From: an uncultured Cellvibrionales bacterium
GTDB lineage: Bacteria; Pseudomonadota; Gammaproteobacteria; Pseudomonadales; GM7GCV1
Direction of reading: 5' to 3'
DNA length: 64,000 bases
Assembly (NCBI GenBank): GCA_913063225.1
Contig: CAJXYP010000016.1
Location: 1-64,000 of the forward strand
The position numbers and the translations under genes were made by a program. Position 1 is the stretch's first letter. Each line of letters opens with the position of its first letter. Below are positions 1-64,000 of this stretch, in pieces. The notes under the pieces are model-generated. The model searched no databases, had not been told where the DNA came from, and worked only from the letters and a program-made list of their open reading frames with translations.

Positions 1-1
1 A

Positions 2-508
2 TCAATTATATTTTCGGTTCCGGCTAAGTGGTACCCCTATTACAAAACTACCGATGCAAAGGTGGACACTTACATTTTTCCAACAGGCCAAGAGCCCACA
101 GACTGGAAAGAAGCGCTGCAAATCGAACGGTATTTAACTACTCTGGGTGTAACCGACCCACGGCAGGTCTACGCAGCAAGAACCCAGGGCACCAATTGCG
201 TATCCCATAGCGTAACCCTGTCGAAAGAAGCTTCCGAAAATGGTTACCCGACCGCTCAGTGGCTGGAAAATTGCATTCGGGAAGATGAAACAATGTCCGT
301 GACCTTGGCTAAGACAATTCTCGGTAACAATCAACTTTACATAGTTACCAAGATATGGAAGTACGAACCCTGGGACGCACATATGTCGGAATGGGAAGGC
401 TATTTAGACGAAGTTTATGTCTGTGATCCGAACGTTGGAAATGTCCATCCTTGCAGACCTCCGAGTCGCCAGCCAAGTGGCAGAGCCGGTGGAGCACGGC
501 CTCGCTAG
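2..508 (+). CDS. Hypothetical protein, 5' end outside window
   Basis: I do not recognise this protein. The frame is open from the first bases of the window to a TAG at 506-508, so the true start probably lies upstream; GTG at 62 is the first usable internal start and would give 148 residues. The body looks like a folded soluble domain (several Trp, Tyr and Cys; a segment reading IERYLTTLGVTDPR) followed by a low-complexity Pro/Arg/Gly tail. It is convergent with the next gene, 38 bases away, with no clear terminator between them. No signal peptide or motif can be judged without the missing N-terminus. Confidence 0.55.
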   Translation, partial: SIIFSVPAKWYPYYKTTDAKVDTYIFPTGQEPTDWKEALQIERYLTTLGVTDPRQVYAARTQGTNCVSHSVTLSKEASENGYPTAQWLENCIREDETMSVTLAKTILGNNQLYIVTKIWKYEPWDAHMSEWEGYLDEVYVCDPNVGNVHPCRPPSRQPSGRAGGARPR

Positions 509-546
509 ACTTCTAACAGTCTACAATTAGAATTCGGGCACAGAAG

Positions 547-3500
547 TCACGCACCTAAAAGGGCTAGCTTTGACTTTATATCTGTAATGTTGGCGATGAT
601 AATCTCAATATCTGCTTGAGCCGCAAGTCCCTCATTAGAAAGCTTTTCCAAAATGGACTCTACTTCATCGATCTGGCGAGTTCTGAGGTCGAGAGTTTGG
701 GGGCCTAGGCTGATACTTCCGTCTTCAGCTCCCTCAACATCCCTACCAATAAGAAAAAGAAGACGTCTAGCGGTCTCTAGGGCGCTGGGAATGTCTCCAG
801 CCAATTCCGTAGACTTCAGACGCATCAGATAAAAACTAAAATCAGGCGAAAAAGCCATTGCACTATCTATTAGGGCCGTCGCTTCATTTGCCATCCTTGG
901 TTGATACTCCGGTGTTGTGAGCCTAATCCGCCACTCCGCCCTCAATTTCACACTGTCGGAATACCATAGATCGGATGGAAGCACTGATGCCAGCTCTGGA
1001 TCCAGATTAACCAGCGCGAACATATCACCATTGCGAGTAGCCACTAAGCCCTGCAAAGTAGCAGAGGCAGTTCCATCAAGCTTTGCCAGCTCATCAGTAA
1101 CATACTCAGGCACTTCTGCTTCTATCGATATATTACTGAGCCATGGTTGCAATAGCCCGTACCTAGCTTGTTGGTCTAGAGGATCTGCGTCCAAGGCCCT
1201 ATTTAAATTCCTCTGTGACTCTTCACGTTCACCCTGACGAGCCTGACCCCGGCCAATCATAACCAAGGACTGAGCATTGCCGGCGTCGATAAGACTGCCC
1301 GCCAAGTCTATCGCCCTTGGGGTCATAAACGCATCTTCCATACGACGGGAAATGTAGGAGAAGTTCAATTGATCCCCTAATATGCGGCGCACCGGGCTAC
1401 TGGCTTGCATAAGCGGATCATAGGGTTTCAATAATCGGTAGAGGTCATTCCGGTACAACACTCTACCTTGGTCCATTGCTTGAGCAGCGCCAGTGGCTAA
1501 CAGATTATTGTTATCCGTAATTAATTCAGCGCCATCAGCGAAGGCTTCAATATTTTCCTGATTCATTGCTATCGCCGCCACCACATCTTCTACCGATCCC
1601 ACACCTTTTTCGAAGTAGCTAAGAGGAGCGTCGTCGATGGGCCGTCCGGTGCGAGCCATATCTTGTTCGACATCGAGCGGTGCATCAGAACCCAAGAAAA
1701 AGAGCACCTCTGGATCCCACTGATATACGCGCACATTAGGAAACACATCTAGCAAAGTCGCACTGAGGCTCTTTAACAAGGCTTCATCTACAAACTGGGT
1801 ATTCATCCATTGCAGAAACACACCATCTTCTGAGAGATGATCCTTCGCCAGCTGCATAAACTCTCGTGTATACAGATGCGACGCGCCCGCCGTCCAAGGA
1901 TGCGAGGGTTGCGACACTATTGCATCGTATTTCTTATTCGTCAGGGTTAAGGCGCTGCGCGCATCATTGATAATTATATTGAATCGAGGATCAGCCAGAG
2001 GATCAATTGCCCTTTTGTCCGCAAAGAATTGGTTGGCCACTACTACTTGCGGCTCGAGCTCTATCACGTCAATTTCTCTTACCGTGGGCGGCACTCCTTC
2101 GAGTGCTACACCTGCGCCCAATCCAACAATCAGCATGGATTCAGTATCTGGTCGTGCCAGTACCGGTAATATCGACAACATATGTTGATTGTGCCTGCCA
2201 GGAGGCGCGCCTTTCAAGGAAGTAGAGGCTTCTGGTAAACCGTTGGTTCGCAGGTTTAAATATCCGTTTTCCTCTATCACCAATACGGTTGCAGATCTGC
2301 CGACCTCGTAAAATAGGATATCGCCGCCCGGCTGCGCATAAACAGGAGATGCTCTCAAAATATCTTCTGGCATGCTTGGCTTATAGATAACCCCCAACCC
2401 AATCACAAAAGCCAGTACTCCCGCGATAAGAAACCGTGGCTGCTTTCCGATAAGTGTCACCGCAGCAAAAGCTAAAAGGGCATTGAGTAAAACTGCAAAC
2501 TTAATGGCACCTTCGTATTTGAGCATAGGAATTAAGAAAAACGCGGCGGCAGTCGCTCCAAAAATGGCGCCAACCGTATTCCAGGAATACACCTTGGCAG
2601 AGGATGAGGCTGCGTCTCTTTGATCGATGGCCAACATTCGAACCGCTAAAGGAAAGGTTGCGCCAATAAAAATGGTTGCGGGCAATAAAACGGAAATCGC
2701 CAGCAGGATATTGCCGTTTAAGCCAACCCCCTCTCGAATGGTTAAGGGCAAAAACTGATAGATTAGGATGGAAGTTACCGCTATGCCGCACTGAACTAAA
2801 ATAAATAACCGAGTGGAAGATTCCCTTTCTGTAGCAAACCGAGAAGCAATAGCACTACCTATGGCAATACCGCTTAAGAAGCCCGCCAGCATGGTGGCAA
2901 AGGCGGCGATACTGCCTCCTAAAACATGACCGAGAAGGCGAGTCCAAAGCACCTCGTAGATAAACGAATTGGCGCCTGACATGAGCATAATGGGCAGAAT
3001 CCATTGGCGACGCGCGCTTACGCTAGCGACAAGCCCGCGAGAATCAGTGGCTGTTAGCGATGCTGTGTCTTTCTGCTCTACCAAATCACCAAAACGTCTC
3101 GCCAAGAGAGCCGCCAATACAAACACTAACAAGTTGATAGCCACACCAAACCAGACAGTTCCGTTTAGGCCGAACCTTGGCAGCAACAAAAAGGCAGCGA
3201 CTAAAGTACCCCCAATAGCACCCACTGTATTGGTCGCATAGAGCATACCCACTCGAGAGCCAATTTGCTCATTGGTTCTAACCACATACTTGGTAAGCAA
3301 AGGCAGAGTTGCACCCATAAAAGTTGTGGGAATAAGCAATACGATAAATGCGACTATCAAATAGAAAAATGACTGTCCTAGACCGCTGGCGTCAACCGGC
3401 TCGGCCTGCCCGCCCAGTAGCGCTATGTAGAGCAGGCTGGCAAGTTTCAACAGTAGGGGCACTGCCAATGCAGAGAGAGCAATTCCAGCTTCTAAGAGGC

Positions 3501-3747
3501 CATAGACCAAGACCGGACGAGTAATTTTACTTACAAAGCGCGAGGCGATACCTGCACCCAGAGCCAGACCTCCCATATAGGCAGACAATACTGCAGCAAT
3601 TGCCAGCTCGGAGGTTCCGAAAACCAGAGAGAATTGGCGCATCCAGGCAGTTTGATACAGAAGTGCCGCAAATCCGGACAATACGAAGCAGGTAACAACA
3701 CCGGCAAGTACCAGGTGTTCAGACTTCAAGTTGGAGGCATTATTCAT
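547..3747 (-). CDS. Membrane protein with MFS-like half and spermidine-synthase-like domain
   Basis: A 1066-residue fusion. Residues about 12-455 are hydrophobic with two homologous halves: the segments starting SGFAALLYQTAW (24) and SGANSFIYEVLW (257) resemble each other, suggesting an internally duplicated transporter-like module. Residues about 470-720 form a Rossmann-type spermidine-synthase-like domain with nucleotide loop VGLGAGVALEG (541-551). The usual catalytic DSSDP-type motif reads SQPSHPW (612-618), so the catalytic Asp is absent and ordinary aminopropyl transfer is doubtful. The last 230 residues look helical and repeat-rich (TPR-like). It is the last of three minus-strand genes (4722 to 547) spaced 37 and 23 bases apart. 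Family assignment is firm; substrate and reaction are unknown. Confidence 0.85.
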   Translation of the reverse strand: MNNASNLKSEHLVLAGVVTCFVLSGFAALLYQTAWMRQFSLVFGTSELAIAAVLSAYMGGLALGAGIASRFVSKITRPVLVYGLLEAGIALSALAVPLLLKLASLLYIALLGGQAEPVDASGLGQSFFYLIVAFIVLLIPTTFMGATLPLLTKYVVRTNEQIGSRVGMLYATNTVGAIGGTLVAAFLLLPRFGLNGTVWFGVAINLLVFVLAALLARRFGDLVEQKDTASLTATDSRGLVASVSARRQWILPIMLMSGANSFIYEVLWTRLLGHVLGGSIAAFATMLAGFLSGIAIGSAIASRFATERESSTRLFILVQCGIAVTSILIYQFLPLTIREGVGLNGNILLAISVLLPATIFIGATFPLAVRMLAIDQRDAASSSAKVYSWNTVGAIFGATAAAFFLIPMLKYEGAIKFAVLLNALLAFAAVTLIGKQPRFLIAGVLAFVIGLGVIYKPSMPEDILRASPVYAQPGGDILFYEVGRSATVLVIEENGYLNLRTNGLPEASTSLKGAPPGRHNQHMLSILPVLARPDTESMLIVGLGAGVALEGVPPTVREIDVIELEPQVVVANQFFADKRAIDPLADPRFNIIINDARSALTLTNKKYDAIVSQPSHPWTAGASHLYTREFMQLAKDHLSEDGVFLQWMNTQFVDEALLKSLSATLLDVFPNVRVYQWDPEVLFFLGSDAPLDVEQDMARTGRPIDDAPLSYFEKGVGSVEDVVAAIAMNQENIEAFADGAELITDNNNLLATGAAQAMDQGRVLYRNDLYRLLKPYDPLMQASSPVRRILGDQLNFSYISRRMEDAFMTPRAIDLAGSLIDAGNAQSLVMIGRGQARQGEREESQRNLNRALDADPLDQQARYGLLQPWLSNISIEAEVPEYVTDELAKLDGTASATLQGLVATRNGDMFALVNLDPELASVLPSDLWYSDSVKLRAEWRIRLTTPEYQPRMANEATALIDSAMAFSPDFSFYLMRLKSTELAGDIPSALETARRLLFLIGRDVEGAEDGSISLGPQTLDLRTRQIDEVESILEKLSNEGLAAQADIEIIIANITDIKSKLALLGA

Positions 3748-3784
3748 TTTGTTAGTTACTACCTAATTAAAAGAATGGCGACGC

Positions 3785-4186
3785 TTATTGTGCTTGAGCC
3801 CTTCTAGCTTCTGCCAGATCGTAGGTAATGTAGAACTCAGTTTCGTAAGCTCCCCAGGCGCCTCGTTCGATAGCAACATTTACCCGCCGCAGCAGTTCCG
3901 GCGGCATGCGCATAACAATCACCTGGCCAATACCCATCATGACGTAGTGATCAACAATCTCAACGCCTTCAGGTGGGAAGCTTTGGTTAAACCCTGTTGC
4001 AGCCAACAGCTCACCGCGCTGGTCGTTATTCATACTTTGATCGTGTTTTAAAAATACGGTGAGTAGAATATTTTCATTGTCTGGTAAGGCTGGCACTTGG
4101 TTTTGAGCAAGCGCACTCTGACCACAAAATAGCAGCAATAAAAAAGCCAACTTGCATAAGTTATTCATAGAAATTTTCAAATTCAT
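3785..4186 (-). CDS. Small secreted protein of unknown function
   Basis: 133 residues with a clear Sec signal peptide (basic start, LAFLLLLFCGQSALA, then cleavage near residue 27). The mature part has an alternating strand/helix pattern (NILLTVFLKHDQS, EGVEIVDHYVMMGIGQVIVMRMP) that resembles a small ferredoxin-like alpha/beta fold, but no family is recognised. It lies between the NTF2-like gene and the fused membrane protein, with short gaps suggesting co-transcription. A second ATG six codons in could be the start instead; the signal peptide works from either. Confidence 0.7.
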   Translation of the reverse strand: MNLKISMNNLCKLAFLLLLFCGQSALAQNQVPALPDNENILLTVFLKHDQSMNNDQRGELLAATGFNQSFPPEGVEIVDHYVMMGIGQVIVMRMPPELLRRVNVAIERGAWGAYETEFYITYDLAEARRAQAQ

Positions 4187-4209
4187 CCTGATGGAAGTAA
4201 GCCGTTCAG

Positions 4210-4722
4210 TTAGGGCGCCAAACTGTAGATTCGCTGAAATGTTCGCTCAGATATTTTCCAACCTTCATCCGCAAGCTGATATTTATCGAAATATTTACCC
4301 TGAGTTACAAAACCAGCCACTCCGATAACGTCACCTTCATTGTGAGAATCATCAGCCGTCGCCCCATATACGGTAGCGTAATGAATGCCGGTAGCATTGC
4401 TCTCATCGATGATGGTAATTTGGCTAGTAGACATAATATGCATACCAATACTGCTTTGATTGGCGGCCTCCACTCTCGCGGCTATTACATCGCGCCCGGT
4501 ATTTGGCGAACCGTTAATTATTAGTGTGCCATTTTCTGTAAACACGTTTGCGTAGCCTTGGGCGTCTAGATTGTCCCGAGCCATTGCATACCGATCAACT
4601 AGTTGCTTAATTTCTGCCTTAATTACCCATTCTTGCTCGGCACTCATATCTGCTGCCTGGGCACCAGAAAAGGCCAAAAGCAGCAGAATAGTTATCCAAT
4701 TTAGTTTCTTGTTCATTTTCAC
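4210..4722 (-). CDS. Secreted SnoaL/NTF2-like protein
   Basis: 170 residues: a signal peptide ending GAQA (about 24), then one SnoaL-like NTF2-fold domain. The helical start (EIKQLVDRYAMARDNLDAQGYANVFTENGTL) and closing GWKISERTFQRIY are typical of the family, which forms cone-shaped ligand-binding or catalytic pockets. A GGGGAGG Shine-Dalgarno precedes the ATG. The gene is first in a probable three-gene unit. A paralogue with the same layout and export signal lies at 9467-9961 inside the cytochrome operon. The substrate cannot be deduced. Confidence 0.82.
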   Translation of the reverse strand: MKMNKKLNWITILLLLAFSGAQAADMSAEQEWVIKAEIKQLVDRYAMARDNLDAQGYANVFTENGTLIINGSPNTGRDVIAARVEAANQSSIGMHIMSTSQITIIDESNATGIHYATVYGATADDSHNEGDVIGVAGFVTQGKYFDKYQLADEGWKISERTFQRIYSLAP

Positions 4723-4764
4723 AATCCTCCCCAGTTGAAGGCAAACTTTAGCATTTCTAAAACG

Positions 4765-4792
4765 AAAAAAGCGCGGATATACCGCGCTTTTT
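4765..4792 (-). terminator. Intrinsic terminator after the DUF6152 gene
   Basis: Perfect stem GCGCGG / CCGCGC with loop ATATA, flanked by A6 on one side and T6 on the other, so it can work in both directions. It lies just beyond the stop of the minus-strand gene ending at 4812 and separates it from the NTF2-like gene starting at 4722. Confidence 0.85.
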
Positions 4793-4811
4793 AATCTTGA
4801 AAGTAAATCAA

Positions 4812-5873
4812 TCAGGTTGAGCGATCATCACATGCATAGGACTCCCAAGGATAATCAGAAGGATAAACCGTATCTTCACCTGTCTGCTGGTCAACCCAAA
4901 ATAAGGGATCGTCGCCTATATAAGATCTAACTAGACCTAAAAGCTCACCGGAAGTGTTCAAGCTAAAGCGCTCTACCGCGTGAAAGAGCTCACTGTGAGT
5001 GCCTCTGCTTCCAGAAAAGTTTGTGAACCCAATAGTGTCTACCACCAATACACCATCTTCCCAGTGGCCGATGGAATGACCAGCCCAAGTCGGATCAATA
5101 TCGGCAGGATGACTAGACATACCCATATGAATAGTGCGCTCGGTATCCATAAAACCATACTTCAGAACGATTTTGTCTTCTTCTTGGATGATTCGATTCG
5201 CAGGCTGATCAAATGTCCAATCTGAGAAGAAATCCCTTGGCTGGCAATCCAAACGTCCGGCTACGGTGTCTTCAGGATCAACATTCTCTGCTCTATAGGC
5301 TTCGCCCGCGTCTGTAAGTTCGACTCCTCGTCGACCACCAGGCCCACGAGGAGGCCCACCAGCGCCACCAGCGGCGGTTGGACCACTAATAGCGCCAACC
5401 AATCGTTGAGTAGCGGCCCAGTCACCATCGATATTCGGATCACCCCAAGCTGTTACTGCAGCTCTTGTTGGTTCAGAATCAAATTGGCCTTCTTCAATCT
5501 GCTCATAACGTGCAACAGTAGGCCCGCCATTAAAAGAAATAGTCTCGGTGTAGCAACCCAGTGGATCGCGACGCGACGCGACGCCTTCAATATGCACCGA
5601 AGTGCCCAGCGCAAACATCTCAGGAGTCCATCCTGAACGGCGCAGAACAGAGGAGGCGCGAAGTTCGCAGTTCCACGTTTCCACATCACCACTTTCGGTG
5701 GTGACATCGATATACACATAGGCATGCGGGTTCACAAAGGCGAGGTCGGATATAACGCCAGTAACCGTAAGGAGTTTGCTGGCATCAAATTGACCATTTG
5801 TGCCGTGATGTGCCAAAACCGTGCTTGGCAACGCTATTGCTAGTGCCGCTATGGCAATAAGTCTAATTATCAT
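4812..5873 (-). CDS. DUF6152-type secreted protein (long form)
   Basis: 353 residues with a Sec signal peptide whose predicted cleavage (VLA, residues 19-21) leaves a mature N-terminus of His-His. The first 110 residues match the DUF6152-type pattern seen in five other proteins here: VNPHAYVYIDV, then a W-x-C-E strand (ETWNCELRAS), then SGWTPEMFALGT. A longer C-terminal part follows, with a Gly/Pro/Arg linker (about 160-185) and a second beta-rich region holding GHWEDGVLVVDTIGF. The closest paralogue in the window is at 35832-36878. The molecular role is unknown; metal binding by the N-terminal histidines is my inference. It is divergent from the DUF6152 gene at 6123. Confidence 0.8.
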   Translation of the reverse strand: MIIRLIAIAALAIALPSTVLAHHGTNGQFDASKLLTVTGVISDLAFVNPHAYVYIDVTTESGDVETWNCELRASSVLRRSGWTPEMFALGTSVHIEGVASRRDPLGCYTETISFNGGPTVARYEQIEEGQFDSEPTRAAVTAWGDPNIDGDWAATQRLVGAISGPTAAGGAGGPPRGPGGRRGVELTDAGEAYRAENVDPEDTVAGRLDCQPRDFFSDWTFDQPANRIIQEEDKIVLKYGFMDTERTIHMGMSSHPADIDPTWAGHSIGHWEDGVLVVDTIGFTNFSGSRGTHSELFHAVERFSLNTSGELLGLVRSYIGDDPLFWVDQQTGEDTVYPSDYPWESYACDDRST

Positions 5874-6111
5874 ACTCTTCCATTAACTATAAGTAATGTT
5901 TCCAATGAGGCGCTACTATGCAGGTGCTCGGAAGACTTCGCAATAATATTTACTTAATTTGGAAAACTACTGAGCTATTGCACAAGATAACTACCGAGCT
6001 ATTCACCCTATACTGCAGATATAGCTCAACGCCAACACAAAAAAGTCGACAAAATTATGTCTAGAGTTATAATTTCGACAAAGTAGCTGCTCTAAATATT
6101 AAAAAGGGACC

Positions 6112-6118
6112 TTGGGGG
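6112..6118 (+). promoter_or_regulatory. G-run ribosome-binding site
   Basis: TTGGGGG ends four bases before the ATG at 6123. GGGGG can pair with the CCUCC of a normal 16S tail through one G-U pair. The same G-run precedes at least seven other starts in this window. Confidence 0.5.
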
Positions 6119-6122
6119 TCAA

Positions 6123-7235
6123 ATGAGAATCATCAGTTTGAAAATCATCCTGCTCGTAGGATTTTTGCTCGGCAGCGCGTCAGCACTAGCACACCATTCT
6201 TTTGCAGCGACCTTTAGGTCCGACGAGATGAACACCGTTGAGGGTGTGGTAACTGACTTTCGATTTAGAAATCCTCATGTGGTGATCTATCTCGACGTTT
6301 CCAATCCTGATGGCAGTGTCACCAATTGGTTAGCGGAAGGAGCTGCAGCGACAGGTTGGCGACAGGCCGGATGGGGAAACGACAGTCTCACTTCCGGAGA
6401 TATGTTGCGCATCGTTGGCAGCGCCACTCACGATGGTTCACCTATGGTATCCATCGATGAGATGTTTATGCTCAATCCAAGCAACGGCGAAGTATTGGCT
6501 GAGCTGACTTCAAGTGAAGATCCAGAGGTCTCCTTAGGCAACGCTGCGGAAGCTGAAGCAGTAGTTAGCGAGCTCACTTTCCTTCCCGCCACCTTGCCCA
6601 CAGGCGAACCAAATTTCACCGGCGTCACCACTCGAATTGAAGGTTTTGGCCGAGGCGGACCCGACGCAAACGACCCCACCATGCCCTACAACTCCGTGGG
6701 AGAAGCTGCGAATATCAGCGATGCTTGGAGCTTAGAAAATGACCCGCAGGTATTTTGCGATCCGCCCGGACTTTCGCGTCAGGCCGGATATACACCCTAC
6801 GGACAGATAATCCACCAATACCCTGATCATGTAACTATTGAATACGAAGAATATGGTTCACGCAGAGCGATATTTTTCGACGACGAACTTCCAGCACCTG
6901 GCATTCAAAGTCACTTGGGCGATTCCGTTGCGCGCTACGAAGGCGATAACCTGGTAATTGAAACCGTCAATTTGCTACCGAACTTAAGCGGACACCGAGG
7001 CAAGCCGCTGAGTGACCAAACTCGTATCGTAGAAGTGTATACGCGAGAAGATAATTCTGATTATGGAACCATGTTAATTACTGAAACGACTGTCCACGAC
7101 CCGGTATACCTTACAGAGCCTTGGACCATTTCAAGAACCAAAGCCTACGCAGATGGCTACGAGTTTATTGAAAATGGTTGTGTTGCGCCGCTTCGCGAAC
7201 GACCAGCGAATGTATGGCAGCAAACTGACCGGTAA
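6123..7235 (+). CDS. DUF6152-type secreted protein (long form)
   Basis: 370 residues. The signal peptide ends ALA at residue 23, leaving His24-His25 as the predicted mature N-terminus. The DUF6152-type core follows: VVTDFRFRNPHVVIYLDV, NWLAEGAAATGWRQAGW, then a G-D-x-L-R-I-V-G strand. The C-terminal half is acidic and ends in Cys-containing ENGCVAPLRERP. It shares the architecture of the 4812 and 35832 proteins but is more diverged. A G-run Shine-Dalgarno fixes the start. The gene is divergent from the 4812-5873 gene across a 249-base promoter region and convergent with the cytochrome operon at a shared terminator. Confidence 0.8.
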   Translation: MRIISLKIILLVGFLLGSASALAHHSFAATFRSDEMNTVEGVVTDFRFRNPHVVIYLDVSNPDGSVTNWLAEGAAATGWRQAGWGNDSLTSGDMLRIVGSATHDGSPMVSIDEMFMLNPSNGEVLAELTSSEDPEVSLGNAAEAEAVVSELTFLPATLPTGEPNFTGVTTRIEGFGRGGPDANDPTMPYNSVGEAANISDAWSLENDPQVFCDPPGLSRQAGYTPYGQIIHQYPDHVTIEYEEYGSRRAIFFDDELPAPGIQSHLGDSVARYEGDNLVIETVNLLPNLSGHRGKPLSDQTRIVEVYTREDNSDYGTMLITETTVHDPVYLTEPWTISRTKAYADGYEFIENGCVAPLRERPANVWQQTDR

Positions 7236-7253
7236 GACTGGGTCTCTATGTTC

Positions 7254-7284
7254 TAAAAAAAGGGGGCTTAAAAGCCCCTTTTTT
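7254..7284. terminator. Bidirectional intrinsic terminator
   Basis: Stem GGGGCTT / AAGCCCC with a very short A-rich loop, preceded by seven A and followed by six T. It lies between two convergent genes (stops at 7235 and 7309) and can end both transcripts, including the whole minus-strand cytochrome operon. Confidence 0.88.
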
Positions 7285-7308
7285 GGTATCTACATTTTCA
7301 CTCGAAAT

Positions 7309-8349
7309 CTAGGGTGCTTGCGTAGCCAAATAAGCGGATATATTCATCATATCTTCTGCGTTCAAATTGGCGAGCACCGACGTCATTAACAGGCTTACTC
7401 TGGTGCCCTGCTTAACATCCCACATCTGCCTCATAAGATAGCTTGTGGTGCGTCCAGCAATACTAGGCACATCGCCTAATCCTTTTAGATCTAAGCCGTG
7501 ACAAGCACCACAGAGGATGGTTTTTCCAGCACCCGTGGTAACTAGCGCTTCGCCCTTGGCAATACTGCCCACAGGAACATAGGCTATAAAGGTACCGCGC
7601 GGGTTGCGCATAATTTCTGTCTCTTCAAGGTTCTCGGTAACTTCGACAATATAATCACCTAATGGCTGCCAGGGCACCTCTTCATCCGGCATTGTTAGAC
7701 GATTAAGACTGGCGCGAACCTGCGGCGCTTGCTCTGATTCAACCACCCGCACCATAGAACGAAAGGGTAATGACGAATAGTACTCAGCAACTTGACTCTT
7801 TTCTTCATCGGTTAACCAAGCGGCAATGCGCGCCATCTCATTGGTATTGGCTTTACGATAATCCGCGCTAATTCGTTCGCCATTTTTAAAGGCTTCGAGC
7901 TGCTGCAAAATATAATTGGCTGGCAAACCACTGACATGACCATTTTCTACTTTCCCCTGCCCATTCGGAAAATGACAGAGAGAGCATGGACGGATACCTC
8001 GCTCCATATCGCCGATAGCAATAATTTCTGGCATGTCGGGATGATCACCAGGATACCAATCCGCCGGCTGCCAAGAATAATTCGCTTCGACACGAGTAAA
8101 GGTAAGGCTTGTTCCCGGCAGACTGTGCTTGACCCCATCGTCCACCAGCGGAGTACCCACAGGCCCGCAGGAGCGTGGATTCGCCATTTCTGGACATGGC
8201 GGCACCTGGTATATATTTGGATCCGTTTCTTGCAAAGACTCAAAATATCCGTAAGCCCAATTCGGCCAATCCGGATCATCTTGCTGAGCTAACACTGTGT
8301 TGAAACCACAGCACAAAACCATAGCGCCAAATAACATCTGATTCTTCAT
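7309..8349 (-). CDS. Secreted diheme cytochrome c
   Basis: 346 residues with a signal peptide ending VLA-QQ (about 21). There are two heme c-binding motifs: CSLCH at 122-126 and CGACH at 280-284. Each sits in a cytochrome c-type domain: the first followed by a GQGK loop, the second by GLDLKGLGDVPSIAGR and SYLMRQMWD, where a Met may serve as axial ligand. Extra Cys at 52 and 61 near the N-terminus could form a disulfide. It is a tandem paralogue of the next gene upstream (8395-9423) and the last gene of a six-gene cluster. The likely role is periplasmic electron transfer; the partner is unknown. Confidence 0.88.
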   Translation of the reverse strand: MKNQMLFGAMVLCCGFNTVLAQQDDPDWPNWAYGYFESLQETDPNIYQVPPCPEMANPRSCGPVGTPLVDDGVKHSLPGTSLTFTRVEANYSWQPADWYPGDHPDMPEIIAIGDMERGIRPCSLCHFPNGQGKVENGHVSGLPANYILQQLEAFKNGERISADYRKANTNEMARIAAWLTDEEKSQVAEYYSSLPFRSMVRVVESEQAPQVRASLNRLTMPDEEVPWQPLGDYIVEVTENLEETEIMRNPRGTFIAYVPVGSIAKGEALVTTGAGKTILCGACHGLDLKGLGDVPSIAGRTTSYLMRQMWDVKQGTRVSLLMTSVLANLNAEDMMNISAYLATQAP

Positions 8350-8394
8350 GTCGCTGAGCCTTCCTCTGTTAAATTTCGTATCTCAGAACGGTAA

Positions 8395-9423
8395 CTATTG
8401 ACTGAATTCGTGGGGAACGAGAGTAGCCACATAGGCCAATATATTTAGTATGTCTTCCGAACTCAAATTGGCAACTACGCCTTCCATTAACGGACTAACA
8501 CGGGTGCCCATTTTGACATCCCACATTTGACGCATATTGTAGCTGGCTGTTCGGCCAGCAATACCGGGAACACTTGCCAACCCTCGCAGGCCGGGACCAT
8601 GACAGGCTGAGCATTGAATGGTTTTTCCCCCACCGGTTTCAACCAACTCCTCACCCTTGGCAACACTTCCAATTGGTACGTAGGAAACAAACGTACCACG
8701 CGGATCTCGTAGTGCTTCAGTTGCGTGTGGATTTTCAGGCACTTCAACTATCTTGTTACCTAAGGCTATCCATGGAGCTCCCTCGATAGGCACAACTAAC
8801 TGGGTTCGAAGGGTTTCAACTTGAGGAGCCATATCGGTCTCAACTACCCGAACCATGGATCGAAAAGGAACTCGCACATAATACTCAGCCACTTCTAACT
8901 TCTCTTCTTCTGTCATCATCTCCGAGATTCGAATCATCTCGTAGGTATTCGGTTTACGAGGGTCCGAGGTAGAACGATCCCCATTTATAAAGGCTTCAAA
9001 CTGCTCCATAACGTAAACAACGGGTAACCCAGAAAGATGTGCGTTTTCCGTTTTTCCCTGGCCAGTAGCAAAATGACAGAATGCACAGGCGCGGATACCC
9101 CGTTCCGGATCTCCCCTTGCAACGAGCTCTGGCATTTCGGGATGATCTCCGGGATACCAATCGGCCGGCCCATAAAAATTATTAACCTCAGCATCGGAGA
9201 AAGAAAAACTAGTACCAGGCAATGCAAGTTTGGGCTGATCGACGTCACTGCCGTCCGCGCTATATGCCGGTGGCTCTCCCGAGCGCGCTGGGATATTGAA
9301 ATCCTCATCGCTAATGGGCTCATAGCGAGCATAAGCCCAGTCTGGCCAGTCAATGGCCTGAGCTTGAATGCCTGCCGTGAAAGCAAGAAAAAATAGTATC
9401 GGTAGTTTGGACATAGTCCTCAT
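8395..9423 (-). CDS. Secreted diheme cytochrome c (tandem paralogue)
   Basis: 342 residues with a signal peptide ending IQA. Heme motifs are CAFCH (113-117) and CSACH (271-275), with the same spacing and surrounding blocks (PADWYPGDHPEMPE, PFRSMVRVVE, PRGTFVSYVPIGSVAKGE) as its neighbour at 7309, so the pair arose by duplication. The N-terminal Cys pair of the neighbour is missing here. GGAGG lies nine bases before the ATG at 9423; an ATG three codons later is an alternative. The 45-base gap to the next gene suggests co-transcription. Confidence 0.88.
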   Translation of the reverse strand: MRTMSKLPILFFLAFTAGIQAQAIDWPDWAYARYEPISDEDFNIPARSGEPPAYSADGSDVDQPKLALPGTSFSFSDAEVNNFYGPADWYPGDHPEMPELVARGDPERGIRACAFCHFATGQGKTENAHLSGLPVVYVMEQFEAFINGDRSTSDPRKPNTYEMIRISEMMTEEEKLEVAEYYVRVPFRSMVRVVETDMAPQVETLRTQLVVPIEGAPWIALGNKIVEVPENPHATEALRDPRGTFVSYVPIGSVAKGEELVETGGGKTIQCSACHGPGLRGLASVPGIAGRTASYNMRQMWDVKMGTRVSPLMEGVVANLSSEDILNILAYVATLVPHEFSQ

Positions 9424-9466
9424 GACCCTAATCCTCCATCAATCCGTGGTATTAGCGGAAAGCTTT

Positions 9467-9961
9467 TTAGCCCGGCTTTCTATAAATAACGTTAAAAATA
9501 CGTTCTGAAATTCTCCAGCCATCCTCGGTTTTAACATACTTGTCGAAATGATTACCAATGACCTCGAATGACTCTAAGGTGGCAGGCGCATCCCCTTTAA
9601 GTCCATGAGCAACTGCCGCGTAGGTAACCCCCGTGGCATTCTGCTCATCGATAGGCTCAATCTTTACCGTAGTCACCAAATGCATACTGACGTCATTGGG
9701 GTCGTCGTGTAATACGTGGTCGACCAAGGCCTCACGGCCACCGATCCATTCACCTCGCACTGTCATTCGGGCGTCTTCAGTGAACAGGTTGGCAAAGTTT
9801 TCAGGATCTCGCAGACCTCGGTAGTAGGCGTAATCATTTACTAAGAGAGTGCAATCAAAAATTATCTCTCTTTTTTCCGCGGCGGATAAATCCGCAAATA
9901 CGCTAGTTATTAGAATTAACTGCGCCATCAAAACCACAAAGATAATTCTAAGCAATTGCAT
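9467..9961 (-). CDS. Secreted SnoaL/NTF2-like protein
   Basis: 164 residues with a signal peptide ending VFA (about 24), then one SnoaL-like domain (LVNDYAYYRGLRDPENFANLFTEDARM, closing EDGWRISERIFNVIYR). It is a paralogue of 4210-4722; both keep N-A-T-G-x-x-Y-A in the central strand. It lies 8 bases after the ABM-fold gene and 43 before the first cytochrome, inside the redox cluster. It could be a small ligand-binding or isomerase-like partner; nothing in the sequence names a substrate. Confidence 0.82.
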   Translation of the reverse strand: MQLLRIIFVVLMAQLILITSVFADLSAAEKREIIFDCTLLVNDYAYYRGLRDPENFANLFTEDARMTVRGEWIGGREALVDHVLHDDPNDVSMHLVTTVKIEPIDEQNATGVTYAAVAHGLKGDAPATLESFEVIGNHFDKYVKTEDGWRISERIFNVIYRKPG

Positions 9962-9969
9962 TGGTATTC

Positions 9970-10776
9970 CTATTCGCGAATAAGCTTAAAGAGACGCTCA
10001 TCCCATAGGCTGCCGGTCAGCATATCCGGAGTGAACTGGGGATCTTCGTTTACGCCACTACCCACGACAACACCCGCTAGCGCATCGCGGAAGTTCTTTT
10101 TATCCTGATGTACCTGATGTGCCAATTGGGTTGATGCGCTCTGCCACATTTCCACAACCGTCATATGATTGGGCCGATTCGATTGAGTCAAGACATCAAA
10201 GCGCATATTGCCATGGTGTGCCCGGCTATCATTTGCCAACCCTATAAGCAGACCGTTGGAGCAAGGTCCATTTGGATCCGGTCGCCGATTACAGGGGGGG
10301 AATTGTTCTGGAGGGATAGAATCCGCATGCGTTATTACATAGACCGTATCCGGTTCTCCCGCAGGAATAGCATCGAAAGCAGTAGTCGCTAATCCCAGAT
10401 GTTGTCGTTCGTCGTAAGGGGCGTAAAGCAGCGGCTGCAAAGCGTTGCGGTATGCGACTGTATGAGCGGCAGCAGCATGGTTCGCGCGCGCTTCTGGACT
10501 ACTCCAAGCCTCTAAAACCACAAAATGATTATCTCGGTTAACACGCTGTATTGCCTCAAAACGCAGATTGCCTTGCTCCATGCTGCTAGCTTCAGATTGC
10601 GCCGCCAAAAGTCTTTCAGTCTCTTCAACCGCATCCGCCGCGACTTCAATATAGGTAACGATCCATGTTGGAGCTTCGGATAAAACTGTTCCATCAGCCA
10701 ATTCAACATCTGCCGTGGAATAACCAGCTACAAGAAGGGCGAGTATTGCGGCACAAACATTAGAGAAGATTTTCAT
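9970..10776 (-). CDS. Secreted tandem ABM-domain (dimeric ferredoxin-like) protein
   Basis: 268 residues from the ATG at 10776, which begins a good signal peptide (MKIFSNVCAAILALLVAG); the frame is open further upstream but that would bury the signal. Two antibiotic-biosynthesis-monooxygenase-like modules follow: PTWIVTYIEV to FVVLEAWSSPEARANHAAA, and DTVYVITHAD to MTVVEMWQSASTQLAHQ. Each has the strand / V-V-x-E-x-W / helix signature. ABM domains act in small-molecule oxidation or heme handling, usually as dimers; here the dimer appears fused. The second module has a Cys-containing insert (PPCNRRPDPNGPCSNG). It starts 14 bases after the lipoprotein stop. Confidence 0.78.
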   Translation of the reverse strand: MKIFSNVCAAILALLVAGYSTADVELADGTVLSEAPTWIVTYIEVAADAVEETERLLAAQSEASSMEQGNLRFEAIQRVNRDNHFVVLEAWSSPEARANHAAAAHTVAYRNALQPLLYAPYDERQHLGLATTAFDAIPAGEPDTVYVITHADSIPPEQFPPCNRRPDPNGPCSNGLLIGLANDSRAHHGNMRFDVLTQSNRPNHMTVVEMWQSASTQLAHQVHQDKKNFRDALAGVVVGSGVNEDPQFTPDMLTGSLWDERLFKLIRE

Positions 10777-10790
10777 ATGCTTACTTCGCC

Positions 10791-12935
10791 CTATTTTGCC
10801 AATGGATCTGGTCTTACCTGGAAGTGCACAACTAACGGAAGACTGCCGTCGCCATCCTCTTTGTGCCACGGCGTCCGATCGCCACTTGGCACCCAAAGGC
10901 CACGACCTTTCCAGCCAGCATCGGGGTCATCTATCCGCCCCTCAAAACCCTTGGTAAAGAAGCCCATGGGGTAAGGAACGCTCAGGGTCACAAACTCGCC
11001 ATCGACTAAAGCGTGCAGACCGTCAAACTGGTTACCTGTGGCTATGGGCGTATTGGCGCCCAAACCGAAGGTATCGTGCTGATCTACCCAGGTGTAATAG
11101 CTAGCTTCTACGCTGTAATCAGGATAGTTAACGAATCCGGGGCCGGGCAGATCATGGAAGGTCCAACCTTCAGGGCAATGGTCTCCAGTTGCCTCCGGAC
11201 CATTTAAAGGTCCCGTACACTTGCTCCGATCAAACTCGCCCATATGCCCACTGCCAAGGGAAACCCAAACTACACCGTTAAGATCTATATCAGCTCCACG
11301 AACGCCAAATCCTGGTTCGGGCACGTTGTATCTTTCTATCAACGCAGTAGCTGGAGGGTTCTCACCTGGATCCAACCTGGTGATTGAACCCGGCACACCG
11401 GTAGTTGATCCCCAGACCGAATCATCGACTGGGCTCGGCATAACAGCGTAAAAGCCATAGTTGGCAATCTGTCCACCACCAGAAATACGCATATCTAAAT
11501 CTGGGTTGGCCTCTTCATCTGGTTCAGTGTAGGCGTCGCGTTGCCCATTGCCGTTGTAGTCGAGGATCATGGCAGTCCAACCTTGGGATGCAGCTTCATC
11601 GCCAGTTTCCAGAAACATATTTGTATCTAGCCAACCTACAACGTCACCGGATCCGCTGGTCCAAAGCGTATTGTTCTCATCTTCCGCGAACTGCAGGTGA
11701 TGCGTGGCAAAGCAGGTATCAACAAATACGTATTCGCCAGTATCAGGCTCGTAGTAGGCCAGGTGGCGAGCAATGCTCTTGTTTGTTGGGAAAGCCTGAG
11801 CAGAGGGGTGGTCTGAACCCTCTAGACAGAAATCGGGGTTATTTGCTGGATCCCTCACGGTAACCGTGTACCAGACGCGACCATCCTGATCCAACATCGG
11901 GTTATGAGCATTTGCCTTAGAATCCCAGATCTGATCCGGACCCCAATGCGGTGAAGGCGCCATCATGGAAAAGTAGTCCAAAGCTCCGGGCGTATCCTCG
12001 TCCCTAACCGGCGCAAAAAAGCTCGTGGATGTATTGTTGACTGGATCCAGTATTGGGAAATCATCAGTACTGTGTTCTGGAGCTCCGTAAAGTGGCCCAT
12101 AAGCATTCACAGTCGGGTCACGACGATCTGTACCAGACAGATCATGCATGTAACCAGTTGGTTTTGACCAATCCCTAACCGTAATAACCGCATTGCGCTC
12201 TATGCCAGCTGGGCGTTCCGGCTGAACATGAGGGATTGCGCCAGCTGCTATCCTATCCGTCCACTCAGACAGGTATTTGTAAGGTACGCCTCTTAGCTGG
12301 GCAGCAGCTTGCCGAATCATGATAAAAGCGGCTTGTCCGGACTGGGTTCGTCGTACCCAAGCCGCGTGAGAAGTTTCGAATTCACCAAGCGTCTCAGGAA
12401 GAGTTCTTGTATAGAGATTTCCCAGCTGATGGCAACTAGCACAGCCCAAGTTTTTAACCCATGCGAGATATTCATCGAGCCCGTAATCCAAATGAGCAAC
12501 CTCTTCTTCGCTAGGCACTTCGATCATGGAATACCAGTAGGCGGCGGGATACACCAAGGCAGCCGTTGCAGCATCAGGAGCAACAACTGCAGTCAAATCC
12601 AAATGGCTACCTGGAGCAGCGTCAACTTTAGCGGAGTCGGCCAAACCGTAACCTCGTACCCAAAGGCTATAGCTTGCTTCCGGCAGATCTGGCACTAAAT
12701 AACGACCTTGATCATCTGTGACAACGCTTTTTGAGAAACGAGTTTCCAAATCGTCTGTTTCAGCAATAACCCAAACTCCTGCTTCAGGCCCGTTGGCACT
12801 GGTAACAACACCAGCAATATCGTCACTATCAATTTTGATGGCTTTTTCTGCGCCGTCGATACTGGCATCACAACCGGCCAGAATCAGCAAAGTTGAGATT
12901 AGGATAAGTCCTGTGGATTTTGCTAAAAATTTCAT
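10791..12935 (-). CDS. Lipoprotein with carboxypeptidase-like Ig domain, heme motif and propeller-like region
   Basis: 714 residues from the ATG at 12935. That start gives a perfect lipoprotein signal (ILISTLLILAGC, lipidated Cys22); a longer frame reaching 13004 would bury it, and GGGG six bases upstream supports it. Asp follows the Cys, which in the Lol system favours retention on the inner membrane. Residues 36-120 look like a carboxypeptidase regulatory-like beta-sandwich. CASCH at 165-169 can bind one heme c. The rest holds repeated strand segments (GRVWYTVTVRDP, NTLWTSGSGDVVGW, DSVWGSTTGVPGSI, NGVVWVSLGSGHMGEF) like a Vgb/streptogramin-lyase or NHL propeller. It is probably a membrane-anchored redox or substrate-binding component. 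Confidence 0.75.
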   Translation of the reverse strand: MKFLAKSTGLILISTLLILAGCDASIDGAEKAIKIDSDDIAGVVTSANGPEAGVWVIAETDDLETRFSKSVVTDDQGRYLVPDLPEASYSLWVRGYGLADSAKVDAAPGSHLDLTAVVAPDAATAALVYPAAYWYSMIEVPSEEEVAHLDYGLDEYLAWVKNLGCASCHQLGNLYTRTLPETLGEFETSHAAWVRRTQSGQAAFIMIRQAAAQLRGVPYKYLSEWTDRIAAGAIPHVQPERPAGIERNAVITVRDWSKPTGYMHDLSGTDRRDPTVNAYGPLYGAPEHSTDDFPILDPVNNTSTSFFAPVRDEDTPGALDYFSMMAPSPHWGPDQIWDSKANAHNPMLDQDGRVWYTVTVRDPANNPDFCLEGSDHPSAQAFPTNKSIARHLAYYEPDTGEYVFVDTCFATHHLQFAEDENNTLWTSGSGDVVGWLDTNMFLETGDEAASQGWTAMILDYNGNGQRDAYTEPDEEANPDLDMRISGGGQIANYGFYAVMPSPVDDSVWGSTTGVPGSITRLDPGENPPATALIERYNVPEPGFGVRGADIDLNGVVWVSLGSGHMGEFDRSKCTGPLNGPEATGDHCPEGWTFHDLPGPGFVNYPDYSVEASYYTWVDQHDTFGLGANTPIATGNQFDGLHALVDGEFVTLSVPYPMGFFTKGFEGRIDDPDAGWKGRGLWVPSGDRTPWHKEDGDGSLPLVVHFQVRPDPLAK

Positions 12936-13003
12936 TTTGGTCCCCGAAAAAATCAGCCCGCGCCTAAGCGCAGCAATACAAAAAGAAGGTGTTTTTGAGT
13001 TCA

Positions 13004-13417
13004 TTATTTAGAAGCTGCCAAAGATCGTCGGCCGTCCAAGGAGAATTGATTGTATTCCAAATTGTGCACCAGATGAGAGAACACAAATACGTAGACAAGG
13101 TGCCGGAAAACCAACGCCCAATCCTGAACAAGGTTCATACCGAAAACCAGAGTAGCCATTAAAACCACTGCCATAATGAGGGCAAGGCGGGTTTGAAAAC
13201 CAAGGAATAATAGGACACCAATAGTCATCTCAACCGGTGGAATCAATCCAGCTTCTAGAGTTATCAACCATTTGGGTAACCAGGTATCAGCAAATACACC
13301 ATGAGTCCATGCGATAAAGGCCCCATAATTTTCGCCCAGTCGAACTGCCCCATGCAAAAACATATTCATCCCAACAAAAAGCCGTAAAAGCGTGTAAGCC
13401 AGTACCTTGTCACTCAT
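13004..13417 (-). CDS. DoxX-family membrane protein
   Basis: 137 residues with four predicted membrane helices and DoxX hallmarks: an early R-x-F-x-G-M-N-M-F-x-H-G segment and PPVEMTIGVLLFLGF. DoxX proteins are small inner-membrane proteins often encoded with redox enzymes, some being subunits of quinone-dependent oxidases. The ATG at 13417 is preceded by GGGGGG at 13425-13430; a TTG one codon earlier is possible. It is the first gene of the six-gene minus-strand cluster, 68 bases before the lipoprotein, which suggests a membrane anchor or quinone link. Confidence 0.8.
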   Translation of the reverse strand: MSDKVLAYTLLRLFVGMNMFLHGAVRLGENYGAFIAWTHGVFADTWLPKWLITLEAGLIPPVEMTIGVLLFLGFQTRLALIMAVVLMATLVFGMNLVQDWALVFRHLVYVFVFSHLVHNLEYNQFSLDGRRSLAASK

Positions 13418-13662
13418 CAAAAGACCCCCCTTTCGTTGTGTAGAAAGATCGGCCTATAATTCAAAAAACCGACTTTGCACTTTGTAATTTGGCAGTAAAA
13501 CGCCTTAGAATCAACCGGTAAATGCTTTAAAACTGTTAACTAGAGAAGCCTCACACGAGTAAAACTAAATATATCTCGAAAGTAGACCTCTTCCACAAGA
13601 CTAGGCAAGATGCAATTTCACTACATTGCAAAACTATAGTTATCGATTCTTGAGGGGGAATT

Positions 13663-14679
13663 ATGTCGAGACGAAATTTTCTTAGAACTTCTGCTTTGGC
13701 GGGTGCCGGTGCAGCCATCGGAGGACTAGGTATATCCTCTGCGTCAGCGCAGTCTAGCCAGCCAATTCGCATCATCATGACTGGCTACGGACCATCAACT
13801 ACAAGCTTCAGTCTTGCTCTTAAACGCATGGGCGATAGGGTTGAGGCTAAGTTTCCCGGTCAAGTAGAAGTCCAATATGTCTACAATATCCTCGACCTCG
13901 GATACAAAGGATCAGACATTCTTTGGCTGGTAGAAAACGGCATTGTTAGCATGGGCTATCAGTCCAGTAGCTATCTAACAGACCGGGTATCTGATTTAGG
14001 CGCCGTTGACCTGCCCTTTATCTTTCCAGACAACGCCTCTGCTCGACGCTCAATGGACGGTGAGTTGGGCGAACTGCTAACCAATAGTATTGAAGCCAAT
14101 ACCGACTATCGAATTCTCGGTTACTTTGAAAACGGCGAACGACATTTTTCAAATAATGTGCGACCAATCCGCACCCCACATGATCTAAGGGGCCTTTCTG
14201 TTCGATCCCTGCCAAGCAAGATTCACGAACGTACATTCGAACTGCTAGGTGCAGATCCCGAGATTATGGATTTGTCCGAAGTTATTAAGCGGGTAGTGGC
14301 AGGCACTATCGATGTGCAAGAAAACCCCTTCGCCAATACCGTGACGTATGGCGTCCACAACTATCATAAGTACCATAGTGCTAGCAGTCATTTTTATATT
14401 TCCCGACCCATCTTTTTCCATCGCCCAACCTTCGAATCCTGGCCATTGGAATTACAACAGGAAATGCAGGCAGCGGTAATCGAAGCGGTAGCTTTTCAGC
14501 GCAAGATGAAAGATCAGGAAGAGTTGGATGCTCGTGTCGCTATCCGCGAAGCGGGCGGTGAAATAGTGGAACTGACTACTGAAGAGCGACAAATGTTTAT
14601 CGATGCAGTGACGCCAATTTACGCGGAATTGCGCGATCAGTATTCACCAAAGCTTCGTGCATTAGTGGGAATAAATTAA
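13663..14679 (+). CDS. TRAP-type periplasmic solute-binding protein (DctP family)
   Basis: 338 residues. The N-terminus is a Tat signal (SRRNFLRTSALAGAG, cleavage after SASA), so it is exported folded. The mature part follows the DctP fold: IRIIMTGYGPSTTSFSLALKRMGDRV, a central LRGLSVRSLPSKIHERTFELLGADP block carrying the conserved substrate-carboxylate Arg region, and the VAGTIDVQENPFANT segment. No dctQ or dctM membrane subunits lie nearby; the next gene, directly abutting (TAA then ATG), is an exported metallo-beta-lactamase-fold enzyme. A GGGGG run ends four bases before the ATG. The ligand may be a carboxylic acid, but this is not shown. Confidence 0.85.
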   Translation: MSRRNFLRTSALAGAGAAIGGLGISSASAQSSQPIRIIMTGYGPSTTSFSLALKRMGDRVEAKFPGQVEVQYVYNILDLGYKGSDILWLVENGIVSMGYQSSSYLTDRVSDLGAVDLPFIFPDNASARRSMDGELGELLTNSIEANTDYRILGYFENGERHFSNNVRPIRTPHDLRGLSVRSLPSKIHERTFELLGADPEIMDLSEVIKRVVAGTIDVQENPFANTVTYGVHNYHKYHSASSHFYISRPIFFHRPTFESWPLELQQEMQAAVIEAVAFQRKMKDQEELDARVAIREAGGEIVELTTEERQMFIDAVTPIYAELRDQYSPKLRALVGIN

Positions 14680-15606
14680 ATGAACCGACTAAAGAGCTTT
14701 GGCGGCATCAGGCTAATTGGTGCAGTAATCGCGCTTATGACTTCAAGCGTCTTAGCTCAACTAAGCGCACCGTACTCGGACGACTTTCTCTCTAGAGTGC
14801 GTATCGCCGCAACAAGTATCCCCGGAGACTATGCTGAGTCTATTGGCTTTGCCAAGGTTGCCGAGAGCCATCGGCCCTATTCCGACATAATCGAAGACGG
14901 TAGCGACGCCCTATTTATTTCTGCTCGCAGCGCATATCAGCTGCGCTTCCCAAGCGGGACCATAATGCTGGATAGCGGAATGGACGAGGAAGTGCATACC
15001 TACTATGGCTTTGGTCGAGTAGAACCCTACTGGCAAGAAACCAACGATCAATTGCAGCAAGCCTTACTTGAATCACAAAAAATTCTGATTACACATGAGC
15101 ATGGCGACCACGTTGCCGGCATTGTTCGGAGTCCCAATAGAGACGCATTGGCCGCAAAAACATTGCTCACGGTCGCTCAGCTAGAAACCCTAACACTGCG
15201 GCCACAGCTTCCACAAATTCAAGTTTCTCCCGAACTAGCCAGTAAATTTATTGTTCTGGATTACCAAGATTTACTGCCTGTAGCTCCCGGCATCGTTCTT
15301 ATCAAGGCCCCCGGGCACACTCAGGGACACCAAATGGTATATGCCCGCCTTAGCGGAGATAGAGAGTTCCTCTTTATTGGAGATATCGGTTGGTCCCTAG
15401 ATAACATCACACAGCTGAAGCTTAGGCCAGCTCAAACTATCGCGCGGATCGGGGAAGATCCAGAAGCGCTTATGCAGCAGATGATCTGGATTAAAGAGCG
15501 CATGGATCAGGACGGCCTGATTATTGTCCCGTCCCACGACGATCGATTAATCAATAGATACGTCGAGGAAGGGATACTGGAGGACAGTCTAGTCCTGAGT
15601 AGATAG
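14680..15606 (+). CDS. Exported metallo-beta-lactamase-fold hydrolase
   Basis: 308 residues with a signal peptide ending VLA (about 26). The metal motif HEHGDH is at 139-144, and the later ligands are recognisable in KAPGHTQGHQMVY and FIGDIGWSLD, ending in VPSHDDR. It starts on the base after the stop of the TRAP-type binding protein, so the two are almost certainly translated together. The last 18 bases overlap the end of the convergent gene at 15589. The family hydrolyses esters, lactones, amides or phosphodiesters; the substrate is unknown, but pairing with a binding protein suggests a shared ligand. Confidence 0.85.
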   Translation: MNRLKSFGGIRLIGAVIALMTSSVLAQLSAPYSDDFLSRVRIAATSIPGDYAESIGFAKVAESHRPYSDIIEDGSDALFISARSAYQLRFPSGTIMLDSGMDEEVHTYYGFGRVEPYWQETNDQLQQALLESQKILITHEHGDHVAGIVRSPNRDALAAKTLLTVAQLETLTLRPQLPQIQVSPELASKFIVLDYQDLLPVAPGIVLIKAPGHTQGHQMVYARLSGDREFLFIGDIGWSLDNITQLKLRPAQTIARIGEDPEALMQQMIWIKERMDQDGLIIVPSHDDRLINRYVEEGILEDSLVLSR

Positions 15607-16641
15607 CAGCATTTCGTAGACACCGACAACATTCAGTGGTCGGGAATATTCGTATTCCAGCATGTCGCTGTAGTCTTCCATCAATATGGTATCCACCATT
15701 TCTTCGACAGATTTCCCCTCAGCCATGGCGACTACAACGGCTGCTTGAAGCTCCTCCAAATAACGTGCTTGTTCTAGCACATCCTCCTTAGTCCCCGGAG
15801 ATTCGTGTCCGGGAACAACAATGTCGAAATCGAGCTCCGCCACGCGGTAAAGCCATTCAATCCATTCGGGTAAATAGCTGCCGTCTAAAGTCCGCCATGG
15901 CATACGGTTTGGAATTAAAGCATCTACTGTATGGATAACGCGCTCTTCAGGAAACCGTACTACCGTCATATCGTCTGAATGGTTGTAACCCAAATAATTC
16001 AGTTCAACAGTTTTGCCGCCCAAACTAATAGTCGCGTAATCAGAATAGTAAATATCCGGGGCTCTTACCGTGCCACCGCCAAACCGCGCAGTCCATATCT
16101 CTGCCCGGGATAACCAGCCATTTTGATCGGCGTCATACCTGGCAAAGGCATCCGGCGCGATATCCGTGCCGATATAACCACCAGCTTCAGATTCCTGAAT
16201 GCGACCATCACCGTTGGCATCCCAAAGTTTTTCCCGAGGCAATAAAGGGGCATCGTCCGCTGGACGCTGCAAGTTTTTTGCTATGTTTTCATGACCGATG
16301 AATGTCGCCGTATCGGCAAATACGTCGCCACCTCCGGCATGGTCATTATGACTATGGCTGTAAATAACGTATTTGACCGGAAGGCCAAAGCGCTCGTCGA
16401 GCTGTCCCTTCAGCCAGCCTGCTGCCTCTGGATTAGTTGGGTCAAGAACAATGATGCCCTCGTCCGTCACTAAAAACAGACCGACATGGCGGCCCTGCCG
16501 AAAGCTATACAGATCGCCGGTGATGTTGGTAATCACACGCTCTGGCCCGGCGTCCTGAGCAATAACTGGCGTATATAAAACCGCTGAAAGCACTGCGGTT
16601 GTGACCGCAATACGCAAAAACTGGATAAATTTTGAAACCAT
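15589..16641 (-). CDS. Exported metallo-beta-lactamase-fold hydrolase with two EF-hands
   Basis: 350 residues with a signal peptide ending VIA-QD. The metal motif HSHNDH lies at 96-101, followed by GHENIAKNL. Inserted in the fold are two EF-hand-like loops: D141-A-N-G-D-G-R-I-Q-E-S-E152 and D170-A-D-Q-N-G-W-L-S-R-A-E181, both with acidic residues at positions 1, 3/5 and 12. Later metal ligands are in NHSDD and VPGHESPG. Calcium binding by this insert is an inference from the loop pattern. A GGGGGG run five bases before the ATG serves as ribosome-binding site. Confidence 0.85.
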   Translation of the reverse strand: MVSKFIQFLRIAVTTAVLSAVLYTPVIAQDAGPERVITNITGDLYSFRQGRHVGLFLVTDEGIIVLDPTNPEAAGWLKGQLDERFGLPVKYVIYSHSHNDHAGGGDVFADTATFIGHENIAKNLQRPADDAPLLPREKLWDANGDGRIQESEAGGYIGTDIAPDAFARYDADQNGWLSRAEIWTARFGGGTVRAPDIYYSDYATISLGGKTVELNYLGYNHSDDMTVVRFPEERVIHTVDALIPNRMPWRTLDGSYLPEWIEWLYRVAELDFDIVVPGHESPGTKEDVLEQARYLEELQAAVVVAMAEGKSVEEMVDTILMEDYSDMLEYEYSRPLNVVGVYEMLLSTQD

Positions 16642-16702
16642 TTTGACCCCCCTAGTTCCCGTTAGTTTGTACTAGTTCGAGAATCAAAAAAAGTAAGGCA
16701 AT

Positions 16703-16724
16703 AAAAAGGGGCCAAAATGGCCCC
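16703..16724 (-). terminator. Intrinsic terminator of the peroxiredoxin gene
   Basis: Stem GGGGCCA / TGGCCCC with an AAA loop (16708-16724). Read on the minus strand it is followed by TTTTTATT. It lies 31 bases past the stop of the gene ending at 16756. Confidence 0.85.
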
Positions 16725-16755
16725 TGATACCTATTAACTTCGAGCTATATCGAAA

Positions 16756-17289
16756 TTAGCCTTTTAAATAGTTGAGCATAGTATCCGCATCGCTTACTTC
16801 GAAGGGGTCAGTCGCGCAGTTATCTTCTTTGCCTGCTTCGATGAATATTTTTTGAACTTTACCATCTTCAACAAGCATGGAATAGCGCCAGGACCGATCG
16901 CCAAAACCGAGGTTCTCTTTCTTAACCAGCATGCCCATTCCTCTTGTGAATTCGCCATTCCCGTCTGGCAATAACTTAACCTTGTCAACTCCCAGATGCT
17001 TGCCCCACTGAAACATAGTGAACGCATCGTTAACACTTACACAATAAACATCATCGACACCACAGCTCTTAAGCTCTTCATAGTGAGCTTCGTAGCCCGG
17101 CACATGAGTACTTGAACAGGTAGGGGTGAAGGCACCCGGCAAGGACAGAACAACCACTTTTCGACCACTAAAGACTTCAGAGGATGTTACATCCTGCCAT
17201 CGGAAAGGATTCGGGCCATCGACGGTTTCATCACGAATCCGCGTTTTGAACGTTACTTCAGGTACCTGGGTAATTTGGCTGTCACTCAT
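16756..17289 (-). CDS. Peroxiredoxin, Prx5/AhpE-like thiol peroxidase
   Basis: 177 residues, no signal peptide, cytoplasmic. It has the Prx5-type active site [15 protein letters not shown] with peroxidatic Cys58, and a [10 protein letters not shown] segment supplying the conserved Arg. Further Cys lie in SCGVDDVYC and DNCATDP; the latter is where a resolving Cys occurs in some Prx5 proteins. It reduces hydrogen peroxide and organic peroxides using glutaredoxin or thioredoxin. It is monocistronic with its own terminator. Confidence 0.92.
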
Positions 17290-17452
17290 GGTTATATTCT
17301 CTTTTGTGTATTAGATGACAACCAGATTATGAGTAAATCCGGAATTAAGTAAGTTAATTATTGAGATCGGCTTAATTGATAGGGACTATCAACTAAAAAA
17401 TAAACTGCCGCTTGCTCCAAAAGCTAGCATCTGTCCGTTGTATTGCGTATAT

Positions 17453-17884
17453 CTATTCGTAAATATCATCTTCATTGTCTTCATGTGGACACATGGAATC
17501 TTTCATCGCCTGCAAAATGCTCCTGCAACTAATTTGCCCGACAAATATGCCATTTTCTACCACGGGCAATCGTCGAATTTTCAATTCTAACAATTTGTTG
17601 GCGATATCAAAAATATTCATGCTCTGGTCAATCACCGTGACTTCTTTTGTCATGTAATCGCGAACTTCACCGTCACCTTCGTTGTAATAACTGATCTGTT
17701 CAAGACCTCTAAGTAAGTCCATTTCCGAGACGACACCAACCACATGCCCCTCTTCATCTAACACCGTTGCGCCGGTAATTTTGTTCTCCAACATCACATG
17801 CACCGCATCATAGAGCGGGGTGTCTACTCGCATTATTACTGGGTCTTTGGACATAAAATCTTTCATTTCAATGGACTGCAGCAT
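17453..17884 (-). CDS. CBS-domain pair protein
   Basis: 143 residues made almost wholly of two CBS motifs: KDFMSKDPVIMRVDTPLYDAVHVMLENKITGATVLDEEGHVVGVVSEMDLLRG, and the second beginning VRDYMTKEVTVIDQSMNIFDIANKLLELKIRRLPVVENG, given here as positions about 7-60 and 76-130. Tandem CBS domains bind adenosyl nucleotides and act as energy sensors. No catalytic domain is fused. It is divergent from the nuo operon across a 375-base gap. Confidence 0.9.
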   Translation of the reverse strand: MLQSIEMKDFMSKDPVIMRVDTPLYDAVHVMLENKITGATVLDEEGHVVGVVSEMDLLRGLEQISYYNEGDGEVRDYMTKEVTVIDQSMNIFDIANKLLELKIRRLPVVENGIFVGQISCRSILQAMKDSMCPHEDNEDDIYE

Positions 17885-18259
17885 GAGTATTTTTCCTTCT
17901 ATTTTTTATTCGTCACTGACGAGTTCAGCAGTATTTTTGGAGCAAGAAACTCCGGGTCTTTTTTTTCAATAACCCTGATGCTTATCGCTAGAATTAACTC
18001 TCTTTTGTCTCGCGTCAAGTCCCATTGCAATGTCACTGAAATATTTGTGCCATTCAAATTCGAACAAAATTAATACCGGATTTTGCCAATATGAGAAATT
18101 GTTCTAGTTGCATGAAATATCAAATTAGCTGTATTCTGACTCTCGACCGAGAAGAATTTATTTTCAAATTCCGCCAAAAGACCCCAAATAAAATGGGGCA
18201 ACACACAGGGCGGGTAATTAGAAAGTGTTCCACAAACTGGAACCTGATTTGGGGGGGTT
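17885..18259 (+). promoter_or_regulatory. Intergenic leader region upstream of nuoA
   Basis: This 375-base gap separates the CBS gene from nuoA. I see no gene in it. It holds short hairpins TCTCG/CGAGA (18141-18152) and CCCCA/TGGGG (18182-18198), plus GTTCCA/TGGAAC next to the nuoA ribosome-binding site. Its position makes it the likely nuo promoter and leader, but no clear -35/-10 pair stands out. Confidence 0.4.
18227..18243 (+). promoter_or_regulatory. Hairpin directly before the nuoA G-run
   Basis: Perfect six-base inverted repeat GTTCCA-CAAAC-TGGAAC, seven bases before a run of seven G (18251-18257) that precedes the nuoA ATG by two bases. It could be an operator or an RNA hairpin affecting translation; neither is shown. 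Confidence 0.4.
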
Positions 18260-18676
18260 ATGACCTACGGCGAACAGATGATCACCGATCTCTGGCCTAT
18301 GATTGTGTACTTAGTACTCGTCGCTGGCTTGGTGGCTCTTATGTTGCTGATTCCATACTTCCTCGGGGGCCGTCGAAAATCCCGCGCAGTAAATGAACCC
18401 TATGAGTGTGGCATCGTGCCAGTCGGATCTACTCATTTCCGGGTTCCCATTCCTTTTTATCTCTTTGCAATTTTCTTTGTTATCTTCGATCTCGAGGCGG
18501 TATTTTTGTTCGCCTGGGCAATAGCCGTTGAAGAAGCTGGATGGCTGGGTTTTGCAGAGGCACTAGTGTTTATCGTTATTCTTTTGGTTGCTTTGATTTA
18601 TCTCTGGCGACTGGGGGCCTTAGATTGGCGCACAGAACGTCAAAAACTAGATTTGCAAAAAATTGAACCACGATAA
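18260..18676 (+). CDS. nuoA: NADH-quinone oxidoreductase subunit A
   Basis: 138 residues with three membrane helices and the family signature YECGIVPVGS followed by FRVPFYL-like FRVPIPFYLFAIFFVIFDLEAVF. It is a membrane subunit of complex I near the quinone chamber. It is first in a 13-gene operon (nuoA to nuoN) in E. coli order. The 101-base gap to nuoB is the largest inside the operon. Confidence 0.97.
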   Translation: MTYGEQMITDLWPMIVYLVLVAGLVALMLLIPYFLGGRRKSRAVNEPYECGIVPVGSTHFRVPIPFYLFAIFFVIFDLEAVFLFAWAIAVEEAGWLGFAEALVFIVILLVALIYLWRLGALDWRTERQKLDLQKIEPR

Positions 18677-18777
18677 CTAAAAGACGTATTTATCGAGATC
18701 CTTTATAGAAAAAAGAAATAGCTTAAAACTCCATGACATAACTTTATTGGTCGGTAACCCTGACCAAAGGATTTGAA

Positions 18778-19449
18778 ATGCCTGAACTGAAGTTGAATCA
18801 TCCCGGCGTAGAACTGGTCTCAGCAGATGGAGCACCAGCACGTGGGGAATTTGCAGAAGGGGACAGCTTTGAACAAGCGGTCGAGAAAAACCTTGTTATG
18901 GGTAAGCTAAGCGATATGGTCTCTTGGGGACAAAGCAATTCACTTTGGCCCTTCAACTTCGGTCTTTCCTGCTGCTATGTCGAGATGGCCACAGCTTTTA
19001 CATCTCGCCACGACCTCGGCCGATTCGGCGCAGAAGTAATTCGAGCTACGCCGCGCCAAGCAGATCTTATGGTTATCTCCGGAACGGTTTTCCGCAAAAT
19101 GGCGCCAGTGGTTCAACGCCTTTACGAACAACTTCTTGAACCTAAGTGGGTAATCTCCATGGGTTCCTGCGCAAACTCAGGTGGTCTGTATGACATCTAT
19201 AGCGTGGTACAAGGCGTGGACAAATTTCTTCCCGTTGACGTTTATGTGCCCGGCTGCCCGCCTCGACCTGAAGCACTCCTGCAAGGCCTAATGCTTTTGC
19301 AGGACGCCATTCGACAAGAGGATAGGCCGCTAAGCTGGATGATTAATCCGGATGGCACTGTTGAAAAACCCGACATGCCAATTCAAAGAGACATACGCAC
19401 GCCCGACCGAATACAAGCCGTCAATCTCGCTTCTCCGGACGAGGTCTAG
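18778..19449 (+). CDS. nuoB: NADH-quinone oxidoreductase subunit B
   Basis: 223 residues. It carries cluster N2, the 4Fe-4S centre that reduces quinone: ligands Cys65-Cys66 (SCCYVEM), Cys131 (GSCANSGG) and Cys160 ([11 protein letters not shown]). The N-terminus is about 35 residues longer than in minimal NuoB, with an acidic, Ala/Glu-rich stretch. Peripheral arm, cytoplasmic side. Three bases separate its stop from nuoCD. Confidence 0.98.
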
Positions 19450-19452
19450 AGA

Positions 19453-21243
19453 ATGTCGGCAGCTGAACGATCAAAGGGAACAGCTAGCGCCGCCGCAACA
19501 GAGAGCGCAGACAAGATTATTGCTGAAGTTCGAGAGCTGTTTCCGCATGATTTGCTAGTGCAGCCCACTGTTGATGGCATGCCCAGTCTTTGGGTCGATA
19601 AAGCTCATGTAAAAGAACTGCTGAAAATTTGCAAACATGATCTAAAAGCCGGCTTCGCCATGCTCTACGATCTAACCGCTATTGATGAGCGAGTCCGCAC
19701 CCACCGAGACGGCCAGCCAGCCAGCGATTTCACCCTGGTATATCAATTACTTTCTTTCGATCGAAACGCCTTTATTCGCATCAAGGTTGCCTTGGTAGGT
19801 GACAAACCAAGCATCGACAGTATTTGTCCATTATGGGAAAGCGCCAATTGGTACGAGCGCGAATGCCACGATATGTTTGGCATCGGCTTTGACGGCCACC
19901 CAAATCTTTATCCCCTAATCATGCCGCCCAACTGGGACGGGCACCCACTGCGCAAAGAACACCCTGCTCGCGCTACGGAAATGGAACCCTTCAGAATTGA
20001 CGATGAAATGCAGGATGCTGAACAAGAAGCCCTGCGCTTCGTGCCCGAAGAATGGGGCATGGAGAGATCATCCAAAAATACCGATTTCATGTTCCTAAAT
20101 ATGGGGCCAAACCACCCCAGCGTGCATGGCGTATTTCGAATTGCCTTGCAGCTATACGGCGAAGAGATTGTCGACGCGGTTCCCGATATTGGTTATCACC
20201 ATCGCGGTGCTGAAAAAATGGGTGAACGCCAAGCGTGGCACACCTATATGCCCTACACCGATCGTATCGATTATCTTGGTGGGGTAATGAATAACCTGCC
20301 CTACGTTATGTCTTTGGAGCAAATGGCGGGCATTGAAGTATCTAGTCGTGTCGAAACCATCAGAGTCATGATGTGTGAGTGCTTTAGATTACAGAGCCAC
20401 TTTTTATTCTTCGGTACCTTTGCTCAAGATATCGGCCAAATGTCCCCCATCTTCTACATCTTCACAGACAGAGAAATGCTGTTCGGCATCATCGAATCAA
20501 TCACCGGTGGCCGAATGCATCCAAGCTGGTTCCGTATTGGCGGAGTCGCGCAAGATCTGCCGAATGGTTGGGATATTGAGCTACGCAAATTCTTAAAGCA
20601 GATGCCGAAGAAACTCGACAAATATCAGAAGATGGTTATGGATAACCGTATTATCAAACAGCGAACGGTTGGCGTCGGCGTATACAACACCGCAGAGGCC
20701 ATCGAATGGGGAGTAACGGGCGGTGGTTTGCGTGCCACAGGTAGCGACTGGGACATGCGCAAGAAGATGCCCTATAGCGGCTATGAAAATTTTGACTTTG
20801 ATGTACCGGTCGGCAGCAACGGCGATGTTTATGACCGTGCCATGATACGACTGGATGAAATGCGCCAGAGCCTGAGGATAATTCAGCAGTGCGTAGATAA
20901 TATGCCGGAAGGTCCTTACAAGGCTGATCACTCCCTTACCAGTCCACCCGTCAAAGACAAAACCATGACGGACATTGAAACCCTTATTCACCATTTTGTG
21001 CATTCAACTTGGGGGCCAGCTATTCCTCCAGGCGAGGCCTGTCTGCCGATAGAAGGCACCAAAGGGCTAAACAGCTATTATCTGGTTAGTGACGGCAGCA
21101 CTAATTCTTACCGTACCCGTATTCGCACTCCTTCTTTCCCTCACCTACAAATGGTCCCAACCATGAGTCGCGGCATGATGGTGGCAGATTTAATCGCCAT
21201 TATCGCTAGCATCGATTTCGTGATGGCCGATGTAGATCGTTAA
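19453..21243 (+). CDS. nuoCD: NADH-quinone oxidoreductase fused subunits C and D
   Basis: 596 residues: NuoC (about 25-190; [12 protein letters not shown] and HPLRKEHP motifs) fused to NuoD (about 205-596; [13 protein letters not shown] and the closing VMADVDR). The fusion is the arrangement known from E. coli and many gammaproteobacteria. NuoD lines the quinone-binding cavity with NuoB; its HPSVHG histidines are there. Translation starts three bases after nuoB stops. Confidence 0.98.
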
Positions 21244-21259
21244 TAAGAGCCCAGCAAAT

Positions 21260-21799
21260 ATGAGCGACTTAATTGCAACCAACGCTATGCCAGGAACTTC
21301 TAACTGGCGCGAGGCAATTGATCCATTAACTGATGCTGAGCGCTTGGAGATCGAACATCTCGCTAGCCACTACCCTCGTGCCCAAGCGGCAACCATCGAG
21401 GCACTAAAAGTAGTTCAGGAATATCAGGGCTGGGTATCGGATGGCAAGCTAAAAGCTATTGCCGATACTTTGGGAATGAGTCCCGACGAAGTAGATTCCG
21501 TGGCAACTTTCTATAACCGAATTTACCGCAGACCTGTTGGTAAAACAGTAGTAACCATATGCGACAGCGTTAGCTGCTGGATTATGGGTTACCGAGAATT
21601 GCAGGAAAAACTCTGTGCACATTTGGACACGCCACTTGGTAAAACCACTCCCGATGGCGAAATAACACTTCTGCCAACCCCCTGCTTGGGCGCCTGCGAT
21701 CGGGCGCCAGTAGCCATGGTTGGAGAAAAACTGGTAGGCCCGCTTAACGTCGATGAATTAAAAGCCTTAGTGGATCAAGTGCGAGGGCAAAAATTATGA
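21260..21799 (+). CDS. nuoE: NADH-quinone oxidoreductase subunit E
   Basis: 179 residues, thioredoxin-like fold with the 2Fe-2S cluster N1a: Cys101, Cys106, Cys142 and Cys146 (CDSVSC and PCLGAC). It is part of the NADH dehydrogenase module with NuoF and NuoG. The stop overlaps the nuoF start by four bases (ATGA). Confidence 0.97.
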   Translation: MSDLIATNAMPGTSNWREAIDPLTDAERLEIEHLASHYPRAQAATIEALKVVQEYQGWVSDGKLKAIADTLGMSPDEVDSVATFYNRIYRRPVGKTVVTICDSVSCWIMGYRELQEKLCAHLDTPLGKTTPDGEITLLPTPCLGACDRAPVAMVGEKLVGPLNVDELKALVDQVRGQKL

Positions 21800-23145
21800 G
21801 TTCCTCAATAAAGACGCCACTAAGCAACCGAATTAAAGCCGACGGTTCTGTAACCACTCTTGAGGAATATCAAGTGGAGTATGGTTATCAGGGGCTCAAG
21901 AAAGCCTTGGATATGGGTTCTAACGATCTGCTGAATTTGGTTAAAGACGCCAACCTTAAGGGTCGCGGCGGTGCTGGCTTTTCTGCCGGGCTAAAGTGGA
22001 GCTTTATGCCACCGGCTGAGACTAATCCCGGGCCTAGATACTTAATTTGCAACGCAGATGAAATGGAGCCAGGTACATTTAAAGACCGCTGGTTAATGGA
22101 AGGTGATCCGCATCAGCTAGTTGAAGGATTGGCAATTGCCGCCTACGCAGCACAAGCCCAAACCGCCTACATTTTTCTGCGCGCTGATTACGACCTTTGT
22201 GCTGAACGATTGGAAGCTGCGATCACCGAAGCATGCCAAGCCGGATTTCTGGGTAAGGACATAATGGGCAGCGGATATAACCTGGATATGTATTTGCATA
22301 CCAGCGCCGGGCGCTATATCTGCGGCGAAGAAACCGCACTTATCAATTCCTTAGAAGGCAGGCGAGCTATTCCGCGAGCCAAGCCACCCTTTCCTCAAGT
22401 TAGTGGTCTGTTTGGCAAGCCAACCGCGGTAAATAATGTTGAGACTCTGTGTAATCTTCCCCACATTGTTCATCACGGCGTCGAATGGTTTGCCGATCTA
22501 GGTATTGGTGAAGACAATGGCACCAAACTCTATGGCGTTAGTGGCAGAGTCAAAAATCCCGCCTGCTGGGAGTTACCTATTGGCACGACGGTAAGAGAAA
22601 TTATTGAAGTACATGCCGGTGGCATGCAAGACGGCGTCAAATTACGTGGCTTTCTGCCCGGCGGCGGATCTACAGATTTCCTTACTACTGAACATTTAGA
22701 TTTGGCTATGGATTTTGGCACCATCGCCAAAGCCGGAAGCCGCATGGGTACTGGCACCATGATTCTTTTGGACGATAAGACCTGCCCTGTAGGCATGGTG
22801 CTGAACCTAATCGAATTCTTCGCTCAAGAATCCTGTGGCTGGTGCACACCCTGCCGAAATGGCCTGCCCTTTATACGTCAGGTTTTACAAGATATGGAAA
22901 ACGGCCTGGGCAAAACTGAAGATCTGGATAGACTTCTGGAACTATGCGGTTATATCGGCATAGGCAATACCCATTGTGCTCTGGCACCCGGAGCGGCGGA
23001 ACCACTTCAAAGCGCGCTTAAATACTTCAGAGAGGATTTTGAATCCCATGTGAAGAATCAGTGCTGCCCCTTTGGCAACGAAAAGGGCAGCGGCAAGGCT
23101 GATCATAGCCACGCTGCCCATACTCATTCACATGAGACCGCTTGA
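21796..23145 (+). CDS. nuoF: NADH-quinone oxidoreductase subunit F (NADH-binding)
   Basis: 449 residues. The glycine-rich NADH loop is GRGGAGFSAGLKW (56-68), FMN site elements are in CGEETALINSLEGRR, and the 4Fe-4S cluster N3 ligands are Cys347, Cys350, Cys353 and Cys394. The protein oxidises NADH and passes electrons via FMN. The C-terminus has an unusual His-rich tail (HSHAAHTHSH, 437-446) beyond the conserved core. Confidence 0.98.
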   Translation: MSSSIKTPLSNRIKADGSVTTLEEYQVEYGYQGLKKALDMGSNDLLNLVKDANLKGRGGAGFSAGLKWSFMPPAETNPGPRYLICNADEMEPGTFKDRWLMEGDPHQLVEGLAIAAYAAQAQTAYIFLRADYDLCAERLEAAITEACQAGFLGKDIMGSGYNLDMYLHTSAGRYICGEETALINSLEGRRAIPRAKPPFPQVSGLFGKPTAVNNVETLCNLPHIVHHGVEWFADLGIGEDNGTKLYGVSGRVKNPACWELPIGTTVREIIEVHAGGMQDGVKLRGFLPGGGSTDFLTTEHLDLAMDFGTIAKAGSRMGTGTMILLDDKTCPVGMVLNLIEFFAQESCGWCTPCRNGLPFIRQVLQDMENGLGKTEDLDRLLELCGYIGIGNTHCALAPGAAEPLQSALKYFREDFESHVKNQCCPFGNEKGSGKADHSHAAHTHSHETA

Positions 23146-23147
23146 AT

Positions 23148-25976
23148 ATGAGTACTCAAAAGCAAAAGGTCACTATCAACGTCAACGGCAAGGATTATCA
23201 GGTCAACGCCGGCGACAACCTTCTGGCAGCCTGCTTGGGGTTAAAGAAAGACGTCCCCTATTTCTGCTGGCACCCATCTCTTGGATCCGTAGGTTCGTGT
23301 CGCCAGTGCGCAGTTCAGGTCTATCGGGATACGGACGATGCCAAAGGCCGAATGGCCATGTCATGCATGACTCAAGTTGCCGAGGGCATGGTTGTCAGCC
23401 TCGATGCAGAGCAGACAACAAAATTCCGTGAGCAGAATATTGAGATGATGATGTCCAATCATCCCCACGACTGCCCTGTATGCGAAGAAGGCGGTGAGTG
23501 CCACCTTCAGGATATGACGATTCAATCCGGCCACACCACGCGCAACTACACTGGAACCAAAAAAACCTATGAAAATCAGAATCTTGGACCATGTTTAGGT
23601 CACGAGATGAATCGCTGCATTGCCTGCTATCGCTGTGTTCGTTTTTACGATGAATACGCTGGCGGAGATGATTTGGTAGTTCTTGGTAGTCGGGAAAATG
23701 TCTATTTCGGACGCCATGAAGAAGGCACCTTAGAAAGCCCCTTCAGTGGAAACCTAGCAGAAGTATGCCCAACGGGCGTATTTACCGATAAGACCTTAGC
23801 CGATAGCTATACCCGTAAATGGGATTTGCAGGCCGCTCCCTCAATCTGTGGCCAATGCAGTCTTGGCTGCAACGTAACTCCTGCAGAACGCGACGGAAGG
23901 GTGAAACGCATAACCAACAGATATCACGGCCAGGTAAACGGCTACTTTATATGCGACCGTGGCAGATATGGTTACGCATACAACAATAGCGATGAGCGAC
24001 TGGATAAGTGTCAGGTAACGCCAGAGGGCGGCACAGCGACCGAGTGTAATTACTCTGAGGCCCTCGACTATGTTTCGCAGATATTTGCCGAACTAGGCGC
24101 AGACAACGTTTTAGCCCTAGGTTCGCCAAGAGCTTCTGTTGAAGAAAACTTCGCCCTTCGTTCCTTAGTGGGCAAGAGTAACTTCTTCGCCGGAATCACA
24201 GAAACTCAGCAACAAATGCAGAGTCGCATAATCGAGATTCTCTCGAATGACGCTGTGCAAACGCCTTCTATGAAGCAAATGGAATCTGCGGACGCGGTAA
24301 TCATTCTTGGCGAAGATCTAATGCAAAGCGCGCCACGAATGGCCCTCGCTGTCCGGCAAGCTAGTCGGAACGAAGGTTTCGCTCAAGCCGCCGCTATCGG
24401 TGTACAACGGTGGCAAGACGATTCAGTTCGGATCCTTGCACAAGACCAGCGCAGCCCGATTATTAGCATTAACAGTACCGGCAGTGAGCTCGATTCGATC
24501 TGTGCTCATGCGATGCAACTTGATCCCGAAGCCGTAACTTGCTTTACGCAAGCGGTTACTAAGATAATAAATGCCGGAGGCACAGAAGATGCCGGCAGCT
24601 CTCTATCGGCTGAAGGCTCTCTATCCGCTGAGGGCTCTGAAGCCGCAGTCGTGGCCAAGCTCCTTCTGAGTGCAAAACGTCCGTTGGTAATTAGCGGGAC
24701 CAGCAGTAATCAGCCAGATCTTGTTGATGCAGCTGCGGAACTATCCATCGCGCTGGCAAATGCTCAGAGTGAGAAAGCTTGGCTCAGCTATGTTCTGGAT
24801 GCCAGCAATAGCATGGGTCTTTCCTTACTCGACGGAAAAAGTAATGTCAGCGCATTGCAGGAACGACTAAACAGCGCAAGCAAACCAACTGCGCTAGTGG
24901 TTATGCAGCAGGATTTAGATAATTTGTTAGATCCTACCGCAGCTAAAGCTTTAACCGACCAGTGCACGCATCTAATTGCGATCGACCAGTTCGCTTCTTC
25001 CACCAGTGCCGCCGCCGATGTGATTATTTCCGCCGCGAGCATGATGGAAACAGAGGGTACTTTAGTAAATAACGAAGGTCGATCTCAGCGATACTTCTCC
25101 GTATTGGCAAGCTCCAATACTAACAAGGTCGACAACTGGCGTTTACTCTCTCAGCTTGCCGCTCTCGTTAAATCAAATGGTGGTGACTCTGAAAGCATCA
25201 CCCAATTAGCTGACTGCAAGGTCTACGATGACTTAGTTAAATTGCTTTGCGATGCAGGCGGCGCTTTCTGTGATTGGGAAACCGTTGCTCCAGATTCTAA
25301 TTTCAGAGTCGCAGGCATGAAAATTCCTCGACAAAGTCATAGATTCTCCGGGCGCACCAGCCTCTACGCCGACGAAAAGGTTAGCGAAAACAAACAACCA
25401 GTAGATGAAGACTCAGCTCTTTCATTCTCTATGGAAGGCTCACCGGTACATCGGCCCGCAGCGCTAAATCCATTGGTATGGACGCCCGGCTGGAACTCCA
25501 ATGAAGCGATCAATAAATTCCAAGAAGAGATTAACGGCCCACTTTTGGGCGGCGATCCAGGATTACTTCTTTTTGAAAACCCAGAATTGAGTTCCAGCAC
25601 GGCGTTGTCCTTTTCTGTGGGCAACACTTCTGAACCGGCCTCTGCACAAAACACTCTCACGGCAGTCTCTCACGCACGACTATTTGATGGTGAGGCGCTA
25701 AGCGCCAGATCTTCGGCACTTCGACAAAGGGCTCCACGGCCTACTGCCCGGATAAACCCGGAAACGGCGAAACAGCTAAACCTCGACAACGCACAGATAG
25801 TGACCGCCAGCTTGGGCGAGCAGAGTTGCTCACTGCCACTAATACAGGATAGCGATGTAGCCGAAGGCATTTTGGTATTGCCAGCCCAAGTTGATGCGCA
25901 CATCGGCGCACATCAATTGCCGGCTCAGGTGACTATCACCGCCGAGCCAACCATAGAAACGGGGGGTACTGTTTAA
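23148..25976 (+). CDS. nuoG: NADH-quinone oxidoreductase subunit G
   Basis: 942 residues from the ATG at 23148; a TTG two codons earlier overlaps the nuoF stop and is less likely. The N-terminal 2Fe-2S ferredoxin domain has CWHPSLGSVGSCRQC; then HDCPVCEEGGEC and CIACYRCVRF bind 4Fe-4S clusters, and CGQCSLGC marks the additional N7-type site. The rest is a molybdopterin-oxidoreductase-like domain, degenerate in complex I. A short duplication (SLSAEG twice) lies near residue 485. The stop overlaps nuoH by one base (TAATG). Confidence 0.97.
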   Translation: MSTQKQKVTINVNGKDYQVNAGDNLLAACLGLKKDVPYFCWHPSLGSVGSCRQCAVQVYRDTDDAKGRMAMSCMTQVAEGMVVSLDAEQTTKFREQNIEMMMSNHPHDCPVCEEGGECHLQDMTIQSGHTTRNYTGTKKTYENQNLGPCLGHEMNRCIACYRCVRFYDEYAGGDDLVVLGSRENVYFGRHEEGTLESPFSGNLAEVCPTGVFTDKTLADSYTRKWDLQAAPSICGQCSLGCNVTPAERDGRVKRITNRYHGQVNGYFICDRGRYGYAYNNSDERLDKCQVTPEGGTATECNYSEALDYVSQIFAELGADNVLALGSPRASVEENFALRSLVGKSNFFAGITETQQQMQSRIIEILSNDAVQTPSMKQMESADAVIILGEDLMQSAPRMALAVRQASRNEGFAQAAAIGVQRWQDDSVRILAQDQRSPIISINSTGSELDSICAHAMQLDPEAVTCFTQAVTKIINAGGTEDAGSSLSAEGSLSAEGSEAAVVAKLLLSAKRPLVISGTSSNQPDLVDAAAELSIALANAQSEKAWLSYVLDASNSMGLSLLDGKSNVSALQERLNSASKPTALVVMQQDLDNLLDPTAAKALTDQCTHLIAIDQFASSTSAAADVIISAASMMETEGTLVNNEGRSQRYFSVLASSNTNKVDNWRLLSQLAALVKSNGGDSESITQLADCKVYDDLVKLLCDAGGAFCDWETVAPDSNFRVAGMKIPRQSHRFSGRTSLYADEKVSENKQPVDEDSALSFSMEGSPVHRPAALNPLVWTPGWNSNEAINKFQEEINGPLLGGDPGLLLFENPELSSSTALSFSVGNTSEPASAQNTLTAVSHARLFDGEALSARSSALRQRAPRPTARINPETAKQLNLDNAQIVTASLGEQSCSLPLIQDSDVAEGILVLPAQVDAHIGAHQLPAQVTITAEPTIETGGTV

Positions 25977-26926
25977 TGACTCCAGTGATGGCAAACCTTC
26001 TTAATATAGTCGGGATTTTAGTATTTGTTGTCTTTGGCGCCGCCATGCTGACTTGGGTAGAGCGCAGAGTTTTGGGTATTTGGCAAGATCGTCACGGCCC
26101 CAATCGCGTTGGCCCCTTTGGCACCTTGCAGATTGTCGCCGACATGATCAAGTTGTTGGTAAAAGAAGATTGGGTTCCGGATTTCTCCGATAAGTTCATC
26201 TTTGTTATTGCGCCTACCATCGCCATGTTTGTTGTGGTTGCCGCCTTTGCGGTGATTCCGATGGCTCCTGGAGTCGGCATTGTCGACCTGAATGTAGGCC
26301 TACTGTTTTTCCTGGCTATGACTTCATTGGGCGTATATGCCGTTATGTTTGGGGCCTACGCTTCAGACAATAAATACGCACTCATTGGCGGCATCCGTGC
26401 CGCCGCGCAGATGGTTAGCTATGAGGTCTTTATGGGCCTATCGCTGATGGGCGTAGTGATGTTGGCGGGCAGTTTCGACCTTAGACAGGTTGTGCTTTCC
26501 CAACAGGACGGCTGGTATATCTTCCCGCAGTTCATCGGCGCATTTATCTTCATGATGGCGGGAATCGCTGAAAGTCACCGAACGCCTTTTGACCTTCCAG
26601 AAGCAGAACACGAATTGACTGCAGGCTTTCATACGGAATATTCCGGCATGAAATTCGCCATGTTCTTTATCGGCGAGTACGTAAGTGTATTGTTGACCTC
26701 AGCTATGATAACGGTGCTGTTTTTAGGGGGCTGGCTCGGTCCAGACTTCGCACCACCGCTCTTCTGGTTCTTGTTAAAAACGTTAATTCTCGTACTTTTT
26801 ATGATCTTGATACGCGGCTCACTACCGCGGCCAAGATACGATCAGCTGATGTCTTTCGGCTGGAAATGCATGCTGCCATTAGCGCTAGCTAATCTAGTGG
26901 TTACTGCTGCGCTGATACTTCGATGA
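25976..26926 (+). CDS. nuoH: NADH-quinone oxidoreductase subunit H
   Basis: 316 residues with eight membrane helices. The conserved quinone-chamber loop WQDRHGPNRVGPFG is near residue 37, and AESHRTPFDLPEAEHELTAG-type sequence, near residues 197-217, is the family hallmark linking the quinone site to the proton path. It connects the peripheral arm to the antiporter-like subunits. Confidence 0.98.
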   Translation: MTPVMANLLNIVGILVFVVFGAAMLTWVERRVLGIWQDRHGPNRVGPFGTLQIVADMIKLLVKEDWVPDFSDKFIFVIAPTIAMFVVVAAFAVIPMAPGVGIVDLNVGLLFFLAMTSLGVYAVMFGAYASDNKYALIGGIRAAAQMVSYEVFMGLSLMGVVMLAGSFDLRQVVLSQQDGWYIFPQFIGAFIFMMAGIAESHRTPFDLPEAEHELTAGFHTEYSGMKFAMFFIGEYVSVLLTSAMITVLFLGGWLGPDFAPPLFWFLLKTLILVLFMILIRGSLPRPRYDQLMSFGWKCMLPLALANLVVTAALILR

Positions 26927-26951
26927 TGACGAGATTCTTATACTAATGGGA

Positions 26952-26967
26952 CTCTTATGAATAAGAG
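26952..26967 (+). promoter_or_regulatory. Hairpin overlapping the nuoI ribosome-binding region
   Basis: Perfect seven-base inverted repeat CTCTTAT-GA-ATAAGAG ending six bases before the nuoI ATG. The purine stretch AAGAG that would serve as Shine-Dalgarno lies within the 3' arm, so folding could restrict nuoI translation. Confidence 0.4.
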
Positions 26968-26973
26968 ATTGCT

Positions 26974-27540
26974 ATGAAGAAAAAGACCGGTCTTTTCTAC
27001 CAAATGTACATCTGGTTCGACTATATCTACAGCAACCTAGTTACGCTTTGGGGCGTGCTTAGTCATACCTTTACTAGGGCAGATACGGTTCAGTACCCGG
27101 ATCAGCAACCACACCTGCACCCACGCTTTCGCGGTCGCATCGTACTCACCAAAGATCCTGACGGCGAAGAACGCTGTGTTGCTTGCAACCTTTGCGCCAG
27201 TGCCTGCCCTACCGACTGCATCTCACTACAAAAAACTGAAGATGAGAGTGGCCGCTGGTATGCAGATTACTTCCGTATAAATTTTTCGCGCTGCGTCTAT
27301 TGCGGCCTTTGTGAAGAAGCCTGTCCAACCTATGCAATTCAGTTGACCCCAGATTTTGAGATGGCGGAATACGTGCGCCAAAACATGGTTTATGAAAAAG
27401 AGCATTTGCTTATAAACGGGCCGGGCAAGCATCCCGACTACAGCTTTTATGCCCATTCCGGCAAAGCCGTATCTGGCAGACAGAAAGGCGAAGGCGTCAA
27501 TGAGGCACAGCCTGTGGATGTAAGGAGTTTAATGCCATGA
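26974..27540 (+). CDS. nuoI: NADH-quinone oxidoreductase subunit I
   Basis: 188 residues. It is an 8Fe ferredoxin-type subunit with two 4Fe-4S motifs, Cys68/71/74/78 and Cys107/110/113/117 ([24 protein letters not shown]), which are clusters N6a and N6b relaying electrons to NuoB. The extra C-terminal segment is polar and variable. It overlaps nuoJ by four bases. Confidence 0.98.
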
Positions 27541-28103
27541 CGGCTGCTTTTATTTACTCGTTAATGTTCTACTTTACGGCGGCTATAGCCGTATTGGCTA
27601 CCTTGTTGATGATCACTCGCCACAACGCGGTACACGCCCTGCTCTACCTAATTATTTCATCGCTATCTATGGCGATTATTTTCTATTTGCTGGGAGCGCC
27701 CTTTGCTGCGGTTCTGGAGGTAATAATTTATGCCGGTGCGGTAATGATCCTCTTTGTATTTGTAGTAATGATGCTAAATCTTGGCCACAAATCCGTCGAA
27801 CAGGAAGCGGCTTGGTTGCCCGCCAAGGGGTGGATAGTTCCTTCTGTACTAGCAGCCTTGCTTCTGATAGTTCTAATAGCCGGACTCGGCGAGCCCGAGA
27901 ATTTGCGCGGAGTGCACCTGGTAGGGGTTAAAGAAGTGGGCATCAGTCTATTTGGACCCTACCTGTTAGTAGTTGAATTGGCGTCATTCCTTTTGATGGC
28001 TGGTTTAGTGGGCGCCTATCACTTAGCCCGCCAAACTACTCCGACACCAAAATTTGACGACTCGGGAACTAGTACCTCTAAGACGCAGGGGGACGAAGCA
28101 TGA
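27537..28103 (+). CDS. nuoJ: NADH-quinone oxidoreductase subunit J
   Basis: 188 residues with five membrane helices; the [19 protein letters not shown] segment with its pi-bulge helix is diagnostic. It is a membrane arm subunit next to NuoA, NuoH and NuoK. It starts within the nuoI stop and overlaps nuoK by four bases. The C-terminal 20 residues are polar. Confidence 0.97.
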
Positions 28104-28411
28104 TTGATGCGGTAATTATTGATCACGCCTTTATTTTGGCGGGCATCCTATTTTGCTTGGGTCTAGCCGGTGTTTTGGTGCGTCGCAATCTGGTGTTTGT
28201 ACTTATTTCACTGGAAGTAATGCTTAACGCTGCTGGCTTGGCCTTTATCGCTGCAGGATCTGCCTGGGGTCAACCTGAAGGGCAAATTATGTTCTTGGCC
28301 GTGGTTACTCTTGGCGCCGCTGAAGTTGCGGTTGGACTCGGTCTAACTCTCCTATTGTTTCGACGATTTAACAGCGTCGATATTGATCAACTCAATCAGT
28401 TGAAGGGCTAA
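28100..28411 (+). CDS. nuoK: NADH-quinone oxidoreductase subunit K
   Basis: 103 residues with three membrane helices. The conserved membrane glutamates of the proton path are in ISLEVMLNAAGLAF and LGAAEVAVGLGL. It is homologous to MrpC antiporter subunits. A 15-base gap with AGGAAAA precedes nuoL. Confidence 0.97.
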   Translation: MIDAVIIDHAFILAGILFCLGLAGVLVRRNLVFVLISLEVMLNAAGLAFIAAGSAWGQPEGQIMFLAVVTLGAAEVAVGLGLTLLLFRRFNSVDIDQLNQLKG

Positions 28412-28426
28412 AGGAAAACAAGAGAC

Positions 28427-30274
28427 ATGAATTTACTTTGGCTAATTCCAACACTACCCTTTTTGGGTTTTACTATTTTGGTGCTTTCCAGCGGCCGTAT
28501 GTCGCGAGAACGGGCGCGAATAGTCGGAGTTGGATCTGTTGCATTAGCGTTTTTAGCCACTATATATATCGCCACCCAATACTATGCTGCAGCGGCTCAT
28601 GGTCTAGATCATGGTGCAGGATTTACGGTTTCGCTTTGGCCCTGGATTACGGCCGGAAGTTTGAACCTGAATTTCAGCCTCTATTTAGATGGCTTGTCCC
28701 TCAGCATGCTTTTTGTAATCACGGGCGTTGGCGCGCTAATCCACCTCTATGCTTCCGGATATATGTGGGACGATCCCGATTACACGCGCTTCTTCACCTA
28801 TATGAATCTTTTTGTTGCTGCGATGCTAATGCTGGTTTTAGCCGACAATCTGGTTCTCATGTTCCTCGGCTGGGAGGGTGTGGGGCTCTGTAGCTTCTTA
28901 CTTATCGGCTTCTGGTACAAAGATCCGAAAAACGGCTACGCTGCCCGCAAAGCATTTGTAGTGACTCGAGCGGGTGATACTGCCTTTGCTATCGGTTTAT
29001 TCCTCCTATTCAGAGAACTCGGCAGCTTAGAAATTCAAGAAATACTACACTTGGCACCGGAGAATTTTGAGATGGGCGGCAATATGCCAACGCTAATCTC
29101 GGCATTATTGTTGGGCGGAGCCGTGGGTAAATCAGCGCAAATCCCACTACAAACCTGGTTACCTGATGCCATGGCGGGCCCTACGCCTGTTAGTGCATTG
29201 ATCCACGCAGCAACTATGGTTACTGCAGGCGTCTATCTCATCGCCCGCTGCCATCCGGTATTCCTTCTCTCACCAATAGCAATGACTATGGTTGCGAGCA
29301 TCGGCTTAATCACCTTGTTGGTCGCGGGATTCACGGCGCTGAATCAATGGGATATTAAACGCGTGCTGGCCTACTCCACCATGAGCCAGATCGGCTATAT
29401 GTTTTTGGCCTTGGGAGTTGAAGCTTGGGATTCGAGTATCTTCCATTTAATGACCCACGCTATATTTAAAGCACTGCTCTTCCTGACTGCCGGCTCAATA
29501 ATCCTGGCGATGCATCACGAGCAGGACATAAGAAAGATGGGGGGGTTGCGTAAGCAGCTACCGGTTCCTTTCTGGTGCTTCCTTATTGGTAGCGCTTGCC
29601 TGATTGCATTGCCTCCAACGTCGGGCTTCTGGAGTAAGGAACCTATTCTTCTCGCCGCGTGGGAAGCCGATCCTATATTTTGGTATGGCGCTGTATTCGG
29701 CGCATTCCTAACCGCTGTCTACACTACGAGACTCATGCTTTTGGTATTTTTTGGAACGCCCGAAGGCGGAATTCCAAAAACTCACGAGCCAAAAGGCTGG
29801 CAACTACACCCACCGCTAATAATTCTAGCCGGACTTTCTTTGGTAGCGGGCCTGTTCAATCTGCCCGCCGCAGATGTATTACCTCATGCCCATGAGCACC
29901 ACCCTCCACTTTGGGTAGAGATAACCGGAATATTATTGCCCGTAGTGGGAATCTTTATTGGCTGGCAGGTCTTCCTTAAAGGTCGCTGGCAAGCCCTGCG
30001 AATGGAATCACCCGCCTTTGATGGTTTACGGAAATTCTTAGCCAGTGGCTGGGGATTCGACTGGCTCTACGACATCCTTTTAGTCAAACCATTTATGGCG
30101 CTAGCCAAGGCAAACCGCAACGACATCGTGGATTTAGTTCCAAAGGCTGTAGTTGTGGCTTCTAGTCAGTGCTACTACTTTTTCAGTCGCGGCCAAAACG
30201 GCCAACTGCGTTTCTATGTAGCCACCATGGCGGCAGCGGCAATTATGATCATTTCTCTTGCACTCTTTACCTGA
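28427..30274 (+). CDS. nuoL: NADH-quinone oxidoreductase subunit L
   Basis: 615 residues. It is an antiporter-like proton-pumping subunit with about 14 core helices plus the long lateral helix and C-terminal anchor. Conserved charged blocks are WEGVGLCSFLLIGFW (key Glu), KSAQIPLQTWLPDAM and the Lys of STMSQIGYM/HAIFKALLFL. The product starts with a typical short N-terminal helix. The 51-base gap to nuoM has no terminator. Confidence 0.98.
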   Translation: MNLLWLIPTLPFLGFTILVLSSGRMSRERARIVGVGSVALAFLATIYIATQYYAAAAHGLDHGAGFTVSLWPWITAGSLNLNFSLYLDGLSLSMLFVITGVGALIHLYASGYMWDDPDYTRFFTYMNLFVAAMLMLVLADNLVLMFLGWEGVGLCSFLLIGFWYKDPKNGYAARKAFVVTRAGDTAFAIGLFLLFRELGSLEIQEILHLAPENFEMGGNMPTLISALLLGGAVGKSAQIPLQTWLPDAMAGPTPVSALIHAATMVTAGVYLIARCHPVFLLSPIAMTMVASIGLITLLVAGFTALNQWDIKRVLAYSTMSQIGYMFLALGVEAWDSSIFHLMTHAIFKALLFLTAGSIILAMHHEQDIRKMGGLRKQLPVPFWCFLIGSACLIALPPTSGFWSKEPILLAAWEADPIFWYGAVFGAFLTAVYTTRLMLLVFFGTPEGGIPKTHEPKGWQLHPPLIILAGLSLVAGLFNLPAADVLPHAHEHHPPLWVEITGILLPVVGIFIGWQVFLKGRWQALRMESPAFDGLRKFLASGWGFDWLYDILLVKPFMALAKANRNDIVDLVPKAVVVASSQCYYFFSRGQNGQLRFYVATMAAAAIMIISLALFT

Positions 30275-30325
30275 TGAATATGGGCAAAAGAGATCAAGCT
30301 ACAATAAATAGGAGCGGGCTCTAGC

Positions 30326-31834
30326 ATGCAAGTAATTGGCATTATTGTCAGTCTGATGGCCGGAGGATTGCTGGCTATGGCACTCGGCCCGAAATCTGCT
30401 CAGGCAAGCAGGCTCGCGGCCCTAGCCGGTTTGGCAGTAGCGACTATACTTTTCTTCCCCTTACTTATGCTGGCAATATCTGAAACGGGTTCTGGCACAG
30501 GTGCTGGCGCTGTTTGGTTAAGTCAGATTAGCATCGAATGGATACCCAGATTTGGCATCCGGTTGCTCTTTGCCGTTGATGGCATTGCCGTAATTCTTAT
30601 CGGCCTAACCCTTTTACTTGGCTACATATCGCTACTATCTGCTTGGAGCGAGATTACCAAAAGGTGCGGTTTCTTTTACTTCTGTCTTTTATTCACATTG
30701 GCGGGCGTGGTCGGCGTATTTTCTGCCCTAGATCTGTTTCTTTTCTTTGTATTCTGGGAAGTAATGCTGATTCCCATGTTCCTAATCATCACAGTATGGG
30801 GGCACGAAAATCGCTATTACGCTGCACTGAAGTTCTTTATTTATACTCAAGCTAGCAGCCTGTTAATGCTGCTATCCATGCTGGTGTTGGTGCATATGCA
30901 TTGGCAGCAAAGCGGCACAATCAGTTTCTCTTGGTTTGACCTTCTCGAAACCGATACCAGCGGCAGGCTTGGTTTTTGGTTAATGCTCGGTTTCTTTGTT
31001 GCCTTCGTAGTGAAGCTACCTGGTATACCCGTTCATAACTGGCTGCCTGATGCGCATACGCAAGCACCTACACCGGGTAGCATTTTGCTGGCCGGTATTC
31101 TGCTAAAAACCGGCGCCTACGGTTTGCTGCGCTTTATCTTCCCGCTCTTTCCAGAAGCCGCTCTTGAGTTCACACCTATTGCAATGACCCTTGGTGTAAT
31201 CAGTGTGCTCTATGCTGCCAAACTAGCTTTCGCACAAAACGATATTAAACGCTTAATCGCCTATGCATCTATTAGCCATATGGGTTTTGTGACCCTAGGT
31301 ATTTTTGCTTGGAACGCCATAAGCTTGCAGGGAACCCTAGTGCAAATAGTCGCCCATGGACTTAGCTCAGCAGGTCTATTTGCCATTGCTGGGCTGATCC
31401 AACAGCGCACGCATACCAGAGCCTTGGATGAATTGGGTGGTTTATGGCCACAGGTTCCAAGGTTATCTGCGCTGATGATGTTCTTTGCCATTGCCGCATT
31501 GGGACTTCCAGGGCTGGGTAACTTTGTCGGTGAATTTATGATCTTGCTGGGAACCTTCCAGACAAGCCCAATCGCTGCAGTAGTTGCTGCGTTGGGCATG
31601 GTGCTCGCACCGGTCTACGCCCTAATTATTATGCAGAAAGCATTTTTCGGAACTCCAAGCGCAGACGCAAAATCAACCAGCGTCGACCTGGTACCCCATG
31701 AAATTTTCATGCTTGCCATATTAGTGGTGGGCTTAATCATTCTTGGCTTTTGGCCAGGGCTACTGACCAACCTGAGCGAACCCGGCATGCTTGATTTAAT
31801 GCGTAATGGCTTACCCGCAGGACAGGGAGGCTAA
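30326..31834 (+). CDS. nuoM: NADH-quinone oxidoreductase subunit M
   Basis: 502 residues. It is an antiporter-like membrane subunit with FWEVMLIPMFLIITVWG (key Glu), the KLPGIPVHNWLPDAHTQAP helix-breaking loop and IKRLIAYASISHMGF. It is one of the three proton-pumping channels in the distal arm. Three bases separate its stop from nuoN. Confidence 0.98.
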   Translation: MQVIGIIVSLMAGGLLAMALGPKSAQASRLAALAGLAVATILFFPLLMLAISETGSGTGAGAVWLSQISIEWIPRFGIRLLFAVDGIAVILIGLTLLLGYISLLSAWSEITKRCGFFYFCLLFTLAGVVGVFSALDLFLFFVFWEVMLIPMFLIITVWGHENRYYAALKFFIYTQASSLLMLLSMLVLVHMHWQQSGTISFSWFDLLETDTSGRLGFWLMLGFFVAFVVKLPGIPVHNWLPDAHTQAPTPGSILLAGILLKTGAYGLLRFIFPLFPEAALEFTPIAMTLGVISVLYAAKLAFAQNDIKRLIAYASISHMGFVTLGIFAWNAISLQGTLVQIVAHGLSSAGLFAIAGLIQQRTHTRALDELGGLWPQVPRLSALMMFFAIAALGLPGLGNFVGEFMILLGTFQTSPIAAVVAALGMVLAPVYALIIMQKAFFGTPSADAKSTSVDLVPHEIFMLAILVVGLIILGFWPGLLTNLSEPGMLDLMRNGLPAGQGG

Positions 31835-31837
31835 CCT

Positions 31838-33313
31838 ATGGATTTGATTCAATTACTCGCCCTCATGCCCCTGCTGATCGTTGGTGGTGTAAGTATTGTT
31901 CTGATGTTATTAATTGCCTTTGTGCGCAACCACGCCCTAACCTGCTTTGTTACCTGTATTGGGCTTTTGGCGGCAATGCTTACCAGCATAAACACTATTG
32001 GTGACGGAATAATTCAAGTAACGCCCCTATTGGTAATGGATGATTTCACTAGGGTTTTCTGTGCATTGATGATCGGCATCAGTCTGGCAGCAAGCTGGAT
32101 GGCTTATACGTATATGGAAGCCAGCGATGAAATTCGAGAAGAGTATTATATTCTGCTGGCACTAGCCGCTCTTGGTGGCTGCGTGCTTATTGCCAGCAAC
32201 CATTTTGCTTCTATGTTCATTGGTATAGAACTTCTCAGCGTGTCTTTGTTTGCCATGGTTGGCTATATGGTTCATGGCGGTAAGTCCTCGGACATCACAC
32301 TAGAAGGCGGCGTGAAGTACATGATCATGTCTGGCGTATCGTCCAGCTTTTTGCTCTTTGGCGTAGCCCTTATTTACGCCTATGCCGGCATTCTAACTAT
32401 TGATTTTTTAGCGGCTCCAGCCGGCGCAACCCTAAGTCAGGGCTACTTAATAGTAGGCACGTCCATGCTTATTATCGGCTTAGCTTTCAAGCTATCTTGG
32501 GTGCCCTTTCATATGTGGACTCCGGATGTATATCAGGGCGCACCGGCTCCAGTAACCGGGTTTCTTGCTAGCGGCGCAAAAATTGCGGTATTCGCCTTTT
32601 TGATTCGATTCCTAATTGCCTCTGGCCCCGATCGCATCGACCTGCTCTTAGCTGGGTTAACCATTATGGCGGTTCTATCCATGTTGCTAGGCAACTTGAT
32701 GGCACTGCTGCAAAGCAACTTAAAACGATTACTTGCGTACTCTTCTGTCGCCCATATGGGTTACATGATGGTCGCGCTAATCGCCGCCATTAAAACCGGC
32801 AATATCAGCGAGGACGTTGCGGCGGAAGCCATTGGCGTTTACATGGTTGCTTATGCCCTTATGACGCTCCTGGCCTTTGCCGTACTAAGCCGGCTAGCGG
32901 CTCTAAATTCCGAATATGAAACCGGCAATATTGAAATGTACGGCGGTCTTCTGTATCGCCATCCATGGATGGCAACCTGCATGTTTGTCGCCTTCTTGGG
33001 ATTAATCGGCATGCCGCTAACCGCAGGCTTTATCGGAAAGTACTATCTAATGCTTGCGGGTGTAGATCAGCAACTTTGGACATTGCTTTGGGTTCTGGTC
33101 GCTGGCAGTGCACTAGGTCTCTATTACTACCTGAAAGTTATTCTGGTTATGTGTAAAGAATCTCAAGACGACGCCCCGGCGGAACTAGAGACACCTGTTG
33201 CCTCTGGTTTTTCAGGAGTATTGATTAGCGGGCTTTGCCTAATGGTGCTTTATGTCGGAATATACCCGACACCGGTTATCGATTGGATCCAGCTAGCACT
33301 AGCCAGTTTGTAA
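31838..33313 (+). CDS. nuoN: NADH-quinone oxidoreductase subunit N
   Basis: 491 residues, about 14 helices. It is the third antiporter-like subunit, with GIELLSVSLFAMVGYM (key Glu), KLSWVPFHMWTPDVYQGAP and LKRLLAYSSVAHMGYMM. It is the last gene of the operon and is followed 16 bases on by a strong terminator. Confidence 0.98.
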   Translation: MDLIQLLALMPLLIVGGVSIVLMLLIAFVRNHALTCFVTCIGLLAAMLTSINTIGDGIIQVTPLLVMDDFTRVFCALMIGISLAASWMAYTYMEASDEIREEYYILLALAALGGCVLIASNHFASMFIGIELLSVSLFAMVGYMVHGGKSSDITLEGGVKYMIMSGVSSSFLLFGVALIYAYAGILTIDFLAAPAGATLSQGYLIVGTSMLIIGLAFKLSWVPFHMWTPDVYQGAPAPVTGFLASGAKIAVFAFLIRFLIASGPDRIDLLLAGLTIMAVLSMLLGNLMALLQSNLKRLLAYSSVAHMGYMMVALIAAIKTGNISEDVAAEAIGVYMVAYALMTLLAFAVLSRLAALNSEYETGNIEMYGGLLYRHPWMATCMFVAFLGLIGMPLTAGFIGKYYLMLAGVDQQLWTLLWVLVAGSALGLYYYLKVILVMCKESQDDAPAELETPVASGFSGVLISGLCLMVLYVGIYPTPVIDWIQLALASL

Positions 33314-33328
33314 CCAGAATTCTAGATC

Positions 33329-33355
33329 AAAAAAAGGGCCATCTGGCCCCTTTTT
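33329..33355. terminator. Bidirectional terminator after nuoN
   Basis: Stem GGGCCA / TGGCCC with a TC loop, seven A before and five T after. It ends the nuo operon on the plus strand and the convergent gene at 33377 on the minus strand. Confidence 0.9.
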
Positions 33356-33376
33356 ACGGTCTCTAATACGACTCTG

Positions 33377-34012
33377 CTATGGGTTCGGATTTTCCTCGCG
33401 ATAAAGTGAACCATCATCCGCCCATTGGTAACGAACTCGCAATCCATCTTCGTCATTAAATCCAAGAGATTGCTGAAAGTGTCCTTGAGGCGGCGCTCGC
33501 TGCGGTACGGTCGCTTCAACAATATAGAGGCGCTCTTTATGCAGATAGATACCAACATAGCTTCGGGTGTCATCAGGGTTGGTCAGATTTAACTGATGCC
33601 CAGCCACACGCTCAATGTGATGCCAGGCATCATAAGTAACTTCACTGCCTCTATTGCGAAATTGAGTAGCAGCGTACGCCACAGAAGCAATCACATCTAT
33701 TCGCCAATATTGGTAGTTAACAGGCCCATCAGCGGCGGTGGTATTTGTGCGCGCTATGTGAACATTAAGCGCATCGGTGTAATCAATTACCGTGACGGCA
33801 TAGATTCTGTCACGACTAGTTGAGGTGTAAACGCGCCCGGGAAAGACAGCGCCGTATTCGGAGGGCCAGTCAATATCCTCAACGACAGGCTCAACCGGCA
33901 TATTTATGGTGAATAGATCCTCGCTACTGGTAAATTCAAACCAGTCCTGAGCAAAACAGGTACTAGACAGGAAGAGCGCAGATACTAGAGAAATTGTTTT
34001 TAGCCTTTGCAT
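33377..34012 (-). CDS. Secreted protein of unknown function
   Basis: 211 residues with a signal peptide ending CFA-QD. The mature part is strand-rich with conserved-looking pieces: DWFEFTSSEDLFTINMPVEP near the start, YAVTVIDYTDA, then NRGSEVTYDAWHHIERVAGHQLNLTNPD and RLYIVEATVPQRAPPQG. I do not recognise a named family, though the pattern resembles exported proteins that begin with a W-x-x-F ... F-x-V-x-x-P block. It shares a minus-strand direction with the DUF6152 gene just upstream (38 bases). Confidence 0.75.
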   Translation of the reverse strand: MQRLKTISLVSALFLSSTCFAQDWFEFTSSEDLFTINMPVEPVVEDIDWPSEYGAVFPGRVYTSTSRDRIYAVTVIDYTDALNVHIARTNTTAADGPVNYQYWRIDVIASVAYAATQFRNRGSEVTYDAWHHIERVAGHQLNLTNPDDTRSYVGIYLHKERLYIVEATVPQRAPPQGHFQQSLGFNDEDGLRVRYQWADDGSLYREENPNP

Positions 34013-34050
34013 ATATATATCTCTATCAAATCAGTTAAAGGAACGGAGTT

Positions 34051-34443
34051 TTAATCAAACTCTTTTTCTACACCACCTTCCGGTGTGAGAAATCCAAGTA
34101 AACAACCCGTGTCGTCATCCCAAAGCTGATGGCAGCGCACACCGATTTCATCTCCGACTTCTATTTGGTCTCGCGTCCAGCCAGAATTTATCACCTGGGT
34201 AGGGCTAGCTCCCTCCAAAGACCAAACTTCGGGCTCGCCATCGTCATTGACAACTTCTATATAGATCCAGATATGCGGATTCATCCAGTGCAGCTCGACG
34301 ACCTCGCCGGTGAGATGAGTATATTGAGTCATGTTGTAGTTGCCGTGGGAATGATGTGCCGAGGCAGGTAACAACCAGAGAACGGCCGTTATAAAGACCA
34401 CAGTGATTGCGAGTTTTCGCAGGATATTCAAACTAACCATCAT
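34051..34443 (-). CDS. DUF6152-type secreted protein (short form)
   Basis: 130 residues: the DUF6152-type core with no C-terminal extension. The signal peptide ends PASA at 29, leaving a mature start HHSHG. Core blocks are VVELHWMNPHIWIYIEV, EVWSLEGASPTQVINSGW and VGDEIGVRC. It ends with two Cys (VRCHQLWDDDTGCLLG) that could pair. It is the smallest version in the window and so gives the likely domain boundary. GGAG lies upstream of a doubled ATG. It is probably co-transcribed with 33377-34012. Confidence 0.82.
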   Translation of the reverse strand: MMVSLNILRKLAITVVFITAVLWLLPASAHHSHGNYNMTQYTHLTGEVVELHWMNPHIWIYIEVVNDDGEPEVWSLEGASPTQVINSGWTRDQIEVGDEIGVRCHQLWDDDTGCLLGFLTPEGGVEKEFD

Positions 34444-34565
34444 GAAGACTTCTCCAATTAGTAGATACTAAGCACGGAGAGACCATGGAAAATCTTTGGT
34501 TTTGTATGCTCCCCCCGAAGCAACTCCAGAATCATAGCATTCGATAGAATATTTTGGCTATCTGC

Positions 34566-35090
34566 TTAATTTTTGAACACTTTCTCTAGTATCGCAAATT
34601 CAAGCCCTTGAACTATTGGAACACTATCACCAGCGTTTTCAGGGAAAGGCTGCGTTTCCCCGGTTCGGAAATAGCCCCTGCGCTCGTAATAAGAAATAAG
34701 CTCTTCGCGTACCGAGATGACAGACATCGTCATTGTTGACGCAGACCAATCTTCTTTCGCCTGAGCTTCAGCGGCTGCCAAGAACTTTGTGCCGATACCC
34801 GCTCTCTGTCTTTGAGGATCAACTACAAATAACCCCAAATATGCTGCATCACCGTTTCTTTGTAGGTAGACACTGCCGACCAATGCGACCTGATGAAAAC
34901 AGAGGAGGAACATTGAACCGGCATCTTGAATTAGCTCTCTGATCTCGCCTGTGTCAGTGCGATCGCCCAATAACAAGTCTGCTTCGGTAGTCCATCCAAC
35001 TCTGCTCGAATCTCCCCGATAAGCAGAATTGGATAAATTAGCTATTACCTCAGCATCGTCAGTTCGAGCTTTTCTAAATCTAATGCTCAT
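34566..35090 (-). CDS. GNAT-family N-acetyltransferase
   Basis: 174 residues. It has the GNAT fold with acetyl-CoA loop Q-R-x-x-G-I-G (PQRQRAGIGTKFLAAAEAQA) after strand AYLGLFVVDP, and a C-terminal ISYYERRGYFRTGE typical of the family. It acetylates an amine substrate that cannot be told from sequence. It lies directly downstream of the decayed MBL gene (11 bases) and may have been its operon partner. There is no strong Shine-Dalgarno. Confidence 0.9.
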   Translation of the reverse strand: MSIRFRKARTDDAEVIANLSNSAYRGDSSRVGWTTEADLLLGDRTDTGEIRELIQDAGSMFLLCFHQVALVGSVYLQRNGDAAYLGLFVVDPQRQRAGIGTKFLAAAEAQAKEDWSASTMTMSVISVREELISYYERRGYFRTGETQPFPENAGDSVPIVQGLEFAILEKVFKN

Positions 35091-35101
35091 AGATTGGGTT
35101 C

Positions 35102-35678
35102 TTAGCGGTATCCCTCGCAGGCAGCGCGGAGCGAACGTTCAGTATTAGCGTTTGATTGAGCATAGCCCTCGACTGCGGTATTTGACTGCACCACTTCATC
35201 GGCTGACTGGCCCTGACTAATTTCCTGCTGTAGTCGACCACGGATATCAACCAGCATGTCACGAAACTCAAGCAAATCAGATCTAGTAGCCAGCGCTCCA
35301 TGGCCGGGAATAACCTTAGTTTGGTCATCATTAAGGCCAACAATTTACCAGAGCCCATCAATCATGCCGTCCAGGCTTCCGCCGTTGCCATGATCAATAA
35401 AGTCCACTGGCCTATGGGTAATATCCGCCAATGCGGCGGAGATTTTGTCTGTTGTCTGAAAAAAGTGGTCGTCGATCATGAACGCACCGTCCTCTCCCAC
35501 AGAAATTCCGGTATTGCCGCCACGCGTGATTTGCAGCATGTATATATCGTCCGTAACTTGTAGGGTGGTAACTTCAGCAGCATCCTAATCAACGTCCTGT
35601 GCGAGAACTTGATTGCCAAGGCAAGCTAACCGCCGTGCAAAGGCCAACATCTAGGAAATTGGACATTATTGCTTTCAT
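35102..35678 (-). pseudogene. Decayed metallo-beta-lactamase-fold hydrolase
   Basis: Remnant of an exported MBL-fold gene. From an ATG at 35678 with GAGGGAG upstream, the signal peptide frame breaks and continues in another frame as LACLGNQVLAQDVD. A TAG stop (35585-35587) follows, then TTLQVTDDIYMLQITRGGNTGISVG, the usual start of the domain. The frame then jumps from ITHRPVDF to GGSLDGMIDGLW, so the HxHxDH region and roughly 110 residues are missing. A TAA (35345-35347) is followed in the same frame by VIPGHGALATRSDLLEFRDM, the family's C-terminal block, ending at 35102. At least three lesions make it non-functional. Confidence 0.88.
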
Positions 35679-35818
35679 ATTTACTCCCTCTTTTCAGCTA
35701 GTTTGTACCAGAATGCCTTGTAACAAAAGAAACCCAAGCATCCTGCACAAAATCGGTCCTATACCTTTCCCTAAATTGACTCTTTTTGTTACCTTGGCAC
35801 CACGGAAAACGCTTGGTT

Positions 35819-35823
35819 GGGGG
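35819..35823 (+). promoter_or_regulatory. G-run ribosome-binding site that sets a TTG start
   Basis: GGGGG lies eight bases before TTG 35832. An earlier in-frame TTG (35817) overlaps the run itself, so the later TTG is the better start; it also gives a clean signal peptide. Confidence 0.5.
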
Positions 35824-35831
35824 AATTAGCA

Positions 35832-36878
35832 TTGAATAAACTTATACTATCACTCTCAATTTCAGTTCTCATTGCCACGCCCGCGGTCACCTTTGCCCAC
35901 CACGGGACCACGGGACAGTTTGATAGGGATGCATTTATAGAAGTAAGCGGCGTGGTCACGGACGTGGCTTTTGTAAATCCGCACGCCTATGTTTATTTGG
36001 ATGTTATTGATGAAAATGGTCAGGTTGTGAACTGGCATTGCGAGATGCGCGCTGCAACGGTTTTACGCCGCTCAGGCTGGACCAAGGAGATGTTTACCAA
36101 TGGAACTCAACTGGATATTCTCGGTAACCCCTCCCACAAAGAAACCGATGGCTGCTATATCGAGACCATTTCATTTAACGGTGGCCCGACCATACAGCGC
36201 TACGCTCAGATAGAAGAAAACCAAGCCCCAGCGAATACAGAAAGACCACTGCGCACAGCTGCGGGCAAGCCCTACATTGGCGGCGATTGGGCAGCGTCAC
36301 AGAACCTACCGGCACAAGGTGAGATCGACCCAAGCTTTGGACAACTTCGCACAGAGGCAGTTATTTTGACGTCTTTGGGAGCTGCGGCTTTGGAAGCGAA
36401 TCAAATTGCCCCAGGCGACAATATTACTGGCCGGTTGGATTGCACTGCCAGAGATGTACTGAACGACTGGATATACAACGAAAGTCCAAACCGAATCATT
36501 CAGGCTGAGGACACAATAACTCTGCAATACGGTTTTATGGATACGGTGAAGGTCGTGCATATGAATATGCCAGAGCATCCCGAAAATATAACGCCAAACT
36601 GGATAGGACACTCGATTGGCTGGTGGGAAGAAGACGTTTTAGTAGTCGATACTATCGGCTATACGATGGCGCCTGGCCGCGGCAATGGAAACTTCCACAG
36701 CGAGCAACTTCATTCCGTTGAACGCTTTTCTTTAGATACCGAAAACTGGGTAATCAATCGTTCTTACGTGGCCGAAGATTCTTTGTTTTGGGCAAATACA
36801 ATTGCCAGTAATGACACCGTATATTTGTCCGGCCTTCCTTACGAACCTTATAGCTGCGACGACCGTGCGGTGGAATAA
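35832..36878 (+). CDS. DUF6152-type secreted protein (long form)
   Basis: About 348 residues from TTG 35832. The signal peptide ends VTFA at 22, leaving a mature start HHGTTGQFD, almost the same as HHGTNGQFD of the 4812-5873 protein, its closest paralogue. Shared blocks are VAFVNPHAYVYLDV, NWHCEMRAATVLRRSGW, GCYIETISFNGGPT, RLDCTARD and IGHSIGWWEEDVLVVDTIGY. The Gly/Pro linker of the 4812 protein is replaced by an Ala-rich stretch. Five Cys are conserved between the two. It is followed by a terminator. Function unknown. Confidence 0.82.
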   Translation: MNKLILSLSISVLIATPAVTFAHHGTTGQFDRDAFIEVSGVVTDVAFVNPHAYVYLDVIDENGQVVNWHCEMRAATVLRRSGWTKEMFTNGTQLDILGNPSHKETDGCYIETISFNGGPTIQRYAQIEENQAPANTERPLRTAAGKPYIGGDWAASQNLPAQGEIDPSFGQLRTEAVILTSLGAAALEANQIAPGDNITGRLDCTARDVLNDWIYNESPNRIIQAEDTITLQYGFMDTVKVVHMNMPEHPENITPNWIGHSIGWWEEDVLVVDTIGYTMAPGRGNGNFHSEQLHSVERFSLDTENWVINRSYVAEDSLFWANTIASNDTVYLSGLPYEPYSCDDRAVE

Positions 36879-36918
36879 GGAGTCGCGACAATATACGAAT
36901 AGGATTAATTCAGGCAAT

Positions 36919-36947
36919 AAAAAAGACCTGAATATCAGGCCCTTTTT
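36919..36947. terminator. Intrinsic terminator between convergent genes
   Basis: Stem CCTGA / TCAGG with an ATA loop, A-rich before and CCTTTTTG after; modest stem but correct context between stops at 36878 and 36977. Confidence 0.65.
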
Positions 36948-36976
36948 GTTTTTACTTTTTGACGTCTAAGAACGCA

Positions 36977-37918
36977 CTAGGCGAATGACAGCAGAAGATC
37001 CGACATCTTTTGACGCATTGCCTGATCAGGCAAGTGACCGTAGCCACCACCCATATTGTCTATAACGTGCTTAACGCTAACGGTTTCCGTTACTACTGAG
37101 GTAATCGCAGGGTCAGAAATAATCCACTTCAGTGAGAACTGAGCCCAAGAATGAACATCTATCTCGGCAGCCCAATCTGGTAACTCTTTACCTGCAACCA
37201 TACTAAAGAAAGCGCCATCGTCTACTGCCTTAAATGGCTCAACACCAATAATAGCAATGCCGTTGTCGCGCGCAAAAGGAAGTACGCTATTAGCTGGACC
37301 TTGCTGCGTTATGGAATAACCGGTCATCACAATGTCCGGCTTCTCAGTCGCCATAAAGCTTACCAAGGGGCCGTAATCAACTTGCCTAGTTAAGCTAAGA
37401 CCAATATGTCGTACTTTACCCTGAGCTTTAAGCTCCTTAAGAATCGGCCACTGAACATCCATTTCACGCATATTGTGAATAAGCAGGCTATCCATTGGGT
37501 ACTTGTCGAGATTTACCATCAACTTATCAAGATGATTGATCACATTTTCACGGCCATTGACTGTGCTTTTGCCAATCAGAAACAGGTCATCTCTGACACC
37601 CATCTCATTAATAAGTGGCCCAAAAACCGGCACATTGGGTCTAAAGAATGACGGACTATCCATTACGGTACCGCCCATTTCCATCATCGCATTGATAAGA
37701 GATATTGGAAGTTCTTTGCCTTCTGGCGGTAAATCAATAAAGGGCTCCGGAGCACCTAGCCCAATTACTGGCAATCTTTCATTGGTGCCAGGAATAGGCC
37801 GGGTGATCATTGAACCGCCCTGGGCTATTGCTGTGGATAAGGGTATCGCAGCAGCGCCTGCTATAAGTGCACTTGCCTTGATAAATTCTCTTCTATCGAA
37901 TGTTCCGGTATCTGACAT
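36977..37918 (-). CDS. Tat-exported aldo/keto reductase-like protein
   Basis: 313 residues from ATG 37918, chosen because a GGGGG run (37925-37929) lies six bases upstream and the start opens a Tat signal (FDRREFIKASALIAG). The body is an AKR barrel: IGLGAPEP, MDSPSFF, IGKSTVNGR, LLIHNM, then GKVRHIGLS. The catalytic tetrad appears as Asp87, Lys117 and His148, but the position of the general-acid Tyr (Asp+5) is Phe92. It therefore may not be a normal NADPH reductase. NADPH in the periplasm would also be unusual. Enzyme or binding protein cannot be decided. Confidence 0.82.
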   Translation of the reverse strand: MSDTGTFDRREFIKASALIAGAAAIPLSTAIAQGGSMITRPIPGTNERLPVIGLGAPEPFIDLPPEGKELPISLINAMMEMGGTVMDSPSFFRPNVPVFGPLINEMGVRDDLFLIGKSTVNGRENVINHLDKLMVNLDKYPMDSLLIHNMREMDVQWPILKELKAQGKVRHIGLSLTRQVDYGPLVSFMATEKPDIVMTGYSITQQGPANSVLPFARDNGIAIIGVEPFKAVDDGAFFSMVAGKELPDWAAEIDVHSWAQFSLKWIISDPAITSVVTETVSVKHVIDNMGGGYGHLPDQAMRQKMSDLLLSFA

Positions 37919-38028
37919 TGGTCTCCCCCAAGGTTTATAGATTGTCAAAAGTATTGGCGGCAGATTCTCATAAAAGGGCCTATATCACCAGCTCTCAGAG
38001 GGATTATAGTGTTAAGAATCCTTGATTT

Positions 38029-38048
38029 TGGCCCTGCCAATAGGGCCA
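38029..38048. repeat. Inverted repeat upstream of the AKR gene
   Basis: TGGCCCT and AGGGCCA, seven bases each, spaced by GCCAAT, about 110 bases before the AKR start. No T-run follows, so it is not a terminator; an operator or chance repeat are both possible. Confidence 0.35.
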
Positions 38049-38126
38049 TATTTGCCACCGAAATAGGCACTATGATTAATGACTGTCTAGGCCGTTTAAA
38101 CCCTATATTCCAACAGTACTCGCAAA

Positions 38127-38400
38127 CTATAAGCTTTCGAGATATGTCCTGAGCTGACTTAAACCGGCGCCCCATCCATCACCGTGCTGCGCACGTGAGG
38201 CTTCGAATACCGCTGCTTCTTCTGTGGTGGGATCTATCGACCGCCAAATAAACTGCAACTTGGTTTTGCCATCGCAACTCTTCCAGTTTGATAGTTGCAC
38301 GCATTTCTTTTGGCTAATCGGGCATCTGCATATTAGGCAAAATCTCACCTACTTCATTCGACATGTACTGCCTGAACACAAGGGTATCTGGATACGCTGA
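38127..38400 (-). pseudogene. SRPBCC (AHSA1-type) domain remnant
   Basis: Only the C-terminal half of an AHSA1/SRPBCC domain remains. It begins DTLVFRQYMSNEVGEILPNM, hits a TAG, continues as PKEMRATIKLEEL, then shifts frame into DGKTKLQFIWRSIDPTTEEA and ends QLRTYLESL at 38127. The N-terminal half is gone and the fragment follows directly on the arsR remnant. ArsR-SRPBCC gene pairs are common, so this is a collapsed version of such a pair. Confidence 0.82.
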
Positions 38401-38669
38401 CTTCTTGGTATTTCGTAAGCATCCACATCTCAAATCCGTTTGGGGCAAGCATTTTGTAGATACGATTGCGGCCTTCTCGCCTTTCAGTAACAAATCTCAC
38501 CTGCGTCAGTACGCTAAGATATTTTGAAACCTTGCGTTGATTCCAGCCCCCAACTCAACGATTTGATTTACTGTTAGTTCTTTACAGAGCAAAGCTCTCA
38601 ATAAGCGTGCGCCGCTTGGCGCTCCGCGATAGCGTTAAAGGAATCAAATGTGGTGCTGGTAGCAGCCAT
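38401..38669 (-). pseudogene. ArsR-family regulator remnant
   Basis: Starts at ATG 38669 with MAATSTTFDSFNAIAERQ. It then shifts frame to AKRRTLIESFAL, again to KELTVNQIVELG, and again to KVSKYLSVLTQVRFVTERREGRNRIYKM. Together these rebuild a winged-helix ArsR domain (recognition helix V-S-K-x-L, wing R-R-E-G-R-N-R-I-Y). At least three frame changes and a stop kill it. It lies next to a palindromic operator-like site. Confidence 0.85.
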
Positions 38670-38674
38670 GAGTA

Positions 38675-38702
38675 AAATATATTCCTATATCGGAATATAT
38701 TT
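38675..38702. promoter_or_regulatory. 11-bp palindrome, likely ArsR-type operator
   Basis: Perfect arms AAATATATTCC and GGAATATATTT with a six-base spacer TATATC, six bases upstream of the arsR remnant start. Size, symmetry and position fit an ArsR/SmtB-type operator overlapping its own promoter. The site is intact though the regulator is dead. Confidence 0.6.
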
Positions 38703-38730
38703 AAGAAGAGTTTTTAGACTAGGGAATATC

Positions 38731-39390
38731 TTACCAAGGAAGCTCATAGCCTTCGGCGTGCCAAAAGCTTCCGCTATTTTCCATGCAGGCAGCATCTATC
38801 CGCGCAATTAGGCCTCGCGCTGACTCTGCTGGAGTAACGCCCTGCCCACCAGTCATTTCAGTAGCAACTAGACCGGGGTGAAGCAACACAACGGCTATGC
38901 CGCGCGGTGCGAGTTCAATTTTTAGATTAGTGCCTATCTGATTAACTGCAGTCTTGGAGGCTCGGTAACCGTAGTAACCCCCAGAGCCGTTGTCTTCGAT
39001 AGATCCAACACGACTAGAAACTATGGCGACCTTTGAGCCTTCCTTTAGATTGTCGACAAGGGCCTCAGTAACTCTAAGTGGGCCCAGGGTGTTGATAGAG
39101 TATTGCTCCAACATCTCATCGTAGTTAAGACTTCCAAAAGCGTCGCCACGAAGAATTCCGGCGTTGTTTATGATCACATCGAGATGCTGATCACCCAATG
39201 CTTGTTTGAGCCCTTCAATTGAACCTGCGCTACCGACATCAATGCCGTCAATAACTCTAGGACCCAATTTGAGCAATTCAGGACTCGCGGTTCGGCAAAC
39301 AGCGATAACATTATCACCACGCTCTTTTAGCTGTGTTGTGAGTTGCAGTCCGATGCCCTTATTGGCACCAGTAACGAGAATAGTTTGCAT
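38731..39390 (-). CDS. Short-chain dehydrogenase/reductase
   Basis: 219 residues, classical SDR: nucleotide loop TGANKGIG (7-14), NNAG motif (IINNAGILRGD), catalytic Ser-Tyr-Lys in SSRVGS and YRASK, and HPGLVATEM. NAD(P)H-dependent oxidation or reduction of a small carbonyl/alcohol; the C-factor-like subgroup is likely. It starts two bases after the YjbR-type gene and is probably co-transcribed with it. No export signal. Confidence 0.92.
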   Translation of the reverse strand: MQTILVTGANKGIGLQLTTQLKERGDNVIAVCRTASPELLKLGPRVIDGIDVGSAGSIEGLKQALGDQHLDVIINNAGILRGDAFGSLNYDEMLEQYSINTLGPLRVTEALVDNLKEGSKVAIVSSRVGSIEDNGSGGYYGYRASKTAVNQIGTNLKIELAPRGIAVVLLHPGLVATEMTGGQGVTPAESARGLIARIDAACMENSGSFWHAEGYELPW

Positions 39391-39392
39391 AA

Positions 39393-39752
39393 TTAGCCTT
39401 GATTGAACCCAAGTTGTTTTTTCTTAGTTAATCCTAAAGATACAATACGATGAGATTCTAGAAGGTAATACTTAAGTTCTTCATCTGTATCTTCTGTCGC
39501 ATCATACTGCTGAATCCATTTCATACCACGAGAAGCTAGATAAGGTGCCGGCTGGTATCCCGGTTGATCCCTCAATATCTGAAAATTAAGGTCTGAAGTT
39601 TTAAAGGTGAATGCGGGCTTATCAAGTTTCCCCCAGCCTCCTACGGCAAACAACTTTGCTCCTACCTTCCAGACATGAGAACCACCCCATTGAACGACAT
39701 ATGAGGTCGCCGGCAGCGAGCCGCAGAAATTATTGTATTCACCGTAAGTCAT
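39393..39752 (-). CDS. MmcQ/YjbR-family protein
   Basis: 119 residues. The family's opening block (YGEYNNFCGSLPATSYVVQWGG, positions 3-24) and GSHVWKVGAKLFAVGGW, ending with RHRIV-like ESHRIV, identify MmcQ/YjbR (CyaY-like fold, proposed DNA-binding). I take ATG 39752 because the family usually starts within a few residues of this block. A GTG at 39764 overlaps the stop of the DUF3047 gene by four bases and could be used by translational coupling. Confidence 0.85.
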   Translation of the reverse strand: MTYGEYNNFCGSLPATSYVVQWGGSHVWKVGAKLFAVGGWGKLDKPAFTFKTSDLNFQILRDQPGYQPAPYLASRGMKWIQQYDATEDTDEELKYYLLESHRIVSLGLTKKKQLGFNQG

Positions 39753-39760
39753 GCTACTGG

Positions 39761-40427
39761 TCACTCACCGCTGAAAACTATATCGCCATAGTAAGACTCT
39801 GCTTCACTCCCACTATTGTCTGTGTCGGTCATGATAGCGACCATGTCTATGTAGCGATAAGCCCTGAGGTTAGCATCTTCACTGCCTTTGTCACCAAAAT
39901 AGTCAATCAGGTCTTGGAACACGTTGCGCTTTTCGTCGTACCACTGTCCTATTGCTGCGTCCTCTCCACGAACCGTGGATCATTTTGACATTCGATCCGG
40001 CAAAAGCGTTGTCCCAAACCTGATCTTTACTCTGGTTGCTTGACCAAACATAGCTCAAAGACTTGGTCCTCCAGATCATGAACCCGCCTTCGATAACCAC
40101 ATAAACTCGAGCGACATAATCATCGCCTTCTTTGCTATGTTCATCTATTGAGGGGAGTCTCTTTTCTGCTAACCAACTCCAATTTAGGTAAGGGTTTTCC
40201 AATAAATCGATTTGCTCTCTTAGCACTAGGCCTGAAGCTGAATTTTCACTTGTCGCCTTTAATGCAACGCGACCTTTGTACTTAAGCAAGCTGTAGGTCG
40301 ACTCACCAGAAAGAACTTCTTGCTCCCAGTTATCAATGCCGTTCTCATTTAAAGAGGTCAAATTGATGGCAGCGCTCGCAATTAAGCAAGTACCAACACA
40401 ACAAAATGACACTAGTCTTCGGAACAT
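39761..40427 (-). pseudogene. DUF3047 protein with single-base frameshift
   Basis: From ATG 40427 a signal peptide is followed by DUF3047 sequence (NWSWLAEKRLP, DDYVARVYVVIEGG, WDNAFAGSNVKMI). One extra base at about 39974 breaks the frame; dropping it restores VRGEDAAIGQWYDEKRNVFQDL and the family's closing VAIMTDTDNSGSEAESYYGDIVF, ending with TGA at 39761-39763. No slippery heptamer or stimulating hairpin is seen at the site, so mutation or sequence error is more likely than programmed shifting. Only one lesion means decay is recent, if real. Confidence 0.85.
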
Positions 40428-40507
40428 AGAATCGGCTCAGTAAATATGCTTAGTGGTAATACGTTTCAAGAAAAGACGCAGATTACCGCGGACATTTTTT
40501 TGACTTG

Positions 40508-40882
40508 CTAGATCCACCTTTTAATAGCCTCAGCTGTATCGAATGGATTTGTGTTAAAGCATACCTTTGCCTCGGGGGCTGAGGCGTGAACTGCATTTAC
40601 TATCTGCTCAAAAACCATAAATGCTTCTGGATCAAGACGAACCCCTGCGCCGATAAGAACGTAATCATATGTTGTATTTACGAGCGCTTGAGCAACCGCA
40701 TCAGAGGCGGACGCCGCATCAACCACAAAACACCAACTTGCGTTATAGCCTAAAGAGCTTAGGTTTGACCTATCTGCCTCCAGAGCGGAGCGAAGTTTTT
40801 CAGGATTTAGTTCTGGCCATTTACTATAGTCAACGGCATCGGGGTCCCATCCAATAAGTAATACGCTCTTTTTATCTGTCAA
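40508..40882 (-). CDS. Conserved-looking hypothetical protein
   Basis: 124 residues, not recognised. It resembles a Rossmann-like alpha/beta fold: strand SVLLIGWDPDAVDY, a helix with conserved-looking LNPEKLRSALEAD, strand ASWCFVVD, strand YDYVLIGAGVRLDP, and strand AKVCFNTNPFDTAEAI. No signal peptide or membrane segment. It lies between the DUF3047 remnant and the NYN gene, all on the minus strand, without attC sites on either side. Confidence 0.7.
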   Translation of the reverse strand: MTDKKSVLLIGWDPDAVDYSKWPELNPEKLRSALEADRSNLSSLGYNASWCFVVDAASASDAVAQALVNTTYDYVLIGAGVRLDPEAFMVFEQIVNAVHASAPEAKVCFNTNPFDTAEAIKRWI

Positions 40883-40951
40883 AGTTATCCCCTTACGCTT
40901 ATCTTTTTTTAGGCCTAAAGTTTTAGCAAATTTAAAACGACAAAGAAGGCC

Positions 40952-41428
40952 TCAATTTAGCAATAAGTCTGACTCTATGGGAATAAACTGATTCGCGGAA
41001 GCTATTAGTGAAGCAGCGGTCAATACTTCAACGCCGTAGATCTCTACCGAACAATTTTGTTTGGTCCGAATTTTGCGCGCTAATAAATCAAAATCCCCAT
41101 CGCCTGAAACCAAAACAATGGTTTCACTTAGCTCAGCATAATCCATTGCATCCAATGCAATGCCAACGTCCCAATCTCCTTTCGCAGAGCCGTCTGAACG
41201 TTGAATAAAAGGCTTTAGCTTCACCTCAAAGCCAATTGCTTTAAGTATATTTTGAAATTGCTTTTGTTTTTCATCATCTCTATCTATCGCGTATGCAACT
41301 GCCTTCACAACCTTCCTATTTTTGGTCACCTTGGCCCAAAATTTGTTGTAATCGAAATTGCGACCGTATGCCTGTTTGGTTGTGTAGTAGACGTTCTGCA
41401 CATCCACCAATATAGAGATTGATTCCAT
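40952..41428 (-). CDS. NYN/LabA-type (DUF88) nuclease-like protein
   Basis: 158 residues, a single NYN domain of the PIN-like fold. Acidic residues expected at the metal site are in LVDVQNVYY, KGDWDVGIALDAMDY and VSGDGDFDLL. NYN domains are predicted or shown metal-dependent RNases. The start lies only nine bases past a half attC-like sequence, so it may belong to the cassette array, but no attC is seen on its downstream side. Confidence 0.88.
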   Translation of the reverse strand: MESISILVDVQNVYYTTKQAYGRNFDYNKFWAKVTKNRKVVKAVAYAIDRDDEKQKQFQNILKAIGFEVKLKPFIQRSDGSAKGDWDVGIALDAMDYAELSETIVLVSGDGDFDLLARKIRTKQNCSVEIYGVEVLTAASLIASANQFIPIESDLLLN

Positions 41429-41435
41429 TTATATT

Positions 41436-41452
41436 CGATTTGTTATGTATAT
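41436..41452 (-). mobile_element. Half attC-like site (site g)
   Basis: Minus strand reads ACATAACAAATCG just after the 94-residue gene, matching the opening core of the other sites; the closing GCGTTA half is absent because the NYN gene begins at 41428. Confidence 0.45.
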
Positions 41453-41462
41453 TGTTCGCACA

Positions 41463-41747
41463 CTATTTAATGACATTAATACTGGCAATTTCCGCAACGG
41501 TTTTTGCGTTTGCCCGCTCAATTATTTTTAATATTGTCGTTTGAATGGTCTCGTCTTTTCTAGCATCACCTTTACTGGAAAGCCTTTCTTCTTGGGTGTC
41601 AGCGCCATTTTCTAAAGTGAAGCTAACAACAACTTCGGTTGCGTCGGTATCCACTTCACCAAAATAGGCTAATGAAATTTTAGGGTAACCCTGAAATCCC
41701 TTTTTGACTCTTTTTGCTATACGTTGCGTTGATTTATCCAAATTCAT
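41463..41747 (-). CDS. Cassette protein of unknown function
   Basis: 94 residues from ATG 41747; a longer frame would run into the upstream attC-like sequence. A basic N-terminus (KSTQRIAKRVKKGFQGYPKISLAYFGE), strand TEVVVSFTLENGA, and a helical end DETIQTTILKIIERANAKTVAEI suggest a small alpha/beta protein. Not recognised. It sits between half sites f and g. Confidence 0.65.
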   Translation of the reverse strand: MNLDKSTQRIAKRVKKGFQGYPKISLAYFGEVDTDATEVVVSFTLENGADTQEERLSSKGDARKDETIQTTILKIIERANAKTVAEIASINVIK

Positions 41748-41775
41748 ATTAGGTATCCAGAAAAAATATACCGCT

Positions 41776-41843
41776 GCTAGCACCGGCGAGCGTTGCAAGT
41801 CCAGCCATCTTATTCGCGTTTATGCTTGGCCTTGTTAGGTCAC
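41776..41843 (-). mobile_element. Degenerate attC site (site f)
   Basis: Minus strand opens CCTAACAAGGCCAAGC as in the intact sites, but no GGCGTTA close is found; only GGTGCTAGCAG at the expected place. Probably an inactive or truncated attC. Confidence 0.5.
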
Positions 41844-41850
41844 ACTTTAC

Positions 41851-42270
41851 TCATAAATTTGACCATTGCTGTTTTAGACAAATTAGGTGAATAATACCAA
41901 AACCTAAACAAATCAATGAACTCCATACCCAAAATTCAGGGGAGCGCCCCATAGGAGAACTAACTAAAAAGAAACCGGCAACACCACGAACTAAATAAAT
42001 AAGCGTAATTAGAATAAGAGCTAAACGAAGTAAGGGTAAGCGAAAAATAACACCAGCCGCAGAAAATGCGTAAAGCGACCAAATAAAGAGAACAAGGACA
42101 ATACCACTGGTAATTAATGTAGGTTGAAGACTACCGCGCTCAGCAAGCATAGTCATTTGCTCACCCGCACCAAAAAAACGATACCAAGGTGCGCCATAAT
42201 ATATGCAACCGATATGAAGAATGGCAACAACGGCACTTAAAGTACCTGCAATAATTAAGAATACATTCAT
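41851..42270 (-). CDS. Cassette-encoded four-helix membrane protein
   Basis: 139 residues from ATG 42270; another ATG five codons upstream (42285) is possible and lies nine bases from the attC core. Four hydrophobic helices with a short conserved-looking loop, HIGCIYYGAPWYRFFGAGEQM, and a second loop RSPEFWVW. No recognised family. Gene length and position (attC on both sides) are typical of integron cassette cargo. Confidence 0.75.
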   Translation of the reverse strand: MNVFLIIAGTLSAVVAILHIGCIYYGAPWYRFFGAGEQMTMLAERGSLQPTLITSGIVLVLFIWSLYAFSAAGVIFRLPLLRLALILITLIYLVRGVAGFFLVSSPMGRSPEFWVWSSLICLGFGIIHLICLKQQWSNL

Positions 42271-42293
42271 GCTACGACAGAACATCCATGTAA

Positions 42294-42394
42294 CCTAACG
42301 CCGCCATAAACGGCTGTCGAAGCGCAGCGTAGGTAGTCTCCAGTGGAAGCCGCGTTTTTTGCGGCTAGAACGTATTTGATGGCCTTGTTATGAC
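42294..42394 (-). mobile_element. attC site e
   Basis: Minus strand opens CATAACAAGGCCATCAAATACG and closes CGTTTATGGCGGCGTTAGGT, with the complement of the closing arm matching the opening arm with few gaps. A central hairpin GCCGC...GCGGC lies between. About 101 bases. Confidence 0.8.
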
Positions 42395-42397
42395 TAC

Positions 42398-42973
42398 TCA
42401 CACTAGTTGCTTGAATAGAAAACCAAATGCCAAATAACCAGATATGCCATACACCGACAATAGGGTTAACGACATGAAAATTCCTCGGACACTGTCATTC
42501 CCCATGAAGTAACTGTAAGTGTAGCCCAGGCGGGCTAACGGAAAAGCAAGAATCCAGACCCAGGCAGCCAGTTGGCTGGGTGACACAAGGATGAATATAA
42601 GAGCAAGAAAAATATAGTAAACAATATTCTCTGTGGTATTTCGGTGTGTATTGAGATGCCTTTCAATTTCAGAACGACCTTTCTCGGTAATGCCCGACTC
42701 GCTAATATCATTTGAGACTTGCTCTTCCGGCGAAGCAAATATTTTGAATCGATTTCGGGTTAACTCAGTTGCAGTCATTATCCATGAATGGTTTATGACT
42801 AAGAGTATCGCTGAAAATGACAATAAGCCAAGAAGCTCTGTTGACGGAATGGAGGCTTGGAGAGGCTCAATTCCAAACGAAAAATTTAGTCCGATGCTCA
42901 GTAGTAACACTCCAAAAGGATATATTTTTATAATCCAAAAAGAATTACCGGGTGTGTTTTCTTCAGCTTCCAT
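42398..42973 (-). CDS. Cassette-encoded MAPEG-family membrane protein
   Basis: 191 residues from ATG 42973, supported by AGAGGAAG seven bases upstream; an earlier ATG (42994) lies inside the attC core. Four helices and the MAPEG signature in degenerate form: NRFKIFASPEE, then IERHLNTHRNTTENIVYYIFLAL, followed by PLARLGYTYSYFMG. MAPEG proteins are membrane enzymes of glutathione and eicosanoid metabolism; bacterial members are mostly uncharacterised. It is flanked by attC sites d and e. Confidence 0.82.
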   Translation of the reverse strand: MEAEENTPGNSFWIIKIYPFGVLLLSIGLNFSFGIEPLQASIPSTELLGLLSFSAILLVINHSWIMTATELTRNRFKIFASPEEQVSNDISESGITEKGRSEIERHLNTHRNTTENIVYYIFLALIFILVSPSQLAAWVWILAFPLARLGYTYSYFMGNDSVRGIFMSLTLLSVYGISGYLAFGFLFKQLV

Positions 42974-42990
42974 CGTGCTTCCTCTTTGTG

Positions 42991-43083
42991 TCATAACGCC
43001 GATTTTAATAGGCCGATTTGTAGCGCAGCCACGCTGTTAGCGGTCCAGCCACGAAGTGGCGACATTCAACGCCTTGTTAGGGC
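42991..43083 (-). mobile_element. attC site d
   Basis: Minus strand opens CCCTAACAAGGCGTTGAATG and closes ATCGGCGTTATGAC, with an internal hairpin CGCCAC TTC GTGGC. The stop codon of the gene at 43077 is the TAA of the opening core. About 93 bases. Confidence 0.8.
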
Positions 43084-43433
43084 TGTGATGGATTTCGGAG
43101 TGCTTTATACCATCTCCCCGATATTACAAATTTTGAAACGTTAAACAACTGTTCTATAAATATGCGATACATTGTGTCACCGGGGCCGTTAAATGGAACC
43201 GCTGGTATTTTTTCTTTAGCATGCCCGAACCCTTGAGCCCCCATTGACGTAACCATTACAAGAATAGATATAATCGTATTGATAGGCTCAAATTTTACAA
43301 GTGCTAGTAAAAAAGATACGGCCCCGACAATAAAAAACGGAACGGCGACAATATGGATCAGTAAATTTAATCTGGAAGAATGGTATTTAACATATCCATC
43401 CCATTGCCATTTTGTAAGATCTCTAATATTCAT
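43077..43433 (-). CDS. Cassette-encoded Mpo1/DUF962-like membrane protein
   Basis: 118 residues with two or three helices. The start W-x-x-Y-V-K-Y-H-S-S-R-L-N-L-L-I-H-I-V-A-V-P resembles Mpo1/DUF962 proteins (YHxxxxNxxxHxxGxP), where histidines bind iron for fatty-acid alpha-oxidation; a later GFGHAKEKIPAVPF supplies another His. The match is partial. GGAG precedes the ATG, which is 14 bases from an attC close, and the stop lies inside the next attC core. Confidence 0.7.
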   Translation of the reverse strand: MNIRDLTKWQWDGYVKYHSSRLNLLIHIVAVPFFIVGAVSFLLALVKFEPINTIISILVMVTSMGAQGFGHAKEKIPAVPFNGPGDTMYRIFIEQLFNVSKFVISGRWYKALRNPSQP

Positions 43434-43446
43434 TATTACTCCGTGG

Positions 43447-43500
43447 CCCTAACGCCCACATAAACTGCGTAGCAAGTCAGATTTAATACGTTTGTTATGT
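43447..43500 (-). mobile_element. attC site c
   Basis: Minus strand opens ACATAACAAACGTATTAAA and closes TTTATGTGGGCGTTAGGGCC. The shortest complete site in the array, about 54 bases. Confidence 0.75.
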
Positions 43501-43517
43501 GCGGTTGCCGTCATGAT

Positions 43518-43889
43518 TTACGCTAGCCAACAAAGTGCCGCAACACCCAAAAGACCAACCCAACCTGGGTGCTTGGCTTTAGTCGCATAGAATACCAATG
43601 CGCTTGCCGTACACATTGAAAATGTTATTGATTGGATAACAAAATCGGGGGTTTCTGACGTTGTAGCGAGTTGTATTAGTATTGCTCCCATTGCGAAACC
43701 AAAAATACTAGCAAGATGCCAAGTTGCCCATAATATACGGATATTTCTTTCTTGAAGAGGTGGCACTGAAACATTTGGAACCAATGAGTTATTTCTTAAA
43801 TGTTTGAAAATAAGAAACTCACCGAGAATAGAATGAACTAGACCAACGACTATTGACAAGAAACCTGCAGACATTAATAGATAATTCAA
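43518..43889 (-). CDS. Cassette-encoded membrane protein
   Basis: 123 residues, four hydrophobic helices, TTG start at 43889 supported by GAGGA seven bases upstream. Conserved-looking loop: GLVHSILGEFLIFKHLRNN near the start and RNIRILWATWHLASIFGF in the middle. I do not recognise a family. It is flanked by attC sites b and c. Confidence 0.72.
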   Translation of the reverse strand: MNYLLMSAGFLSIVVGLVHSILGEFLIFKHLRNNSLVPNVSVPPLQERNIRILWATWHLASIFGFAMGAILIQLATTSETPDFVIQSITFSMCTASALVFYATKAKHPGWVGLLGVAALCWLA

Positions 43890-43917
43890 TTTGCTTTCCT
43901 CAACTCCCTCTCGAGCA

Positions 43918-44014
43918 CATAACGCCTCAATAAGAGGCTAAAAATTGTTGGCTGAAATCAGCGAGGCACGAGCATGGACAACACTTTTTAGTCCTGCTTG
44001 ATTGCCTTGTTATG
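43918..44014 (-). mobile_element. attC site b
   Basis: Minus strand opens CATAACAAGGCAATCAAGC and closes CTCTTATTGAGGCGTTATG. The two arms match over about 30 bases with a few bulges, the clearest arm pairing in the array. About 97 bases. Confidence 0.82.
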
Positions 44015-44017
44015 TTT

Positions 44018-44197
44018 TTACTTGCGCTTCGTTTGTTTATTTAGATAAAAAAATGGAACTAACCAAACAGCTATAAGCATAAATACAACTTTTTCAGATA
44101 GCTCTTTGTCCGCGATAAAATATGAAGAAATGATCATAACTAAAGCGAAAAATAAAGAAATCAGAATGTTTGCTAGCTTTGCTTTTTTACGGTCCAT
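44018..44197 (-). CDS. Cassette-encoded small membrane protein
   Basis: 59 residues from ATG 44197: basic start MDRKKAKLANILIS, two helices (SLFFALVMIISSYFIA and VVFMLIAVWLVPFFYL) and a basic tail NKQTKRK. A longer frame to 44242 would use the attC sequence as coding and is rejected. Not recognised. A-T-rich compared with its neighbours. Confidence 0.65.
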   Translation of the reverse strand: MDRKKAKLANILISLFFALVMIISSYFIADKELSEKVVFMLIAVWLVPFFYLNKQTKRK

Positions 44198-44229
44198 ATA
44201 GTGCAGCCTCAGATAATTTTTATTGAAAA

Positions 44230-44336
44230 CATAACGCCTCAAACACCGGATTGTGAATGTTGGCGGTTTTTTTGCGTGTTTTTTTCAAAAAAGGTGACAG
44301 CATTTACAATTCCGAGTGCTTTGACTTGTTATGCCC
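44230..44336 (-). mobile_element. attC site a
   Basis: Minus strand opens GGGCATAACAAGTCAAAGCAC and closes GTGTTTGAGGCGTTATGT; the arms are complementary over about 14 bases. Its opening core contains the TAA stop of the DUF6152-type gene at 44329. About 107 bases. Confidence 0.8.
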
Positions 44337-44838
44337 TAGTTATTAGGCCCAACACACCTTCCTGTGCCGAAGAGCCTGCATAAGAATCGCGGACCCAGAT
44401 CCCGAATACTGAGGACTGTTGCTCGTTAGGGATAGTATTTGCTGTGTTTACTGAAATATCGGATCGTCCCTGAGGAGACCTGAAAGTAAACGATCGACCG
44501 TCAGACAGCTGCACAGTGCCAATTTCACATTCATGTTCTGCTCGACGGGCGCGACTACCCTCAATAACCAGGCTATCACCAACAATAAGATCTTTTTCAA
44601 ACAGACCCTTCCTGTCCAGCAGGGTCTTTGCCTGCGTTTCGCATGTCCATAGCGTAGTGGTGCCGTCAGTTTCTAGGGCCAAAATTTCCATACTCGAATG
44701 CGGATTTCTAATTGAGACCGACTGTATTCGCCCTTCAAAACTAACCCTATCCGTCGCATAAAAATGCAACGGAAAACCATGATGAGCCATAGTGTTTCCT
44801 GCAACTATTAGCCACGCAACACTAACTAGAAATTTCAT
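44329..44838 (-). CDS. DUF6152-type secreted protein (short form, cassette-linked)
   Basis: 169 residues from ATG 44838, chosen for GGAGGAAGAG upstream and a proper signal peptide; a longer frame exists to 44883 but buries the signal. Cleavage after NTMA (18) leaves a mature HHGFPLHF. Core blocks are IQSVSIRNPHSSMEILAL, TTLWTCETQAKTLL and VGDSLVIEGSRA. The stop codon TAA is part of the opening core of attC site a, the layout expected for a cassette gene. No attC is visible upstream of it, so it may be the edge cassette. Confidence 0.8.
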   Translation of the reverse strand: MKFLVSVAWLIVAGNTMAHHGFPLHFYATDRVSFEGRIQSVSIRNPHSSMEILALETDGTTTLWTCETQAKTLLDRKGLFEKDLIVGDSLVIEGSRARRAEHECEIGTVQLSDGRSFTFRSPQGRSDISVNTANTIPNEQQSSVFGIWVRDSYAGSSAQEGVLGLITRA

Positions 44839-44954
44839 TTCTCTTCCTCCTAGAAGAAAAATCGTGCTCCAAATGGGCGCCAATAATTTGGCTTCAGCCT
44901 GCTCAGAGCTTATGATCTAGGGTAAATATTTTCAATATTTTCCTTGGGGGAAAA

Positions 44955-45947
44955 ATGCTTAGGTCACTAACCATATCAGCGATTCTGATGCTTCTAGCAA
45001 CAACCGCTTCTGCTCACCACAATTGGGCAGCCACATACGACGTCAATACCGACATAGAGATCGAAGGCGTCATTAGCTCGATTGAATGGCGAAACCCACA
45101 TATCAGGGTGAGCTTCACTGTCAACGGCGGCACATCTAATGAAAAAATATATACAACAGAGAGTAATTCCGTTGCCAGCCTTACCCGAATGGAAGTAACT
45201 GCAGATCTATTGTCAGTTGGCACTCCCGTGCGAGTCGCGGGTTATCGCTCAAGAACTTCCGATACCGATATCTTTATGAATCACCTTTTACTGCCAAGTA
45301 ATCGCGAAGTGATCTTTTTGCGTACAGCGGATCCACGCTGGCCGGACGCAGCTAGAGTTGGCAACACAGCGCGCCTGCACGGCGGCGTTGTTGAAGACGA
45401 CTTTACTAAACGACCCACTTCAGTGTTCGGTGTTTGGACGACCGTATTCGGTGGTCAGGGTAGCCACCAGGCTCTAGGAAAAGATCCTGCTCAGTGGACT
45501 GAAAAGGGTAAAGAAATGGCGGAGCTAGCCGCCAATACACCGGTTGATTCCAGTTGCACCCCTAAGGCAATGCCCGGAGTAATGGGAAACCCCTACCCAA
45601 TCCAGCTAATCGATCAAGGCGAAATGGTAATTATTCATGCTGAAGAATTTGATTCTATTCGCGAAGTCCACATGGGAGTGCCACATATGGATCCTGGCAC
45701 TGCAGATATCTTGGGCTATTCCACGGGCCGATGGATTGAAAACACACTAACCGTCACTACTACCTTTGGCGGCAGTGAATCAGACATGCGGGTTCTCGAG
45801 AGCTTTAGCTTGAGCGGCGACCACAATCGGCTGCTTTATAGTCAGGTTATTGTCGACCCTGAAATGCGTGTCATGCCCACCGTCAATAAGAAATGGTGGC
45901 AGTATCAACCCGGTGCTTTTGTTCAGCCTTACGAGTGCTCTTATTAG
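44955..45947 (+). CDS. DUF6152-type secreted protein (long form)
   Basis: 330 residues. The signal peptide ends TASA at 20, leaving a mature HHNWAATYD. Core blocks are ISSIEWRNPHIRVSFTV, IYTTESNSVASLTRMEV and VGTPVRVAGYR. The C-terminal part has GHS-free but related strand segments (GYSTGRWIENTLTVTTTFGG, RVLESFSLSGDHNRLLYSQV) and ends with Cys (EPYECSY-like QPYECSY), as in the 4812 and 35832 proteins. CCTTGGGGG ends four bases before the ATG. It is divergent from the cassette-linked DUF6152 gene across 116 bases. Confidence 0.8.
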   Translation: MLRSLTISAILMLLATTASAHHNWAATYDVNTDIEIEGVISSIEWRNPHIRVSFTVNGGTSNEKIYTTESNSVASLTRMEVTADLLSVGTPVRVAGYRSRTSDTDIFMNHLLLPSNREVIFLRTADPRWPDAARVGNTARLHGGVVEDDFTKRPTSVFGVWTTVFGGQGSHQALGKDPAQWTEKGKEMAELAANTPVDSSCTPKAMPGVMGNPYPIQLIDQGEMVIIHAEEFDSIREVHMGVPHMDPGTADILGYSTGRWIENTLTVTTTFGGSESDMRVLESFSLSGDHNRLLYSQVIVDPEMRVMPTVNKKWWQYQPGAFVQPYECSY

Positions 45948-45951
45948 GGGC

Positions 45952-45982
45952 AAAAAAGGCTAGCATCTGCTAGCCTTTTTTA
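45952..45982. terminator. Intrinsic terminator after DUF6152 gene
   Basis: Stem GGCTAGCA / TGCTAGCC with a TC loop, six A before and six T after; strong in both directions. Confidence 0.9.
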
Positions 45983-46034
45983 TTGGATGAGCCACAACGT
46001 CTAATGGCTAAATGATAGCGACGAGAACCGTGCG

Positions 46035-46208
46035 CTAGGTCTTTGCTTCGATTGCTTCAATTTCCTTTAGTACTTTATCCGCCTCGGAACTTACTCGCGA
46101 ATAACCCTCGATATCGCCATTGCGCTGTAATTGCTGACCGTCCTCAAGAAGCGCCCTATATTTCTTGTTTAGCTGCTCCAATGGATCTTTCTTAAATAGC
46201 CCAAACAC
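46035..46208 (-). CDS. Small DUF6435-type protein
   Basis: 57 residues with a GTG start: MFGLFKKDPLEQLNKKYRAL, then a long charged helix ending EAIEAKT. The FGLFKKDPL opening and hairpin-helix layout match a small conserved gammaproteobacterial family (DUF6435). AGGAGT lies upstream of the GTG. Function unknown. No export signal. Confidence 0.78.
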   Translation of the reverse strand: MFGLFKKDPLEQLNKKYRALLEDGQQLQRNGDIEGYSRVSSEADKVLKEIEAIEAKT

Positions 46209-46351
46209 TCGACTGACTCCTGCTTCGAAAGAAGCCTTAAAAGCTAGACCTTAACAGAGCAGGTTCGGCAGAAAAACTCTAGGCCCATTGTTTTTTACTC
46301 TCACCTAGATAGCAACTTACATAGATAAATATTAGCCAGTATAAATAGCCC

Positions 46352-47560
46352 TTAGCAGGCCAGCCCACAGGCAACTGCTGAGGCCCAGGCCCATTGAAAA
46401 TTGTGACCGCCGAGCTCGCCGGTCACATCCAATACTTCACCGATAAAAGCCAATTGCGGCAGACCTTTCACCTCAAAATTCTGCTGAGAAATATTTGCGG
46501 TAGATACGCCGCCCATAGTGACCTCCGCTGTTCGCCAACCTTCGGTGCCTGCGGGTTTTATCTGCCAGGCGCTAAGTGCTTTTTGCAATGAATGAAAACG
46601 GTCATTAGAAAACTCTGCGAAGGTGCTATCGCCTAAACCTTCCCACTCAACAATTGCCTGAGCTAATCGTTTAGAAAGCTTCTCGGATAACCAACTTGAA
46701 ATTTGTGTCTTCGGCTGCTCGTCACGTAACGCAATAAACATGTTTGCTACGTCGATACCCGGCAGCAAATTAGTGGTCAGAGCATCGCCCGGTTTCCACC
46801 AGGAAGAAATCTGCAACATAGCCGGCCCTGACAAGCCTCTGTGGGTTATCAACATAGGTTCGCGGTAGTGGCCCTTGCCGAGGGAAACTTCCACATCAGC
46901 GGATACTCCAGCGAGTGGCGTTAGGCGATCCTTCCATTGAGAGGTCAAAACAAAGGGCACCAAAGCAGCGCTGGTCTCAACAACCTCCAATCCAAATTGA
47001 CGAGCGATTTCATAACCGAAACCTGTGGCACCCATGGTCGGAATGGATAGACCACCGCAAGCGACTACCAATTTTCCTGTGCTGATTGTCTCGTTAGAAG
47101 CCCCGCTGGAAATTTTTAGCAGGATACTGTCGCCCTGTTTTTCTAAGGAATCGACCTTGGCTTGTAACCGAATCTCTGCACCGGCCCATTCGCACTCGGT
47201 AAGCAGCATATTCAAAATTTCTTTTGCAGAACTGGAATCAGAGCCACCACAAAATAGCTGGCCAGCTGCCTTTTCAACGTGCTGAATACCGTGCCGATCG
47301 ACGAGTTCGAGAAAGTCCTGCGGCGTATAGCGCTTGAGTGCAGATATGCAAAAACTGGGATTCTGTGAGAAAAAATTTACTGGCGTGCTATTTAGGTTGG
47401 TGAAGTTACAGCGCCCACCGCCAGACATAAGAATTTTTTTGCCTGCTTTGTTTGCGTGATCAATTACCAGCACCGATCTGCCCTGATAGCCCGCGGTCGC
47501 CGCGCACATAAGTCCCGCTGCGCCAGCGCCAATTATCACAAGATCAAAATTTTGGGCCAT
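46352..47560 (-). CDS. BaiN/YhiN-type FAD-dependent oxidoreductase
   Basis: 402 residues. FAD-binding loop GAGAAGLMCA (11-20) and the family hallmark KAGKKILMSGGGRCNFTN near residue 42; closing motifs GGVSTANIS and ELGGHNFQWAWASA bind FAD again. It belongs to the HI0933/YhiN/BaiN group of flavoproteins, proposed reductases of unsaturated ketones or similar. Cytoplasmic. Single gene. Confidence 0.93.
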   Translation of the reverse strand: MAQNFDLVIIGAGAAGLMCAATAGYQGRSVLVIDHANKAGKKILMSGGGRCNFTNLNSTPVNFFSQNPSFCISALKRYTPQDFLELVDRHGIQHVEKAAGQLFCGGSDSSSAKEILNMLLTECEWAGAEIRLQAKVDSLEKQGDSILLKISSGASNETISTGKLVVACGGLSIPTMGATGFGYEIARQFGLEVVETSAALVPFVLTSQWKDRLTPLAGVSADVEVSLGKGHYREPMLITHRGLSGPAMLQISSWWKPGDALTTNLLPGIDVANMFIALRDEQPKTQISSWLSEKLSKRLAQAIVEWEGLGDSTFAEFSNDRFHSLQKALSAWQIKPAGTEGWRTAEVTMGGVSTANISQQNFEVKGLPQLAFIGEVLDVTGELGGHNFQWAWASAVACGLAC

Positions 47561-47779
47561 AGGAATTACTTAGATCAGAATGAGGTGGATTCTGTAGTAC
47601 TGCTCTGGCCTTGTCGAATGTTCTTGTGAAAGACTCAAAGATAAACTGGAAAACTGCGCTAACTGTCTGATTTTATTATTGCATTTTGCTGTTAATCTAG
47701 GTTGGAAACGCGCATAATCGCGACCCTTTTTTCTACTAGACTGAGAATCAATTTTTCGATCTAGCTTTCAGGCATATAG

Positions 47780-49690
47780 ATGACATCCCCCGACGCTCCA
47801 ACTACTCCCGACGCTCCAGCTGTTAGCGGCCCCCTCTTCGCCGATTTAGGCCTTTCCGACTCCGTAATGTCGGCCCTAAAACGCATTGGCTATGAGCAAC
47901 CGACCCCAATTCAAGCAGAGAGCATCCCTCACCTTTTAGAAGGTCGCGATATTCTCGGCACGGCACAAACCGGTACCGGTAAAACTGCAGCTTTTGCCTT
48001 ACCGCTTTTGTCACGCATAGACCTTAGAAAGAAAAAGCCCCAGGTCTTAGTACTTGCACCAACCCGAGAGCTTGCTATTCAGGTTGCCGAAGCATTCCAA
48101 AATTACGCTAGCGCGATGAAAGGCTTCCATGTTCTGCCTATCTACGGCGGACAAAGCATGAGCATTCAGTTGCGACAGCTGTCTCGCGGAGCACAGGTTG
48201 TTGTGGGCACTCCCGGCCGCGTAATGGATCATCTACGTCGCAATACTCTGAAGCTAGATGAATTGCAGACCGTTGTTCTGGATGAAGCCGATGAAATGTT
48301 ACGCATGGGCTTTATTGATGACGTCACCTGGATTTTGGAGCACACACCAAAAGAGCGACAGGTCGCTTTGTTCTCGGCCACTATGCCGCCAGTGATCCGT
48401 AAAGTAGCGGATACCTACCTGGACAATCCGGCACATATAAAGATCGAATCTAAAACCTCTACTGTTGAGCGCGTCGAGCAAAAATACTGGATGGTTAGCG
48501 GTACCAACAAACTGGATGCGCTGACTCGTATATTGGAAGTTGAAGAGTTCGACGGCATTATCATTTTTGTACGCACCAAAAACTCGAGTGCAGAACTCGC
48601 CGATCGATTAGCAGCCCGGGGGCACTCCGCCGCGCCAATTAATGGTGACATGACGCAGAAACTGCGCGAAGCCACTATCGGCAAACTTAAAAATGGCAAA
48701 CTGGATATTCTGGTAGCTACGGATGTAGCAGCACGCGGTATTGATGTGACGCGCGTTAGCCACGTGATCAACTATGACATCCCTTACGATACCGAAGCCT
48801 ATGTGCACCGTATCGGACGAACCGGCCGAGCTGGACGAACGGGTACCGCAATCCTATTTGTTGCACCACGCGAAAGGCGTTTGCTGGGCTCCATTGAAAA
48901 GGCCACTCGTCAAAAAATGACTCCTCTTGAACTGCCAAGCAAAGAGCAGATCAACAAAAAGCGCGGAGATCAGTTTAAAAACCAAATAACCGAAGCGCTT
49001 AGTACCGAGAAGCTGGAATTTTTCGATAACCTGGTTAAAGAGTACCTGACTGAACAAGCTGTTGAGCCTCAGCAGCTCGCCGCTGCCCTAGCTTTTATGG
49101 CCCAGAAAGATCATCCGATTGTGGTTAGAGATGCTCCGCGTAAAGAGCGCTCCAATGAAAGAATGGAACGCAACTCTGGTGACAGAAATTCTCGCGACCG
49201 TAATTTTGGTGAACGCAAAGACGGTGGAAGCCGACGCGAACGCACGCGGTCTAAGGAGCATGAATTTTCAGATCGTGGCGGCCCAAGAAATGAGCGGAGC
49301 AATGAAACAGAAAGCCCCCGCAGATCCAAACAGGATCACAGCGAAAACAATGATGTTGATATGGAAACTTATCGCATAGCAGTTGGCCACAATCATCATG
49401 TTCAGCCTGGCGATATTGTTGGCGCTATTGCCAACGAAGCAGATATAGATAGCGCGTTTATCGGCCGGATTAAACTGTTTGACGACCACAGCACGGTAGA
49501 TTTGCCGACAGGCATGCCGAAGGAGCTGTTCCAGCATCTGAAAAAGGTTCGGGTCAGAAATGAACCTCTGGGTATCGAAAGAATGGACAGCGGTCCCTCA
49601 AAGCATAAGACTTCCGGAAAACCGTCCAGTGCTGGCGGGCCACCCACACCGGGCGGCAAGAAAAAGCGTAAACCGAACAAAGAGCAGTAG
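47780..49690 (+). CDS. deaD: DEAD-box RNA helicase, CsdA/DeaD type
   Basis: 636 residues. N-terminal Q-motif region, Walker A AQTGTGKT (62-69), VLDEADEM, SAT, and HRIGRTGRAGRTG give a complete helicase core (about 18-380). A dimerisation-like helical region follows, then an Arg/Ser/Glu-rich linker (about 455-520), a DbpA-type RNA-binding domain (YRIAVGHNHHVQPGDIVGAI to VRVRNEPL) and a basic tail rich in Lys/Gly/Pro. It unwinds structured RNA in ribosome assembly and cold adaptation. The first codons carry a short duplication (PDAP twice). Confidence 0.95.
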   Translation: MTSPDAPTTPDAPAVSGPLFADLGLSDSVMSALKRIGYEQPTPIQAESIPHLLEGRDILGTAQTGTGKTAAFALPLLSRIDLRKKKPQVLVLAPTRELAIQVAEAFQNYASAMKGFHVLPIYGGQSMSIQLRQLSRGAQVVVGTPGRVMDHLRRNTLKLDELQTVVLDEADEMLRMGFIDDVTWILEHTPKERQVALFSATMPPVIRKVADTYLDNPAHIKIESKTSTVERVEQKYWMVSGTNKLDALTRILEVEEFDGIIIFVRTKNSSAELADRLAARGHSAAPINGDMTQKLREATIGKLKNGKLDILVATDVAARGIDVTRVSHVINYDIPYDTEAYVHRIGRTGRAGRTGTAILFVAPRERRLLGSIEKATRQKMTPLELPSKEQINKKRGDQFKNQITEALSTEKLEFFDNLVKEYLTEQAVEPQQLAAALAFMAQKDHPIVVRDAPRKERSNERMERNSGDRNSRDRNFGERKDGGSRRERTRSKEHEFSDRGGPRNERSNETESPRRSKQDHSENNDVDMETYRIAVGHNHHVQPGDIVGAIANEADIDSAFIGRIKLFDDHSTVDLPTGMPKELFQHLKKVRVRNEPLGIERMDSGPSKHKTSGKPSSAGGPPTPGGKKKRKPNKEQ

Positions 49691-49742
49691 TTCTAGGAGT
49701 CTCTCGGACTTAACGCCTTCCTACTGCGGAAAAGCATAAAGA

Positions 49743-50729
49743 TTAAAGGCCTGATTTCAGCAGAAACAGGCCGAAATCCTGTTGCGCATCAGTCCATTGA
49801 TGGGTGATACCTAACCCGGCCTCACGAGCGATTTCAGCAAAGAGCTCTGCACTATATTTGTGTGAGTTCTCCGTATGAATGGTCTCGTCTCTTGCAAAAG
49901 TAATCTCTTGCCCATCTATTCGAACCACCTGATCTTTTGTTGAAACCAGATGCATCTCTATACGAGATAGTTCTTCGTTAAAAATAGCTTGATGCTCGAA
50001 TCCTTCGTCAAGGTCGAAGTCGGCGGATAATTCTCGATTGATTCTTACCAGTAGATTCTTATTGAAGTCCGCCGTCACACCTTTGCTATCGTCATAGGCA
50101 CTGATTAGACGCTGCCGATCCTTTATAAGATCGGCGCCCAACAAAACCGAGCCATTTTCGCCCGCCAGAAATCTAAGATTACTCAGTACTTCCGCCGCTT
50201 CAGCGCGGCTGAAATTACCGATAGTGGAACCCGGGAAAAACACCAAGCGTCGTTCACTTTGATCTGAAGATAAAGGCAGATTCCCTAGATCCTTGTGGTC
50301 GGTGAAGTCTCCTCGGTGGGGAATAATTTCTAAACGCGGGAATTTTTGTTTCAGTTCCTGAGCAGAGGCTTCGAGCGCATCTAAGGAAATTTCCAAGGGT
50401 ATAAACTTGCGCGGGTGCAGCAGTGCATCCAATAATATTTGAACCTTAATACCAGCACCAGAACCCGGCTCAATAATGGTTACGCCCTCGCCCATCTCAT
50501 CAGCGATTTCTGTACCAGCGCTGCGCAATATTTCCAACTCAGTTCGAGTTATGTAGTATTCCTCTAGCTCGCATATTTGCTCGAAGATATTCGAACCGGC
50601 TTCGTCATAGAAATATTTGCAGGGTAAGGTTTTCTGTTCCTTGGATAGGCCCTCTAAAACATCCGCCAAAAACTGAGGATAGTCGAGAGCCTTTCCTGTT
50701 TCTTCAAAACACTCGGCCAAATTATTCAT
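49743..50729 (-). CDS. egtD: L-histidine N-alpha-methyltransferase
   Basis: 328 residues from ATG 50729, with GGGGAG six bases upstream; an ATG four codons earlier is possible. EgtD trimethylates histidine to hercynine with SAM, the first step of ergothioneine synthesis. Family blocks: KYFYDEAGSNIFEQICELEEYY, IEPGSGAGIKVQILLDAL (SAM loop), LVFFPGSTIGNF and HTENSHKY. It follows egtB by 44 bases on the same strand. Confidence 0.94.
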   Translation of the reverse strand: MNNLAECFEETGKALDYPQFLADVLEGLSKEQKTLPCKYFYDEAGSNIFEQICELEEYYITRTELEILRSAGTEIADEMGEGVTIIEPGSGAGIKVQILLDALLHPRKFIPLEISLDALEASAQELKQKFPRLEIIPHRGDFTDHKDLGNLPLSSDQSERRLVFFPGSTIGNFSRAEAAEVLSNLRFLAGENGSVLLGADLIKDRQRLISAYDDSKGVTADFNKNLLVRINRELSADFDLDEGFEHQAIFNEELSRIEMHLVSTKDQVVRIDGQEITFARDETIHTENSHKYSAELFAEIAREAGLGITHQWTDAQQDFGLFLLKSGL

Positions 50730-50773
50730 ACTGCTCCCCATACTGGTTTCTATGCAGCTTTATATACTAGTCT

Positions 50774-52078
50774 TTATGCGTCGCTAGCCAAACGAACACC
50801 GCTGAACTGCCAGCTTTGGTGTGGGTAAAAGAAATTGCGGTAGCTGGCGCGGACATGGTCGTCTGGACTCACACAAGATCCGCCTCTCAGCACAAACTGG
50901 CTAGACATAAATTTCCCGTTGTATTCACCGGCGTCGCCCTCAAAGGGTTTAAAACCGGGGTATCCCAAATAACTACTGGCGGTCCATTCCCAAATATTGC
51001 CAAACATTTGGGTCAGGCCAGACTCAGCAGCGACACTGGGCTGTAATTTATTTAGATCAAGATAGTTGACCCGCTCAGAAGCCGTGTGCGATGCCCGCTC
51101 CCACTCAAACTCCGTTGGCAATCGTTTGCCAGCCCAGGCTGCGAAGGCACTGGCTTCATAGTAATTGAGATGACATGCCGGTTGGTTCAGATTTAGTTTT
51201 TGTAATCCGGCCAAAGAAAACTGTTGCCAGTTATTTTCTTGTTTTTGCCAATACAGAGGCGCTTCTTTTTGACCTTCTAAAACCCAAACCCAACCGTCTG
51301 ACAGCCAAAACTCGCTGCGTCGGTAGCCTTCGTCTTGAATAAACTCGAGATATTCCCCGTTACTGACGGTGCGGCTCGCCAATCTGAAAGGGTGCAGATA
51401 ATGCTTGTGACGAGGCCTTTCATTATCATAAGAAAAGCCGTCTGGAGATGCGCCAACATCGGTTAGACCGCCAGAAAAATCGAACCATTCCAAAGGTGCT
51501 ATCTCGGCGCTCTCAATTCTGGCCATCTCGCGGTAGGCTGGCGAAATGGGGTTCTGTGATAGGCCATGCAACAGATCCGTGAGTATCAACTCTTGGTGCT
51601 GCTTCTCGTGCTGAACGCCAATTGAAATAAGGCCTAGGGCGGAATCGGGACAGTTGCCAGAAAGTAGGAAATCCGCCAGAAATTGGTCTATATGCTGGCG
51701 ATAACTTATGACTTCACTAAGGCTGGGCCGAGACAAAACTCCCCGCTCCGGGCGACTAAATTGCTCGCCGATGGCATTGTAGTAAGAGTTAAACAGCGCA
51801 TCGAAATGGGTATTGAATACTCGATACTCTCCATTCTTCTGAACAAATTTTTTCAGGACAAAGGTTTCGAAAAACCAGCTGGTATGGGCAAGGTGCCACT
51901 TCACCGGACTGGCATCGGGCATCGACTGTATTTGGCAATCTTCTGCCGACAGGGGCGTCGCTAAATCTAAACTCGTCTGCCTAGTAGCCTTAAAGGCCTC
52001 CAGGAGACTTTGAATAGATAGCCCCTCCATATCGGAGGACGCCAATTCTTGTGGGACGATGGTTTCAGGTAAATCCAT
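50774..52078 (-). CDS. egtB: Ergothioneine biosynthesis sulfoxide synthase EgtB
   Basis: 434 residues. N-terminal DinB-like domain with iron ligands in WHLAHTSWFFETF and QHEKQHQEL; C-terminal FGE-sulfatase-type domain (GGLTDVGASPDGFSYDNERP, RLPTEFEWERAS, LRGGSCVSPDDHVRASYRNF). The enzyme joins hercynine to a thiol donor (gamma-glutamylcysteine or cysteine) using oxygen. egtC and egtE are not in the window. With egtD it forms a two-gene unit for the thiol antioxidant ergothioneine. Confidence 0.94.
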   Translation of the reverse strand: MDLPETIVPQELASSDMEGLSIQSLLEAFKATRQTSLDLATPLSAEDCQIQSMPDASPVKWHLAHTSWFFETFVLKKFVQKNGEYRVFNTHFDALFNSYYNAIGEQFSRPERGVLSRPSLSEVISYRQHIDQFLADFLLSGNCPDSALGLISIGVQHEKQHQELILTDLLHGLSQNPISPAYREMARIESAEIAPLEWFDFSGGLTDVGASPDGFSYDNERPRHKHYLHPFRLASRTVSNGEYLEFIQDEGYRRSEFWLSDGWVWVLEGQKEAPLYWQKQENNWQQFSLAGLQKLNLNQPACHLNYYEASAFAAWAGKRLPTEFEWERASHTASERVNYLDLNKLQPSVAAESGLTQMFGNIWEWTASSYLGYPGFKPFEGDAGEYNGKFMSSQFVLRGGSCVSPDDHVRASYRNFFYPHQSWQFSGVRLASDA

Positions 52079-52155
52079 ACTCTACAGTTTACTTAGGATG
52101 GTTCTGGACGTATATATAGACGCCCACAGATTAAAAAAATTACATATTCAATACG

Positions 52156-53007
52156 CTAATTGCCCGGAGTGATTTTTAAATCAGCGCTGAGTACCGTAAC
52201 AGCTTGGCCGGATATATAAACCCGGCCGGCCTCCAAATCCAGATCAAGGTGCAGCACGCCTCCACGCTTTGACGCCTGATAGCAGATCAGAGAATCTCGC
52301 CCAAGCCGTTCGCCCCAATAAGGGCCAATTATGCAATGGGCGCTTCCGGTTACCGGGTCTTCATCGATGCCATGACTTGGCGCAAAAAACCGGCTAACAA
52401 CATGCTCACTGGATCGATCAGAGAGCGCGGTAACAATTACTACATCAGAGGTCGATTCCTTCAATTTACGAAAGTCTGGCTCAAGCTCAATCAAGGTTTG
52501 TGCACTATCAAGCTTTAACAAAAGGCTTCCATTTTCATTACGCATGCAGTCAATAACCTCAGTGCCCAAGGCCTCTGAAATACCAGTTGGAAGCTCAAAG
52601 CTATCAAGAGACATCGCTGGAAAGCTCATACGGATATATCGGTTTTTTTGATCTAGGCTGCAACTCAAATGGTGACCAACCATAGGGGTAAAAAAGCGCA
52701 CTTCCTGTTCCTTTTCGACCATGCCTTGCGACCAGAGTACATGCGCACTTGCGAGAGTCGCATGGCCGCACAGCTGGATCTCCGCCTCTGGGGTAAACCA
52801 CCGCAGACCCCAATCGGCTTTTGATTCGCTATAGGCACCTGATTCACTATTAAGAGGCCATACATAGCAGGCTTCAGACTGATTCATTTCCGCCGCTACG
52901 GACTGCATCCACCCGAAATCGGTAGGCTCCGATTCCAAAATAGTTACCGCAGCCGGGTTGCCTTTAAAAGACACGGCGGTGAAAGCGTCAACAAGATACA
53001 TTTCCAT
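52156..53007 (-). CDS. PhzF-family isomerase-like protein
   Basis: 283 residues from ATG 53007, where the family's usual opening YLVDAFTAVSFKGNPAAV begins; a longer start at 53055 adds an unconserved 16-residue leader. Active-site glutamate region NQSEACYVWP, then LRWFTPEAEIQLCGHATLASAHVLW, and HGIDEDPVTGSAHCIIGPYW at the second half. PhzF-like proteins catalyse isomerisation or epimerisation without cofactor. No phenazine genes are nearby, so the true substrate is unknown. Confidence 0.9.
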   Translation of the reverse strand: MEMYLVDAFTAVSFKGNPAAVTILESEPTDFGWMQSVAAEMNQSEACYVWPLNSESGAYSESKADWGLRWFTPEAEIQLCGHATLASAHVLWSQGMVEKEQEVRFFTPMVGHHLSCSLDQKNRYIRMSFPAMSLDSFELPTGISEALGTEVIDCMRNENGSLLLKLDSAQTLIELEPDFRKLKESTSDVVIVTALSDRSSEHVVSRFFAPSHGIDEDPVTGSAHCIIGPYWGERLGRDSLICYQASKRGGVLHLDLDLEAGRVYISGQAVTVLSADLKITPGN

Positions 53008-53166
53008 ATAGCTGTTTCCAAATTCGGTTGCGAAGTTCGAGTCTACATATTCCATAAAGGCTTAACATTAAAACCGCTATAATCCCCGCAAATTTATTTA
53101 GTGCGCCTTTGTAAAATTTGGCTTTGCGCTGCGTCTAATCTTCACACACAGAAAATTCGAATTCCT

Positions 53167-54210
53167 ATGCACGAACTTGTTAAAGATTATTACGGCAAAG
53201 AGCTACAAAGCTCTGAAGACCTAAAAACCACCGCCTGCTGTGATTTCAGCGATATGCCTGAATGGCTGAAACCCCTTCTTGCCAATATCCACCCAGAGGT
53301 TATGTCCAAGTACTACGGCTGTGGTTTGGTATGCCCTAGCTTGCTAGAAGGCTGTCGCATTCTCGATCTGGGCAGTGGTTCCGGCCGTGATGTTTATGCG
53401 CTTGCGCAGCTAGTCGGCGCCACCGGCGAAGTGATTGGCATTGATATGACCGACGAGCAACTTAAGGTTGCTGAAGATCATCGCGCCCACCATGCCGAAG
53501 TATTTGGCTACGAAAATGTACGTTTTATTAAAGGTTATATCGAAAAGCTCGATGAGCTAAATTTGGAAGACAATAGCTTTGATGTGATTGTCTCCAACTG
53601 TGTGATCAACCTCTCGCCAGACAAAGATGCCGTGCTTGCCGAGGTGCATCGACTGCTCAAGCCCGGTGGCGAGTTTTACTTTTCTGATGTCTATTCAGAT
53701 CGGCGCGTACCCACAGATGTGCGAAACGATCCTGTTCTTTATGGCGAGTGCCTCGGCGGCGCGCTTTACTGGAATGACTTTGTAAGTCTCGGCAAGAAGC
53801 ATGGCTTTGCCGATCCGAGACTAGTTGAAGATAGACCACTAGAAATTACCGATCCCAAGTTAACGGTAAAAATCGGCAATATCCGTTTTTATTCGGCGAC
53901 TTATCGACTATTTAAACTCGACAGCTTGGAGCCCGAATGCGAAGACTACGGCCAAGCGGTTATCTACAGAGGCAGCATTCCAGAAAGTCCCGATTTCTTT
54001 GAACTGGATAAGCATCACTTTATTGAAACCGGCAAGGTATTCCCGGTCTGTGGAAATACTTGGCATATGTTGAAAGACACCCGTATTGCGGGGCATTTTG
54101 AGTTTATTGGCGACTTTTCCAAGCATTATGGGATATTTGAGGGCTGCGGTACGCCGGTTCCCTATGATCAGGGAACTAACGAATCTAGTGACGCAGCGCC
54201 CTGCTGTTAA
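53167..54210 (+). CDS. arsM: Arsenite S-adenosylmethyltransferase-like protein
   Basis: 347 residues from ATG 53167. SAM-binding loop LDLGSGSGRD (67-76) and ArsM-type layout. Four As(III)-binding cysteine positions are present: Cys24 or Cys25, Cys52, Cys145 and Cys195; the 28 and 50 residue spacings between the first and last pairs match those known for algal ArsM. Ends in Cys-Cys. ArsM methylates arsenite to volatile or less toxic forms. No other ars gene is beside it; a dead arsR-type gene lies 15 kb away. Confidence 0.88.
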   Translation: MHELVKDYYGKELQSSEDLKTTACCDFSDMPEWLKPLLANIHPEVMSKYYGCGLVCPSLLEGCRILDLGSGSGRDVYALAQLVGATGEVIGIDMTDEQLKVAEDHRAHHAEVFGYENVRFIKGYIEKLDELNLEDNSFDVIVSNCVINLSPDKDAVLAEVHRLLKPGGEFYFSDVYSDRRVPTDVRNDPVLYGECLGGALYWNDFVSLGKKHGFADPRLVEDRPLEITDPKLTVKIGNIRFYSATYRLFKLDSLEPECEDYGQAVIYRGSIPESPDFFELDKHHFIETGKVFPVCGNTWHMLKDTRIAGHFEFIGDFSKHYGIFEGCGTPVPYDQGTNESSDAAPCC

Positions 54211-54237
54211 CCGCAAAACTGCGCGGTTGTTCTAGAG

Positions 54238-54262
54238 AAAGGCGCTTTAGGCGCCTTTGTTG
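54238..54262 (+). terminator. Intrinsic terminator after arsM
   Basis: Stem AAAGGCGC / GCGCCTTT with a TTTAG loop, followed by GTTGTTT; moderately strong. Confidence 0.75.
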
Positions 54263-54354
54263 TTTCCGGCTATCCTGATAATACCGCTATCAAGCAAGCC
54301 CCAGTGATAAGATTCAGCACAATAGTTTGAAACTTTGAAATGGATATCAATTAG

Positions 54355-55470
54355 TTGCGAGCAAAGACACTCCTCATTGCCGTATTGGTGCTGCCGGTTT
54401 TTCCGGCGTCGGCAACGATCTTCTATGTCAACGACCATGCAATATTTATAACCACCGGATCAGATGGCAATACCTTCCAATTTTTGGACTTAATTGATAC
54501 CGATGATGACGCTATCAATATCGTTACGAGCCTGAACAACAGCTTTAACGATATTGATATTAGTAATCCTACGGAAGCCACTCCGCAAGACGGAATTATT
54601 GTTACTGACACGGTTTCAACAGGGAGCAGTTTCAACGATATAACAGTCGACAATGTCGACAACGACTGTTTTGAAACATTCGCCAATGACACCACCATCA
54701 CCACTGCAACTTTTACCAACTGCGGGCAAGACGGAGTGGTTATTAATCTGACTGCCGGCACCCTGCTCACGCTGGACGATATCACCGCTACAGATCCGGC
54801 AGCTTTGGGCATCAGCATCGCCAACCTAGTTGCAGGCACGGTCTTGATTTCCGACATTACAGTAACAGCAGCGACAACCGGCTTGCTATTAAGCGCTACT
54901 AGCGGCGGCACCTATCGAGATATAGATATTCGAACCAGCACCACCGGCATGCAACTCACTAATGCTGACAGTAACGATTTTGATGTTACTGCGTTTTCGG
55001 CCAATATTTTTGGAGCCACCGGGCAGGGCAATGGCACCGGCATAATCGTGAGCGCCGGCTCTGACTCGAATACCTTTAACGCGCTGAGCGTGGTGGACAA
55101 TACAGGCGATGGCATTGAAATCAGCAGCACTTCCGCTTCCAATATCATCGATGGCAATTTGTTTCTAGGTAATACCCTGAACGGGGCTAACTTAGCGGGA
55201 ACTGGCGCGAATTCCTTTTATGCAAATTGCCTGCGCAACGCCACCAATATTCTGGACGGCGGTGCGGGCGGAATTACCTACATCAACGCTGGCAGTGGCA
55301 ATTTTTGGGGAAGCTTTCCGGCGGATGGAACCGGATTTTCTGAAGACAATACAACATGCACTGATGCCGGAGAATTCGATGCTGGCGGAACAGAAATAAT
55401 GGCCGCGCGTTGTGGCACTTTAAACGCCACTGAGTCCTGTACTTTGACTTTCTCTTTGAATATTGAGTAG
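54355..55470 (+). CDS. Secreted right-handed beta-helix protein
   Basis: 371 residues from TTG 54355 with a signal peptide ending PASA. The mature protein is a run of short repeats with N-T-F, N-x-F-N-D-I and D-G-I-x-I-S units (DSNTFNALSVVDNTGDGIEISS, positions about 240-262) typical of parallel beta-helix or NosD-like repeats; Thr, Asn and Asp rich, few Lys. The last part holds Cys pairs. It is probably a surface or periplasmic carbohydrate-binding or structural protein. There is no strong Shine-Dalgarno, so the start is uncertain. Confidence 0.75.
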   Translation: MRAKTLLIAVLVLPVFPASATIFYVNDHAIFITTGSDGNTFQFLDLIDTDDDAINIVTSLNNSFNDIDISNPTEATPQDGIIVTDTVSTGSSFNDITVDNVDNDCFETFANDTTITTATFTNCGQDGVVINLTAGTLLTLDDITATDPAALGISIANLVAGTVLISDITVTAATTGLLLSATSGGTYRDIDIRTSTTGMQLTNADSNDFDVTAFSANIFGATGQGNGTGIIVSAGSDSNTFNALSVVDNTGDGIEISSTSASNIIDGNLFLGNTLNGANLAGTGANSFYANCLRNATNILDGGAGGITYINAGSGNFWGSFPADGTGFSEDNTTCTDAGEFDAGGTEIMAARCGTLNATESCTLTFSLNIE

Positions 55471-55498
55471 TCGTATAAGCGTCAACGAAAGTTGCTAG

Positions 55499-56020
55499 CT
55501 ATTTACGCACTGGCCTTTTGGAGAGCTTCCTCTGCAATGTGCGCCTGTGCATTCCCAGCTCCCTTGCACTGGCGCTAATATTTCCATCATTGGAACTAAG
55601 CACACGCTGAATATGCTCCCATTCCAAACGATCAAGACTTGGCGCCTGTTCCGGTATATCCGCAGCTAAATCATACGGGCTAGCCGCTAGGGCCCGCAGT
55701 ATTTGTTCGGCTCCAGCGGGTTTGGGCAGGTAGTTGTCAGCCCCCAGCTTGATGGCTTCTACCACAGTGGCAATGCTGGAAAAGCCAGTCAGTATGAGTA
55801 TTCGGGCTTCAGGCTGAGCCTTGCGCATATCTTCAAGAATACTTAAACCGGATTCTTCACCCAACCTAAGATCCAATAGCACCGAATCAAATGGCGACTT
55901 TGCCGCCGTTATGGCGCTGGATAAATTTAGAGCCACTTCAGATTCTATTTCACGACGTCTAAATGATCGCGCTAGGGTTTGCGCAAAAACTTCATCGTCA
56001 TCAATAATTAAAATGCGCAC
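55499..56020 (-). CDS. Response regulator, RegA/PrrA type
   Basis: 173 residues. Receiver domain with acidic triad Asp7-Asp9 and phospho-acceptor Asp50, Thr in LTGF, Lys in LPKP; then a short linker and a Fis-type helix-turn-helix (NISASARELGMHRRTLQRKLSKRP). This compact layout is that of RegA/ActR/RoxR, a redox-responsive global regulator of respiration. GTG start overlaps the stop of the kinase gene by one base (TAGTG), so the pair is translationally coupled. Confidence 0.92.
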   Translation of the reverse strand: MRILIIDDDEVFAQTLARSFRRREIESEVALNLSSAITAAKSPFDSVLLDLRLGEESGLSILEDMRKAQPEARILILTGFSSIATVVEAIKLGADNYLPKPAGAEQILRALAASPYDLAADIPEQAPSLDRLEWEHIQRVLSSNDGNISASARELGMHRRTLQRKLSKRPVRK

Positions 56021-57324
56021 TAGTGATCGGCCCCAGCAAAAAGCGGCAGCTCGACTAGCGTTTCAGCACCGCCCGCTTCCAAGTTGCGAATGGAAAGCTG
56101 CCCGCCCATTCGATTAATCGACGCGTTGGCCAAAAAATAGCCCATGCCTAAACCATCTGCTTTATCACTTACTAAGCGCTTACCGAGTTTTGATAGCACG
56201 CCACTAGGAACGCCTTCACCAAAGTCGCGAATAGATATTTTTAGTCTGTCTTCCGGCATTGGTCGAGCGCAAATTTCAATCTTTGATGAACCCGACGATT
56301 GGCTAGATTCGAGCGCATTGGCCATAAGATTCAGCAGGCTTTGCTGCAATGCAGTATCTGTTTCAAGTTGCAGCTCTCCAATGGACTGGGTTAGGTCCAG
56401 ATTGATCACCGCGTTTGCGAATAAATTTTTGGCTTGATCGATAAGCTGATCTAGCAGTTCTGCCACTGAACCCAAACGACTACCGGAGTTCTGTGCCGAA
56501 TGAGCGGCTGATACCAATCGCTGTAATATGGTTTTGCATCGATCTACTTCACCACAGGCAATTTCTAATTCGGATTTTTGATCTTCGTCTAACCCAATTT
56601 GCTGAGAAAAGTCCTGCAAGATAATAGTAAGACTGGAAATTGGAGTGCCCAACTCATGGGCTGTTCCGGCAGCGAAGGTACCCATAGCCAATAAATGTTC
56701 GTCTTCTCGCTGTTGCTGGTCTCTTATTGCCAGCTCGCGCTCTTGTGACCGAATTTGATCCGCCATGCGCGATACAAAGTAGGTAATCAATAAGGCACTA
56801 ACTACAAAATTCATCCACATACCCAGAATATGCGGGCTCTTCCAACTGACCGTTGTGCCATGGGACATATCAAACAGGGCCAGGTGCTGATATTCAAATA
56901 GTAGAAGCGTATAGATAGCGATACACAGACCGCTGAGCACCCATGCATTGCGTTTGCTAAGCGTCGCGACCCCGATTGAAAGCGGCACCAAATAATAGAA
57001 AAAAAAGGGGTTGGTGGCACCACCAGAAAGGTAGATAAGAATGGAGAAACCGACAATCTCCAAAGCCAAATTAAGACCATAGGCGGTCTCTGAGACCAAT
57101 TTTTGCTGGCCTGATTGATACCAAGAAAATGCCGTGAGCCAAACCAAACCCAGCATAATCAACCAAAGCATCCCATAGTCCATATCCAGCTTGAGCTGGA
57201 ATTGGGCAAAAGCTATTGCTGCAATTTGACCGATAAGGGCAAATAGCCGAATCCAGCACAGCAGTCGCAGATATCGCGCTCGCGATATATCGGCATTGGA
57301 TAAGTCGCTATGGAAAAAAGTCAA
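56020..57324 (-). CDS. Redox sensor histidine kinase, RegB/PrrB type
   Basis: 434 residues with six membrane helices (about 15-185). The quinone-site motif GGxxNPF is present as GGATNPF (101-107). H-box HELGTP has phospho-acceptor His223, and Cys263 lies 40 residues on, the same spacing as His225 and redox Cys265 of Rhodobacter RegB. The ATPase part includes NLMANALESS and GLGMGYFLA. It senses the quinone pool or redox state. Start codon appears to be TTG at 57324. No sensing genes other than its regulator are beside it. Confidence 0.92.
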   Translation of the reverse strand: MTFFHSDLSNADISRARYLRLLCWIRLFALIGQIAAIAFAQFQLKLDMDYGMLWLIMLGLVWLTAFSWYQSGQQKLVSETAYGLNLALEIVGFSILIYLSGGATNPFFFYYLVPLSIGVATLSKRNAWVLSGLCIAIYTLLLFEYQHLALFDMSHGTTVSWKSPHILGMWMNFVVSALLITYFVSRMADQIRSQERELAIRDQQQREDEHLLAMGTFAAGTAHELGTPISSLTIILQDFSQQIGLDEDQKSELEIACGEVDRCKTILQRLVSAAHSAQNSGSRLGSVAELLDQLIDQAKNLFANAVINLDLTQSIGELQLETDTALQQSLLNLMANALESSQSSGSSKIEICARPMPEDRLKISIRDFGEGVPSGVLSKLGKRLVSDKADGLGMGYFLANASINRMGGQLSIRNLEAGGAETLVELPLFAGADH

Positions 57325-57477
57325 AGTTATAGCCTAAGTGTTGATAACGAAGCATTCTAAGGGATAAAAGAAGCCGCAGCACCGCTGAAATAAAGGCCGC
57401 GACATTATGTCGCATTCAACTCGCTTCCCTAAAAACCTAAACTTGGCGTCTTAACCCTTCTATCTAGGAACGCTTAG

Positions 57478-58485
57478 GTGAATAAACTCATTTATTTCGC
57501 AATGCCTCTCCTCTTAATCGGCACCGCTACCGTTGCCGATACCGCGCGACCTGATGCCCACGCGCCAGCTGGTGTTATGGGAGATCACTCACACGCGAAG
57601 GGCGAATGGATGCTGTCTTACGCCTACATGCATATGCAAATGGAAGGTAACCTGGACGGCTCAGATGACATCGCTATCGCCGATATTCTGATGCCCATGC
57701 CAGGCACTTATATGGTTGCTCCAACCGAGATGACCATGGGCATGCACATGATTGGCGGAATGTACGCGCCCTCGGACCGACTTACCCTGATGTTTATGAC
57801 CAGCTTTCTTGATACTGAGATGTCTCATGTCACCGCTATGGGCGGAGCCTTTGATACATCCACATCGGGAATGGGAGATAGCAGTATTTCCGGGCTGTTC
57901 ACCGTCTCGAAAACAACTAACAGCAATACCATCGCTACCATCGGGCTCTCATTGCCTACCGGTTCGATAGACGAAACTGGCGTTACCCCCGCTACTGCCC
58001 CAAATGCAGGCCAACTACCTTACTCAATGCAACTCGGATCTGGCTCCTATGCTTTACTGCCGGCCCTGACCTATTCAAAGGCGGAATCAACTTGGTCTTG
58101 GGGTGCACAGCTTAAGGGCACAATTCAGCTACAAGAAAATGATCGCGACTACACACTGGGAGACCGCTGGCAGGCAACTGCTTGGGCTGCTCGACCGGTT
58201 AGCGAACAAGTCAGTCTATCTGTTCGGCTAGCTTGGCAGGACTGGGACGATGTCGATGGCGCAGATGCCGCGTTGAATCCCAACATGGTGCCTACAGCCG
58301 ATCCTAGTTTGCGCGCGGGTTCACGCATGGATGCTGGCTTCGGACTAAACTGGATCACCGGTGTCGGCCAGCACAATGCTCTTAGAGTATCTGCCGAATA
58401 CCTTGTGCCCGTAGAGCAAGACTTAAATGGACCGCAACTGGAAACCGATAGCTCTCTGGTTTTTAGAACGCAGTATTCCTTCTAA
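57478..58485 (+). CDS. Outer-membrane beta-barrel, phenol-pathway MetA/FApF-like
   Basis: 335 residues from GTG 57478 (AGGAA eight bases upstream). Signal peptide ends TVA-DT. The rest is alternating strands ending in an aromatic residue (RTQYSF), the usual barrel closing. Near the N-terminus a stretch is rich in Met and His (HSHAKGEWMLSYAYMHMQM, then MPMPGTYMVAPTEMTMGMHM), which could bind soft metals such as copper; this is inference. It is divergent from the RegB-type kinase gene. Confidence 0.72.
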   Translation: MNKLIYFAMPLLLIGTATVADTARPDAHAPAGVMGDHSHAKGEWMLSYAYMHMQMEGNLDGSDDIAIADILMPMPGTYMVAPTEMTMGMHMIGGMYAPSDRLTLMFMTSFLDTEMSHVTAMGGAFDTSTSGMGDSSISGLFTVSKTTNSNTIATIGLSLPTGSIDETGVTPATAPNAGQLPYSMQLGSGSYALLPALTYSKAESTWSWGAQLKGTIQLQENDRDYTLGDRWQATAWAARPVSEQVSLSVRLAWQDWDDVDGADAALNPNMVPTADPSLRAGSRMDAGFGLNWITGVGQHNALRVSAEYLVPVEQDLNGPQLETDSSLVFRTQYSF

Positions 58486-58512
58486 TTCCCTCTAACACCT
58501 TTTTAAAAGCAA

Positions 58513-58550
58513 TAAAAAACCGAATCGGCTTAACGCCAATTCGGGTTTTT
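58513..58550. terminator. Intrinsic terminator between barrel and ilvD genes
   Basis: Stem CCGAAT-C-GGC / GCC-A-ATTCGG with a TTAAC loop, A5 before and T5 after; usable in both directions between convergent genes. Confidence 0.8.
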
Positions 58551-58569
58551 AGTTTTAAGCATTCATGCT

Positions 58570-60237
58570 TTAGTCGGTAACTGCACCCAAGGACGCAGAA
58601 GATACCTGCTTGGCATATTTGGCCAGAACACCGCGTTTGTATCTCGGTTCAGGGGCAACCCATTTGGATTTGCGTTGCGCGAGCTCCACTTCATCTACAT
58701 GAAGGATCATTTGATTTTCTTCAGCATCAATGGTGATCTGATCGCCATCTTGAACCAAAGCAATTGGTCCGCCGTCCGCCGCTTCTGGCGTTACGTGACC
58801 TACTACAAAACCGTGGCTACCACCAGAGAAACGACCATCTGTCATTAGGGCCACATCGTTTCCTAGACCACGACCCATAATGGCGGAAGTTGGACTGAGC
58901 ATCTCTACCATGCCAGGCCCACCTTTCGGTCCTTCGTAGCGAATAACCACCACATCGCCAGCAACTACATCGCCATTCAGAATGGCTTGATAGCTCTGAT
59001 GTTCAGACTCATATACTTTGGCCGATCCGGTAAATTTGGTGCCTTCTTTACCGGTTACCTTGGCAACTGCGCCGTCCGGCGCAAGATTTCCGCGCAAAAT
59101 GCGCAGATGACTATCCGCCTTAATAGGGTTATCTAAGCCGCGAATAATATCTTGTTCGTCAGCATAGGGCTGAACGTCTGCCAGGTTTTCCGCCAGTGTT
59201 TTACCCGTAACGGTTATGCAATCCCCGTGCAATAGGCCAGCTTCCAGCAGCATCTTCATAAGGGGTTGAATTCCGCCGATAGCTACCAACTCGGACATCA
59301 TGTACTTACCACTGGGACGCAAGTCCGCAAGTAAAGGAACCCGTTTACCAATTTCGGTGAAATCGTCTAGTCCGAGATCTACATTGATTGCATGGGCCAT
59401 AGCCAATAGATGCAGCACCGCATTTGTGGAGCCGCCCAGAGCAATAACGATGGTGATGGCATTCTCAAAAGCTTTGCGCGTCATGATATCACTGGGCTTT
59501 AAATCTAACTGCAGTAGGTTTTGAACTGCTGCGCCGGCATTGCGGCAATCTTGAATCTTATCGTTCGAAATAGCGTCCTGGGCCGAGCTGCCGGGCAGGC
59601 TCATACCCAATGCTTCAATCGCAGAGGCCATGGTATTGGCGGTATACATGCCACCACAGGAACCGGGACCGGGAATAGCTTTGCGCTCAACGTCATCGAG
59701 GGCAACCAGATCAATATCGCCTTTGGCGTATTGGCCGACCGCTTCGAATACAGAAATGATATCCGTATGATCGGCACCCGGCCTAATAGTACCACCGTAA
59801 ACAAATACGGATGGTCGGTTAAGGCGTGCCAGAGCGATGATGCAGGCAGGCATATTTTTGTCGCAGCCGCCGATAGTGATCAAGCCATCAAAGCCTTCGC
59901 AGCCCGCTACCGTTTCGATGGAATCTGCGATTACTTCACGAGATACCAATGAGTACTTCATGCCCTCAGTGCCGTTCGCTATACCATCGGAAATAGTAAT
60001 GGTATTGAAGATAACGCCCTTGCCGCCAGCTTCATCAGCGCCTTCGCAGGCCTGCCTAGCTAGCTCATCAATATGCATATTGCATGGTGTGATCATGCTC
60101 CAGGTTGAGGCGATACCGATTTGCGATTTCTTAAAATCTTCGTCGGCAAACCCAACGGCGCGCAACATCGATCGGGCCGGCGCTTTAGTAGGCCCATCAA
60201 CAATATCGCTAGAATGGCGGCGTGTATGATCTGTCAT
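58570..60237 (-). CDS. ilvD: Dihydroxy-acid dehydratase
   Basis: 555 residues. IlvD/Edd family: [12 protein letters not shown] near residue 50, the iron-sulfur and Mg segment [11 protein letters not shown], and [22 protein letters not shown]-terminal [19 protein letters not shown] is the substrate pocket. It dehydrates dihydroxy acids to 2-oxo acids in valine, leucine and isoleucine synthesis. Length and CGGMYTANT favour ilvD over edd. Single gene. Confidence 0.95.
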
Positions 60238-60315
60238 AGTTACTCAAATACTCCAAGTTAGAGAAATATAAGCGCTGCTTATATCGAATGGCGATTATGC
60301 CTTAAGAGACTGCAT

Positions 60316-60939
60316 GTGGACAAAAATACCCCGCAAACCAATTTTGTAGATTTGAAAGAAGTTATTGCCGATGCCGAGGTATCGCTAGCCTATACATCAA
60401 GCAATAATTTTGTTGGCCAGATTATTGATGGCTATCAGGTAAACCGTGCCCTGCTAACTCAAGAAGCAGCGGTTGCACTAAGGGGCGTTCAAACTGAGCT
60501 TAAACCTCTAGGGCTGGGCATAAAGATTTTGGACGCCTATCGACCACAGCGCGCCGTAAATCAGTTTGTGGCTTGGGCAAAAGATACCCAGGACTTAAGC
60601 ACCAAAGAAGCCTTCTATCCTCATCTGACGAAACATGAAATTTTTGATCAGGGTTATTTGTTTGTACGCTCTAGCCACTCTCGCGGCAGTACTGTCGATC
60701 TAACGCTTATCAAAACCGAAGATGGGACTGAGCTGGATATGGGATCCGCCTTTGACTTCTTTGATGAAATCTCTTGGTCGGATAGTCAGGATATAGATAG
60801 CTTACAGCGCAGCAACCGCGAGTTACTTCGCCGACTAATGACAAAAACTAGATTTGAGCCTATTGCCACCGAGTGGTGGCATTTCAGCTTGGCCAATGAA
60901 CCCTACCCCGATACCTATTTCGACTTTCTAATCACTTAA
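60316..60939 (+). CDS. D-Ala-D-Ala dipeptidase, VanX-like (M15D)
   Basis: 207 residues, GTG start. Zn ligands His121 and Asp128 (SSHSRGSTVD) and His189, catalytic Glu186 (EWWHF), and Arg76 in AYRPQ match M15D peptidases (VanX/DdpX). No export signal, so it probably acts in the cytoplasm on D-Ala-D-Ala from wall recycling rather than in vancomycin resistance; no vanH or vanA is nearby. It is convergent with the next gene, 9 bases apart. Confidence 0.9.
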   Translation: MDKNTPQTNFVDLKEVIADAEVSLAYTSSNNFVGQIIDGYQVNRALLTQEAAVALRGVQTELKPLGLGIKILDAYRPQRAVNQFVAWAKDTQDLSTKEAFYPHLTKHEIFDQGYLFVRSSHSRGSTVDLTLIKTEDGTELDMGSAFDFFDEISWSDSQDIDSLQRSNRELLRRLMTKTRFEPIATEWWHFSLANEPYPDTYFDFLIT

Positions 60940-60948
60940 GGTGGTGGA

Positions 60949-61503
60949 TTAAGGGCCCCAATCGAAAAACCGACGCAGACGTCTTTCGGTAGCCACAGTC
61001 CATTGGTCCATAGTCTCGCTAGCACCGGCAGCGTGCAGGCCCGGACTCTGAGCAACAACAGAATCAATAAATTCAATATCTTTGGCGTCGGCATCAATCA
61101 TCAAAACATGCCGTCCATGCTCCAGCGCTCGCTGGAAACTCTTAAAACGGGAGCTTGGTAAATGTGAACCTATCAAGCCGCCTTCCCAGGCGCAGAAACC
61201 TACGCAAACAATGGACAGCATAATAAATGGCGCCCAGCCTACCGTTTCGGTTGCACCAAGTGCGTTGGAGAAAAATAGAACCAGTGCTGCCAGTATCAGC
61301 CCCAATATAGCCCCTTTATAGGTAGTGCTAATCACATCGGTCCTAAACCAGGAATAGACTTGATTAAGATTGTGCTCTTTGACTCCAGCATCATCATTGC
61401 TGAGCACATGAATCTGCCCCCTCGATATACCGGAATCTTCTAGAGTATTTTCAACCCTCTCTAGGTCATCCAACGAGTTGCTAACATAAAAGTATCTCTT
61501 CAT
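60949..61503 (-). CDS. Two-helix membrane protein of unknown function
   Basis: 184 residues from ATG 61503; GGGGCAGG is just upstream. N-terminal soluble part (KRYFYVSNSLDDLERVENTLED ... IHVLSND) looks like a small alpha/beta domain, then two helices (AILGLILAALVLFFSNAL and GWAPFIMLSIVCVGFCAW), then GRHVLMIDADAKDIEFID like a second half of the same fold. Similar layouts occur in general-stress-type membrane proteins, but no named family is certain. Confidence 0.72.
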   Translation of the reverse strand: MKRYFYVSNSLDDLERVENTLEDSGISRGQIHVLSNDDAGVKEHNLNQVYSWFRTDVISTTYKGAILGLILAALVLFFSNALGATETVGWAPFIMLSIVCVGFCAWEGGLIGSHLPSSRFKSFQRALEHGRHVLMIDADAKDIEFIDSVVAQSPGLHAAGASETMDQWTVATERRLRRFFDWGP

Positions 61504-61751
61504 AGACCTGCCCCTTATAAGCAATATGGTGGCGGCAAATGAACACTCTTTTAGCTACAGAGGTGCATCAACCGTCAACTTAGCCTACATAAAACTCCAA
61601 AATAGGTCTATTACAAAACTTTTTTTTAATAGAGTTGGTTCGAGCGATTTGGAAGAATTGCCTCCTTAGCTTTACATAAGCCCCTTAAAACAGAACAATT
61701 GCGCCCTAGTACGCTCGTGCGTTCCGCCCACTATTTGTTATGAGGAAAGAA

Positions 61752-62243
61752 ATGTCCGCAAAAGTCGCTGTGGTAATGGGATCAAAAAGTGATTGGCCCA
61801 CCATGAAGATGACCACAGATCTACTCGACCAGCTGCAAGTCAGCTACGAAGTTGAGGTTGTTTCTGCGCACCGCACACCAGACAAGCTAATGGAATTTTC
61901 GGCCTCTGCCGTGGATGCCGGCTTTGAAATAATCATCGCTGGAGCCGGCGGTGCCGCGCATCTACCAGGCATGATCGCCTCTAAAACACGCCTGCCCGTC
62001 TTAGGCGTTCCGGTTGAGTCTAAAACGCTTGCCGGTTTGGATAGCCTGCTTTCTATTGCCCAGATGCCAAAGGGCGTTTCCGTTGGCACCCTCGCTGTAG
62101 GACCTGCCGGAGCTTATAACGCAGGCTTATTAGCCGCTCAGATTTTAGCCAACAATGATGCTGCCCTTGCTGGCCGCGTCGATGATTTCCGTAAAAGCCA
62201 AACCAATGTAGTTTTGGCAAACCCGGACCCGCGGAAAACTTAA
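61752..62243 (+). CDS. purE: N5-carboxyaminoimidazole ribonucleotide mutase
   Basis: 163 residues from ATG 61752, supported by GAGGAAAG just before it; an ATG four codons earlier overlaps this Shine-Dalgarno. Class I Pur[22 protein letters not shown] (catalytic His) and [12 protein letters not shown]. It converts N5-CAIR to CAIR in purine synthesis. The stop overlaps purK by one base (TAATG). Confidence 0.97.
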
Positions 62244-63310
62244 TGCAAAAGATTTGGGTATTAGGCGCTGGACAGTTGGGCGCCATGCTTCACTATTCCG
62301 GATTGCCCTTGGCCTTAGAAGTCATACCTATCGATATTGAGTCTGAGCAACTTCTAGATATCGACGACAGAGACATCGTTACCGCCGAACGCGAAAAATG
62401 GCCGAAAACCAAAGCAACATCCCAATTGGCCGCTCACCCCAACTTTGTTAATAAAGACATATTTGGTCGACTAGCTGATCGGCTCACCCAAAAAAAAATA
62501 CTAGATGATCTTGGCATTGCCACGACGCCCTGGTGTGCTCTAGAACAAACAACAGAGATTGCTAGCCTGCATGATCACTTCGGTCCAAAAGTTCTGCTAA
62601 AACGCCGTACAGGCGGATATGACGGTCGCGGCCAACATTGGCTTGATCGGGATGGCGATGACGTCATTCCCGATGACTGGCGTGATCAGGCAATTGCCGA
62701 GAGAGAGATACCCTTTGAGGATGAAGTTTCCGTGGTGGGTGTGCGCAATAGCAGCGGCCAAATGGTTTTTTATCCTCTGTCTTTAAACTTACATTTGAAA
62801 GGCATCCTTATGGGTAGCCTTTCTCCAGTGCCTCGTATCAAAAACTTACAGAGCCAGGGCGAAGCAATGCTCGGCAAGCTAATGGAAGGACTTGATTACG
62901 TTGGTGTGATGGCGATGGAGTGCTTCCGAGTCGGTAATCAGCTGATGGTCAATGAGGTTGCTCCTCGAGTACACAACAGCGGGCATTGGACTTTGGCCGG
63001 CGCGAACATCAGCCAATTTGAATATCACCTGCGAGCCATTGCCAATTTGCCGATACCGGCGGCGGTGGTTAAAGCACCCACGGCAATGGTTAATTTAATC
63101 GGTACCCAATACCGAGAAGAATGGTTAGAACTACCCGGCGCTGAAGTCTATTGGTACGACAAAGAAGTCCGCCCAGGTCGCAAAGTTGGGCACATTAACT
63201 TCTGTAATTCAGATTCGTCAGGACTGGCGGACTCCCTGTGCCAACTGCAATCGCTATTGCCGAACAACTACGCGGAAGCCATCGACTGGCTCTCGGGTAA
63301 TTTGGACTAA
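62243..63310 (+). CDS. purK: N5-carboxyaminoimidazole ribonucleotide synthase
   Basis: 355 residues, ATP-grasp enzyme. N-terminal LGAGQLGAML, then VLLKRRTGGYDGRGQ, VSVVGVRNSSGQ and NEVAPRVHNSGHWTLAGANISQFE match PurK. It carboxylates AIR with ATP and bicarbonate to give the PurE substrate. It is coupled to purE by a one-base overlap. Confidence 0.96.
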   Translation: MQKIWVLGAGQLGAMLHYSGLPLALEVIPIDIESEQLLDIDDRDIVTAEREKWPKTKATSQLAAHPNFVNKDIFGRLADRLTQKKILDDLGIATTPWCALEQTTEIASLHDHFGPKVLLKRRTGGYDGRGQHWLDRDGDDVIPDDWRDQAIAEREIPFEDEVSVVGVRNSSGQMVFYPLSLNLHLKGILMGSLSPVPRIKNLQSQGEAMLGKLMEGLDYVGVMAMECFRVGNQLMVNEVAPRVHNSGHWTLAGANISQFEYHLRAIANLPIPAAVVKAPTAMVNLIGTQYREEWLELPGAEVYWYDKEVRPGRKVGHINFCNSDSSGLADSLCQLQSLLPNNYAEAIDWLSGNLD

Positions 63311-63340
63311 CTACCGAAGCTAACCGATGAAATTGGAACT

Positions 63341-64000
63341 ATGAAAGATAGCGGTGCCAAACCCAAATTTATAGTACTCGGCCTGGTAGCCGCTCTCGTC
63401 GTCAATTTCGGAATGCGGGCTACAGGGATTGACCCGGTTATAGCTACTACCGCGGCGATAACCACCCTAACCGCTATTTTCTGGATCACCGAAGCGCTTT
63501 CTATTCCGGTAACTTCGCTGATACCTATAGCCGCCTTTCCGCTATTTGGCGTACTCACTTTTAACCAAGCTGCGTCTGGACTAGGAAATCACGCCATCAT
63601 CCTGCTAATGGGCGGATTTATGATGGCCAAGGGCCTGGAAAAATCCGGCGTACACAAACGACTAGCTTTGGGCATATTGCATGCTGTTGGAGCCCGCGGC
63701 GGCAAACGGATCGTAATCGCCTTTATGCTTACCTCGGCTCTTTTATCAATGTGGATAAGCAATACGGCAACTGCCCTGATGTTAATGCCCATTGCTCTTG
63801 CCGTGTTAGGCCACCTGAAAGATAATCGCCTCAACGTTCCGGTCGTTCTAGGTATTGCCTTTGCGTGCAACCTAGGCGGAATAGCTACTTTAGTCGGCAC
63901 ACCTCCAAACATTATCTTTACCGGTGTATACCAACAATATGTTGGCACTGAATTTTCGTTTTTGCGCTGGATGAGCATCGGGCTACCAGTCGTTCTTGTA
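63341..64000 (+). CDS. DASS/SLC13-family anion symporter, 3' end outside window
   Basis: 220 codons from ATG 63341 to the window edge without a stop. Hydrophobic helices with the family motifs: FWITEALSIPVTSLIP, GGFMMAKGLEKSGVHKR, MWISNTATALMLMPIA (the SNT sodium/substrate motif) and NLGGIATLVGTPPNIIF (second motif, GTPPN). It imports dicarboxylates, sulfate or related anions with sodium. It starts 30 bases after purK. Confidence 0.88.
   Translation, partial: MKDSGAKPKFIVLGLVAALVVNFGMRATGIDPVIATTAAITTLTAIFWITEALSIPVTSLIPIAAFPLFGVLTFNQAASGLGNHAIILLMGGFMMAKGLEKSGVHKRLALGILHAVGARGGKRIVIAFMLTSALLSMWISNTATALMLMPIALAVLGHLKDNRLNVPVVLGIAFACNLGGIATLVGTPPNIIFTGVYQQYVGTEFSFLRWMSIGLPVVLV

Follow-up and report, generated by a model that had tools for sequence, protein, structure and literature searches.

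A six-gene row encoding a heme-propeller lipoprotein and diheme cytochromes c in an uncultured Cellvibrionales bacterium, with a likely composite history

Virginiamycin B lyase (Vgb, the streptogramin B lyase; PDB 2z2n and 2qc5) is built as a seven-bladed propeller and is a non-redox lyase. Cytochrome c4 (PDB 1etp and 6q2u) is a diheme protein with two CxxCH cytochrome domains. Relatives within the DoxX family are DoxD of thiosulfate:quinone oxidoreductase, MauE and HvfX, and examples of the ABM family are the quinol monooxygenase YgiN and LsrG; the known ABM and SnoaL families are small enzymes without bound cofactors.

Protein types related to these were encoded side by side in the window, which is the whole stretch of 64,000 nucleotides analysed here, from an uncultured Cellvibrionales bacterium. 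The C-terminal two thirds of a lipoprotein shared the seven-bladed propeller with Vgb, but this protein had additional CarboxypepD_reg and heme c segments as well as a lipid anchor. The two cytochromes shared both CxxCH domains with cytochrome c4, and differed from it by their greater length (342-346 aa), an N-terminal extension and a long inter-heme linker. In contrast to thiosulfate:quinone oxidoreductase (DoxDA), no DoxA family match was present among the six genes. Unlike the known ABM and SnoaL_4 families, the ABM and SnoaL proteins of the row appeared to be exported, and the ABM protein carried two domains in one chain.

Layout of the row and its protein families

In the ORF list of the window, six ORFs followed one another in the same direction on the minus strand from 13417 to 7309. 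The gaps calculated from their coordinates were 68, 14, 8, 43 and 45 bases, reproducing each figure given for six co-directional genes in the first-pass annotation. The row and its surroundings comprised the following features:

13004..13417, minus strand: DoxX-family membrane protein, 137 aa, first in the row, module A (Pfam DoxX)
10791..12935, minus strand: lipoprotein, 714 aa (LAGC-D), with CarboxypepD_reg at about 40-116, a heme c segment and a propeller at about 243-709, module A
9970..10776, minus strand: exported protein with two ABM domains, 268 aa, module B, the core (Pfam ABM)
9467..9961, minus strand: exported SnoaL_4 (NTF2-like) protein, 164 aa, module B (Pfam SnoaL_4)
8395..9423, minus strand: periplasmic diheme cytochrome c (cytA), 342 aa, CAFCH at 113 and CSACH at 271, module B
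7309..8349, minus strand: periplasmic diheme cytochrome c (cytB), 346 aa, CSLCH at 122 and CGACH at 280, module B
7263..7278, no strand assigned: bidirectional terminator hairpin with a T run and an A run, common to the row and a convergent DUF6152 gene
13418..13662, no strand assigned: intergenic region between the row and a divergent DctP gene, with a stretch weakly similar to the sequence that precedes the ABM gene in a second genome of the genus
13663..14679, plus strand: TAT-exported DctP solute-binding protein, divergent, a syntenic landmark outside the row

The single terminator that had been ascribed to the row was recovered 3' of its last gene as a strong terminator-like hairpin, GGGGCTTTTAAGCCCC, followed by a T run (7278-7263). 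An A run flanked the hairpin on the opposite side, so the hairpin can serve as terminator for the convergent gene at 6123-7235 as well. The totals of predicted promoters and terminators across the region showed no excess over shuffles, and the case for the terminator was thus made by hairpin quality and position only. No RNA elements were found in the window by Rfam. When the N-termini were read by eye, a signal peptide or lipobox was seen in five of the six products, the exception being DoxX, in agreement with the export signals described before.

The family names assigned earlier (DoxX, a CASCH propeller lipoprotein, tandem ABM, NTF2-like and two diheme cytochromes c) matched the Pfam and CxxCH scans. 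The DoxX protein matched PF07681 with 25.3 bits against a cut-off of 23.6. The ABM protein matched PF03992 in two stretches with 56.5 bits, above the cut-off, and the product of the fourth gene matched SnoaL_4 (PF13577) with 66.7 bits. Both cytochromes gave Cytochrom_C matches in Pfam and contained two CxxCH motifs each, as in diheme c4-like proteins; cytochrome c4 chains were the best matches of cytA in a sequence search of solved structures, and cytA and cytB were paralogs with 58% identity. The putative roles of a "small-molecule oxidase module" (ABM and SnoaL) and of a "quinone-linked" protein (DoxX), named in the first-pass annotation, were drawn from family names only.

Further members of these families were observed outside the row. 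A second exported SnoaL_4 protein was encoded at 4210-4722 on the minus strand, about 37% identical to the ortholog of the row's SnoaL protein in the second genome of the genus (G002). A third close member of the cytochrome family in the window genome adjoined a TonB-dependent receptor, as is also the case in G002, and a cytochrome-family member was likewise found beside a TonB receptor at locus L031.

The heme-propeller family and its neighbours

The heme-propeller family is the most notable part of the row, widespread and unstudied, and assigning it a function would improve the annotation of hundreds of genomes. In the N-terminal part of the lipoprotein, Pfam CarboxypepD_reg scored 31.2 bits, just below the cut-off of 32.3. 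This first domain was all that Pfam recognised; no Pfam or NCBIfam model covered the heme segment or the propeller, and NCBIfam gave nothing. The reading frame was open further upstream to 13004, where it touches DoxX, and the start at 12935 fits a predicted signal peptide better. The lipobox had Asp at +2, a residue that keeps lipoproteins in the inner membrane in enterobacteria. A crude lipobox pattern was passed by 27 of 83 relatives, suggesting that lipid anchoring may not be general in the family.

The protein contained a single CxxCH motif (CASCH, residue 165). In an alignment of 83 propeller-family sequences, with relatives 56-75% identical to the window protein, CxxCH was present in 83/83 and about 190 positions were at least 95% conserved. 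Met206 was among the residues conserved at this level (at least 95%), and is a candidate axial ligand of the heme, judged from the alignment. Five histidines (H344, H412, H413, H564 and H586) were also conserved and are candidates for a counterpart of the Vgb metal/His site. The family extended over at least five phyla, and was frequent among uncultured bacteria from soil, marine and sediment settings; cultured carriers include Steroidobacter agaridevorans and Microvirga. The Chloroflexota label of one relative (L078) was set aside as a probable misbinning; its protein was nearly identical to that of the gammaproteobacterial L037.

In a predicted model of the lipoprotein (pLDDT 86, pTM 0.88), the N-terminal domain was a small beta structure, the heme segment was helical, and the propeller was seven-bladed and of Vgb type. 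The best PDB match of the modelled propeller was Vgb (Z 22.8, the next fold reaching 19.9), with an rmsd of 2.7 A over about 290 residues at 12% identity. Neither the sequence of the propeller protein nor its profile gave a useful match among solved structures, and the profile did not reach Vgb. The heme segment folded alone with a pLDDT of 74, which is moderate confidence, and Foldseek listed no confident fold match and no cytochrome c fold for it, which speaks neither for nor against such a fold. A different protein (L036_4, about 436 aa, cluster 27) combined an N-terminal CxxCH cytochrome-like segment with Vgb-type propeller-like repeats, so the combination of heme c and propeller seems to be present in more than one family.

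About 366 relatives of the propeller protein were found in bacterial genome contigs, and the best 80 were taken with their flanks, which reached at least 700 bp upstream in 77 and at least 3 kb downstream in 58; contig ends therefore account for little of the missing neighbours. The commonest neighbour was an Amidohydro_2 gene, located directly upstream on the same strand with gaps of 79-115 bases at six loci (L024, L031, L037, L044, L078 and L080); at two of these, L024 and L044, a solute-binding protein was encoded less than 150 bases downstream. Some loci had a GSDH sugar dehydrogenase as neighbour. As a recurrent partner, the amidohydrolase is more plausible than DoxX, which stood upstream of the propeller gene in one locus among the best 80 of about 366, that of Ca. 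Rariloculus (L010). Relatives of the diheme cytochromes were found adjacent to the propeller gene or in its vicinity at L029 and L031, which belong to one clade, and at the acidobacterial L086, and their presence at these three further loci supports an electron-transfer link; most of the best 80 of about 366 loci had no such cytochrome nearby. Relatives of the row's ABM and SnoaL proteins occurred in none of these 80. The unfixed neighbourhood suggests that the propeller protein works with different partners.

The match to the fold of a non-redox lyase, together with recurrent partners that are amidohydrolase (six loci) and sometimes GSDH, not cytochromes, is what would be seen if the propeller protein were a Vgb-like lyase or isomerase, with a heme that is only sensing or structural and a row without a shared oxidation function. 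This reading is somewhat unlikely, as CxxCH was invariant across phyla and diheme cytochrome relatives lay close to the propeller gene in the three loci named above. The family could also constitute a distinct, new group of propeller oxidoreductases coupled to heme across the five or more phyla, which would combine with varied local partners (amidohydrolase, sugar dehydrogenase, diheme cytochromes or, in this row, the ABM/SnoaL core) and oxidise diverse periplasmic organic compounds; such a wide generalisation is improbable at present.

Separate occurrence of the two modules

The six-gene order was found in 0 of the best 80 of about 366 propeller loci, and its sub-blocks recurred only apart. 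Searching genomes at the levels of order, class and phylum did not recover it either; the ABM and cytochrome proteins were searched in 391 order-level genomes, and the class and phylum searches used sparse genome draws with strict E-value limits (1e-20 and 1e-30), at which distant relatives would be missed. No ABM relatives were found on plasmids and no cytochrome relatives on viral contigs. In the open-access literature searched, nothing relevant was found on the gene combination or on a heme-bearing Vgb relative. The first-pass annotation had proposed a single uncharacterised oxidation pathway, to be checked by conservation of the gene order in other genomes. The tight, exported redox row with one terminator was supported, and a single pathway with a conserved order was not. 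The row resembles a patchwork, specific to this lineage, of domain types that are already known.

Module B was found without module A in the same genus. On contig C42 of G002, DctP (77% identity) was followed by the ABM (73%), SnoaL (60%), cytA (73%) and cytB (81%) genes in the order of the window. DctP and ABM were separated by only about 245 bp, in which DoxX and the propeller gene were missing, and genes for a NAD-binding protein and a metallo-hydrolase came after cytB. Across the whole G002 genome, no match to DoxX or to the propeller protein was found. A third genome of the genus (G001) was without the propeller protein, DoxX, the ABM protein and close cytochrome relatives, and none of the four other family genomes included in the search had the propeller protein. 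Looser relatives of the tandem-ABM protein occurred singly and in other contexts in three genomes (G1014, G1024 and G1026), each of which also encoded the propeller protein at another site.

Module A, conversely, was found without the core in Ca. Rariloculus L010. There, DoxX directly preceded the propeller gene (75-77% identity), the core was not adjacent, and no tandem-ABM relative was found in the genome. The DoxX gene was present as pieces 51-62% identical to the window DoxX; the start of the contig (1-390) resembled an assembly fold-back, with DoxX in pieces on both strands, and this evidence is therefore to be read with care. Among the loci compared, the window genome and that of Rariloculus were the only two in which DoxX adjoined the propeller gene. 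In the tree, the propeller protein of the window formed a fully supported group (local support) with those of L010 and L011; the homologs from its own order, G044, G055 and G012, lay far away, which suggests transfer. G+C content showed no clear difference among the six genes and did not mark module A as foreign. The intergenic region 13418..13662 aligned locally with the sequence preceding the ABM gene of G002 with a score of 37, against a maximum of 33 in 200 shuffles, a weak resemblance.

With the core lacking module A in G002 and the DoxX-propeller pair lacking the core in L010, the row is probably composite. These results suggested that the DoxX-propeller pair was likely joined, in this lineage, to a separate core. 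Module B (tandem-ABM, SnoaL-like and two diheme cytochromes c) would be a set common within the genus, and module A would have been inserted between the upstream region and the pre-existing module B. Horizontal transfer, with a donor lineage close to Ca. Rariloculus, is the probable origin of module A.

Alternatively, the six genes could be an ancestral operon of the lineage from which G002 deleted DoxX and the propeller gene. The short gaps along the whole row and the comparable G+C content of its six genes are compatible with such descent, and a weak similarity between the upstream regions would arise whether the pair was gained or lost. However, the absence of the propeller protein from the four other family genomes, its closest homologs being in other groups, and the DoxX-propeller pair without the core in Rariloculus make an ancestral operon unlikely.

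Proposed mechanism and surroundings of the row

For a composite row, a redox mechanism may be proposed tentatively; in the form given here it is less likely than not. The lipid-anchored propeller protein would sit at the periplasmic face of a membrane, and a small organic molecule could be bound and transformed at the central funnel of the propeller. The heme c of this protein would then hand electrons to the two diheme cytochromes, through which they would reach a terminal oxidase. The ABM and SnoaL proteins may handle reactive, perhaps quinone- or phenol-like, products, and DoxX would be an accessory membrane partner. Since the core occurs without the propeller protein, the cytochromes cannot depend on the propeller protein alone: either they serve another donor too, or the core has its own function. 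Taken as a whole, a putative composite transcription unit with this mechanism is the best explanation of the row, with a probability slightly below even chances.

An arrangement like methylamine dehydrogenase, with a propeller heavy chain and a MauE/DoxX-type membrane partner, is suggested by a weak match of the DoxX protein to MauE (22.7 bits, below the 27-bit cut-off), and is highly improbable, both the quinone-bearing small subunit and MauG being absent from the six genes and the nearest propeller fold being Vgb.

Several features were observed around the row. Genes of the DUF6152 family (PF19649), to which the convergent gene downstream of the row belongs, were greatly expanded in the window genome, with 59 matches in 2.26 Mb. 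G002 gave 58 matches and G001 gave 21; the sister genus had 1-2, and MAGs that carry the propeller gene had 71-150. No match was found in 14 control genomes. The copies in the window were located at 4812-5873 (minus), 6123-7235 (plus), 34108-34368 (minus), 35817-36878 (plus), 44329-44883 (minus) and 44955-45947 (plus); the first two were detected by direct Pfam scan, one more by the genome-wide scan and the rest by sequence similarity. No mention of the family name was found in the open-access literature.

On the other side of the row, at 13663-15606 on the plus strand, the DctP gene was directly followed by a gene for an exported metallo-hydrolase, and TRAP membrane genes did not adjoin. DctP relatives were also located about 4-5 kb from the propeller genes at L037 and L044, and three DctM genes were present elsewhere in the window genome.
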